A stretch of DNA of 41,406 nucleotides from a virus. Positions 1 through 41,406 of the stretch are shown here, piece after piece. The notes under the pieces are model-generated. The model was not told the DNA's origin and made no database searches. It saw nothing but the letters and a program-made list of their open reading frames with translations. The position numbers were made by a program, and so were the translations under genes. Positions within the stretch are counted from its first letter, which is position 1. Each line of letters begins with the position of its first letter. The stretch is from the IMG/VR virus record IMGVR_UViG_3300042987_001812, positions 1 through 41,406 of that record. One strand, written 5' to 3'.

Positions 1-1
1 T

Positions 2-763
2 GCTGCTGGTCTTGCTGGAGGTATTGGTGGATATATGGGAGCAAAACTTGCAGGAGCAGGTTCTGGATCAAAACCAACAGATTCACCACGACCAACTACA
101 ACAACACCAGCACCAGCACCAGCAGCACCAGCAGCGGCGCCGAAACCAGTTGCAACAACTCCTGCCCCTGCAACACCAGCAAAACCAGCAACAACACCAG
201 CAAAACCAGCAACAACACCAGCAAAACCAGCAACAACACCAGCAAAACCAGATTATGAAACTTGGGCGAAAAAGTATCCAGATCTTGCATCAAGAGTAAA
301 ACCTGGTCAATCTGGTTATGAGGAAATTTCTGCCAGGAGAGACAAACCAGGTTCTTATGAAAAGCAAGATCAAACTCCAACTCAAGGTTCACCAACTGCG
401 CAGATTGATCCTAGAGCAATAGAAGATTCTTTAAAGGCAGAACAAGAAAGACAAAAGAAAAGAATGGAGCAACAGAATAAAACTCCTGTAACTGCAAAAG
501 AATCGTATGAACCTTATGATATTGTTTTAAACTATCTACTGTCTGAGGGTCACGCAGATACCTTAGACGAAGCAAATTACATCATGTTGGAAATGGATGA
601 AAATGCAATTTGCACAATTGTTGAAGAGTATAACAACTATTTACTTGCTGAAGAAATTGAAGAATGGGTAAATGATTTTGTAAACAAAGGTTATGACTTT
701 TCTGAATACACCTGGGATGATGTTGTTGAATATTATGTGAATGAGAAAAGACAGTTAATTTAA
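2..763 (+). CDS. C-terminal part of a virion structural protein, Pro/Ala/Thr/Lys-rich (5' end outside window)
   Basis: The frame is open from base 2, so the start lies upstream. It begins with a glycine-rich stretch (AAGLAGGIGGYMGAKLAGAG), the kind of glycine zipper seen in membrane-inserting or cell-puncturing segments. Next comes a low-complexity linker with about four near-perfect TPAKPAT heptads (about 170-255). The last ~85 residues are acidic and folded-looking, starting near YDIVLNYLLSEGHA. I know this tail module from cyanophage virion-associated proteins, but the exact role is unknown. An ATG at 35 is available but is unlikely to be the true start because the frame continues upstream. 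A strong terminator follows. Confidence 0.6.
   Translation, partial: AAGLAGGIGGYMGAKLAGAGSGSKPTDSPRPTTTTPAPAPAAPAAAPKPVATTPAPATPAKPATTPAKPATTPAKPATTPAKPDYETWAKKYPDLASRVKPGQSGYEEISARRDKPGSYEKQDQTPTQGSPTAQIDPRAIEDSLKAEQERQKKRMEQQNKTPVTAKESYEPYDIVLNYLLSEGHADTLDEANYIMLEMDENAICTIVEEYNNYLLAEEIEEWVNDFVNKGYDFSEYTWDDVVEYYVNEKRQLI
170..255 (+). repeat. 21-nt in-frame tandem repeat (TPAKPAT)
   Basis: About four copies of a 21-base unit coding the Pro/Ala/Lys/Thr linker of the first gene. Confidence 0.75.
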
Positions 764-783
764 AAACATTATAGCATCTTCAA

Positions 784-809
784 GGGGGCTTGACAAGTCC
801 CCTTTTTTT
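784..809 (+). terminator. Rho-independent terminator after the structural gene
   Basis: The stem GGGGGCTTG pairs with CAAGTCCCC through one G-U pair and is followed by seven T. The loop region contains TTGACA (790-795), with TAGACT 17 bases downstream (813-818), so a sigma70-like promoter may be superimposed on the terminator. Confidence 0.8.
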
Positions 810-845
810 GTCTAGACTACCTTTGTCCCGGTTGAAGATGAGGCT

Positions 846-1271
846 TTAGCTAATCTTAGAAGACTTAAGAACCACACCATAAATTCTTTCAGATTCACTC
901 ATATAAAAGGTACCACCAATATTTGTATTGTAATATTCTTCACTCATTAATACATTACGATTAAATTGTTCATAAGTTTCATAATAACTCATAGATTTTT
1001 TATGAGGACATAGGTAGAGAATTTCACGAAGAAAATGTTCTTTACCTAATCTTTTTACATCTTCATTAAGTTCATCACATGAACCGAAGTAATCTTTCCA
1101 ATTAGATTCTTCTGTCTTTCTTCTTCCTGTTTTTTTATTCTTTTGCCTTGTCCAGAAATGTTTTTTGCCAATATACTTTTTATTATTCGTAAGATTCGTA
1201 ATTATGTAAACAAACCCTTCCATTCCTTTGGGAACATCGGTAAAGACTTCTCTATTATATTGCCAATCCAT
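846..1271 (-). CDS. GIY-YIG family homing endonuclease (free-standing)
   Basis: 141 residues. The N-terminal core reads FVYIITNLTNNKKYIGKK (about residues 20-37), which fits the GIY-YIG nuclease fold with the first Tyr in VYI and the second in YIG. Downstream are basic residues (KKTGRRKT) and a conserved-looking FLREIL segment expected to hold the catalytic Glu. It lies opposite in strand to its neighbours, and its start overlaps the 5' end of the next plus-strand gene. This is typical of a mobile endonuclease dropped between two genes. Its target site is unknown, and so is whether it is active. Confidence 0.8.
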   Translation of the reverse strand: MDWQYNREVFTDVPKGMEGFVYIITNLTNNKKYIGKKHFWTRQKNKKTGRRKTEESNWKDYFGSCDELNEDVKRLGKEHFLREILYLCPHKKSMSYYETYEQFNRNVLMSEEYYNTNIGGTFYMSESERIYGVVLKSSKIS

Positions 1272-1532
1272 AATAATTCTTTATTTGACTATTTAGATTT
1301 GCGTTTGGAACTGAGAGATGGTAGACTTGAAACGGATGATGATTTTCTAAATACTATGACTACACTTGAAAAAACTCTTCGGGAGTCGCATGATTGGGCG
1401 ATTGATCGTATTCATTATTTGAGTGAAAATGACATTGATAATGCATATGCAATTCAATCCGAATTTAGTGAATGGTTGAATCCTGATATTCCAGATCATG
1501 ATATTTACTCACTAGAATACTTAGGAGAATAA
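1260..1532 (+). CDS. Small acidic protein of unknown function, start uncertain
   Basis: About 90 residues, hydrophilic and acidic, ending in SLEYLGE; no family recognised. The coding-like part begins at about 1260-1275, just after the divergent GIY-YIG gene. The only early start codon there is TTG at 1260 (ATG is not available until about 1350), so the original 5' end may have been replaced when the endonuclease inserted. It is followed directly by the peptidase gene at 1534, whose ribosome binding site AGGAGA lies in its last codons. The two are probably co-transcribed. Confidence 0.5.
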   Translation: MPIHNNSLFDYLDLRLELRDGRLETDDDFLNTMTTLEKTLRESHDWAIDRIHYLSENDIDNAYAIQSEFSEWLNPDIPDHDIYSLEYLGE

Positions 1533-1533
1533 A

Positions 1534-2244
1534 ATGCAAATAGACCTCCATAATTTTTTCAAGTACTACGACGAAAAAAACCCAAAGCATGTTGCTGCAG
1601 TAGATGACTTGGAAAGGTTACTTCTAGAAAAAGCACCAGAACTTCTAGAAGATGATTCGAATTGGGTGAGGATTTATCGCTCAAAAAACACTCCACCAGA
1701 ACCAAAAGGAATCTTATTAGATGTTCCTTGGTATCCACAAACTGATAACTACGCACTGCCAGACTCTACTTGCAACTCTTCTGCATGTGCTATGTATCTT
1801 GAATTTCTTAAACCTGGGTCACTGCCATCAGGACCGAAAGGTGATGATGCTTATTTGAAGAAAGTATTGGCACAAGGTAATTCGACTGACCATACAGTTC
1901 AAACCAGAGTTCTGGAGTCTTATGGTGTCAAATCCACATTCAGGTATGATTTAGGGTTTGATGATTTGGATAGGGAATTAGAGTCTGGTCGTCCTGTGGT
2001 TCTTGGTATTTTACATCGAGGCCCAACTCATAGACCCGCCAGAAACTCTGGGCATATGATTTGCTGTATAGGGAAAACTGATAAAGGAGATTATATTTTT
2101 CATGACCCCTACGGAAGTTTACATAATGGATACAGTGGACCAGTATCTCAAGGAAGACAAGTGGTTTATAGTAGAATGGAACTAGAAAAAAGATGGACTG
2201 CTGATGGAACTAAATCTGGTTGGGGTCGAATTTTTCTTCCATAA
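1534..2244 (+). CDS. C39-like cysteine peptidase
   Basis: 236 residues. The first ~55 form a helical N-terminal segment. A papain-like C39 peptidase domain follows (about 60-236), opening with LLDVPWYPQTDNY. The catalytic triad is readable as Cys80 (STCNSSACAM), His174 (NSGHMICCIG) and Asp191 (FHDPYG). ATG 1534 has a good AGGAGA ribosome binding site. The neighbouring GH24 lysozyme suggests a role in cell-wall degradation or virion-associated peptide cleavage, but C39-like domains also mature proteins, so the substrate is open. Confidence 0.75.
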   Translation: MQIDLHNFFKYYDEKNPKHVAAVDDLERLLLEKAPELLEDDSNWVRIYRSKNTPPEPKGILLDVPWYPQTDNYALPDSTCNSSACAMYLEFLKPGSLPSGPKGDDAYLKKVLAQGNSTDHTVQTRVLESYGVKSTFRYDLGFDDLDRELESGRPVVLGILHRGPTHRPARNSGHMICCIGKTDKGDYIFHDPYGSLHNGYSGPVSQGRQVVYSRMELEKRWTADGTKSGWGRIFLP

Positions 2245-2264
2245 ATAAAGTGTCTGTTTGGTTA

Positions 2265-2774
2265 ATGTGTAATTATGATAGATATGGAAATACTTGTTCT
2301 AGATTGTATCAAATTTTGAGGGAAGAAATATCGCAAAGATATTCGGGCGATAATAATCCGGCAAAACTACCAGAAAATAGAATAAAAATAAGTAAAGGAG
2401 TTGCTGGACTTGGTGAAAGGCATCCTATGAAAAATTTAGAAAATAGGAAAAAACAAAGTGAAATGATGAAAAGAAATAATCCATCAAAAAGACAAGATGT
2501 TATTATGAAAAAAAGATTAAAAATGATTGGAAATAAAAATGGATTGGGATATAAATTTACAGAAAACCAAAAGAATAATATATCAAATAATTTATCTAAA
2601 CAAATATATGAAGTAACATCGCCAGATGGAAAAGTTTTTATTGTAATAAATTTGAGAAAGTTCTGTTCTCTTTATAATATTGATAGTAGTTGTATGTATA
2701 AAGTTTCTAAAGGTAAATATGATAATCATAAGGGTTGGAAGTGTCGCAAATTAACTAAATATGAATATGCATAA
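2265..2774 (+). pseudogene. Homing-endonuclease DNA-binding part without a nuclease domain (probable remnant)
   Basis: About 169 residues from ATG 2265. The body carries tandem NUMOD3-like basic repeats (NNPAK.., RHPMKNLENRK, NNPSKRQD) used by homing endonucleases for DNA contact. A C-terminal helix-turn-helix module (about 125-165, from YEVTSPDGK to HKGWKCRKL) follows. No GIY-YIG or HNH catalytic motif precedes these, so the nuclease half appears lost. A near-consensus late promoter (CATAAATA, 2240-2247) lies 18 bases upstream of the ATG. It sits between two lysis-type genes. It could alternatively be a functional DNA-binding protein. Confidence 0.6.
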
Positions 2775-2783
2775 GAAACCACA

Positions 2784-3398
2784 ATGACCATAAAATTCTT
2801 AGATGCTGTAAAGCATCATCAAGATCTTCAACATCAGATTGATGCCTGGCAATTTCTTCAGGCATCAATTCATAAAGAAATCCTTGATGAGTTTGCGAGA
2901 AGATATCGTAATGAAAAAGTAGAACCAACTCTAGAAGGACTTCCAATTCCTGGAGTAGAGTTAATTAAGGAATTTGAAGGATGTCATCTAAAAGCATATT
3001 ATGATCCTTTGACTGGTGGACTTCCCATTACAATTGGTTGGGGAAGCACTCGCAGAAAAGACGGCACTCGTTTTATGATTGGAAATAAAATCACACAAGA
3101 CGAAGCAGATGACCTTCTTTATTATCAACTGAGAAAAGAGTTTCTCCCACCACTTAAGCAGATTCCTTATTGGAATGAAATGAATGAAAACCAGCAAGGT
3201 GCTATCCTATCTTTTGCTTATAATCTAGGGGCACGATTTTATGGATCGAATGGATTCAATACTATTACTAAAGTATTGAAAAATAAAGAATGGGATAAAG
3301 TTCCTGATGCTATCTATCTCTATCACAATCCAGGTACAAATGTTGCTGAAGGATTAAAGAGACGAAGAATTGCTGAAGGTAAACTTTGGTCTTCTTAA
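2784..3398 (+). CDS. Phage lysozyme (GH24 endolysin, T4 lysozyme-like)
   Basis: 204 residues. After a ~55-residue helical N-terminal extension comes a GH24 muramidase domain. The T4 lysozyme catalytic set is visible: Glu65 (IKEFEG), Asp74 (AYYDPLTGG) and Thr83 (ITIGWG). The fold continues to NQQGAILSFAYNLGARFYGS and LKRRRIAEGKLW, the usual C-terminal helices. It hydrolyses peptidoglycan glycan strands for lysis or entry. No signal peptide is visible, so release would need a holin. It follows the endonuclease remnant by 9 bases and ends in the convergent terminator region. Confidence 0.9.
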   Translation: MTIKFLDAVKHHQDLQHQIDAWQFLQASIHKEILDEFARRYRNEKVEPTLEGLPIPGVELIKEFEGCHLKAYYDPLTGGLPITIGWGSTRRKDGTRFMIGNKITQDEADDLLYYQLRKEFLPPLKQIPYWNEMNENQQGAILSFAYNLGARFYGSNGFNTITKVLKNKEWDKVPDAIYLYHNPGTNVAEGLKRRRIAEGKLWSS

Positions 3399-3721
3399 TC
3401 TTCTATTTTTGTTCTTAATGCAATCACAGTAGTTAGTAAAACAATCAACGTATCATACCCCCTCCTTTCAGATTCTTTGCAATCTAAAGGAGGGGGGTTT
3501 TTTAATTCTCCTTTTACATTTGCTTTATTCATAGAACCTGGAAGCATGAAATTACATGCAACAAAGTTCAAACCAACAAATCCAATTGTAGAAACACATA
3601 CAGTAGTGATCAGTTTATTCAGTAATGAACCACACTTTTTTCCTACCAAGTTTGGCAGGTCGTCTGATGAACCTGATGACTTCTGCTGGTTGTCGTTTTG
3701 GTTGTGGTCTTTTTCCTTCAT
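3395..3721 (-). CDS. Small membrane protein of unknown function
   Basis: Up to 108 residues. The credible core is a hydrophobic segment (about residues 35-56, ITTVCVSTIGFVGLNFVAC) followed by PGSMNKA, a CKESERRG motif and a second hydrophobic stretch LIVLLTTVIAL. I recall similar small proteins beside lysis genes in cyanophages, but no function is assigned. The first ~35 residues overlap another minus-strand gene (3615-3785) in a different frame and are low complexity, so the true start may be further in. Its last codons overlap the end of the lysozyme gene by four bases. Confidence 0.55.
   Translation of the reverse strand: MKEKDHNQNDNQQKSSGSSDDLPNLVGKKCGSLLNKLITTVCVSTIGFVGLNFVACNFMLPGSMNKANVKGELKNPPPLDCKESERRGYDTLIVLLTTVIALRTKIED
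3458..3503 (+). terminator. Long rho-independent terminator after the lysozyme gene
   Basis: A long, nearly perfect inverted repeat (CCCCTCCTTT.AGATT against AATCT.AAAGGAGGGG) is followed by six T on the plus strand. It terminates the lysozyme transcript. It also lies within the 3' coding end of the minus-strand gene 3395-3721. Confidence 0.85.
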
Positions 3722-3785
3722 TGAATATTCCTTCGTTGGTGATTAATCTTATAATCAACAATCCAATGAGAAATATTTTTTTCAT
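3615..3785 (-). CDS. Small protein with hydrophobic N-terminus and basic tail
   Basis: 56 residues. It starts MKKIFLIGLLIIRLI, a membrane anchor or signal-like segment, then turns strongly basic (GKRPQPKRQPAEVIRFIRR). The ATG directly abuts the stop codon of the nuclease-like gene 3786-4124. The 3' part overlaps gene 3395-3721 by 107 bases in another frame. Function unknown; the clean abutment with its upstream neighbour and the non-random composition argue that it is real. Confidence 0.5.
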   Translation of the reverse strand: MKKIFLIGLLIIRLITNEGIFNEGKRPQPKRQPAEVIRFIRRPAKLGRKKVWFITE

Positions 3786-4124
3786 TTACATGTAAGGTTT
3801 TGCTATACCTTCATTTAACATTTTTTCATTCAATGTAACTGAATCTCCTATAAGATAAAGAGTTCCAAGTATTCTGCCATATTTATCTTCTTTGGTTGTT
3901 TCTATAATCCATTGACCTTCTTTAGAAAGTTCTTTTTCCAACCAAAGTCTTGCTTCTATTCCTTTCTTTTTTTCTTCTAAGTTTAATGTTCTTGTTTCTG
4001 ACGCATTTAGACCTTTGAGTCTAATCTTTTGGGATATGGTAAGATTAAATCCTAAATCTATGTCTGCATCAATTGTGTCGCCGTCAATGATTCTTGTGAT
4101 TTTCTTGATTTTGTACTGATACAT
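3786..4124 (-). CDS. Staphylococcal nuclease-like (SNase/TNase) domain protein
   Basis: 112 residues, almost exactly one SNase OB-fold domain. The N-terminal motif RIIDGDTIDADIDLGF matches the family's DGDT calcium-binding strand. IRLKGLNASETR aligns with the active-site segment RLxGIDxPE, and KEDKYGRILG with the second catalytic Arg motif. One oddity is that the Asp of that segment is read here as Asn40. Activity is therefore uncertain, though Arg35 and Glu43 are present. It may degrade host DNA or process nucleic acid. It is part of a minus-strand run of small genes with abutting or overlapping ends. Confidence 0.75.
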   Translation of the reverse strand: MYQYKIKKITRIIDGDTIDADIDLGFNLTISQKIRLKGLNASETRTLNLEEKKKGIEARLWLEKELSKEGQWIIETTKEDKYGRILGTLYLIGDSVTLNEKMLNEGIAKPYM

Positions 4125-4227
4125 TTAACTCATCATTTGCCATCTTAAGTATGTAGTAAATTATCCATAGAGTTCCTACTAGTCCAATACCTAACATAAT
4201 GATAACACCCCAAACAACTTCATTCAT
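4084..4227 (-). CDS. Single-pass membrane micro-protein
   Basis: 47 residues. One clear transmembrane helix occupies about residues 3-25 (VVWGVIIMLGIGLVGTLWII), followed by a short polar tail. The 3' end overlaps the start of the nuclease-like gene by 41 bases. Function unknown. It fits the many one-helix micro-proteins in this window. Confidence 0.55.
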   Translation of the reverse strand: MNEVVWGVIIMLGIGLVGTLWIIYYILKMANDELNVSVQNQENHKNH

Positions 4228-4229
4228 TT

Positions 4230-4421
4230 TTATCTACCTTCCATATTGTGTATCCAAGTCTTAAGTTCGTGGATATATTTTCTCAACATATCTGCTTTTT
4301 CTAAATGCCATTTATCCCCACTCTTGAAATACTCTTGAGTATGATTATCTATTGCTTTCAGAATATTATGAATAGGAGCGTTCCAAGGTGCTCTCTCATT
4401 AGTATTAAACTCACGAGGCAT
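4230..4421 (-). CDS. Small conserved-looking cytoplasmic protein
   Basis: 63 residues, mostly helical and charged (NILKAIDNHTQEYFKSG, ADMLRKYIHELKTWIHN). No family recognised. It ends two bases before the start of the membrane micro-protein, so the two share a transcript. A late-promoter-like AATAAATA lies 18 bases upstream. Confidence 0.6.
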   Translation of the reverse strand: MPREFNTNERAPWNAPIHNILKAIDNHTQEYFKSGDKWHLEKADMLRKYIHELKTWIHNMEGR

Positions 4422-4438
4422 ATATTTGGAGTTTTAAG

Positions 4439-4446
4439 TATTTATT
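4439..4446 (-). promoter_or_regulatory. Late-promoter-like box (AATAAATA) on the minus strand
   Basis: It matches the T4-type late consensus TATAAATA in seven of eight positions, 18 bases upstream of the start at 4421. Confidence 0.4.
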
Positions 4447-4525
4447 CCAATCTTATTCTTTTTATAAGGGAAAGCATTTCTACTCCCCCTCCTGAAAAGT
4501 GTGAATAGTCAGGCAATATTATTTA

Positions 4526-4639
4526 TCACCTCTTCTTGCCACCATTCTTTGCTTTTTTCGCAGTCGCATTACCTTGATTTTGCTTGGGTTGCTTTCCGCC
4601 AGCGGAACCCTTTTTTCCTTTGTTGGGTGACTTTGCCAT
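4526..4639 (-). CDS. Very basic Lys/Gly-rich micro-protein
   Basis: 37 residues starting MAKSPNKGKKGSAGGK and ending NGGKKR, with about one third Lys or Arg and no hydrophobic core. A nucleic-acid-binding or histone-tail-like role is plausible, but no function is known. An exact late promoter stands 22 bases upstream, so it is expressed late. It heads the minus-strand cluster that runs down to 3395. Confidence 0.6.
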   Translation of the reverse strand: MAKSPNKGKKGSAGGKQPKQNQGNATAKKAKNGGKKR

Positions 4640-4660
4640 TAGTTTATAGGCATAACATTT

Positions 4661-4668
4661 TATTTATA
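4661..4668 (-). promoter_or_regulatory. T4-type late promoter (TATAAATA), minus strand
   Basis: Exact TATAAATA on the minus strand, 22 bases upstream of the basic micro-protein. In T4-like phages this octamer is read by the phage late sigma factor and clamp. Confidence 0.7.
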
Positions 4669-4693
4669 TCAGACAGTTTAAAAATTGGACTAC

Positions 4694-4722
4694 TTGACAA
4701 ATCCTAAATATTAACTTATTAT
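4694..4722 (+). promoter_or_regulatory. Sigma70-type early promoter
   Basis: TTGACA, a 17-base spacer, then TATTAT. It points at the lysozyme-like gene 4850-5518. A terminator hairpin follows within about 10 bases of the likely start site, so read-through may be controlled. Confidence 0.65.
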
Positions 4723-4730
4723 GTAAAAAT

Positions 4731-4755
4731 CCCTGTTATGAGCAGGGTCTTTTTT
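4731..4755 (+). terminator. Terminator or attenuator hairpin
   Basis: CCCTG/CAGGG stem with a seven-base loop, then a T run ending in ATG. It lies just downstream of the early promoter at 4694. Confidence 0.6.
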
Positions 4756-4849
4756 ATGAGATATTGACTGTGATTAGAGCCGTGGAAGGTGCCCTTTGAG
4801 AAAAGGGTGTACCCCCCTTCTATACGGATGTAGAGTTCAATTAAATTTA

Positions 4850-5518
4850 GTGCAAAATTTCTTTACAGTAGCCCTGCCTCTCCTGGCAACGGTTACAACC
4901 AGTACGGCATCACTGCCATTCGTCAACTACAAGATGCAAGGTCCGCCTCCTCCAGTTCCTGGACAAGCACCTTTCTCAGTTATTAAAGAGTTTGACCTTG
5001 TAGATGAAAAGAAGACAGCAATCCGCGAGGTTGCTCCCGCAAAGCCAAAAGAGAAAAGGCTAATTTGTAAAGGGTGTAATGAATACGAAAATAAAACCCT
5101 GAGTTTTCTTCAGGATCGTGGTATTAAAGACAAGTATGCCCTTGCCACCGTCATGGGTAATATTCGACAAGAATCCGCATTTGTTCCGAATATTTGTGAA
5201 GGTGGTACTAGAACCTCTTATAGAGGATGTAGAAGTGGTGGATATGGTCTAATTCAATTTACGAGTGCGTCTCGTTATAATGGATTAGGTGAATTTGCTT
5301 CTCGTTATGGTGGAAACCCTTCTACACTTGATACACAACTTCGTTATATCATTAGTGAACCTCAATGGAAGAATATTGAAAATAGATTAAAATCTCCAGG
5401 AAAGCCCGTTGAATATTATATGCGTTTAGCATATTCTTGGTTGGGTTGGGGACACCATGGAGCAAGAACACAATATGCTTATGACTATGCCAACCGACTG
5501 ATTTTGACTGAAGTTTGA
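4850..5518 (+). CDS. Phage-tail-lysozyme-like peptidoglycan hydrolase with signal-like N-terminus
   Basis: 222 residues from GTG 4850. The N-terminus (QNFFTVALPLLATVTTSTAS) looks like a signal or membrane anchor, followed by a proline-rich linker (GPPPPVPG). A lysozyme-like domain covers about residues 85-222, with ALATVMGNIRQESAF supplying the probable catalytic Glu, SGGYGLIQFT as the substrate-binding turn, and a WLGWGHHGARTQYAY end. This resembles the phage tail lysozyme family. The start is ambiguous: an ATG at 4828 is one base out of frame, and TTG 4796 is further upstream. It differs from the GH24 enzyme at 2784, giving two wall hydrolases in this region. Confidence 0.7.
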   Translation: MQNFFTVALPLLATVTTSTASLPFVNYKMQGPPPPVPGQAPFSVIKEFDLVDEKKTAIREVAPAKPKEKRLICKGCNEYENKTLSFLQDRGIKDKYALATVMGNIRQESAFVPNICEGGTRTSYRGCRSGGYGLIQFTSASRYNGLGEFASRYGGNPSTLDTQLRYIISEPQWKNIENRLKSPGKPVEYYMRLAYSWLGWGHHGARTQYAYDYANRLILTEV

Positions 5519-5525
5519 TATATAA

Positions 5526-5551
5526 GGGGAGTAAGAGCACTCCCCTTTTTT
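5526..5551 (+). terminator. Rho-independent terminator after the lysozyme-like gene
   Basis: GGGGAGT/ACTCCCC stem, six-base loop and six T. The T run is immediately followed by the ATG of the next gene. Confidence 0.8.
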
Positions 5552-5959
5552 ATGTTTAATTTTAATTTTGGAAAGAGTCCAGATAATAAGAAACTGATTA
5601 TAGTAGGAATCCTATTATCAACTCTTATCGCAGCACTCTCACAATGTAGTAAGATATCAGAAAATGCACTTTGGGATTTATTGGATGAAATTCAAAGAGA
5701 GTTTTTCCCACAAACTATCATTAATGAAGTTATACTTAAAGATTCTGACAAAATAAATCGTAGGGTTGGAAGAGATGTAACCAGAGCAATAGAGCAGGTT
5801 ACTCCAGAATATGATAGAATCATTCGAGAAGCAGACAAGAAGTATCTTCCAAAATACATTGAAGAGAAAAATGATGAAAATTTATGTTATACTGATGAAT
5901 GTAAGAAACTTACACCACCAATGAGACTCTGTGCTCCTTGGATAGAAACCTGTAATTAA
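5552..5959 (+). CDS. Membrane-anchored protein of unknown function
   Basis: 135 residues. One transmembrane helix (about 14-30, LIIVGILLSTLIAALSQC) ends in a Cys and is followed by a long helical, charged region. The C-terminal tail holds four Cys (LCYTDECKK, RLCAPWIETC). An anchor followed by a helical periplasmic domain next to lysis genes is reminiscent of spanin-like proteins, but I cannot assign that. The ATG touches the terminator T run and has no ribosome binding site close by. Confidence 0.5.
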   Translation: MFNFNFGKSPDNKKLIIVGILLSTLIAALSQCSKISENALWDLLDEIQREFFPQTIINEVILKDSDKINRRVGRDVTRAIEQVTPEYDRIIREADKKYLPKYIEEKNDENLCYTDECKKLTPPMRLCAPWIETCN

Positions 5960-5998
5960 AACTACTATATAAACATATCTTATTTTTTGGAGATCATT

Positions 5999-6181
5999 AT
6001 GTCCGTATCAGAAGAACTGCTGAATGCTGTTGAAGCGTGGAAAGTAGAAGATGAAAAATTTACTGCTGGTAATAGTGCAGCAGGCACTCGTGCTCGTAAG
6101 GCACTTCAAGAGATTGCTAAACTGGTCAAGACTCGTAGAACCGAGATCACTGAAGAAAAAAACGCCCGTAAGGCGGCTTGA
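5999..6181 (+). CDS. Small helical basic protein of unknown function
   Basis: 60 residues from ATG 5999, preceded by GGAGAT as ribosome binding site. It is highly helical with alternating charge (EELLNAVEAWKVEDEKF, ARKALQEIAKLVKTRR), resembling small histone-like or coiled-coil phage proteins. The stop overlaps the -35 box of the tRNA-array promoter. Confidence 0.6.
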   Translation: MSVSEELLNAVEAWKVEDEKFTAGNSAAGTRARKALQEIAKLVKTRRTEITEEKNARKAA

Positions 6182-6207
6182 CGAGTTGGGGTTAAAGACC
6201 TTATAAT
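6178..6207 (+). promoter_or_regulatory. Early promoter of the tRNA array
   Basis: TTGACG, an 18-base spacer, then TATAAT, about 85 bases upstream of the first tRNA. Confidence 0.6.
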
Positions 6208-6294
6208 ACTCTCATGGGCAGGCGAGGTTCCAACCCTCTCATAAGTCCCTCCCCTCCTATGCCTCTCAACGATGCACAAACCAGGAGGTCTCTT

Positions 6295-6368
6295 GTCTCA
6301 GTAGCTCAGTTGGATAGAGCATCTGCCTTCTAAGCAGTTGGTCGGGGGTTCAAGTCCCTCCTGAGACG
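6295..6368 (+). tRNA. tRNA-Arg (TCT)
   Basis: 74 bases. Acceptor stem GTCTCAG/CTGAGAC, D arm CTCAGTTGGATAGAG, anticodon loop CTTCTAA with anticodon TCT, and a T arm with GTTCAAGTC. CCA is not encoded. The hairpin GGAGTTATAAACTCC just after it may mark processing. Confidence 0.93.
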
Positions 6369-6529
6369 CTTGGAGTTATAAACTCCATATATAAAAGTGA
6401 TAGAGGGTAAGTCACTGTTATATCCTTATGAGATATATCACACTTACTCCATCATGGAAGTTAAGTCAAAGAATCGAGACAAGCAGACAATGCCTTTTGA
6501 ACTGGTGTAAGTCCAGTAACTTCTTACAT

Positions 6530-6602
6530 TCCCCTATAGCTCAATTGGCAGAGCACGGTGCTGTTAACACTGGGGTTGTTCGTTCGAGTCGGACTGGGGG
6601 AG
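6530..6602 (+). tRNA. tRNA-Asn (GTT)
   Basis: 73 bases. Acceptor TCCCCTA/TGGGGGA, anticodon GTT within CTGTTAA, and T loop TTCGAGT. The first base pair is T-A, where most tRNAs have G-C. Confidence 0.9.
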
Positions 6603-6710
6603 TTAGAAGGTCTGGAAATGTCTGGATCTTCTATAAGAGTCGGGATCATCATATCCGACTTGCTAAAACCTAGAATATTTCTAGGTCAGGGGGATGGCCT
6701 CCCCTGTTTC

Positions 6711-6782
6711 GCCCTTGTAGCTCAGTGGTAGAGCAACGGTTTTGTAAACCGTTGGCCGTCCGTTCGAATCGGATCGGGGGCT
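6711..6782 (+). tRNA. tRNA-Thr (TGT)
   Basis: 72 bases. Acceptor GCCCTTG/CGGGGGC with two G-U pairs, anticodon TGT in loop TTTGTAA, T loop TTCGAAT. A perfect hairpin (GACATAAT/ATTATGTC, 6784-6803) follows at once. Confidence 0.92.
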
Positions 6783-6865
6783 TGACATAATACTCATTAT
6801 GTCTTATACTTAAAAAGGTGATACTAACCAAACCCCTTCCGTGTGTGAGTATAGTTCATTTCTAG

Positions 6866-6873
6866 TATAAATA
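6866..6873 (+). promoter_or_regulatory. Late promoter of the tRNA-array endonuclease
   Basis: Exact TATAAATA, 20 bases upstream of the HNH gene ATG at 6893. Confidence 0.65.
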
Positions 6874-6892
6874 ATATTACGGGAGATGAACT

Positions 6893-7447
6893 ATGCTTAA
6901 ACATAAACATCATATTATTCCAAAATATAAAGGTGGATCTGATCTACCAGAAAATTTAGTTGAAGTTAGTGTTACACAACACGCTATGTTTCATTATTGT
7001 AATTGGAAATTATGGGGAAATGATCAAGATAAAATTGCTTGGATGGCATTATCTGGTATGATATCTTGTGAAGAAGCAGTCCATCAATCTTTGAAGTTAG
7101 GTGCAAAAATAAGAAACCAACTTCCTTGTAAAGAAGAAACAAAAGAAAAAATTTCCACAAATAATAAAAAAATGTGGAAATCTCTAACAAATGAACAAAA
7201 ACAAAGCAGATTAAGAGGTTTTTGGAAAGGAACTCCTTTAGAAATGAGGGAAGAAATTTCTAAAAAAATACAAAAAGCAAAAGGTTCTATTGTAATATGT
7301 AAAGATTATAATACTAACGAAGAAAAAGAATTTCCTAGTTTGCAGTCTGCGAGAAAGTATTATAAAATAGGGATGAGCACCATAAGAGAATTAGTTTCGA
7401 ATCCCCAAAAAATACATAAAGGAATTTCTGCTTATTATAAAAAATAA
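6893..7447 (+). CDS. HNH homing endonuclease inside the tRNA array
   Basis: 184 residues. The N-terminal HNH domain reads KHKHHIIPKYKGGS, then a QHAMFHY.NW block. A basic linker follows, with a C-terminal helix-turn-helix-like module (about 140-184, LQSARKYYKIGMSTIRELV) for DNA recognition. The first ~55 residues are strikingly like the endonuclease in psbA intron 2 (28462-29133). It is free-standing between tRNA-Thr and tRNA-Gly, with its stop two bases before tRNA-Gly, and has its own late promoter. Confidence 0.85.
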   Translation: MLKHKHHIIPKYKGGSDLPENLVEVSVTQHAMFHYCNWKLWGNDQDKIAWMALSGMISCEEAVHQSLKLGAKIRNQLPCKEETKEKISTNNKKMWKSLTNEQKQSRLRGFWKGTPLEMREEISKKIQKAKGSIVICKDYNTNEEKEFPSLQSARKYYKIGMSTIRELVSNPQKIHKGISAYYKK

Positions 7448-7448
7448 T

Positions 7449-7519
7449 GCGTGATTGATGTAGTGGTAACATGCCTCCCTTCCAAGGAGATCTCCTCGGT
7501 TCGAATCCGTGATCACGCT
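7449..7519 (+). tRNA. tRNA-Gly (TCC)
   Basis: 71 bases. Acceptor GCGTGAT/ATCACGC, anticodon TCC in loop CTTCCAA, T loop TTCGAAT. It directly follows the HNH endonuclease gene. Confidence 0.92.
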
Positions 7520-7536
7520 TCTTAACCAAATCTTAG

Positions 7537-7565
7537 TTGACAAAAGACCCAAAGTACTCTAAGAT
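7537..7565 (+). promoter_or_regulatory. Early promoter of the porin gene
   Basis: TTGACA, a 17-base spacer, then TAAGAT. A leader of about 135 bases follows before the porin ATG. It holds short inverted repeats, but I recognise no regulatory RNA in it. Confidence 0.6.
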
Positions 7566-7708
7566 ACTATCCAGTCTTAAGGTTTCCTTAAGATCTTCTA
7601 AATAGTGAGACTTGATTGATGCCTCAACTACTCGCATCAATCTTGTGAATCAATCACTGAGGTTCATAGACCTTAGTGTATACTGTCGTTTAGTACTAAA
7701 AACTTTTT

Positions 7709-9232
7709 ATGAAACTCAAACAACTGATGCTCGCACCTGTTGCTCTGGGAATGGTTGCTCCTGTTGCTGCGAATGCCGCAGATCTTAATATGGCAGCAGT
7801 CAACCAATACTCCTCAGAACAGGTCACGAGTGTTACTCAATTCTCTGATGTTCAACCCAATGATTGGGCATATCAGGCACTCAACAACCTTGTAGAGCGT
7901 TATGGTTGTGTTGCTGGTTATCCTAACGGCACTTTTGGTGGTGGTCGTTCAATGACCCGATATGAGGCAGCGGCACTACTGAATGCTTGTCTAGATCGCG
8001 TAACCGAAGTAACTGATGAACTCAAGCGTCTCCAAGCAGAATTTGCTCAAGAACTAGCAGTTATTCGTGGTCGTGTAGATAAACTAGAATCCCAAGTTGC
8101 TACTCTTGAAGCACAGCAGTTCTCTACTACCACCAAACTACGTGGTGAAGCAACCTTTGTTCTTGGTGGCGTAGATGACTATCGCACTAAAGCAGGTAAA
8201 CTTACTACTGCTACAACTGGTGATGATGTCACCAAAACTGCCTTTAACTATGATGTTCGTCTGAACTTTGATACTTCGTTTACTGGTAGCGATCTTCTTC
8301 GCACCCGTCTACGTTCTTCAAACTTCAGTGCTGATCCTTTCGGTTCTTCTTCTTCACTCTTCAAACTGGACAAAGCAGACAACTTCTCCAGTGCTAATGG
8401 TGATAATGTAGTCCTTGATCGTCTGTACTATCAGTTCCCTGCTTTCAACAACAAAGCAACTCTAACTGCTGGTGCTAAGGTTCGTAACACCGAAATGGCA
8501 TGGATTCCTTCGGCATATAAGTCTGAGATTCTTGACTTCTTTGCTGTTGCTGGTGCTCCTGGTGTTTATAACAAAGCAACTGGTGCTGGTTTCGGTGCTC
8601 TCTGGAGTCAAGGTAAGACTGGTCTTGTTGCTGGTGTAAACTATGTGGCACAGAACGGTTCTGATTCTTCCAAGGGTGAGTTTGATGAAGCTGGTGCTCT
8701 GAATACTCTTGCGCAAGTTGGTTATCGTGGTACTAATTGGGGTGCTGCTTTTGGTTATCGTTATGGTACTGAAGGCACTCGTGTTCGCACCTATAATGGT
8801 CTGAATGGTGCTTCTGGTACTCTGCTTCCAAATCAAACCTCCAATGGTTATGCCTTTAATGCTTATTGGCAACCTATGCAATCTGGTTGGGTTCCCTCAA
8901 TCTCTGCTGCCTATGGTTGGAATACTGTAAGTGGTGTTCCTTCTGATAAAACCACAACTGATAATAGTCAGTCTTGGATGGCAGGTCTTCAGTGGTCTGA
9001 TGTATTCCTGAAAGGCAACAGTGCTGGTGTTGCCGTCGGTCAAGCACCTACAGGTCAAAACCTGAATGGTAAGGATCTGGATCCTGCAACAATGCTTGAA
9101 ATCTTCTACAAGTATCAAGTATCCGATCATATCAGCATCACTCCTGCTATCTTCTATGCTAGCAACAACCAACGTCTGGTTGATAACTCCTCTAATTGGG
9201 GAGGAGTTGTATCCACAAAGTTCACTTTCTAA
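7709..9232 (+). CDS. Cyanobacterial-type outer-membrane porin (SLH + OprB-like barrel)
   Basis: 507 residues, full length for the cyanobacterial SomA/OprB-type porins. A signal peptide occupies residues 1-23 (APVAANA/ADL). An SLH domain (about 43-98, FSDVQPNDWAYQALNNLV, YPNGTFGGGRSMTRYEAAA) binds the peptidoglycan-linked polymer. A coiled coil follows (about 100-137, DELKRLQAEFAQELAVIRGR), then a beta-barrel to the C-terminal Phe (VVSTKFTF). It would form a diffusion channel in the host outer membrane. A host origin is likely. It has its own early promoter and a terminator, so it is an independent unit. Confidence 0.88.
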   Translation: MKLKQLMLAPVALGMVAPVAANAADLNMAAVNQYSSEQVTSVTQFSDVQPNDWAYQALNNLVERYGCVAGYPNGTFGGGRSMTRYEAAALLNACLDRVTEVTDELKRLQAEFAQELAVIRGRVDKLESQVATLEAQQFSTTTKLRGEATFVLGGVDDYRTKAGKLTTATTGDDVTKTAFNYDVRLNFDTSFTGSDLLRTRLRSSNFSADPFGSSSSLFKLDKADNFSSANGDNVVLDRLYYQFPAFNNKATLTAGAKVRNTEMAWIPSAYKSEILDFFAVAGAPGVYNKATGAGFGALWSQGKTGLVAGVNYVAQNGSDSSKGEFDEAGALNTLAQVGYRGTNWGAAFGYRYGTEGTRVRTYNGLNGASGTLLPNQTSNGYAFNAYWQPMQSGWVPSISAAYGWNTVSGVPSDKTTTDNSQSWMAGLQWSDVFLKGNSAGVAVGQAPTGQNLNGKDLDPATMLEIFYKYQVSDHISITPAIFYASNNQRLVDNSSNWGGVVSTKFTF

Positions 9233-9277
9233 GTGATAAATAAAAATACCTGGTTTGTGTGAGAACTTTTCAGGTGG

Positions 9278-9301
9278 GGAGGTCTTAAGACCTCCTTTTT
9301 T
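9278..9301 (+). terminator. Terminator of the porin gene
   Basis: Perfect palindrome GGAGGTCTT/AAGACCTCC followed by six T. Confidence 0.85.
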
Positions 9302-9310
9302 ATGTTATAA

Positions 9311-9318
9311 TATAAATA
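9311..9318 (+). promoter_or_regulatory. T4-type late promoter
   Basis: Exact TATAAATA, 28 bases upstream of the endonuclease-fragment ATG at 9347. Confidence 0.6.
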
Positions 9319-9346
9319 TTAGTATCTCACACAAACTAAGGTTCGT

Positions 9347-9490
9347 ATGTCTAAAAGAAGTATGATTTGTGGCGTCGGTATAAATGACGCTGATTATCCA
9401 GTAAAACCAAGAATAAATGGGACAGAAGAAAGAATTGAATGTCCTTTTTATAATAGGTGGAGATATATGCTAACTAGGTGTTATTCATAC
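9347..9490 (+). pseudogene. N-terminal fragment of a homing endonuclease
   Basis: About 48 residues starting MSKRSMICGVGINDADYPV, then ECPFYNRWRYMLTRCYS. This matches the N-terminal signature of a phage HNH-type endonuclease family as I remember it (GVGxNDADY, CPFYxxWxxMLxRCYS). The rest of the enzyme is gone: right after RCYS the sequence enters a terminator hairpin. The frame stays open into the next gene by chance. It retains a late promoter upstream, so a short peptide may still be made. Confidence 0.6.
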
Positions 9491-9491
9491 T

Positions 9492-9515
9492 GGGGGTTGA
9501 CAAAACCCCCTTTTT
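9492..9515 (+). terminator. Terminator with an embedded -35 box
   Basis: GGGGGTT/AACCCCC stem with five T. The loop spells TTGACA (9497-9502), with TACCAT 17 bases further (9520-9525), a possible overlapping promoter for the gene at 9548. Confidence 0.7.
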
Positions 9516-9547
9516 GTTGTACCATTTCTGATGGGTTGGTAAAAAAT

Positions 9548-9706
9548 ATGTCCCTTCTCTCACAACAGGATCGTCAAATGGCGATTGAAGCACTAGAATA
9601 TTATGTGCAAAAATTAAAGGATGATAACTGCAATCAGGTAGCAATTACTTCTTTCCAAACTCTTTTGAATTGGATTGAATTAGAACATTATAAACATGAA
9701 AATTAA
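9548..9706 (+). CDS. Small helical protein of unknown function
   Basis: 52 residues from ATG 9548 (MSLLSQQDRQMAIEALEYYV). It is amphipathic and probably a helical hairpin. The upstream in-frame sequence belongs to an endonuclease remnant and a terminator, so this start is preferred. The next gene begins inside its last codons. Confidence 0.6.
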   Translation: MSLLSQQDRQMAIEALEYYVQKLKDDNCNQVAITSFQTLLNWIELEHYKHEN

Positions 9707-9863
9707 TCTTTGGTATTGTGCCGAAATGAAACTGTGGCGATGGACTCTAACTGATGATCATCGTCCAATCATAAAACAAGAATCGGGACAAAGAGAAAAT
9801 CTAAGAGATGCTATGAATGATATAGCAAATACTGTGGAATATCTTATGAAGAAAGATTTTTAA
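9696..9863 (+). CDS. Small protein of unknown function
   Basis: 55 residues starting MKINLWYCAEMKLWRWTLTD and ending EYLMKKDF. It overlaps the end of the preceding gene by 11 bases in another frame, suggesting translational coupling. It is Trp-rich at the N-terminus; no family recognised. Confidence 0.55.
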   Translation: MKINLWYCAEMKLWRWTLTDDHRPIIKQESGQRENLRDAMNDIANTVEYLMKKDF

Positions 9864-9915
9864 AATACTTCATTTACACAGAGAATAATTGGAGTTCTAA
9901 TTTCTTTTTGTTGAT

Positions 9916-9923
9916 TATAAATA
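9916..9923 (+). promoter_or_regulatory. Late promoter of the Dps-like gene
   Basis: Exact TATAAATA, 21 bases upstream of the ATG at 9944. Confidence 0.7.
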
Positions 9924-9943
9924 TTTCAAAAGTATTTGGTTAG

Positions 9944-10507
9944 ATGGAAGGTTTATACAAGTTACTGAGTGATATTCATTCAAATCTTTTTGTTTTATTT
10001 CATAAGACTTGGGTTTTTCATTGGAATGTTATAGGTTCTGATTTTCAGCAACTTCATACATTATTTGGCGAACAATATGAGGCAATGTTTGGTGAGATTG
10101 ACCGTCTTGCCGAACACATGAGATTTTTAAATATTCGTCCAGTTGGAACTCTTACTCGCATTGTAGAAGTTTCTACAGTTGGTCAAGGTTCAGATATTGT
10201 TCAAATTGATGAACTTGGACAAAGGCAAATTGTTCCAGGTAAACCAGTCGTCAAAGCAGAAGAAATGGTTAAAAGACTTCTTGCGGATAATTTAATCTTT
10301 TTGGAACTTTTAACAGAAGCGTCTGAAGCAGCAGGAGAGCAAAGATCATATGCAACAGAAAATCTTCTCCAAGATTTAATGGAATCACATGGTAAGTTTG
10401 TATGGATGTTGAGATCAATAACTGAAAAATCTCAAAAAATGTCTATAGAGGATGTTGCAACTGAAGTACCTCCACAAGAACAACCTGTACAACCTCAAAT
10501 TCAATAA
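9944..10507 (+). CDS. Dps-like ferritin-family protein
   Basis: 187 residues. The Dps signature is clear in the first helix pair: FHKTWVFHWNVIGSDFQQLH and IDRLAEHMR. Ferroxidase-site positions His26, His38, Asp53 and Glu57 are present; the residue matching the remaining site Asp is not obvious. A four-helix bundle runs to about residue 165, followed by a Pro/Gln-rich tail (PPQEQPVQPQIQ). The family stores iron and protects DNA from peroxide. In a virus it could protect DNA, or it may be a packaged structural protein, as the late promoter hints. Confidence 0.8.
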   Translation: MEGLYKLLSDIHSNLFVLFHKTWVFHWNVIGSDFQQLHTLFGEQYEAMFGEIDRLAEHMRFLNIRPVGTLTRIVEVSTVGQGSDIVQIDELGQRQIVPGKPVVKAEEMVKRLLADNLIFLELLTEASEAAGEQRSYATENLLQDLMESHGKFVWMLRSITEKSQKMSIEDVATEVPPQEQPVQPQIQ

Positions 10508-10534
10508 TACTGATATTTAATTGATTGATTAGAA

Positions 10535-10792
10535 ATGGAAAATTTAAGAATCAGATGTCGTTCCTGTGGTAAGGAGATTGAAGGGCATCAAATTAAAACT
10601 GTAACTTGTGGTTGCCCTAATATGGCAACCATTCGTGGAGATAAGATTTCAGCAGTTGACTTATCGCAAATTGTTATGTTGAACTCTTATCATACAAAAA
10701 CAAAGTCTGGCGTTCTTACTAATGAAGATATTGCCTGGCAGGAAGAGCGTAGAAAAAGAAAAGTTAGACGATTAGATTTTGAAGTCCGTTGA
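10535..10792 (+). CDS. Small zinc-ribbon-like protein
   Basis: 85 residues. An N-terminal CRSCGKEIEG motif and a later TCGCPN motif form a CxxC...CxC pair likely to bind zinc. A basic tail follows (QEERRKRKVRRL). The likely role is nucleic-acid or protein binding; no family name is certain. Its 3' end overlaps the convergent endonuclease gene by 21 bases. Confidence 0.6.
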   Translation: MENLRIRCRSCGKEIEGHQIKTVTCGCPNMATIRGDKISAVDLSQIVMLNSYHTKTKSGVLTNEDIAWQEERRKRKVRRLDFEVR

Positions 10793-11395
10793 GGACTTAT
10801 TGGTTATTATATTTTTAATAATAGTTAAAACTTTTTTGAAGTTTTCTATTTTGTTATACTTCATCCAAGAAGTATCAATAATACAAAGTTCTATATTTTT
10901 TTCCAGACACGCTTGAAATTTTCTTTCATCGTTATTTTGTATTTGCTTTAATTTTTCTTCACCATAAATTAGTTCGTAATGAAAAATACCATTCAATTCA
11001 AATGCTAAATTAATTTCTGGAATGTAAATATCTAACTCTGAATTAATAGTATCTTTTCTATTGAAGTGAAAGTCAAAATTATATTCTTGACTTAACTGTT
11101 CTTGTAAAAATACTTCGAGTTTTGATACTCTAGTTCCATTTGTTTTGTGGGTATTATTATAAGTCGCAGCACAACTTCTAGAACAAAAATGGTTTTTTGT
11201 TTTCTTTTGTTCTGCCGGAACTTTATGAAAACTTTTATTGCAATTCTTACATTTTACAAAGTTTTTTTCTTTTTCTTTAATTTGATATTTCTTATGACAT
11301 TTTTTAGAGCAAAAATGATTGCCTTTTCCCCTTTTAACTTCATATGGTAATTTTTGAAAAAGTGTGCTACAATTTAGACAAGTTACATCAACCAT
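10772..11395 (-). CDS. Zinc-finger plus Vsr-like (EDxHD/PD-(D/E)xK) homing endonuclease
   Basis: 207 residues. Two N-terminal Cys zinc fingers (TCLNCSTLFQKLPYE...FCSKKCHKKY and VKCKNCNKSFHKVP...FCSRSCAATY) act as DNA-binding modules. The C-terminal nuclease domain reads ELDIYIPEINLAFELNGIFH then ERKFQACLEKNIELCIID. This is the pattern of very-short-patch-repair-like homing endonucleases. It is convergent to its neighbours, overlaps the 3' end of the zinc-ribbon gene, and has its own late promoter. It is a free-standing mobile element. Confidence 0.8.
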   Translation of the reverse strand: MVDVTCLNCSTLFQKLPYEVKRGKGNHFCSKKCHKKYQIKEKEKNFVKCKNCNKSFHKVPAEQKKTKNHFCSRSCAATYNNTHKTNGTRVSKLEVFLQEQLSQEYNFDFHFNRKDTINSELDIYIPEINLAFELNGIFHYELIYGEEKLKQIQNNDERKFQACLEKNIELCIIDTSWMKYNKIENFKKVLTIIKNIITNKSSTDFKI

Positions 11396-11425
11396 AACTT
11401 TATAAATAACGGAAAGACCTATAAA

Positions 11426-11433
11426 TATTTATA
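11426..11433 (-). promoter_or_regulatory. Late promoter of the Vsr-like endonuclease
   Basis: Exact TATAAATA on the minus strand, 31 bases upstream of the start at 11395. Confidence 0.6.
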
Positions 11434-11466
11434 TTTTTCAGATCTTTATCACTCCGTAAATATCAT

Positions 11467-11550
11467 AGTAGAGGTCCGGTTGGCCGAGGACGCCGCCTTG
11501 AAAGCGGTCGGGGTTAATAGCCTTCGCAGGTTCGATTCCTGTCTCTACTG
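11467..11550 (+). tRNA. tRNA-Ser (TGA)
   Basis: About 84 bases, class II with a long variable arm (TCGGGGTTAATAGCCTTCGC). Anticodon loop CTTGAAA with anticodon TGA, T loop TTCGATT. I chose ends giving acceptor AGTAGAG/CTCTACT and the G discriminator usual for Ser. A one-base-shorter register is possible. It stands apart from the main tRNA array. Confidence 0.85.
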
Positions 11551-11623
11551 TTATAACTGTAAATATTAGAAATATTACAAAATTTAAGATTGTCTTAATC
11601 TATATTTTTATATCAACACAAAC

Positions 11624-11654
11624 TTGACAAGTTGAAACTACCAACTAGTATAAC
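11624..11654 (+). promoter_or_regulatory. Possible early promoter
   Basis: TTGACA and TATAAC with a long 19-base spacer, upstream of the small-gene operon starting at 11678. Confidence 0.45.
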
Positions 11655-11677
11655 TAGTAGTATTCAACTTGAACCTT

Positions 11678-11827
11678 ATGGATCAGCACACATACGACAA
11701 TTGGGTGAAGATCAAGGCAGTCTTTGAAGAATCTGGTAACATAGATAATATGTTCTATAAAAGAGCAGTAGAAATTGTAAAGACTAGAAGAGATCCTCTG
11801 GCAAAATTTCTTGGAGATGAAAAGTGA
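11678..11827 (+). CDS. Small basic protein of unknown function
   Basis: 49 residues (MDQHTYDNWVKIKAVFEESG to KFLGDEK), helical and charged. First gene of a tightly overlapping string; its TGA shares one base with the next ATG (TGATG). Confidence 0.55.
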   Translation: MDQHTYDNWVKIKAVFEESGNIDNMFYKRAVEIVKTRRDPLAKFLGDEK

Positions 11828-12027
11828 TGGAACCACAGGATGAATTAGTGAGTCGTTCAGAAGTTCAGGAGATGATCGATGCTGCCATACGACGCCACAA
11901 TCGTAATGCTTCGATTATCAGTATGTGTGTTGGTTGGGTTGTTCTTGCACTTTTTGCTGAGGGTCTGCTTAGACTCATTGGAGTAATACCTCCATTGTTG
12001 CCATCTCTTAGTATCACGCTAAAATAA
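11827..12027 (+). CDS. Single-pass membrane protein of unknown function
   Basis: 66 residues. An N-terminal charged helix (EVQEMIDAAIRRHNRN) is followed by one membrane helix (about 30-52, ISMCVGWVVLALFAEGLLRLIG). ATG 11827 is preferred over GTG 11824 because of the TGATG overlap with the preceding gene. Confidence 0.6.
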   Translation: MEPQDELVSRSEVQEMIDAAIRRHNRNASIISMCVGWVVLALFAEGLLRLIGVIPPLLPSLSITLK

Positions 12028-12030
12028 AAA

Positions 12031-12153
12031 ATGACAACAGAAGATTGGTTTATATTTATTGAGTTTTTCTCACATATGCTTTATATGTTTGTGGCATTTA
12101 TGTGTGGTCTCATCATTGGTTACCTTGTAGGATTTAAAAACGGAGGAATGTAA
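12031..12153 (+). CDS. Membrane micro-protein
   Basis: 40 residues, nearly all one hydrophobic segment (MLYMFVAFMCGLIIGYLVGF) with a GGM end. Its stop overlaps the next start (TAATG). Confidence 0.5.
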   Translation: MTTEDWFIFIEFFSHMLYMFVAFMCGLIIGYLVGFKNGGM

Positions 12154-12242
12154 TGGGTAATTTGGTTATTAATACTATTGTTATTTTTGGTCTCATAATA
12201 TTTTTTATAAATTGGGGACTTCACAATGCCTATCCGCAATAA
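12153..12242 (+). CDS. Membrane micro-protein
   Basis: 29 residues with one membrane helix (LVINTIVIFGLIIFFINWG). It overlaps both neighbours: TAATG at its start and 17 bases at its end. Confidence 0.45.
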   Translation: MGNLVINTIVIFGLIIFFINWGLHNAYPQ

Positions 12243-12426
12243 AAGAAAATATGAATTTGCTATGTCTTCATTTGTAAGAATGCTTGGACATAATGTAAAT
12301 CACAATCACGATATCAATCGGTTTTGTATAGAATGGTCTGAGTGGGGTGTAGACGCCCCTCTATCAGGACTGAATGAAGTAGACCAATACTTCTACTATG
12401 AATATAAGAGTTGGAGAGGGGGATGA
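12226..12426 (+). CDS. Small soluble protein of unknown function
   Basis: 66 residues (MPIRNKRKYEFAMSSFVRML to YEYKSWRGG), rich in His, Asn and aromatic residues. It overlaps the preceding and following genes (ATGA). Confidence 0.55.
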   Translation: MPIRNKRKYEFAMSSFVRMLGHNVNHNHDINRFCIEWSEWGVDAPLSGLNEVDQYFYYEYKSWRGG

Positions 12427-12539
12427 TTTTTCACATCGTAGAAACACTTGCATCAAGTCCAGTCTGGTTAGGACTTTGTGGAGCAGGATTGACAATCGCT
12501 CCGATTATGGGTATAATGCTTATACATCGAACTAAATAA
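12423..12539 (+). CDS. Membrane micro-protein
   Basis: 38 residues with one membrane helix (WLGLCGAGLTIAPIMGIML). Last gene of the overlapping string from 11678. The tRNA-Pro-like element starts nine bases after its stop. Confidence 0.5.
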   Translation: MIFHIVETLASSPVWLGLCGAGLTIAPIMGIMLIHRTK

Positions 12540-12547
12540 CGATGTAA

Positions 12548-12618
12548 CGGGGTATAGTAGAAAAGTATAACTCTGCGTTTGGGACGCAGCGAAGAGGGGG
12601 CAGTACCTTCTACCCCGA
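12548..12618 (+). tRNA. tRNA-Pro (TGG)-like element, degenerate
   Basis: 71 bases. A perfect acceptor stem CGGGGTA/TACCCCG is followed by A as discriminator. A perfect anticodon stem CTGCG/CGCAG closes loop TTTGGGA with anticodon TGG. The rest is atypical: the D loop has no GG pair, and the T arm (GAGGG/CCTTC) encloses GGCAGTA instead of TTCRANY. It may be a decayed tRNA, or a tRNA-like RNA with another use. A 7-bp hairpin (GCCAGTT/AACTGGC, 12621-12638) follows. Confidence 0.5.
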
Positions 12619-12642
12619 TTGCCAGTTTCCCAACTGGCACAC

Positions 12643-12671
12643 TTGACCAAACACAGTCCAACACTTATAAT
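12643..12671 (+). promoter_or_regulatory. Strong early promoter
   Basis: TTGACC, a 17-base spacer, then TATAAT. It drives the genes from 12695. Confidence 0.75.
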
Positions 12672-12694
12672 ACTTAAGTATTCATCACACAACA

Positions 12695-12910
12695 ATGTCT
12701 CTGATCGAAAAATTCAAGAAAGATGTTAGCACTTTGCGTTCTGCTGCTAATGGGGATATCTACCTTGATGTAAAGAGTCCGAAACTTTATAAGAAAGTTC
12801 GCCGCTATTATGAAAATAATGGTGTCGTGTTTTCTGGAGATCCCCTTGACGATTATGAAATGCTGATGGATTATCTCTATCAGGATCTTGAAACGATTGA
12901 GGTTGCCTAA
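12695..12910 (+). CDS. Small early protein of unknown function
   Basis: 71 residues, charged and helical (KKVRRYYENNGVVFSGDPLD). The near-consensus promoter 24 bases upstream suggests immediate early expression, and hence a possible host-takeover role (inference). Its stop overlaps the next start. Confidence 0.6.
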   Translation: MSLIEKFKKDVSTLRSAANGDIYLDVKSPKLYKKVRRYYENNGVVFSGDPLDDYEMLMDYLYQDLETIEVA

Positions 12911-13173
12911 TGAAAGTCGTCAAAAAACCTACCATTCTTCTTGAACGGTTTCCCTATCGTTATGTCCAGGTCGGTACATTAGAAATCAACGGGAAACCTG
13001 ATTATCGTATTCAGAAAGTAGATTCCTACACTGGGCGATATAGGGATATGTATCTTTTAGATAATGAGATGCAATTGATGACGGCAATGGAAGATTTTTC
13101 TTACACTTGTTGGTTAGATTCAGATATGGTTCCTGCATATGTGAAAGATGACGAAGACACGGATAGTCTTTAA
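12910..13173 (+). CDS. Small early protein of unknown function
   Basis: 87 residues with a beta-strand-rich pattern (FPYRYVQVGTLEINGKPDYRIQKV) and an acidic end (KDDEDTDSL). Co-transcribed with the preceding gene (TAATG overlap). No family recognised. Confidence 0.6.
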   Translation: MKVVKKPTILLERFPYRYVQVGTLEINGKPDYRIQKVDSYTGRYRDMYLLDNEMQLMTAMEDFSYTCWLDSDMVPAYVKDDEDTDSL

Positions 13174-13200
13174 AAGAACTGGTCGGAAGCAAACCCCCCT

Positions 13201-13434
13201 ATGTCAAAGTCTAATATATTCAGATATATTGGTAATATTCTTCTCTTATCAGGATACTTTTTCCTATTATGGGGAGATATGAAAATCGGACTATTTGTAA
13301 AATGTATTGGAAACGTATTTGTCGTTCCCTTTGCTATCAAATATAAGTTTTGGGACATTCTTTTCTTATGTGGTTTTTATGCTGCCATTGAAATTCCAAA
13401 ACTAGTCCAACTTTTCCTAGTTAAGTCAAACTAG
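13201..13434 (+). CDS. Small integral membrane protein
   Basis: 77 residues with three hydrophobic segments (IGNILLLSGYFFLLWG, IGLFVKCIGNVFVVPFAI, FWDILFLCGFYAAIEI). Function unknown; a holin-like role is conceivable but unsupported. Confidence 0.55.
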   Translation: MSKSNIFRYIGNILLLSGYFFLLWGDMKIGLFVKCIGNVFVVPFAIKYKFWDILFLCGFYAAIEIPKLVQLFLVKSN

Positions 13435-13565
13435 GTGGTGGAGCCAATCCCCAATATGCCCGTGATGGAGACACGTTAACAATCCTGGTGCGGATGGGAT
13501 AACTCCCGCCCAGTTTCTTGCTTCTGGTCAAAGAGCAAGTGGCGAGCCTGCATAAACTGAGTAGA
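13435..13565 (+). ncRNA. Candidate structured RNA
   Basis: No gene fits here. The stretch can fold: CAGTTT (about 13511) and AAACTG (about 13554) enclose a perfect hairpin CTTGCT/AGCAAG, preceded by a GGG/CCC hairpin and a GTG/CAC hairpin. It is followed by a terminator. I match it to no known RNA family. A transcript leader or a small phage RNA is possible. Confidence 0.35.
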
Positions 13566-13592
13566 GGGGAGTTGCATAAACTCTCCTTTTTT
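13566..13592 (+). terminator. Terminator overlapping the glycan-island promoter
   Basis: GGGGAGTT/AACTCTCC stem with one G-U pair, then six T. The loop holds the TTGCAT -35 box of the next promoter. Confidence 0.75.
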
Positions 13593-13600
13593 GGTATAAT
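13572..13600 (+). promoter_or_regulatory. Early promoter of the glycan island
   Basis: TTGCAT, a 17-base spacer, then TATAAT, 23 bases upstream of the first glycan gene. Confidence 0.65.
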
Positions 13601-13623
13601 TGTATGATAACAATCTATTGTTT

Positions 13624-14448
13624 ATGAAATTACATTTAACTTACTTTGGAGATAATAACTTTTCTTTAGGTAAGAATAGAATCAGAAAGCAAGCAGAAAA
13701 CTTTGGAGTCTTTGAAACGATTCAAGAGTTTGGAGAATCTGACTTGGAGGATAATCTATTTTGGGAGCAATATGCAAAACCAATGATGAATCCTCGCATA
13801 GGAATGCCTAGAAGGTATTATGGATATTATGTCTGTAAACCTTACTTTATTCTCAAAGCACTAGAAAATATTCCTGAAGATGATGTACTTCTTTATGTTG
13901 ATTCTGGATGTGAGTTGAATAAAAACGGTCTAGAAAAACTGAAACAATATTATGAAGAGTGTCTTGAAACTGAGGGAGTCTTCTTTACTTTAGATCTTCC
14001 AGAAATTCAGTGGACAAAGATGGATACCTATCACCATATTGTTGGGGACAATGATGAATACCTTATGACCCGACAAGTTATTTCTGGTATCTTTTTCCTG
14101 AAGAATACACCTATGATGCGTGAGTTAGTTCAGAAATGGACTGATGTTTGTATTGAAGGTGGTGGAAAGTATCTTGATGATAGTGCTTCAATTCTTCCAA
14201 ATGATGAAATTTTCAGGGAGAATAGACACGACCAATCTATTTGGTCTTTGCTTTTAAAGAAAAAGGCAGAAACTCATGACTTTACATTTCATGAGGATGA
14301 TACTTATGAAACGATTTGGAATGCTGCTGGAATGTCGGGGGTTCCTGTAGGGCAGCAACAAGCACAAATTTGGAATACCTACGGTAGAGAGTATCCAATC
14401 TGGGCAACTAGAAATGGTCAAGTAGATTTTACAAATTGTCAAGTATGA
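13624..14448 (+). CDS. Glycosyltransferase-like protein
   Basis: 274 residues from ATG 13624 ([20 protein letters not shown]). [14 protein letters not shown] looks like the DxD-type metal and nucleotide-sugar site of a GT-A fold. [21 protein letters not shown] and a late [18 protein letters not shown] (acceptor-side) resemble bacterial polysaccharide transferases. Sugar specificity is unknown. It is first in an unbroken chain of overlapping glycan genes; its stop overlaps the gmd start (ATGA). Confidence 0.65.
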
Positions 14449-15446
14449 AAAAAGCATTAATAACCGGAGCGACAGGTCAAGATGGTTCTTATCTAGCAGA
14501 ATTACTACTTGAAAAAGGTTATCAAGTTCATGGCATTATCAGACGATCATCCCTTATTAATACTAATCGTATTGATCATATCTATGATTCTATTACTCTC
14601 CATTACGGTGACCTTACTGATTCTACCAATCTTGTAAGAATTATTCAAAAAGTAAAGCCTGATGAAATTTATAATCTTGGTGCTCAAAGTCATGTCAAAG
14701 TATCCTTTGAGATGCCTGAATACACTGCTGATGTGGATGCTGTGGGAACTCTTCGTATTCTTGAAGCAGTGCGTCTTTTGGGGATGGAAGATAATGTCCG
14801 CATTTATCAAGCATCTACAAGCGAACTTTATGGTCTTGTACAAGAAATTCCTCAAAGGGAAACTACTCCTTTTTATCCCCGTTCTCCTTATGGGGTAGCA
14901 AAACTATATGGTTACTGGATTGCAAAAAACTATCGTGAATCTTATGGAATGTATGCTTGCACAGGTATTCTTTTCAATCATGAATCTCCTCGTCGTGGAG
15001 AGACATTTGTTACTCGTAAAATTACCCGTGCTCTCTCAAAAATCTCTACAGGACAACAACAGATTCTTGAGTTGGGAAATCTGAATGCAAAGCGTGACTG
15101 GGGACATGCTAAAGACTTTGTGGAAGCAATGTGGATGATGCTTCAGCAGGATGAACCTGATGATTTTGTGATTGCGACTGGAGAGCAATATTCTGTGCGT
15201 GAGTTTGTAGAAGAGGCAGCACCTTATTTTGGTATGAATATTGTCTGGCAGGGTGAAGGTCTAGATGAAATTGGTATTGACAAAAATACAGGAAAAATGG
15301 TTGTGCGAGTTAACCCTAAATATTTCCGACCTGCTGAAGTAGAGACTTTATTAGGTGATGCCACGAAGGCAAAAGAAAAACTTGGTTGGACGCCAAAGAC
15401 TTCTTTCAAACAATTAGTTGAGGATATGTGCATTTATGGACAGTGA
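14445..15446 (+). CDS. gmd: GDP-mannose 4,6-dehydratase
   Basis: 333 residues. It is an extended short-chain dehydrogenase with the NADP-binding [19 protein letters not shown] at the N-terminus, then [30 protein letters not shown] and the YxxxK pair in [27 protein letters not shown] is diagnostic for Gmd. It converts GDP-D-mannose to GDP-4-keto-6-deoxymannose in the cytoplasm. ATG 14445 overlaps the previous stop, and its own 3' end overlaps the GDP-fucose synthase start. GDP-mannose must come from the host. Confidence 0.95.
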
Positions 15447-16350
15447 TTCTAGGGTATTAGTTGCTGGTGCCAATGGAATGGTTGGTTCAGCAATTGTGAG
15501 AAATCTTGAGAGTAAAGGTTATACCAACATCATTAAAGGCACTCGTAATGATGTAGATTTTACAAATCAAGATGAGACAGAAAGATACTTTTTTTCAGAA
15601 GAACCTGAGTATGTTTTTGTCGCTGCTGCTAAGGTTGGCGGTATTATGGCAAACAACAACCATAAGGCAGAGTTTCTGACTGAGAATCTGCAAATTCAGA
15701 CTAATCTTATTCAACAGTCTTATAACTTTGGTGTAAAGAAATTACTCTTCCTTGGGTCTTCCTGCATTTATCCTAAGTTTGCCACTCAACCAATTACTGA
15801 AGATCAGTTAATGACTGGTCCTCTTGAGCCAACTAACGATGCCTATGCTATTGCTAAGATTGCTGGCATTATGATGTGTCAGGCATATCGTCAGCAGTAT
15901 GGTTTCAATGCCATTTCTTTGATGCCTACGAATCTTTATGGTCCTAATGATAATTTTGACCTGGAGACTTCACATGTTCTTCCTGCAATGATTGCTAAAT
16001 TTCATAACGCTAAAGAATCCGTAACTCTTTGGGGTAATGGTTCAGCAATGCGTGAGTTTTTGCATGTTGATGATCTTGCTGAAGCATGTTATGTCTGTAT
16101 GCAGAAGTATGATGAAGCAGGACATATTAATGTTGGTACAGGTGAGGATGTTGGAATTTGGGAACTTGCAAATATTATTGCTGATGTTGTTGGTTATGAT
16201 CGTGACATAAACTGGGATTTCACTAAACCAAATGGAACTCCTCGCAAGGTTATGAATGTAGATCGAATCAAAGCACTTGGATGGAAACCAAAGATTGGTC
16301 TCCGTGAAGGTATTGAAGATACATATCAGTGGTATAAACAATGTCTGTAA
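15436..16350 (+). CDS. fcl: GDP-L-fucose synthase (epimerase/reductase)
   Basis: 304 residues from ATG 15436, which overlaps the gmd stop. The NADP site is [10 protein letters not shown], the catalytic Ser region is LGSSCIYPK, and the Tyr/Lys pair is in YAIAKIAG. Family-specific [12 protein letters not shown] and [13 protein letters not shown] are also present. It performs 3,5-epimerisation and 4-reduction of the Gmd product to GDP-L-fucose, completing donor synthesis for the fucosyltransferases further along the island. The last bases overlap the sugar isomerase. Confidence 0.95.
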
Positions 16351-16916
16351 AAGACTTTTATAAATCTCACATTGAGTCTATTCAAACTTCTTACGATTAT
16401 CTTGAAGATGAAAAGGTTGAGAAGTTGATAGACCTTATGTTAAATTGTAAAGGAAAAATACTCTTTACGGGAATTGGTAAGAATGGACATGTTGCTGCTA
16501 AAGCAACTTCTACAATTTCTTCAATTGGACTTCCTTGTTTTTTCATTGATGCTGTTGATAGTGTGCATGGAGACATGGGAGTTGTTGATGAAAACGATAT
16601 ATTGATTGCTGTATCCAAAAGTGGAAATACTGATGAATTGATTAATTTTTTACATCATGTAAATCATAAGAATTGTAAGATTGTGTCTATTCACTCTAAT
16701 GATGGAAATCAATCTCAAAAGTATTGTTATCTTGATATTAATTTACATGTTGATAGAGAAGCGGACCACTTAAATATTGTTCCAACTTCATCTATAGCAA
16801 TTTTTACAATTTTTCTTCAATCAGTTGCTTGCGAAATATCAAGAAGAAAAAATCTGACACTTAAACAGTTTGTCCAAAATCATCCAGGTGGTAGTATCGG
16901 AAAGACAACAGTATGA
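16341..16916 (+). CDS. SIS-domain sugar-phosphate isomerase (KpsF/KdsD-like)
   Basis: 191 residues, a single SIS domain without the CBS pair found in cellular KdsD. Landmarks are ILFTGIGKNGHVAAKATSTI, DAVDSVHGDMGVV, AVSKSGNTDELI and the end motif QNHPGGSIGK. KpsF-type enzymes convert ribulose-5-phosphate to arabinose-5-phosphate. Sedoheptulose-7-phosphate isomerases share the fold, so the sugar is not settled. It is chained by ATGA overlap to the next gene. Confidence 0.8.
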   Translation: MSVKDFYKSHIESIQTSYDYLEDEKVEKLIDLMLNCKGKILFTGIGKNGHVAAKATSTISSIGLPCFFIDAVDSVHGDMGVVDENDILIAVSKSGNTDELINFLHHVNHKNCKIVSIHSNDGNQSQKYCYLDINLHVDREADHLNIVPTSSIAIFTIFLQSVACEISRRKNLTLKQFVQNHPGGSIGKTTV

Positions 16917-18439
16917 TTACTCATAATGATATTAAATATGTAATTATTCAGGCTGGTGGTAAGGGCACTCGTCTTGGAAAATATACTATGAATAGACCAA
17001 AATGTTTGGTTCCTGTTTATGGTAAACCGATGATTGAGCAAACCTTAGAAGTATATAAGGATAAAACTGTTATCATTATTGGGGACACTCACTTTCAAAT
17101 GTTGTCCAATTATATTGGTGAGATTAGTCATAGTGATAATTATATTTTACTTCAAACTGATGAGGATGGCACCGCAGCTGGAATCACATCTGCTCTTGAA
17201 AATATTCCTGATGGAGAACCTTTCATCATAACTTGGTCTGATTTGTTTTTTGAGAAAGAGCAAGAATTTCAATTTGATAATGAATTGCTTGTAGGTCTTG
17301 CTGGTAATTTTGATTGTAGATGGTCTTTAGAGAATGGTGTATTTAAAAACACTCCTTCTCAAGAAAGAGGTGTCTCTGGATTTTTTGTCTTTAAAAATAA
17401 AAATAGGTTTGAAAATATTAAAACTGATAAGTCTTTAGTGAGAGGATTTTTGAGTGATAATTATATGCCCTATGAAATATCGTCATTTACAAATCATCAC
17501 TGTTTTGAAGTAGGGACAATTGATAAGTATGAGGAGATTTTGAGTAAACAAGTTAATCATCGTTTCTTTAATGAAGTTATAATTGAAGATGGTAAGGTTT
17601 ATAAAAAGTGTGTAGACTTGAAGTATGAAAAAGTTCATGAAGCAGAAAAAGAGTGGTATGAATATGTAAAAGATTCCTTCTTTAGGATACCAAAAATTTA
17701 TTCGTCAAATCCATTGGTTATGTCTAAAGTTGATGGAAAACATGCTTGGGATGTTAAAACCAATAAAGATTGGGTAATAGAAAATTATTGCAATGCCCTT
17801 CAGGAATTACACTCCATCAAAGGAAGTTGCGAACCAATTAGTGACTATGATTGTGCGGACACTTATATGTTTAAACCCTATCAGCGGGTAATGCAAGTCA
17901 GACATATCATTGAAGATTTTTCTAAACCTGTTATTCAAATTAATGGAAAATCCTGCAGAAATCCATTCTGCGATATTAAAAGTTTTGAGAAGATTGTAGA
18001 AAATAATCTTCTTAAGAATATCAATTATACTGTTATTCATGGTGATTGTACTTTTAGTAACACTATAATTGATGATAAGAATCAAGTTTGGTTTATTGAT
18101 CCTAGAGGAATATTTGGTGGGTCTAAAATATATGGAGACCCGCGATATGATTGGGCAAAACTTTATTACTCTGCAGTTGGAAATTATGATAAGATTAATT
18201 CTAAAAAATTTAGTGTAGATAGAAGTAGTGATGTTAAACTTGATATTGAGACTAACGGATATGGGCATCTAGGTGAATATATTATTCAGAGATCTAAAAT
18301 GTCTAAACTTCAGATGCTATTAATACATACTAGCATTTGGTTTTCTTTATCTGGATATGTAAAGGAAGATATAGATGCAGTTTTATATTCATTTTATAAA
18401 GGATGTGAATTATGGACAGAAGTAATTACTCTGATTTGA
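16913..18439 (+). CDS. Fused sugar nucleotidyltransferase and APH-type kinase
   Basis: 508 residues. The N-terminal domain (about 1-230) has the nucleotidyltransferase signature QAGGKGTRLGKYTMNRPKC and the metal-site WSDLFFEKE. The C-terminal domain (about 235-508) is aminoglycoside-phosphotransferase-like, with the catalytic loop VIHGDCTFSNTIID and metal-binding FIDPRGIFGG. The order suggests one protein that phosphorylates a small substrate and then activates it as an NDP derivative. It resembles sugar 1-kinase/uridylyltransferase pairs or choline kinase/cytidylyltransferase pairs. The substrate is not decidable here. It lies between the isomerase and the phosphatase. Confidence 0.75.
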   Translation: MITHNDIKYVIIQAGGKGTRLGKYTMNRPKCLVPVYGKPMIEQTLEVYKDKTVIIIGDTHFQMLSNYIGEISHSDNYILLQTDEDGTAAGITSALENIPDGEPFIITWSDLFFEKEQEFQFDNELLVGLAGNFDCRWSLENGVFKNTPSQERGVSGFFVFKNKNRFENIKTDKSLVRGFLSDNYMPYEISSFTNHHCFEVGTIDKYEEILSKQVNHRFFNEVIIEDGKVYKKCVDLKYEKVHEAEKEWYEYVKDSFFRIPKIYSSNPLVMSKVDGKHAWDVKTNKDWVIENYCNALQELHSIKGSCEPISDYDCADTYMFKPYQRVMQVRHIIEDFSKPVIQINGKSCRNPFCDIKSFEKIVENNLLKNINYTVIHGDCTFSNTIIDDKNQVWFIDPRGIFGGSKIYGDPRYDWAKLYYSAVGNYDKINSKKFSVDRSSDVKLDIETNGYGHLGEYIIQRSKMSKLQMLLIHTSIWFSLSGYVKEDIDAVLYSFYKGCELWTEVITLI

Positions 18440-18753
18440 GTAAAACTTGGATATTTGATTTAGACGGAACATTAGTCAAACATAATGGATATAAGAATGA
18501 AGGAGAGCAACTACTTCCTGGTGTAAAAGAGTTTTTCTCTAAGATATCAAAGGATGATAAAGTTGTTATTTTGACTGCCAGAGATAAGGAGTATCAGGAA
18601 ATTACCGAAAAGTTTCTTACAGAAAATAATATCAGATTTGACCATATCATCTATGGATTGCCCATAGGTGAGAGAATATTATTCAATGATAAAAAACCAA
18701 GTGGTCTTAAAACTGCTTATGCCTATAACTTGGAAAGAGATGGTGGATTATGA
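18412..18753 (+). CDS. HAD-family phosphatase
   Basis: 113 residues. Motif I is WIFDLDGTLVKHNG, motif II is VVILTARDKEY, and a late NDKKPSGLKTAYAYN stands in for the Lys/Asp motifs. It is short, with no cap domain, like KdsC or heptose-bisphosphate phosphatases. Next to the isomerase and the nucleotidyltransferase/kinase it probably removes phosphate from an intermediate of the same activated sugar. It overlaps both neighbours. Confidence 0.75.
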   Translation: MDRSNYSDLSKTWIFDLDGTLVKHNGYKNEGEQLLPGVKEFFSKISKDDKVVILTARDKEYQEITEKFLTENNIRFDHIIYGLPIGERILFNDKKPSGLKTAYAYNLERDGGL

Positions 18754-19520
18754 ATGCCTTTATAACTCTTAACGATCCAAGATTTAATTATCAATATAAA
18801 GGATTTTGCTCCATTGTATGTGCTATAATTGATATAGCAATGGAGCATTATTGTGTGTATGGAAATTTGAATTGTAGCGTCTACGAATCACAGACTCTTA
18901 AATTATTTGATAACACTTATGAAGTTAGTGATATAGAATATGATGCTGGATCTTGGTGGTTAGATAGATTTTTTAATAATCAATTACATCATTCAAAATA
19001 TTCTGCACACACTATTGCAAATATTGATAATCTAAAGTTAAAGAATAAAATATTTGATAGTATTCTTAGTCTTAAAGAGGATAAGTTAAAAACTTTTCAA
19101 CAAAAATTTACAGACCTAGGAATTACAAATAAAACTCTTGGAGTGCAAATCAGAGGCACTGATAAGAAGACAGAAATACCAGAACCAAATATTGAAAATA
19201 TCATCAGTAAGATTGATTATTACTTTAATAATAGTGATGTAGAAAATATTTTTTTAGCGACTGACGATATAAAATATCTAAATCCAATCAAAGAAAGATA
19301 TAAAGATAAACTTTTATACGATAATCAAATTACAATAAGTAATAATGATACTCCACTCCATACTTTTCCCGATAGAGACTTAATAAATGAAGAAGTATTA
19401 TCGAGCGTTTTTATTCTTTCAAGGTGCAGTCACTTTTTGTATAGTTTTTCAAATGTTAGTCTCCTTGCGTTAATTATGGGAGCAAATGATTTTCAAACAA
19501 TACTCAATTTAAATCAATGA
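18750..19520 (+). CDS. Fucosyltransferase-like protein (NodZ/O-FucT type)
   Basis: 256 residues. TLGVQIRGTDKKTEIP matches the HxRRxD-like GDP-fucose motif of the NodZ/FUT8 superfamily. IFLATDDIKYLNPIKERY and LYSFSNVSLLALIMG follow in the expected order. The N-terminal half is divergent. The presence of gmd and fcl supports a GDP-fucose donor. The acceptor is unknown. It overlaps both neighbouring genes by four bases. Confidence 0.6.
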   Translation: MNAFITLNDPRFNYQYKGFCSIVCAIIDIAMEHYCVYGNLNCSVYESQTLKLFDNTYEVSDIEYDAGSWWLDRFFNNQLHHSKYSAHTIANIDNLKLKNKIFDSILSLKEDKLKTFQQKFTDLGITNKTLGVQIRGTDKKTEIPEPNIENIISKIDYYFNNSDVENIFLATDDIKYLNPIKERYKDKLLYDNQITISNNDTPLHTFPDRDLINEEVLSSVFILSRCSHFLYSFSNVSLLALIMGANDFQTILNLNQ

Positions 19521-20194
19521 AATATATTTACCATCATTTAGGATTAGGAGACCACATCATTAACAATGGTATGGTTAGGCACTTTTATAAGCAATATGAA
19601 TCTATTTGTTTATTTGCATACAAGCATAATGTAAAAAATGTGCAGTATATGTATAGAGATTTGGATAATCTTCAGGTTATAGGTGTTGAGAGTGATGCAC
19701 AAACTGATTTCTATATTTCTAAAAATAATTTAGATTGCATTAAGATTGGATTCGATAAGTTATCCGGTGTGATGCCTGATCTTCCCTTTGATAAAGCATT
19801 CTATAAACTCGCTGGATTAGATTTTTCTGTTCGCTTTGATGAATTTTATTTTGAGCGAGACTTAGAAAAAGAACAAGAGGTCTTGAATACTCTGAATCCA
19901 ACTGGGGAGAAGTTTATTTTTGTACACGATGATGCATCCCGTGGATTTTCAATTGATATGAATAGAGTCAAGACTGAGTATAAGGTGATTATGAATCATA
20001 AGAGATTTAATGTTTTTGATTACATTACTTTGATTGAAAATGCTGAAGAAATACATTTTATGCAGTCATCATTCAAGGAATTGATGTGCTCTTACAAATT
20101 AGAAAAACCTATTCTATATCAGCATAATTATATTAGGCAGTATGATGAATGTATGAATTCTTCTGGTCTTAATCCATTTATTGAGATAAACTAA
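19517..20194 (+). CDS. Putative GT-B-type glycosyltransferase or glycan protein
   Basis: 225 residues. The N-terminus HHLGLGDHIINNGMVRHFYK resembles the opening of heptosyltransferase-like (GT9) proteins. EKFIFVHDDASRGFS and the late AEEIHFMQSSFKELMCSY fit the donor-binding half. It is shorter than typical GT9 enzymes. Function is inferred largely from context. Confidence 0.5.
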   Translation: MKYIYHHLGLGDHIINNGMVRHFYKQYESICLFAYKHNVKNVQYMYRDLDNLQVIGVESDAQTDFYISKNNLDCIKIGFDKLSGVMPDLPFDKAFYKLAGLDFSVRFDEFYFERDLEKEQEVLNTLNPTGEKFIFVHDDASRGFSIDMNRVKTEYKVIMNHKRFNVFDYITLIENAEEIHFMQSSFKELMCSYKLEKPILYQHNYIRQYDECMNSSGLNPFIEIN

Positions 20195-20901
20195 TGATTA
20201 GTATTGTAACTGGCACACTAAATCGTGTGGGAATGCTTCCTAACTTGATTAAAAATACTGTTCTTGCTGACGATAGAATAGAACTTGTATTGGTTGATGG
20301 TGGGAGTAATGACGGCACTGTAGATTACATTAAGCAAATCAATCATCCTCAAATCAAACTGATAGAGATTGGTGGTAGAAGTTCTTATCCACATTTCATG
20401 AATATTGGTATTCGTGAATCAACTCATGAAATAGTGTGTCAGTGGAATGACGATGTTATTTTATGTAATGATTGGTCTGAAGTTATTATTGAAACGCAAT
20501 CAAATCATGACTTCTATCTTTTTAATTGGAAGTATGGATCTTTTGATGAAACTAAAAATCCAGATTGGTTGAATGGCATTGACCATACATCTGGATGGTG
20601 TCTGTGTAACATTGCCGATAGTGGTGGTGAAATTGTAATGAATTATGGACTATATCATAAAAAAATATTCAGAGAAATAGGAATGTATAATCCTGAATAT
20701 CAATATTATTGTGCAGATGGTGATATGTCCTATCGTGCATATTCTTTCGGATATCAAGTTAAAGACCTAAGACATATTAAGGTGTGCTCACTTCCTGCAA
20801 GTAAAGTTGCAACTTCTCATCCAGGAGATCATTCAATATATCATAAAAATATGGATTTATATCGGCAGAAAATTCTTCCAGATTGTCTTCAGTATCTTTG
20901 A
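20194..20901 (+). CDS. GT2-family glycosyltransferase
   Basis: 235 residues. The classic GT-A start MISIVTGTLNRVGMLPNLIK is followed by LVLVDGGSNDGTVDYIKQ (nucleotide site), VCQWNDDVILCNDW (DxD equivalent) and GMYNPEYQYYCADGDMSYRA (catalytic base region). It is cytoplasmic or membrane-peripheral. TAATG overlap with the preceding gene. Its end overlaps the convergent gene by 13 bases. Confidence 0.85.
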   Translation: MISIVTGTLNRVGMLPNLIKNTVLADDRIELVLVDGGSNDGTVDYIKQINHPQIKLIEIGGRSSYPHFMNIGIRESTHEIVCQWNDDVILCNDWSEVIIETQSNHDFYLFNWKYGSFDETKNPDWLNGIDHTSGWCLCNIADSGGEIVMNYGLYHKKIFREIGMYNPEYQYYCADGDMSYRAYSFGYQVKDLRHIKVCSLPASKVATSHPGDHSIYHKNMDLYRQKILPDCLQYL

Positions 20902-21575
20902 ATAATCATATCGCGGTGGTTAGATAATTGCTTATCATTTTCATCAAAAGGTTCTCCAATAAAAGCAAAGTCATCTAACTTGCGATCTCTTTTAATTGGA
21001 TTTCCAATTTGCTCATAATTAAAATATTCGTCATGAAGAAATAAACTTGTAACTGCTTGGGGATAAATTACCTCCTGTAGAAATCTCTGGTCTACTGCTC
21101 GGTCTGGTATCCAATGTGATGTGCTGATATATTGTTGCATTTTTTCATCAATGTTTTGAATGAATCCAGATTTGCAACCCCACATTCCAGCACTAATTTC
21201 CCAAGCGTGCCCTCCAGGATGGTCTCTAATGATATGAAACTGTTTATCTGATTCTAACCATTCATTTACAGCAGCAACATCGCGCTCAAACAAACGAGAA
21301 TCACAGTCTCTGGAGATAAAACATTCAATCCCTTCTTCAGATGCTGGACTAAATCTCCACATTGCATTAGAATGATTTTGATTATCTCTTTCTACGAGTT
21401 TTACATTATTGCTTTCTAATTCTTCTAATATATAAGAAGGTACTGAGTCATCATGATAAACTCTCATTTCCCATTCTGGGTAAAACTTATTCTTAAGAAG
21501 AGAGTTTTTAATTGCTCCCACAGTGTATTTTGGGTTATCACCCCATAAAGAAAAAGATACAACTTTCATATTCAC
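20889..21575 (-). CDS. Glycosyltransferase-like protein, opposite strand
   Basis: 228 residues. The start KVVSFSLWGDNPKYTVGAI and the metal-site-like ECFISRDCDSRLFERD, then HIIRDHPGGHAWEISAGMWG, are typical of a GT-A-like family found in viral and bacterial glycan islands. It is the only minus-strand gene in the 13.6-26.3 kb island, so it needs its own promoter between 21576 and 21593 or beyond. None is obvious. Confidence 0.65.
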   Translation of the reverse strand: MNMKVVSFSLWGDNPKYTVGAIKNSLLKNKFYPEWEMRVYHDDSVPSYILEELESNNVKLVERDNQNHSNAMWRFSPASEEGIECFISRDCDSRLFERDVAAVNEWLESDKQFHIIRDHPGGHAWEISAGMWGCKSGFIQNIDEKMQQYISTSHWIPDRAVDQRFLQEVIYPQAVTSLFLHDEYFNYEQIGNPIKRDRKLDDFAFIGEPFDENDKQLSNHRDMIIQRY

Positions 21576-21593
21576 ATCAATTCTTTATTATAT

Positions 21594-22415
21594 ATGACTG
21601 AGAAAAAACAGTATAACTTAGTTGGTGGTGGTTTTAATAACTATGATAATGGAAATAAAGCATCTTCCATTTATAAGCAGGAATCAAAGTTTATAGAGTG
21701 GGTAGATTCTGGAGCAGAAGAAACTTTCTATGTAGATCGATACATTGGTCTTGCCTTTGATGATGATTATAGTAAAAAGAAGTATGCTTGGTTACTAGAG
21801 TCTGCAAATATTTGTCCAGATGTATTAGAAGATGTGAAGAGAAATTATCTTCACTATATTAGAGTTTATGATGCAATTTTTACTCATCATCAAGACTTAG
21901 TTAAATTGCATCCTAAGTTTAAGTTTGCTCCTTTATATGGCAGTTGGATTGCCGACCCAAAACTTTACGATAAGAGTAAATTAGTCTCTATGATTTGCTC
22001 TAACAAGGTAATGTGTGAAGGGCATCAATACCGTTTATCCTGGGCAAAGAAACTACAAGGGAAAGTTGATTTTTATGGAAGAGGATTTAATGAGATTCAA
22101 TCCAAGGAAGAGGGTCTAGCAGATTATATGTTTTCAGTTGCTATTGAAAACGCTTCTTATGAATCTTACTTCACTGAAAAGATTCAAGATTGTTTTTCTA
22201 CAGGAACCATACCAATTTATTATGGGTCTCCTGATATTGGAAAGTTTTTTAATCCCAAAGGAATTATTACGCTTACTGATGATTTTGATGTCTTTCAATT
22301 GACTCCAGACCTTTATTATGATAAACTGGATGCAGTAAAAGAAAATTTAGAGAGAGTCAAAGATTTTCTAATCAACGAAGATTACATTTACAAAACTTAC
22401 TTACAAGAATTATGA
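21594..22415 (+). CDS. GT10-family alpha-1,3/4-fucosyltransferase
   Basis: 273 residues. The C-terminal GDP-fucose-binding block is unmistakable: MFSVAIENASYESYFTEKI, then CFSTGTIPIYYGSPDIGKFF and NPKGIITLTDDFD. The N-terminal half (about 1-130) is the acceptor domain. It transfers L-fucose from GDP-fucose to a glycan. It restarts the plus-strand chain after the convergent gene; its stop overlaps the methyltransferase start. Confidence 0.88.
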   Translation: MTEKKQYNLVGGGFNNYDNGNKASSIYKQESKFIEWVDSGAEETFYVDRYIGLAFDDDYSKKKYAWLLESANICPDVLEDVKRNYLHYIRVYDAIFTHHQDLVKLHPKFKFAPLYGSWIADPKLYDKSKLVSMICSNKVMCEGHQYRLSWAKKLQGKVDFYGRGFNEIQSKEEGLADYMFSVAIENASYESYFTEKIQDCFSTGTIPIYYGSPDIGKFFNPKGIITLTDDFDVFQLTPDLYYDKLDAVKENLERVKDFLINEDYIYKTYLQEL

Positions 22416-23029
22416 TTTTAAGTTTTACTAATATTGTAAAAAAATACAATATGAATATTAAAGGAATTATTCATATTGGTGCTCATCAAGGTTGGGAGGT
22501 TGATGAATATATTAATAATGGAATTCAAGATATTGTTATGTTTGAACCTGTAAGTGAGAATTTTACAATTCTTGAGGAAAAACTTCGGGATGCAAATGCT
22601 AATATTTCTGCTTATCAAGTTGCTCTTGGTAATGAAGAAAAAAATGTTACAATGTATTTGAGTGATAATGGTCTTCTCAGCAGTTCCGTTTTAAAACCAA
22701 AAGTTCATCTTGAACTTCATCCAACTGTAGGATTCCCTACAACAGAAGAAGTTGAAATGAAAAGACTGGATAGTTTTGCTGAAGAGACTCAAAACTTTAA
22801 CTTTATCAATATGGATGTGCAGGGATATGAACTTGAAGTTCTTAAGGGTGGTGCAGAAACTCTGAAGCACATTGATTATGTTTATTGTGAAATCAATCGT
22901 GATGAACTATACGAAGGAAATGCTTTTGTAGAAGACCTTGATAAGTTTCTTGCCGATTATAATATGGAAAGAGTGGAAACCGATTGGGCAGGAACTCTTT
23001 GGGGAGACGCTCTCTATGTGAGGAAGTGA
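22412..23029 (+). CDS. FkbM-family methyltransferase
   Basis: 205 residues. The SAM site is IIHIGAHQGWEVDEYI, followed by VMFEPVSENFTILEE, ANISAYQVALGNE, the family core FINMDVQGYELEVLKGG, and YCEINRDELYEG. It probably methylates a sugar hydroxyl in the glycan made here (inference from context). It overlaps the GT10 gene (ATGA). Confidence 0.88.
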   Translation: MILSFTNIVKKYNMNIKGIIHIGAHQGWEVDEYINNGIQDIVMFEPVSENFTILEEKLRDANANISAYQVALGNEEKNVTMYLSDNGLLSSSVLKPKVHLELHPTVGFPTTEEVEMKRLDSFAEETQNFNFINMDVQGYELEVLKGGAETLKHIDYVYCEINRDELYEGNAFVEDLDKFLADYNMERVETDWAGTLWGDALYVRK

Positions 23030-23030
23030 A

Positions 23031-23879
23031 ATGACTATAAGTTATAATCGTCTTGGGTCAAATGGGCGTCTTGGAAATCAAATGTTTCAATATGCTGCTC
23101 TTCGTGGTATTGCAGCAAATCGTGGATTTGATTGGTTGATTCCTCCTCCAGACAGTTATGGTGATTCAAACTATGGATTGTTTGATTGCTTCAAGATGTC
23201 TTCGGTCAAGGAAGAAAACTTTGGATATTTAAATGCTCAAAGTATTTCTTCCAATCAGTTTCACTTTTCAAAAGAATTCTTTGATGGATGTCCCGACAAT
23301 GTAAATCTTCATGATTACTTTACTACAGAGAAGTATTTTGAGAATGTAAAGGATATTATTCGTAAAGACTTTACTTTCAAGGATGAAATCTTAGAACCTT
23401 GTAAGGAGATTATAGACCAACTGGATAATCCTATCTTTATGCATTTGCGTAGAGGTGATTATGTAGTCAATCCAAGTGCTCATCCAATTTGCCCCATTGA
23501 ATACTATGAGGAGGCACTAACAGATTTTGATGAAGACAAACCTGTTATTGTCTTCTCTGATGATATTGGGTGGTGTAGAGATCAACCTTTTTTTGAAAGT
23601 GATAGATTTATGCTCTCTGAATTTGATGAGAAGTATGCACAAACTTGCGATACCCTCCAAGGAAGACAACAAGCATTGATTCCTTATTTTGACTTGTGTA
23701 TGATGACTCTCTGCACAGGAGGAATTATTGCTAACAGTACTATGAGTTGGTGGGGTGCTTGGTTGATGCAAAATAGGACACAACCAATCATTTATCCTAC
23801 ACAATGGTTTGGTAGTTACTACGACCATTACATTATGGATGATTTGTGCCCACAAGATTGGTTTGGAGTTGGAGTATGA
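23031..23879 (+). CDS. GT11-family alpha-1,2-fucosyltransferase (copy 1)
   Basis: 282 residues. GT11 landmarks in order: GSNGRLGNQMFQYAALRGIA, NLHDYFTTEKYF, the donor motif FMHLRRGDYVVNP (HxRRxD), PVIVFSDDIGWC and NSTMSWWGAWLMQ. It adds alpha-1,2-fucose from GDP-fucose. It is clearly paralogous to 24690-25496, with one gene between the copies. An extra ~15-residue insertion sits before the last block (TCDTLQGRQQALIP) relative to copy 2. Confidence 0.9.
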   Translation: MTISYNRLGSNGRLGNQMFQYAALRGIAANRGFDWLIPPPDSYGDSNYGLFDCFKMSSVKEENFGYLNAQSISSNQFHFSKEFFDGCPDNVNLHDYFTTEKYFENVKDIIRKDFTFKDEILEPCKEIIDQLDNPIFMHLRRGDYVVNPSAHPICPIEYYEEALTDFDEDKPVIVFSDDIGWCRDQPFFESDRFMLSEFDEKYAQTCDTLQGRQQALIPYFDLCMMTLCTGGIIANSTMSWWGAWLMQNRTQPIIYPTQWFGSYYDHYIMDDLCPQDWFGVGV

Positions 23880-24703
23880 ATAATCTTACATTCTTAATGC
23901 CTTGTCGGATTGAGAGTGAGGACCGACTTAAAAATGTGATTACATCTATTAGTTACATCACTCATCATTTTCCACAGTCACCAATTATCATCAAGGAAAA
24001 TGATACCCAGTCAGTCTTTCAGGCAAAAGCACTTCCAGTCATTGAAAAGATCTTTGGGGATATTCCAACAAATCTGTATCATATCTTTGAGCAGTCTGAT
24101 AATAAATTCTTTTACAAGACTCGCATTCTAAATGATTTACTTCTAGCATCAAAAACAGAAGTTGTTTATAATTATGATGTGGATGTTGTTTATCCAGTAT
24201 CCAGTTATGTAACTGCATATAATATGATTATGCATGGTGGATTTGATGCAGTCTATCCTTATGGTTGTGGTGTTTATCAATGGGCAGTTGATTACCCCAT
24301 TCCACTATTTGATGCTTTTATTCAATCAAAGTTTGATTTGAATGTTCTGCAATCAAAATGTAGACTGCAACCATCAGTAATGGGATGGGGGCAAATGATT
24401 AAGCGTCAAGTTTATATTGACTCTTATATGTGGAATGAAAATTTTATTTCTTGGGGAGCAGAAGATTGTGAGTATTATTATCGTCTTCAAGCACTAGGTT
24501 ATTGTGTTGGTAGAGTCAATGATATGGTTTACCACTTTGACCATGCTCGCACTTTCAATTCACACTACCACAATCCAAAGTTTATGGACAATCATAATCT
24601 TTGGCAAACTATTCGCACTTGGGATAAAGATGCTATAATAAGGTATTATGAATCTCAGAGTTATGTTAAGGAGAGAAGGAGTCAGTTGAATGCTAGCGTT
24701 TAA
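23876..24703 (+). CDS. Glycosyltransferase (GT2/GT7-like)
   Basis: 275 residues from ATG 23876, overlapping the previous stop. LTFLMPCRIESEDRLKNVI opens a GT-A fold, VVYNYDVDVVYPVSSYV gives a DxD-type site, and NFISWGAEDCEYYYRLQALG is the galactosyltransferase-type catalytic block (WGxED). It ends with VYHFDHARTFNSHY. Donor sugar unknown. Confidence 0.75.
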   Translation: MNNLTFLMPCRIESEDRLKNVITSISYITHHFPQSPIIIKENDTQSVFQAKALPVIEKIFGDIPTNLYHIFEQSDNKFFYKTRILNDLLLASKTEVVYNYDVDVVYPVSSYVTAYNMIMHGGFDAVYPYGCGVYQWAVDYPIPLFDAFIQSKFDLNVLQSKCRLQPSVMGWGQMIKRQVYIDSYMWNENFISWGAEDCEYYYRLQALGYCVGRVNDMVYHFDHARTFNSHYHNPKFMDNHNLWQTIRTWDKDAIIRYYESQSYVKERRSQLNASV

Positions 24704-25496
24704 TCATCTTGGAAAACTGGGTAGACTTGGAAATCAAATGTTTCAATATGCTTCATTGAGGGGCATTGCCCGAAATCGTGGATATGATTTTTGTATTCCC
24801 AATCATCAGGAAGTATTGAAAGATCCTTATGGGTTTGATGTAAAGATAGAATTATTCTATCCATTTAAAATGACATATGTGCTTCCTCATAATATTAAAC
24901 TTCTTGATAGGGGATATGCACCCATAGCACAAGAGAAGCAGTTTCATTTCGATGAGACGCTTTTTAATATGTGTCCAGATGAAATTACTCTTGCTGGATT
25001 CTTTCAATCTGAAAAATACTTCAAACACATTGAAGATGAAATTCGTGAAGACTTTTCTTTTAAGAATGAGATTCTATATCCATGTAAAGAAATGATGGAG
25101 TCTGTCGGAGAAGCAATCAGTCTTCATATTCGTCGCACTGATTATCTTCAGAATCCAAATCATACTGCTCTTGGATTAGAATATTATACTGAAGCACTTC
25201 AAAAGTTTGATTCAAATCTTCCTGTGATTATCTTTACTGATGATGTGGAGTGGTGTAAAGAGCAGGAAGTATTCTCTGACGAACGCTTTATGATTTCTGA
25301 ATCTGGAGACCACTATGTAGATATGTGCTTGATGACTCTGTGTAAATATCATATCATTGCAAATTCTTCATTCTCTTGGTGGGGCGCTTGGTTATCCAAT
25401 TCTGATAATGTGATTGCACCACATAAATGGTTTGGTGAAGGAAATCAAGATAAAAATACAGAAGATTTAATTCCAGAAAGGTGGAGTAAACTATAA
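24690..25496 (+). CDS. GT11-family alpha-1,2-fucosyltransferase (copy 2)
   Basis: 268 residues. Same landmarks as copy 1: GKLGRLGNQMFQYASLRGIA, LAGFFQSEKYF, SLHIRRTDYLQNP, PVIIFTDDVEWC, NSSFSWWGAWLSN. The divergence suggests an old duplication or separate acquisition and probably different acceptors. It overlaps the previous gene by 14 bases and shares one base with the next start. Confidence 0.9.
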   Translation: MLAFNHLGKLGRLGNQMFQYASLRGIARNRGYDFCIPNHQEVLKDPYGFDVKIELFYPFKMTYVLPHNIKLLDRGYAPIAQEKQFHFDETLFNMCPDEITLAGFFQSEKYFKHIEDEIREDFSFKNEILYPCKEMMESVGEAISLHIRRTDYLQNPNHTALGLEYYTEALQKFDSNLPVIIFTDDVEWCKEQEVFSDERFMISESGDHYVDMCLMTLCKYHIIANSSFSWWGAWLSNSDNVIAPHKWFGEGNQDKNTEDLIPERWSKL

Positions 25497-26290
25497 TGGA
25501 CAAAAACAAATCTGCTTATAAACTTAAAAACATTGGGCCCATATATTATCTGAATCTGGATGGACAACCAGAAAGAAAAGAATATATGGAAGAGCAGTTT
25601 AAGTATTGGGAAATAGAAAACTATACTCGTATTTCTGCTTATGATGGTCGTGATGATGATTTAAGTGACATTATCAAAGGTCGTTATCCAGAAACAATGA
25701 CTTCTGGTGAGATTGGATGCACTACATCACACCTCAAGGCAATTAAGCATTGGTATGAAACTTCTGATAGTCCTTATGTGATTATTATGGAGGATGATAT
25801 TGATTTGCAGACAGTAAGATTCTGGGATTTTACTTGGGCAGATTTTGTATCCAAGATTCCTTATGATTGGGATGTTGTGCAACTTGCCATCATCTGCACT
25901 GGTGATTTGCATGTTAAGTTGCATAAGAGATTTGTGAATGATTTTTCTACTGCTTGTTATATGATTACTCGTCATCATGCAGAAAAACTTATTAAGTTTC
26001 ATGTGAAAGGTGAAAAGTATAAATTGGACCAAGGTGTAAAACCAAGAGCAGTTGCTGATGACTTGATTTATAATTCTGGTAATACTTATTCAATTCCTCT
26101 TTTTCTTTATCGTATTGCTTTAGGATCTTCTATTCATCCAGAGCATATTGATGTGTTTCACCGAGCAAGTCACGACGGACTTCTTCAGTTCTGGGAACGT
26201 CAGGGTCATGATATGAATATTGACGACTTGATGAATTATGATCCGTTTTTAGGTCGGATAACCCACCCTTCTCAGCAGCAAAGTCAGTAA
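25496..26290 (+). CDS. GT25-family LPS glycosyltransferase
   Basis: 264 residues. The start IGPIYYLNLDGQPERKEYME, then SGEIGCTTSHLKAIKHW and YVIIMEDDIDLQ (DDxD-like metal site), is diagnostic for GT25 (LgtB/LpsA type). ACYMITRHHAEKLI completes the fold. It probably adds galactose or a similar sugar to LPS or surface glycan. Last gene of the island; an early promoter for the hli operon starts 17 bases after it. Confidence 0.85.
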   Translation: MDKNKSAYKLKNIGPIYYLNLDGQPERKEYMEEQFKYWEIENYTRISAYDGRDDDLSDIIKGRYPETMTSGEIGCTTSHLKAIKHWYETSDSPYVIIMEDDIDLQTVRFWDFTWADFVSKIPYDWDVVQLAIICTGDLHVKLHKRFVNDFSTACYMITRHHAEKLIKFHVKGEKYKLDQGVKPRAVADDLIYNSGNTYSIPLFLYRIALGSSIHPEHIDVFHRASHDGLLQFWERQGHDMNIDDLMNYDPFLGRITHPSQQQSQ

Positions 26291-26306
26291 TCTCTGACAA
26301 AAACCC

Positions 26307-26335
26307 TTGACACCTCTTAACATTTGCTATATAAT
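26307..26335 (+). promoter_or_regulatory. Consensus early promoter of the hli-ferredoxin operon
   Basis: TTGACA, a 17-base spacer, then TATAAT: a perfect match to both sigma70 hexamers, 26 bases upstream of the hli ATG. Confidence 0.85.
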
Positions 26336-26361
26336 TCTGTTGTAAATCTTTACAAAAGATA

Positions 26362-26556
26362 ATGACTGTAACGACTAACGAATATGGGCAACAGAATATG
26401 TTTGCCAAAGAACCCGTAATGTATTATCAGAACTATGGTATGCTCACACCTAATCAAGTAAAGGAGCGTACAAATGGTCGTTGGGCAATGATGGGAATCG
26501 TAGCAGGCTTGATTTCTTACGCAACTACTGGTAAACTATTCTTCGGTGTGTTCTGA
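26362..26556 (+). CDS. hli: High-light-inducible protein (Hli)
   Basis: 64 residues. A single chlorophyll-binding helix with the signature ERTNGRWAMMGIVAGLISYA (ExxNGRxAMxG) is followed by the short TTGKLFFGVF tail. Hli proteins bind chlorophyll and carotenoid in the thylakoid membrane and protect photosystems during stress. In phage infection they should help keep electron transport running. First gene of a fully overlapping operon; the stop shares a base with the next ATG. Confidence 0.93.
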   Translation: MTVTTNEYGQQNMFAKEPVMYYQNYGMLTPNQVKERTNGRWAMMGIVAGLISYATTGKLFFGVF

Positions 26557-26642
26557 TGACTGAAGTTTTCTGGACCGCCATCAGCATTACGTTTTTTGTA
26601 ATGCTTGCATATTCTGTAGAAAAATTATCTGAAACTTACTGA
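26556..26642 (+). CDS. Membrane micro-protein in the photosynthesis operon
   Basis: 28 residues with one membrane helix ([16 protein letters not shown]) and a polar KLSETY end. It overlaps hli and the ferredoxin gene by one base each, so it must be co-translated. Size and placement suggest a small thylakoid subunit, but no photosystem or cytochrome subunit is matched with confidence. Confidence 0.5.
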
Positions 26643-26935
26643 TGACTACTTATCAAATTACTATTCAATCTCCTGACGGTTCTGGTAAAACTTTCCAATG
26701 TCCTGAAGACCAGTACATTCTTGATGCTGCCGAAGAAGCAGGTCTGGATCTTCCTTCATCTTGTCGTGCTGGCGCTTGTTCTGCGTGTGCTGGTAAAGTA
26801 GTTGAAGGCACGGTGAACAACGATGATCAAACGTTCCTTGATGATGACCAACTTGCCGAAGGTTATTCTCTACTCTGTGTTGCATATCCCACCAGTGATT
26901 GTGTGATCCTGTCCGAACAGGAAGAGAACCTGTGA
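26642..26935 (+). CDS. petF: Plant-type [2Fe-2S] ferredoxin
   Basis: 97 residues. Cluster ligands are Cys41, Cys46, Cys49 and Cys79 ([11 protein letters not shown]...LLC), the CX4CX2CX29C spacing of photosynthetic ferredoxins. It carries electrons from photosystem I to acceptors such as bilin reductases, FNR or thioredoxin reductase. Full-length and soluble, with overlaps on both sides. Confidence 0.93.
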
Positions 26936-27132
26936 GTGCTGGAATGCTGGGGCAACTTGGAGTTGCCCTTCAAGAGGTTGGTTGGGACAATGATGTAGAA
27001 CTAGAAGTCAAAGTCGCAGGTACTCTTAAGTCCGACAAGTTTATTGTTATCAAACCTGTAAAAGAAAAACTGGTATCCAATCCAGATCTTGAACTTAAAC
27101 AAAAACACTCTTATCAAGGAGAAAACAAATGA
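26932..27132 (+). CDS. Small protein of unknown function, ferredoxin-hli linker
   Basis: 66 residues from GTG 26932, which overlaps the ferredoxin stop; an ATG at 26944 is an alternative. It is beta-rich in the middle ([20 protein letters not shown]). Its end overlaps the second hli start, keeping the operon continuous. No family recognised. Confidence 0.55.
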
Positions 27133-27248
27133 AAAATCTTTTTAACGAACGCAGTGAGCGTATTAACGGTTGGTTCGCAATGATTGGAATTGTTGCTGCT
27201 ATGGGATCTTATGTCCTGACTGGACAAGTGATTCCGGGTGTATGGTGA
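27129..27248 (+). CDS. hli: Short high-light-inducible protein (Hli)
   Basis: 39 residues. FNERSERINGWFAMIGIVAA carries the chlorophyll-binding ExxNG.xAMxG helix; Trp replaces the usual Arg after NG. The tail MGSYVLTGQVIPGVW is the normal phage Hli end. It lies at the end of the hli-ferredoxin operon. ATGA overlap with the preceding gene. Confidence 0.85.
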   Translation: MKNLFNERSERINGWFAMIGIVAAMGSYVLTGQVIPGVW

Positions 27249-27349
27249 TGGATGTTAAAATGCGTAAAGAACAATAGCAGTATTGGAATATGTAAAATCA
27301 ACTGTCAGGGAAATCGCACCTGTCTGATATAATAAGTAATAATACTTAA

Positions 27350-27381
27350 CTCTGTCTCTAAATAAGAGGCAGAGTTTTTTT
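27350..27381 (+). terminator. Terminator of the hli-ferredoxin operon
   Basis: CTCTGTCTC/GAGGCAGAG stem with one G-U pair, seven-base loop and seven T. Confidence 0.8.
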
Positions 27382-27385
27382 GTAT

Positions 27386-27550
27386 ATGCCAAGAGGACAA
27401 TTGACCAAGGACATTATAAAATGTGAAGTCCTTAAAATAAAATCGGAATTGGATAAGGAGTGGATGAATAAATCTGGTTATGATCCAAAATGGTTGGCAC
27501 ATCAATACCTGAATAAGGTCCTGGACAAAATCGAAGAATATCGTGCTTGA
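27386..27550 (+). CDS. Small protein of unknown function before psbA
   Basis: 54 residues (MPRGQLTKDIIKCEVLKIKS to KVLDKIEEYRA), helical and charged. I recall similar small proteins in cyanophages, without a function. Its last bases contain the first psbA promoter -35 box (27547). Confidence 0.55.
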   Translation: MPRGQLTKDIIKCEVLKIKSELDKEWMNKSGYDPKWLAHQYLNKVLDKIEEYRA

Positions 27551-27575
27551 CGGGTTCACCACAATGCCCTATAAT
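27547..27575 (+). promoter_or_regulatory. Upstream psbA early promoter
   Basis: TTGACG, a 17-base spacer, then TATAAT, overlapping the end of the preceding gene. Confidence 0.6.
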
Positions 27576-27619
27576 AGACGGGTCTTCGGGGCACCACCAA
27601 ATTAAATCCTCAAAAGGGG

Positions 27620-27648
27620 TTGACAGGGGAGGGAAACCGTAGTATGAT
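27620..27648 (+). promoter_or_regulatory. Main psbA early promoter
   Basis: TTGACA, a 17-base spacer, then TATGAT, with a 180-base leader to the psbA ATG. Two promoters in tandem (with 27547) drive psbA. Confidence 0.75.
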
Positions 27649-27654
27649 AAATAG

Positions 27655-27830
27655 GTAATCAAATGAGGGGAGCAACCCGTTCCTTGACCTTGAAATCCTT
27701 GCTGAAACGGGTCTAATCACCTTACCGAGACTAAGCAAGTAAAAGATGTCTCTCATGTCTCAGGATGAGGGTGCCTGAGAAATAAGTATCTCCACCATTT
27801 CCCTGATGGACCTACTTACTTTTAAACAAA
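27655..27830 (+). ncRNA. Structured psbA 5' leader
   Basis: Three good hairpins: ACCCGTT (27675-27681) with AACGGGT (27706-27712); TCTCAGG (27758-27764) with CCTGAGA (27774-27780); AAGTA (27784) with TACTT (27813) enclosing CCAT/ATGG. PhotoRC motifs are known RNA elements upstream of psbA in marine cyanobacteria and cyanophages, and this may be a member. I could not match the consensus. Confidence 0.5.
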
Positions 27831-32438
<4,608 letters not shown>

Positions 32439-32466
32439 GTTTCTTAAAAACTGAATAATAATCAAA

Positions 32467-32491
32467 GAGACCTTTACAGGTCTCTTTTTTT
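32467..32491 (+). terminator. psbA terminator
   Basis: GAGACCT/AGGTCTC stem, four-base loop and seven T, 29 bases after the D1 stop. Confidence 0.9.
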
Positions 32492-32502
32492 ATGGTATTA
32501 TC

Positions 32503-32510
32503 TATAAATA
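32503..32510 (+). promoter_or_regulatory. Late promoter of the EndoVII-like gene
   Basis: Exact TATAAATA, 26 bases upstream of the ATG at 32536. Confidence 0.65.
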
Positions 32511-32535
32511 AGTATAGAAAATACGCATTACAAAA

Positions 32536-32904
32536 ATGAAAGTTTGTTCTAGTTGCAACCAAGAATTACCTGTCACAGAATTTCATAAAAGAACTTATTC
32601 TTCAGGAAATTTAGGTCTTCAACCAAAATGTAAAAAATGCTCTACAAATAATCGTAGGCAATACTATAAACCTCATGAGTTTATGCGACGAAAGTTTTCT
32701 CTTACAGAAGACCAATATAATAACTTGATGTCTAATAAAAATTGTCAAATATGTGATGCAGAACTAACCAAGAAGTGTATTGACCACTGCCACTCTACAA
32801 ATAAAATTCGTGGTGTTCTCTGTAACAACTGCAACACTGCACTTGGGCTTGTAGGAGACAATATCAACACTCTTCAAAAAATGATAGAGTATCTAAATAA
32901 TTAA
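32536..32904 (+). CDS. EndoVII-like HNH homing endonuclease next to psbA
   Basis: 122 residues. An N-terminal zinc-binding pair (KVCSSCNQELPVTEF, KCKKCSTNNRR) is followed by the recombination-endonuclease VII-type core ICDAELTKKCIDHCHSTNKI then GVLCNNCNTALGLVGDN, with the DHCH catalytic motif. Free-standing with its own late promoter, 98 bases beyond the psbA stop. A free-standing endonuclease adjacent to psbA that cuts at a psbA intron site (F-CphI) has been described in cyanophage; this gene occupies the equivalent place. It may cut psbA and mobilise an intron lacking its own enzyme. Confidence 0.82.
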   Translation: MKVCSSCNQELPVTEFHKRTYSSGNLGLQPKCKKCSTNNRRQYYKPHEFMRRKFSLTEDQYNNLMSNKNCQICDAELTKKCIDHCHSTNKIRGVLCNNCNTALGLVGDNINTLQKMIEYLNN

Positions 32905-32914
32905 AAAAAGAAAG

Positions 32915-33253
32915 ATGAAGACTTTCAGACAATTCATTAAAGAATCTAGAAAATATCAATACTCGGGGGATGATTCATATAAGTCCATGCATGATCCAGA
33001 AAGTGGAGTAACATTTAATAGTTTTAAAGGTGATAACAATACACATCATGTTTCATTTGATTCTGATGAAACTAAAGATCCAAAAACAAGAAGAAGAAAT
33101 GCCTTAAGAGCAAGGCAAATGGGGAAAGAATTTATTAAACAGCATCCAAAAGGATCTACTATAGAAGTTAGTCCCAATAGTGAAAAATTGAGAAAAATTT
33201 ATGCTAAACATGGATTTTCTGATACTCGCCCATTTATGAAGTTAAAAGTATAA
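32915..33253 (+). CDS. Protein of unknown function with phage-type MKTFRQFI start
   Basis: 112 residues. The N-terminus MKTFRQFIKES is a leader-like motif I associate with several T4-like cyanophage proteins. The second half (ARQMGKEFIKQHPKGSTIEV, KLRKIYAKHGFSDTRPFMKL) looks like the C-terminal part of a GNAT acetyltransferase, but no acetyl-CoA loop is visible. It starts 10 bases after the endonuclease stop. Confidence 0.55.
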   Translation: MKTFRQFIKESRKYQYSGDDSYKSMHDPESGVTFNSFKGDNNTHHVSFDSDETKDPKTRRRNALRARQMGKEFIKQHPKGSTIEVSPNSEKLRKIYAKHGFSDTRPFMKLKV

Positions 33254-33279
33254 TTTCACTTTAATTATTAAAACTTTTT

Positions 33280-33402
33280 ATGTCTCATAATAATCAACAT
33301 CATCCTATGGAATCATGGGTCATCTGGGCAGGTGTAGGTATGATGGGTTTCACAATCATTGTGTTTGTTGTCTTCACTCTCTCGGTGATTTATTGGGGAT
33401 AA
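33280..33402 (+). CDS. Membrane micro-protein
   Basis: 40 residues with a His-rich start (MSHNNQHHPMESW) and one membrane helix (VGMMGFTIIVFVVFTLSVIY). It is followed by a terminator at 33421. Confidence 0.55.
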   Translation: MSHNNQHHPMESWVIWAGVGMMGFTIIVFVVFTLSVIYWG

Positions 33403-33420
33403 GCACTATAAAATAAATAG

Positions 33421-33446
33421 AGGAGTTCATAAGAACTCCTTTTTTT
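33421..33446 (+). terminator. Rho-independent terminator
   Basis: AGGAGTTC/GAACTCCT perfect stem, four-base loop and seven T, directly followed by an ATG. Confidence 0.85.
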
Positions 33447-33521
33447 ATGTTCCCAATACTCGCAATCTTAATAGCATTCGGTATTTTTATGTTTCTAATG
33501 TCCATCTCACAAGACCTATGA
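33447..33521 (+). CDS. Membrane micro-protein
   Basis: 24 residues, one hydrophobic helix (FPILAILIAFGIFMFLM). The ATG touches the terminator T run; the stop overlaps the next ATG. Marginal, because several terminators here end in T-run plus ATG by sequence habit. Confidence 0.35.
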   Translation: MFPILAILIAFGIFMFLMSISQDL

Positions 33522-33640
33522 TTTCTTCTACAACTCCACACAAACTCGCAGAAATTATTAGGGATACTTGGCCGAATCTTTACAGACCTGCCAAAATATC
33601 CTATAATGAACAAAAGAAACAAAAAAATAAAAAAGTATAG
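33518..33640 (+). CDS. Small basic protein of unknown function
   Basis: 40 residues (MISSTTPHKLAEIIRDTWPN then a Lys-rich end KKQKNKKV). ATGA overlap with the preceding micro-protein supports it. Function unknown. Confidence 0.45.
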   Translation: MISSTTPHKLAEIIRDTWPNLYRPAKISYNEQKKQKNKKV

Positions 33641-33695
33641 AGCATATAATAGGGGTGCTTGTAAGAAAATAAATACTAATAAGTCGCAGTAATTT

Positions 33696-34067
33696 ATGGG
33701 ACCTTTACACTCTCCAAAAGAATACTTGTTTAATTTACACGCAACAAGTTCTGGGGAGGCAAAACGATTATGGAGGCAACACATAAAAGAGCAATGGAAT
33801 CATCAGTGTGCTTATTGTGGGTCTGGAGACAATTTAACAATCGACCACATCGTACCAAGGTCAAAAGGGGGCACAGATTTCTCTAAGAATGTAGTTTGCT
33901 GTTGTCATGATTGTAACCAGTCAAAGGGACATGAACACTGGAAACTATGGTACGTTCAACAAGATTTTTATAGTGAAGAAAGATTTGATAAGATAGAGGA
34001 GTGGATGAAACCAGACCCACCGACGAATCTGTTTGCTTATCGTTCAAGAAGAAATAATGCGTCTTGA
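33696..34067 (+). CDS. HNH endonuclease (McrA-like zinc type)
   Basis: 123 residues. A compact HNH domain: CAYCGSGDNLTIDHIVPRSK, GGTDFSKNVVCCCHDCNQSK, with two CxxC-type zinc pairs and the DH catalytic pair. The flanks are MGPLHSPKEYLFNL and a Pro-rich end. I recall this arrangement as a conserved cyanophage gene rather than a sporadic homing enzyme. A role in DNA packaging, degradation or mobility cannot be separated. Confidence 0.82.
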   Translation: MGPLHSPKEYLFNLHATSSGEAKRLWRQHIKEQWNHQCAYCGSGDNLTIDHIVPRSKGGTDFSKNVVCCCHDCNQSKGHEHWKLWYVQQDFYSEERFDKIEEWMKPDPPTNLFAYRSRRNNAS

Positions 34068-34072
34068 GGTTT

Positions 34073-34080
34073 TATAAATA
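34073..34080 (+). promoter_or_regulatory. Late promoter of the large virion genes
   Basis: Exact TATAAATA, 41 bases upstream of the ATG at 34121. Confidence 0.65.
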
Positions 34081-34120
34081 ATTTTAAGGGAAAATGTAAA
34101 ACTGGAATAAAGTAAAAAAA

Positions 34121-37100
34121 ATGGCGACACCCATCAGAATTAAAAGATCTGCAGTCCCAGCAAAAAAACCAAATAATAGTGACCTTCTTTTCGCTGAACT
34201 GGGTCTGAATACCTTTGATGGGAGAGTATTCTTAAAACAAGATCAGGGAAAACTTGGTATTGGAACTCGTGTTATTGAAGTTGGTGCAGGTTCTCGTATT
34301 GGAAAAACAATATTCGTAACTGCAACTGGCGATGATAATAACAGTGGATTAAATGAAATTGATTCAAAAGCAACAATTAAGTCTGCGGCATCAATAGCAC
34401 TTCCTGGAGATACAATTAAGGTTTATCCTGGAATTTATCTTGAAGATAATCCAATAGTTCTTGCAAAAAGAGTTTCTATAGAAGGGACAGAACTTCGTAA
34501 TTGCATTATTACTCCAAAAAATGTCGATAGAGATTTATATTATGTAAACAATGGTTGCCACATCACCGATTTAAGTTTTAGACTTGATGATGGTAGAATA
34601 ATGACAAATGGTGCTGCTATCGTTTCTTTTGAACCACTTCTTGGGGTTTCTACTGATAGATATTTTGATGCATCAAGAATGATTCGATATAATCTTGATT
34701 ACATCGCAAATGAAACAGTTGGATTTTTAACAAGCACTCAGTACATTGGTGCTGGAAGAACTCAAATTTCAGATCCTGTATTTCAGGTTGTTAATTCTAG
34801 TGGGATTGCAACTGACTCTGTAAATTGTAGTGATGATATTAAAAGTGTTTTAAAATCTGTAATTCATGATATTACCAGAGGTGGAAATTCTAAGTGTGTT
34901 GAAGCTGGAGAATCATACTATGATGAAAATAATTCATTGCTTCATATTACAGGAACTGATCCTAATGGATATAGTGTAAAAGAAGCAACGATTGATGCTA
35001 TTAGATATGCTGCAGATATGTCTAGAGCAATCATCAATAATTCAACTTGGGGTAGTAATCCTGTTGGTGTTGCAACAAGTGTTATAAATGCCGTATATGA
35101 TTCTAATTCTGGAATTGTTACAATTACGGCAGAAAATCATGGTCTTTCTCAAAATGATCCTGTAAAAATTGTTGGTCTTGGCTTTACCTGTCCATCCGGA
35201 CCTGGTATCGTGACATATCCAAGTGGAAATGTTGGATATATTTTTAATGTTAAATCCATAATAGGGGTAAACACATTTGAAGCAGTTGTTGGAAAGTCTA
35301 CTTTACCTCACACTTATGTCTCAGGTGGGACAATACAAAAATATGAAAATTTTCAAAATGAATATACCCAATTAAAGGATCTTGCAATTCAAGTTGATTC
35401 TGATACTGGATTCAATAATGCTGTCAATGGATGTGCTAATGTTGTATCTGCAATTTATAGTTGTATTGGTGTTGTTACCAGTATTATTGCAAATACTCCA
35501 AGTATTGTAGGTACTCAGTTTAATAAAACATATCCTGGAAATCGTGGTGTGGGATTTTCAAGTTATATTGGAATTACAAGTGCTGTTTATAATGAGAGAA
35601 CGGGAAATCTTTATCTAGAAGCACCTGGAATTTCTGTTGTTAAAGGTGATCGTTTTGAAATACGTAATCTTTTATTTGAATGTTCTTCTGGAGGATCCAT
35701 ATCAACACAAGCATTCCCTTCAGGAACTTATGGATATGAGTTTTATGTTGATCGTCTTAATGAAGATAATTCCTTTGTTGTAAATGTTGGAACATCTACT
35801 ATACCTCACAATTATGTTTCTGGTGGATTTATTGTAGATAGATCTTTAGGAATAACTACGGCAACATATGATAATATAAGTGGATTAAGTACAATTACTG
35901 CTCCTGGAATTAATTTGGTAGTGGGAGATGTTGTAACTCTTAGAGACATGGAGTTTTCTTGTAATAGTGGAGCAGGAACTACAACAATTTATCCCACTGG
36001 TAATAATGGATATGATTTTAGAGTTTTAGATGTTGTAGGGAGTGGAGGAACTGAAAGCACTTTTACTGTTAATGTTGGAACATCCACTTTATCTCATACT
36101 TATGTTTCTGGGGGGACTGTTAGACCACCATACTCTCCTGGTGTTGGTCCTATAACTCAAGGTCCATATATGCGTAATTGTACTAATTTTGTTCCTGGAA
36201 GTATTGGAATGAGAGTTGATGGATTTGAGGCAGAACCTGGGGATCAAGATGATATTGGTGTTACTGGTTCAATGAGTGTTGATTCTTTCACTCAATTTAA
36301 TCAAGGTGGAATTGGAGTTTCTATTACCAATGGTGCTTATTCTCAATTGGTTTCTATTTTTACAATTTGTACTGATATTGCAATTTATACTGCCAGTGGT
36401 GGGCAATGTGATTTAACAAACTCCAATTCTTCTTTTGGAACTTATGGATTATATTCTGTTGGTGTTGGGGATCAAACATCAAAATCAATTTATCATTATA
36501 CTGGAATAGCACATACAACGTCTCAGATAGAAGATGATGTAATTGTTGTTTCTGGTGTTGGAAATCAAAGACCTTATGATGGACAAGCACTTTTCTTTGG
36601 AGACCTTTATTATTTTGTAAGTGATTTAAAAGTAACTAATCCTGGATCTGGATACACTAGACCACCAAGAATTACAATTGATGCTCCAACTGGTCCGCAA
36701 GGTGCTCAGGCAGAGGGATCTTCTAATATTAATAGGGATGGTCAAGTAACATCAGTTGATGTTATTGCGGATGGTAGTCAATATGAAACGATTCCTAATG
36801 TTATAGTTGAACCTCCTGATACTCCTGGAGGAACTACGGCAACTGTAGAGGCAAAACTATTTCCCTTTTATTATTCAATAGAAAGTGCTACAAAACCTGT
36901 TGCTGGTATTTCTACAATTATTTTAAATCAAAGATTGAATAATACTGTAAGTGTTGGAACGACGATTTATTTTAACCGAGTTAGTCTGCAATTAACTTCC
37001 TCACATTCTTTTGAATGGGTTGGATCTGGTAATACTATTAATCCAGCAAAACCAGCACTCGGTGGCGTGGTTATAACTGATAATGAAGTAGTGGAAATTG

Positions 37101-37258
37101 ATGGAGGTCAAGTTGTTTATACAAGCACAGATCAGGCAGGTAATTTTAGAATTGGTGATGGACTTGTTGCTAATCAATTAACGGGAACTATTTCTGGAAG
37201 ATCTTTTGATCAGAGTATCATAAATAAAGTAAATCCCCTTATCATCGCACTAGGATAA
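34121..37258 (+). CDS. Large virion structural protein (tail-fibre-like, beta-helix)
   Basis: 1045 residues. A short N-terminal adaptor (MATPIRIKRSAVPAKKPNNS) is followed by a right-handed beta-helix-like region (about 60-190, TIKSAASIALPGDTIKVYPG, NPIVLAKRVSIEGTELRNC). The middle has three similar ~90-residue modules, each ending in a TL.HTYVSGGT-like motif (about 390, 565 and 660). The C-terminal part (about 840-1045) continues with short beta repeats. The composition is Gly/Ser/Thr/Val-rich and Cys-poor, as usual for fibres. Late expression from 34073. It is probably a fibre or baseplate decoration contacting the host; the receptor is unknown. Confidence 0.78.
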   Translation: MATPIRIKRSAVPAKKPNNSDLLFAELGLNTFDGRVFLKQDQGKLGIGTRVIEVGAGSRIGKTIFVTATGDDNNSGLNEIDSKATIKSAASIALPGDTIKVYPGIYLEDNPIVLAKRVSIEGTELRNCIITPKNVDRDLYYVNNGCHITDLSFRLDDGRIMTNGAAIVSFEPLLGVSTDRYFDASRMIRYNLDYIANETVGFLTSTQYIGAGRTQISDPVFQVVNSSGIATDSVNCSDDIKSVLKSVIHDITRGGNSKCVEAGESYYDENNSLLHITGTDPNGYSVKEATIDAIRYAADMSRAIINNSTWGSNPVGVATSVINAVYDSNSGIVTITAENHGLSQNDPVKIVGLGFTCPSGPGIVTYPSGNVGYIFNVKSIIGVNTFEAVVGKSTLPHTYVSGGTIQKYENFQNEYTQLKDLAIQVDSDTGFNNAVNGCANVVSAIYSCIGVVTSIIANTPSIVGTQFNKTYPGNRGVGFSSYIGITSAVYNERTGNLYLEAPGISVVKGDRFEIRNLLFECSSGGSISTQAFPSGTYGYEFYVDRLNEDNSFVVNVGTSTIPHNYVSGGFIVDRSLGITTATYDNISGLSTITAPGINLVVGDVVTLRDMEFSCNSGAGTTTIYPTGNNGYDFRVLDVVGSGGTESTFTVNVGTSTLSHTYVSGGTVRPPYSPGVGPITQGPYMRNCTNFVPGSIGMRVDGFEAEPGDQDDIGVTGSMSVDSFTQFNQGGIGVSITNGAYSQLVSIFTICTDIAIYTASGGQCDLTNSNSSFGTYGLYSVGVGDQTSKSIYHYTGIAHTTSQIEDDVIVVSGVGNQRPYDGQALFFGDLYYFVSDLKVTNPGSGYTRPPRITIDAPTGPQGAQAEGSSNINRDGQVTSVDVIADGSQYETIPNVIVEPPDTPGGTTATVEAKLFPFYYSIESATKPVAGISTIILNQRLNNTVSVGTTIYFNRVSLQLTSSHSFEWVGSGNTINPAKPALGGVVITDNEVVEIDGGQVVYTSTDQAGNFRIGDGLVANQLTGTISGRSFDQSIINKVNPLIIALG

Positions 37259-37262
37259 GAAA

Positions 37263-37622
37263 ATGGCAATTGTAGCACTTAATAAATTTTTAACAATACG
37301 ACATGACTTAACAACGGTAAATACTGGAATTTATACTTGCCCTGTTGGAGTTGCTGGAATTATTATTTCTGCACAAATAGCAAACGTATCTACAGGAACA
37401 ACAACATACTTAACAACATTTTCACATTATCGTCCTGAAAATTTTGTCGGTGTTGGGGGAACGTTTAATTTAGTAAAAGATGCTCCAATTCCTGTAAGAG
37501 ATGCTCTAAATCCAATATTAGGGAGATTGACATTAGAAACTGATGATCAAATTCATGTAAGTGCGAATGAGAATGGAGTTCTTAAACTTACAATGAGTGT
37601 ACTAGAAACTGCAAAGGGTTGA
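37263..37622 (+). CDS. Small virion structural protein
   Basis: 119 residues, beta-rich (GIYTCPVGVAGIIISAQIAN, STGTTTYLTTFSHYRPENF, LTLETDDQIHVSANENGVLK). Gene size and the position between two fibre-like genes suggest a fibre-associated or baseplate protein. It begins four bases after the previous stop. Confidence 0.65.
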   Translation: MAIVALNKFLTIRHDLTTVNTGIYTCPVGVAGIIISAQIANVSTGTTTYLTTFSHYRPENFVGVGGTFNLVKDAPIPVRDALNPILGRLTLETDDQIHVSANENGVLKLTMSVLETAKG

Positions 37623-37628
37623 TAAAAA

Positions 37629-40600
37629 ATGGCAGAATATGTATCTGGAAGAAGGATTAATCAGCAGTTTGGAGTCTCTGGTATTACTACAAATGATACC
37701 GTAATTAATGTTATTGGTAGAGTTGCTGTAGGAATTGATAATCTTGGAATTGGAACTACTTCAGCAACTGCGAGTATTGATACTGATACTTTAAGAATAA
37801 GAGATACTGTTATTGATTCTACGGGATATCCTGGAGCACTTGGATATTTTCTAACTAAAGATGTTAATGGAATAACTTGGACTGCAGTTCCTCCTCTTAA
37901 TAATAATGCAATTTTTGTTGCATCTGATGGAGATATTATTGGAGTTAGTTCCTTTACTGGACTTAATTTCGTTGCCAATGATGATTATTATAATATATCA
38001 ACAAATACTGTAAATACTAATTTTGCTGATATTAATGTAGATCTTAGATGGTATAGAGATCGCATTGGTTCTGGTGGGATTTATACAACTACAACTGTCG
38101 GTATTGGAAGCACTATACCGAGAACGAGTCTTGGAATTCTTACAGACATCAAACTGGATATTATTGGTGATGCTTCTATTTCTGGAATTTTATCTGTAGG
38201 TCAACTTATTGGCAATATTAATGTTGTCACTGAAGATCTTTATGTTAATGGATTATCTACTTTTATAGGATTATCTACATTCTCAACGGTAGGAATAGGA
38301 ACTACTAATATTGTTGATAATGATGTATTAACAATTGTTGGTGATGCTGGATTAAGAGGGGAAACAGATACCTTCAGGGTTGGTAGTGCCATTACCATGA
38401 GTAATGGTATTGTGACGGCAACAACTTTTGATGGTAAATTTCTTGATGTAGAGTACTTAAACGTAACTGGTGTTGCTACAATTAATTCTGGTATTATTAC
38501 CGATCTTTATGTAACTGGACTTTCTACTTTTGGTGGGTCTGTTAATATTTTAGATGATCTTTTTGTTGCTGGAAATGTTAGTGTTGCTGGTAGTTCAGTA
38601 ATTCTTGATGCTGAGAGACTTAGAATAGAAGATAAAGATATTGTACTTGGATTTACTACAACAATACAACCAAACGACACTACGGGTAATTTTGGTGGAA
38701 TTGCAGTTGCTTCTACTGATGGAAGTCCACTAGCAGATCTTTATGTATCTGGAGTAAATACTCTACCAAACACATATAAGCAAATAAAATGGGTAAAATC
38801 TGGATCATTCTCAGGAATGACAACAGATGCTTGGATATCAAATTATGCCATTAGTATTGGAAATACTTCTATAAAGGATAGTATTAGACTTGCTGTTGGA
38901 TCTGCTATCACAATGAGTGATACTGAAATTAGTGCAGATATTTTTTATGGTAAATTTTTAAATCTTGAGGAAATTACAACACAAAGATTAAATGTAACTG
39001 GTATTAGTACATTAGGATTTGCCACAGCATCAAATCTTTATGTTTCTGGTATCACTACATCTGATGGTGGTTTTATAGGAAACTTAGCTGGTACTGCTTC
39101 AACAGCATCTTTTGCGACTACAGCATTTACATTAAACAATAGAGTCGAAAGTGAGTTTAATGTTGCTACTGCAGTTACATCAACCAATGTTATTGGTGGT
39201 ATTGCTTCTGTTACACAATTTTCAGTGTCTGGTGTCTCTACATTAGGATTTGCTACAGTATCAAATCTTTATGTTTCTGGTATCACTACATCTGATGGTG
39301 GTTTTATAGGAAACTTAACAGGTACTGCTTCAACAGCATCTTTTGCGACTACAGCATTTAGTCTCAATGGTATTTCTGAAGGTGGATTAAATGTTGCCTT
39401 CGCACAAACTTCTGGAATCGCAACAAACCTCAAGGGTGGTATTGGTGGAAATTTACCTTATCAGTCAGCAACTGATACAACAACTTTTGTAACTAATGGA
39501 GCTCCGGGGCAAGTATTACTCTTTAACGGATCAATTCCTATTTGGAGTAATGTTAGTGCTGCTACTGGTTCTTTTGGTGGAATTACTGTTTATGATGAAG
39601 GATTGCCAGTAGGAACATCAAATAGTATTACAGGACTTAATATTGTTGGACCTAATGTATCTGCAACTGCAACAACGGGTGCGAATGGCATCGCAACAAT
39701 TTCTGTTGCTGATTATGTTTCTTATGCTTCTACTGCTGGTATAGCAACTTATGCTACTTCAGCAGGTATATCAACTTATTCTAATACTTCGGGGGTATCT
39801 ACAAGTGTTATTGGGGGTATTGCTTCCGTTACACAACTTTCAGTATCTGGTGTATCTACACTAGGAGTTGTAACGGCAGGAAATATCTTCTCTACAGGTA
39901 TTGTTACTGCTCTTACTTTTGTAGGAAACCTCACTGGCACTGCTTCAACAGCATCTTTTGCGACTACAGCATTTACATTAAATAATAGGGTCGAAAGTGA
40001 GTTTAATGTTGCCTTCGCACAAACTTCTGGAATATCAAGTGAATCTGTAAAACTCCAAACACCAAGAACTTTTGAGATTACTGGTGATGTCGTTGCCTCA
40101 CCAATTGCCTTTGATGGCACTGGTAATGTATCACTCGCAGCAACCATTCAACCAAATAGTGTTGGATTAGGGACTGATACATTTGGTGATTATGTAAAAG
40201 ATATCAGTGGCACAGCAAACGAAATTACTGTAACTGGAGGCACAGGTGAAGGATCTACTCCAGTTATTTCATTCGCACCAAATCCATTAATTGGTGGAAA
40301 TGTAACGATTGGCAATGATTTACAAGTCAACAATAACCTGAATGTTACTGGAAATATTACAGTTGGTGGCACGACAGGTTATATTCTTGTAGAAAACTTT
40401 AGAGTTTCTGACGCAGATATTGTCCTTGGATTTACAACTGATATCTCTGGTAATGATGTCTCTAATGACACCACAGCAAATCACGGTGGTATTGCTGTTG
40501 CTTCTACTGAGGGTAATCCACTAGTAAATCTTAATATTGCTGGTATTGAGACACTACCTGCCACATATAAGAAGATTATGTGGTTTAAGGCAGGGTCTTT

Positions 40601-41406
40601 TGCTGGACTGAATACTGATGCCTGGTTGAGTAATTATGCGATTGGTATTGGTAGCACTCAATTCCCATCAGGCACAAGACTCGCAGCAGGGTCAGTCCAA
40701 TTCACTGAGAATGATTTAGCAGTTATAAGAAATATCAATGCCTCTGGTATTATTACAGGAACTCTTGCAAATGATTTGACACTGGACACTTCTGGTAATG
40801 GTATTTCTGGAGTTGCGACTTATAATAATTCTGGTAATGTTACATTTACTGTTACCTCTGATGCTACTTCTGCCAATACTGCAGAAACAATAGTTTATAG
40901 AGATGTATCTGGAAACTTTAGTGCTGGTACAATTACTGCAGATTTAACTGGTGTTGCTTCTACCGCAACAAAACTAGAAACTTCTAGAGATTTTAGTATT
41001 TCTGGAGATGTTGCTACCTCTTCTGCTATAGGTTTTGATGGAACTGGTAATGTTGACTTAGCAGTTACTCTATCAAATACTTTTAGTGCTAATACTTCTG
41101 GAATCATTACTGCAACAAATTTTGTAGGAAATCTAACTGGCACTGCAACAACAGCAACCAACTTAGCAGATGCTGCTAATATTACCACAGGAACTATTGA
41201 TTCTGCTAGATTAACTGGTACGTATAATATTGATATCAGTGGTAATGCTGCCACTGCAACTTATGCTACTTCATCTGGCATAGCAACTTATGCTACTTCA
41301 TCTGGCATAGCAACTTATGCTACTTCATCTGGCATAGCAACTTATGCTACTTCATCTGGCATAGCAACTTATGCTTCTACTGCTGGTATAGCAACTTATG
41401 CTTCTA
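37629..41406 (+). CDS. Giant tail-fibre-like protein with repeats, 3' end outside window
   Basis: At least 1259 codons from ATG 37629, open to the window end. It starts MAEYVSGRRINQQFGVSGIT and is dominated by GIGTT/SGIST-type beta repeats. Two related ~100-residue blocks (from IVLGFTT, about 38640 and 40425) share GGIAVASTDG/TEG, LP.TYK.I.W.K.GSF and TDAW.SNYAI. Three near-identical copies of GTASTASFATTAF occur at about 39090, 39325 and 39935. It ends in four exact copies of a nine-residue repeat, ATSSGIATY (41262 onward). It is likely a long fibre or receptor-binding protein. Confidence 0.75.
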   Translation, partial: MAEYVSGRRINQQFGVSGITTNDTVINVIGRVAVGIDNLGIGTTSATASIDTDTLRIRDTVIDSTGYPGALGYFLTKDVNGITWTAVPPLNNNAIFVASDGDIIGVSSFTGLNFVANDDYYNISTNTVNTNFADINVDLRWYRDRIGSGGIYTTTTVGIGSTIPRTSLGILTDIKLDIIGDASISGILSVGQLIGNINVVTEDLYVNGLSTFIGLSTFSTVGIGTTNIVDNDVLTIVGDAGLRGETDTFRVGSAITMSNGIVTATTFDGKFLDVEYLNVTGVATINSGIITDLYVTGLSTFGGSVNILDDLFVAGNVSVAGSSVILDAERLRIEDKDIVLGFTTTIQPNDTTGNFGGIAVASTDGSPLADLYVSGVNTLPNTYKQIKWVKSGSFSGMTTDAWISNYAISIGNTSIKDSIRLAVGSAITMSDTEISADIFYGKFLNLEEITTQRLNVTGISTLGFATASNLYVSGITTSDGGFIGNLAGTASTASFATTAFTLNNRVESEFNVATAVTSTNVIGGIASVTQFSVSGVSTLGFATVSNLYVSGITTSDGGFIGNLTGTASTASFATTAFSLNGISEGGLNVAFAQTSGIATNLKGGIGGNLPYQSATDTTTFVTNGAPGQVLLFNGSIPIWSNVSAATGSFGGITVYDEGLPVGTSNSITGLNIVGPNVSATATTGANGIATISVADYVSYASTAGIATYATSAGISTYSNTSGVSTSVIGGIASVTQLSVSGVSTLGVVTAGNIFSTGIVTALTFVGNLTGTASTASFATTAFTLNNRVESEFNVAFAQTSGISSESVKLQTPRTFEITGDVVASPIAFDGTGNVSLAATIQPNSVGLGTDTFGDYVKDISGTANEITVTGGTGEGSTPVISFAPNPLIGGNVTIGNDLQVNNNLNVTGNITVGGTTGYILVENFRVSDADIVLGFTTDISGNDVSNDTTANHGGIAVASTEGNPLVNLNIAGIETLPATYKKIMWFKAGSFAGLNTDAWLSNYAIGIGSTQFPSGTRLAAGSVQFTENDLAVIRNINASGIITGTLANDLTLDTSGNGISGVATYNNSGNVTFTVTSDATSANTAETIVYRDVSGNFSAGTITADLTGVASTATKLETSRDFSISGDVATSSAIGFDGTGNVDLAVTLSNTFSANTSGIITATNFVGNLTGTATTATNLADAANITTGTIDSARLTGTYNIDISGNAATATYATSSGIATYATSSGIATYATSSGIATYATSSGIATYASTAGIATYAS
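39079..39993 (+). repeat. Dispersed ~50-nt repeat in the fibre gene (three copies)
   Basis: The bases coding GNL.GTASTASFATTAF recur at about 39079, 39310 and 39927. The stretch coding NNRVESEFNVA recurs at about 39135 and 39982. The match is close to exact at the DNA level, pointing to recent duplication or gene conversion. Confidence 0.75.
41262..41369 (+). repeat. 27-nt in-frame tandem repeat, four exact copies
   Basis: The unit codes ATSSGIATY and is repeated four times without a mismatch, then followed by a diverged unit (ASTAGIATY). The length keeps the frame, so copy-number change would alter fibre length without breaking the protein. Confidence 0.85.

Follow-up and report, generated by a model that had tools for sequence, protein, structure and literature searches.

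The window analysed here is the whole 41,406-nt stretch of IMG/VR virus record IMGVR_UViG_3300042987_001812, which carries on its plus strand a psbA gene split by nine group I introns and, downstream of it, a free-standing gene for an EndoVII-type nuclease. The features considered in this work are listed below.

27831..32438, plus strand: psbA (D1, 359 aa), split by nine group I introns (from spliced alignment and Rfam cores)
28402..29219, plus strand: intron 2 (after nt 317), with its own 223-aa ORF at 28462-29133 (weak HNH / PHROG 655 homing endonuclease match)
30394..31286, plus strand: intron 6 (after nt 645), with its own 205-aa HNH ORF at 30509-31126
31532..31758, plus strand: intron 7 (after nt 890), ORF-less
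31862..32114, plus strand: intron 8 (after CDS nt 993), 253 nt, ORF-less; introns at this site in other loci mostly accompany a 235-aa NUMOD3-bearing nuclease
32115..32132, plus strand: 18-nt mini-exon CATGAACGCAACGCCCAT between introns 8 and 9 (CDS 994-1011, encoding HERNAH)
32133..32369, plus strand: intron 9 (after CDS nt 1011), 237 nt, ORF-less
32370..32438, plus strand: last psbA exon with the stop codon, on the 3' side of the predicted nuclease target
32464..32487, plus strand: intrinsic-terminator-like hairpin between psbA and the nuclease gene
32504..32510, plus strand: ATAAATA, a T4-type late-promoter-like motif whose position is conserved in related loci
32536..32904, plus strand: free-standing EndoVII-type nuclease gene, 122 aa, ATG to TAA
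Nuclease residues C4, C7, C32 and C35: N-terminal zinc ribbon
Nuclease residues C70, C73, D83, H84, H86, R92, C96, C99 and N100: C-terminal EndoVII motif (CX2C, DH.H, R, CX2CN)

A spliced protein-to-DNA alignment, made under the group I rule that the exon ends in T and the intron in G, gave an unbroken D1 reading frame of 359 aa once the nine introns had been removed. These follow CDS nt 179, 317, 499, 556, 570, 645, 890, 993 and 1011, and group I cores reached the Rfam gathering score in eight of the nine, intron 6 (nt 645) scoring below it. ORFs were found in introns 2 and 6, and the other seven introns are endonuclease-free. Nine introns is the highest number among 281 near-complete psbA loci, the next highest being four (the odd alignment of L284 left out). 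Intron 5 (site 570, 29959-30318) measures 360 nt, whereas its counterparts in loci L330 and L371 reach about 800 nt and contain an ORF; the window copy holds a short reading frame of about 40 aa that may be a remnant. Directly 5' of psbA lies a PhotoRC-II RNA (27685-27793; Rfam, above gathering score). Elsewhere in the window an abiF RNA (6253-6289) and a wcaG RNA (13459-13553) also scored above gathering, and an ORF on the minus strand (10772-11395, 207 aa) matched a MYM-type (FCS) zinc finger (E = 2e-8).

The nuclease gene starts about 100 nt past the end of psbA, with the hairpin and the ATAAATA motif in between. A late promoter was rejected on window counts alone, 21 copies of ATAAATA being found against 20 expected by chance, and was accepted only because of its conserved position: the motif is present in the psbA-nuclease spacer of 74 of 78 related loci, against 5% of shuffled spacers, and nearly always lies 31-34 nt 5' of the nuclease start codon. 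The late promoter of the nuclease gene is thus probably real. The next two larger ORFs 3' of the nuclease are located at 32915-33253 (112 aa, no family match) and 33696-34067 (HNH endonuclease-like).

The encoded protein matched Pfam Endonuclease_7 (PF02945) with an E-value of 4e-18, exceeding the curated cut-off, and PHROG 2633 (endonuclease VII; 7e-34). The Pfam match spans residues 50-122 of 122, placing the EndoVII motif at the C-terminus, and the residues of this motif are invariant across 25 sequences, F-CphI among them, with all catalytic and zinc residues present in the nuclease. A dN/dS of 0.07-0.14 against the nearest relatives denotes purifying selection, and hence a maintained gene and protein. 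The fold, modelled with proteins of the window and of viral contigs as the only input, had a mean pLDDT of 90 and a pTM of 0.56. Hpy99I (PDB 3fc3) was the best PDB match by sequence and by fold and the sole strong match of the model (E = 7.5e-6), with a poor global superposition (TM 0.44) that leaves the domain packing of the model uncertain. HA2 chains in the match table were weak chance matches and were disregarded.

The match to Hpy99I, which has in common with the nuclease a zinc ribbon and an EndoVII-like beta-beta-alpha-Me fold, would suit a restriction enzyme or some other nuclease that does not act on psbA. Hpy99I, however, is a restriction enzyme beside a methylase (PMC6083498), whereas no DNA methyltransferase was seen adjoining the nuclease, the next two larger downstream ORFs being one without a family match and one of HNH type; this, together with the linkage to psbA, renders the restriction identity extremely unlikely. 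A Holliday-junction resolvase, or a general phage EndoVII adjoining psbA by chance, would also account for the catalytic motif and family name held in common with T4 gp49. Yet in gp49 the EndoVII motif is N-terminal and a C-terminal domain comes after it, whereas the nuclease has its motif at the C-terminus and stops at residue 122, without a gp49-like C-terminal domain. A C-terminal motif behind an N-terminal zinc ribbon is the layout of the endonuclease clade and not of the resolvase clade (PMC6083498), and since the link to psbA recurs in dozens of phages, a resolvase that is there by chance is hardly credible. Both identities were rejected because layout and neighbours do not fit. The earlier note on this DNA had described a free-standing EndoVII-like endonuclease with its own late promoter just 3' of the psbA terminator, and seven endonuclease-free introns in psbA, and had cited F-CphI as a cyanophage precedent; gene coordinates, family, position behind the hairpin, intron count and the F-CphI-like order of terminator, conserved late-promoter motif and nuclease all agree with the present results, the promoter as a probable one.

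Among IMG/VR relatives with at least 62% identity to the nuclease, psbA is directly adjacent wherever the contig reaches that far, whereas relatives below about 40% identity are mostly without an adjacent psbA. In Synechococcus phage S-SKS1 (NC_020851), an endonuclease VII that is 75% identical (YP_007674393.1) also directly follows psbA, which unlike that of the window has no introns and encodes Arg334 by AGG and Ala336 by GCC. The tree of psbA-linked EndoVII proteins placed the nuclease in a clade of 24 rows (support 100/100) in which intron-bearing and intronless carriers are mixed, and which stands apart from the F-CphI clade. F-CphI, from cyanophage S-PM2, resembles the nuclease in its C-terminal EndoVII motif, its N-terminal zinc ribbon, its gene position directly after psbA and the presence of an ORF-less group I intron near the psbA 3' end, and differs in sequence (37-38% identity) and in its separate, supported clade. 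F-CphI-type genes are paired almost strictly with an intron at nt 1002 (41/42 of the intron-bearing loci), whereas the nuclease clade is found with introns at 993, 1002, 1008 or 993 plus 1011, and mostly with intronless, recoded psbA. Even an identical enzyme occurs with different introns, at 1008 in loci L030 and L033 and at 993 in L034. Because most close relatives of the nuclease adjoin an intronless psbA with a silently recoded Arg334, the gene is not dependent on an intron. The nuclease is a psbA-linked enzyme of EndoVII type that differs from F-CphI, and its carriers exchange introns or rely on silent recoding.

Two loci show the nuclease tail-to-tail with psbA, on the opposite strand (L015, 1921-2283; L016, 6948-7310); psbA is intronless with AGA at Arg334 in both, and in L016 the psbA 3' end occurs once more beyond the nuclease gene. 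In four other loci (L110, L112, L125 and L141) an EndoVII relative of 173-174 aa with an extra N-terminal repeat follows a psbA that has an intron at 890 and in some cases another at 1008.

The introns near the end of psbA form a group of their own. In the loci examined they sit at four sites, CDS nt 993, 1002, 1008 and 1011, around the HERNAH codons, and across 225 non-identical loci none of 100 introns at these sites held an ORF of at least 120 aa, against 31 of 49 upstream psbA introns. The upstream sites (179, 317, 548, 556, 570 and 645) are occupied by both long ORF-bearing and short ORF-less forms, and only short introns occupy 890, 993, 1002, 1008 and 1011. In an unselected sample, retrieved by psbA sequence, a free-standing nuclease gene adjoined psbA in 14/14 loci with a 3'-cluster intron vs 20/96 without one (p = 8e-9), a count that is partly post hoc since some of the 'other' nucleases were recognised only from intron-bearing loci. 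In separate scans, a NUMOD3-bearing nuclease of 235 aa was found 3' of psbA, mostly with a 993 intron (L092, L149, L309-L322), and a 202-aa relative of it with a 1008 intron of about 258 nt (L122, L337-L376). A GIY-YIG-looking protein accompanies a 1002 intron in L162.

Intron 8 of the window (993) shares 94-96% identity with introns from loci that have the 235-aa nuclease, and its arrival may have been linked to a nuclease other than the one studied here. L011, L322 and L330 have introns that match intron 9 (1011) at 96-97% identity, and psbA exons that match at only 73-80%; for L330, an F-CphI-type carrier, the values are 96.6% for the intron and 73% for the upstream exons. Such high intron identity between phages with diverged psbA indicates recent intron transfer.

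The earlier note had further proposed that the nuclease could mobilise one or several of the ORF-less psbA introns. That several are mobilised would be compatible with seven introns being devoid of ORFs, and with the intron at site 890 being ORF-less in 13/13 loci having one. At sites 179, 556 and 570, however, other phages have introns of 700-900 nt with an ORF, so that the introns there possess, or once possessed, endonucleases of their own; the distances between the sites are also large, and no introns but those of the 3' cluster go together with the nuclease. We thus find the mobilisation of several introns very unlikely. The widest version, with all nine introns as partners, was rejected on account of the ORF-bearing upstream versions. 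Introns 2 and 6, each with its own ORF, have a mobility independent of the nuclease, and intron 7 is probably carried along with the 3' cluster. What stands of the proposal is a single region, at about nt 1000-1011, in which intron 9 is the most likely partner and shield judging from its position and relatives, possibly together with intron 8. The locus holds a free-standing nuclease gene next to these two ORF-less group I introns (253 and 237 nt), the arrangement required for collaborative homing. This process is known from few examples, namely F-CphI in S-PM2 and a T7-like case (PMC10448857, PMC3984707). Other free-standing nucleases acting on a neighbouring gene are T4 MobE, in the trans homing of the nrdB intron, and SegF/SegG, in intronless homing (PMC2988022, PMC6083498), which unlike the nuclease belong to the HNH and GIY-YIG families and have other target genes.

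We predict the target to be psbA nt 1000-1011, approximately, with the mini-exon as its core, since natural variation at nt 1000-1008 marks a region near the 3' intron sites. In the mini-exon, Arg334 (nt 1000-1002) is encoded by CGC, a codon of the predicted cleavable type. Within the nuclease clade, Arg334 is CGY in 9/9 carriers with an intron at 1002, 1008 or 1011, a set of sites picked after two 993-only loci had been seen with AGR, and in 0/18 carriers without one (17 AGR, 1 CGA; p = 2e-7, a Fisher value inflated, like the others, by the relatedness of the sequences). F-CphI-type carriers are partitioned in the same way, with CGY in 42/42 loci with an intron vs 0/4 without (p = 6e-6). The CGT of 1002-intron carriers, and with it part of the contrast within carriers, is forced to some extent, because an intron at 1002 probably depends on a T at that position to form its 5' splice site. 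F-CphI-type contigs that seemed intronless with a psbA match starting at residue 334 were truncated inside the 1002 intron and had been removed. When all 1077 CDS positions were scanned within carriers, nt 1002 ranked first (7e-17) and nt 1000 second (8e-14), the next value being 6e-6.

The informative contrasts are therefore those between intronless carriers and non-carriers, and the cases with introns at 1008 or 1011. Arg334 is AGR in 15/16 intronless carriers vs 22/76 (29%) intronless nuclease-free phages, CGY in 0/16 vs 49/76, and Ala336 is GCA in 13/16 vs 15/76. At the other nine conserved arginines of psbA no AGR codon was found in carriers, so the AGR at Arg334 does not reflect general codon usage. 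The intronless psbA of S-BM4, which F-CphI is reported to cut (PMC6083498), reads CACGAGCGCAACGCTCAC, with CGC at Arg334 and GCT at Ala336, the predicted sensitive form. In cyanobacterial genomes (L377-L456), Arg334 is CGY in 78/79 host psbA copies, and no 3'-cluster intron was found in the genomes sampled; having a sensitive codon and no intron at the site, host psbA may also be cut. From this partition we infer a resistance signature, in which the target would be protected either by an intron within it or by silent recoding.

Shared descent could produce a similar pattern. In a hitchhiking scenario the nuclease would merely be linked to a psbA 3' haplotype, by descent or co-conversion, with AGR as a passenger; the enzyme might cut at another place, such as the spacer between psbA and psbD in non-carriers, and the gene would spread by intronless homing. 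In its favour, significant associations were also found at the nearby 3' sites 984, 1017, 1021 and 1059 and at 888, pointing to some 3' haplotype linkage, and the tests corrected for relatedness rest on few independent pairs. On the nuclease tree, 5/5 supported independent pairs were in the expected direction (p = 0.06), and on the psbA tree about 3.4 pairs were for, 0 against and about 3.6 tied (p = 0.25), so that the codon association after correction is consistent but not significant. The codon rule is not followed by more distant psbA-linked EndoVII enzymes, with CGY in 6/15 of their intronless loci. The signal, however, peaks at nt 1000, 1002 and 1008 with no rise towards the nuclease gene, the third positions 996, 999 and 1005 vary freely among carriers, and both AGA and AGG occur. 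Moreover, the F-CphI clade, a separate one with the intron site as its known target, shows the same switch, and there the two recent intron-free tips L259 (AGA) and L264 (CGA) lie among intron-bearing neighbours with CGT. Taken with these observations, hitchhiking alone appears improbable. The association at nt 888 lies near the 890 intron site, and some carriers have unusual codons at 888-891.

The gene adjoining psbA thus probably encodes a DNA-cutting enzyme aimed at a short stretch near the psbA end. We consider it likely, from the comparison of these loci, that it is a site-specific homing endonuclease of the EndoVII fold (DHHRN) that cuts unshielded psbA at about nt 1000-1011 and spreads with or without an intron. 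The enzyme would recognise the 3' end of intronless psbA at the HERNAH codons (CAY GAR CGY AAY GCN CAY), and the psbA of a co-infecting phage would be cut if it had neither an intron nor resistant codons at the target. Repair from the carrier copy would then transfer the psbA 3' end, any intron at the site and the neighbouring nuclease gene. With an intron present this would amount to collaborative homing and, with the intron absent, to intronless homing, both within one clade. The phage of the window would follow the intron route, having kept CGC, with its target split by intron 9 (1011) in addition to intron 8 (993).

A broader proposal, to which we give an even chance, is that the last 20 or so coding bases of psbA are a battleground of at least three free-standing nuclease lineages (the nuclease clade, F-CphI and the NUMOD3-bearing nucleases of 202-246 aa) and of introns at four sites (993, 1002, 1008 and 1011), where carriers would switch between protection by an intron and protection by silent codons, introns would act as interchangeable shields and not as fixed partners, and the synonymous codon used for one arginine of psbA would be set by the competition of nucleases in co-infecting phages. 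No report of phages resisting homing endonucleases through synonymous changes came up in a literature search with all terms combined, which does not show that there is none.

Should the partition between codon and intron hold, these phages would provide a large natural set of paired nucleases with resistant and sensitive targets, predicting the bases that the enzyme reads, and the pattern of shielding by intron or by recoding makes intron spread directly testable. It would also show how a nuclease persists without its intron, explain why introns at the 3' end of psbA never have an endonuclease of their own, and offer selection as a reason why a synonymous codon in psbA is conserved.
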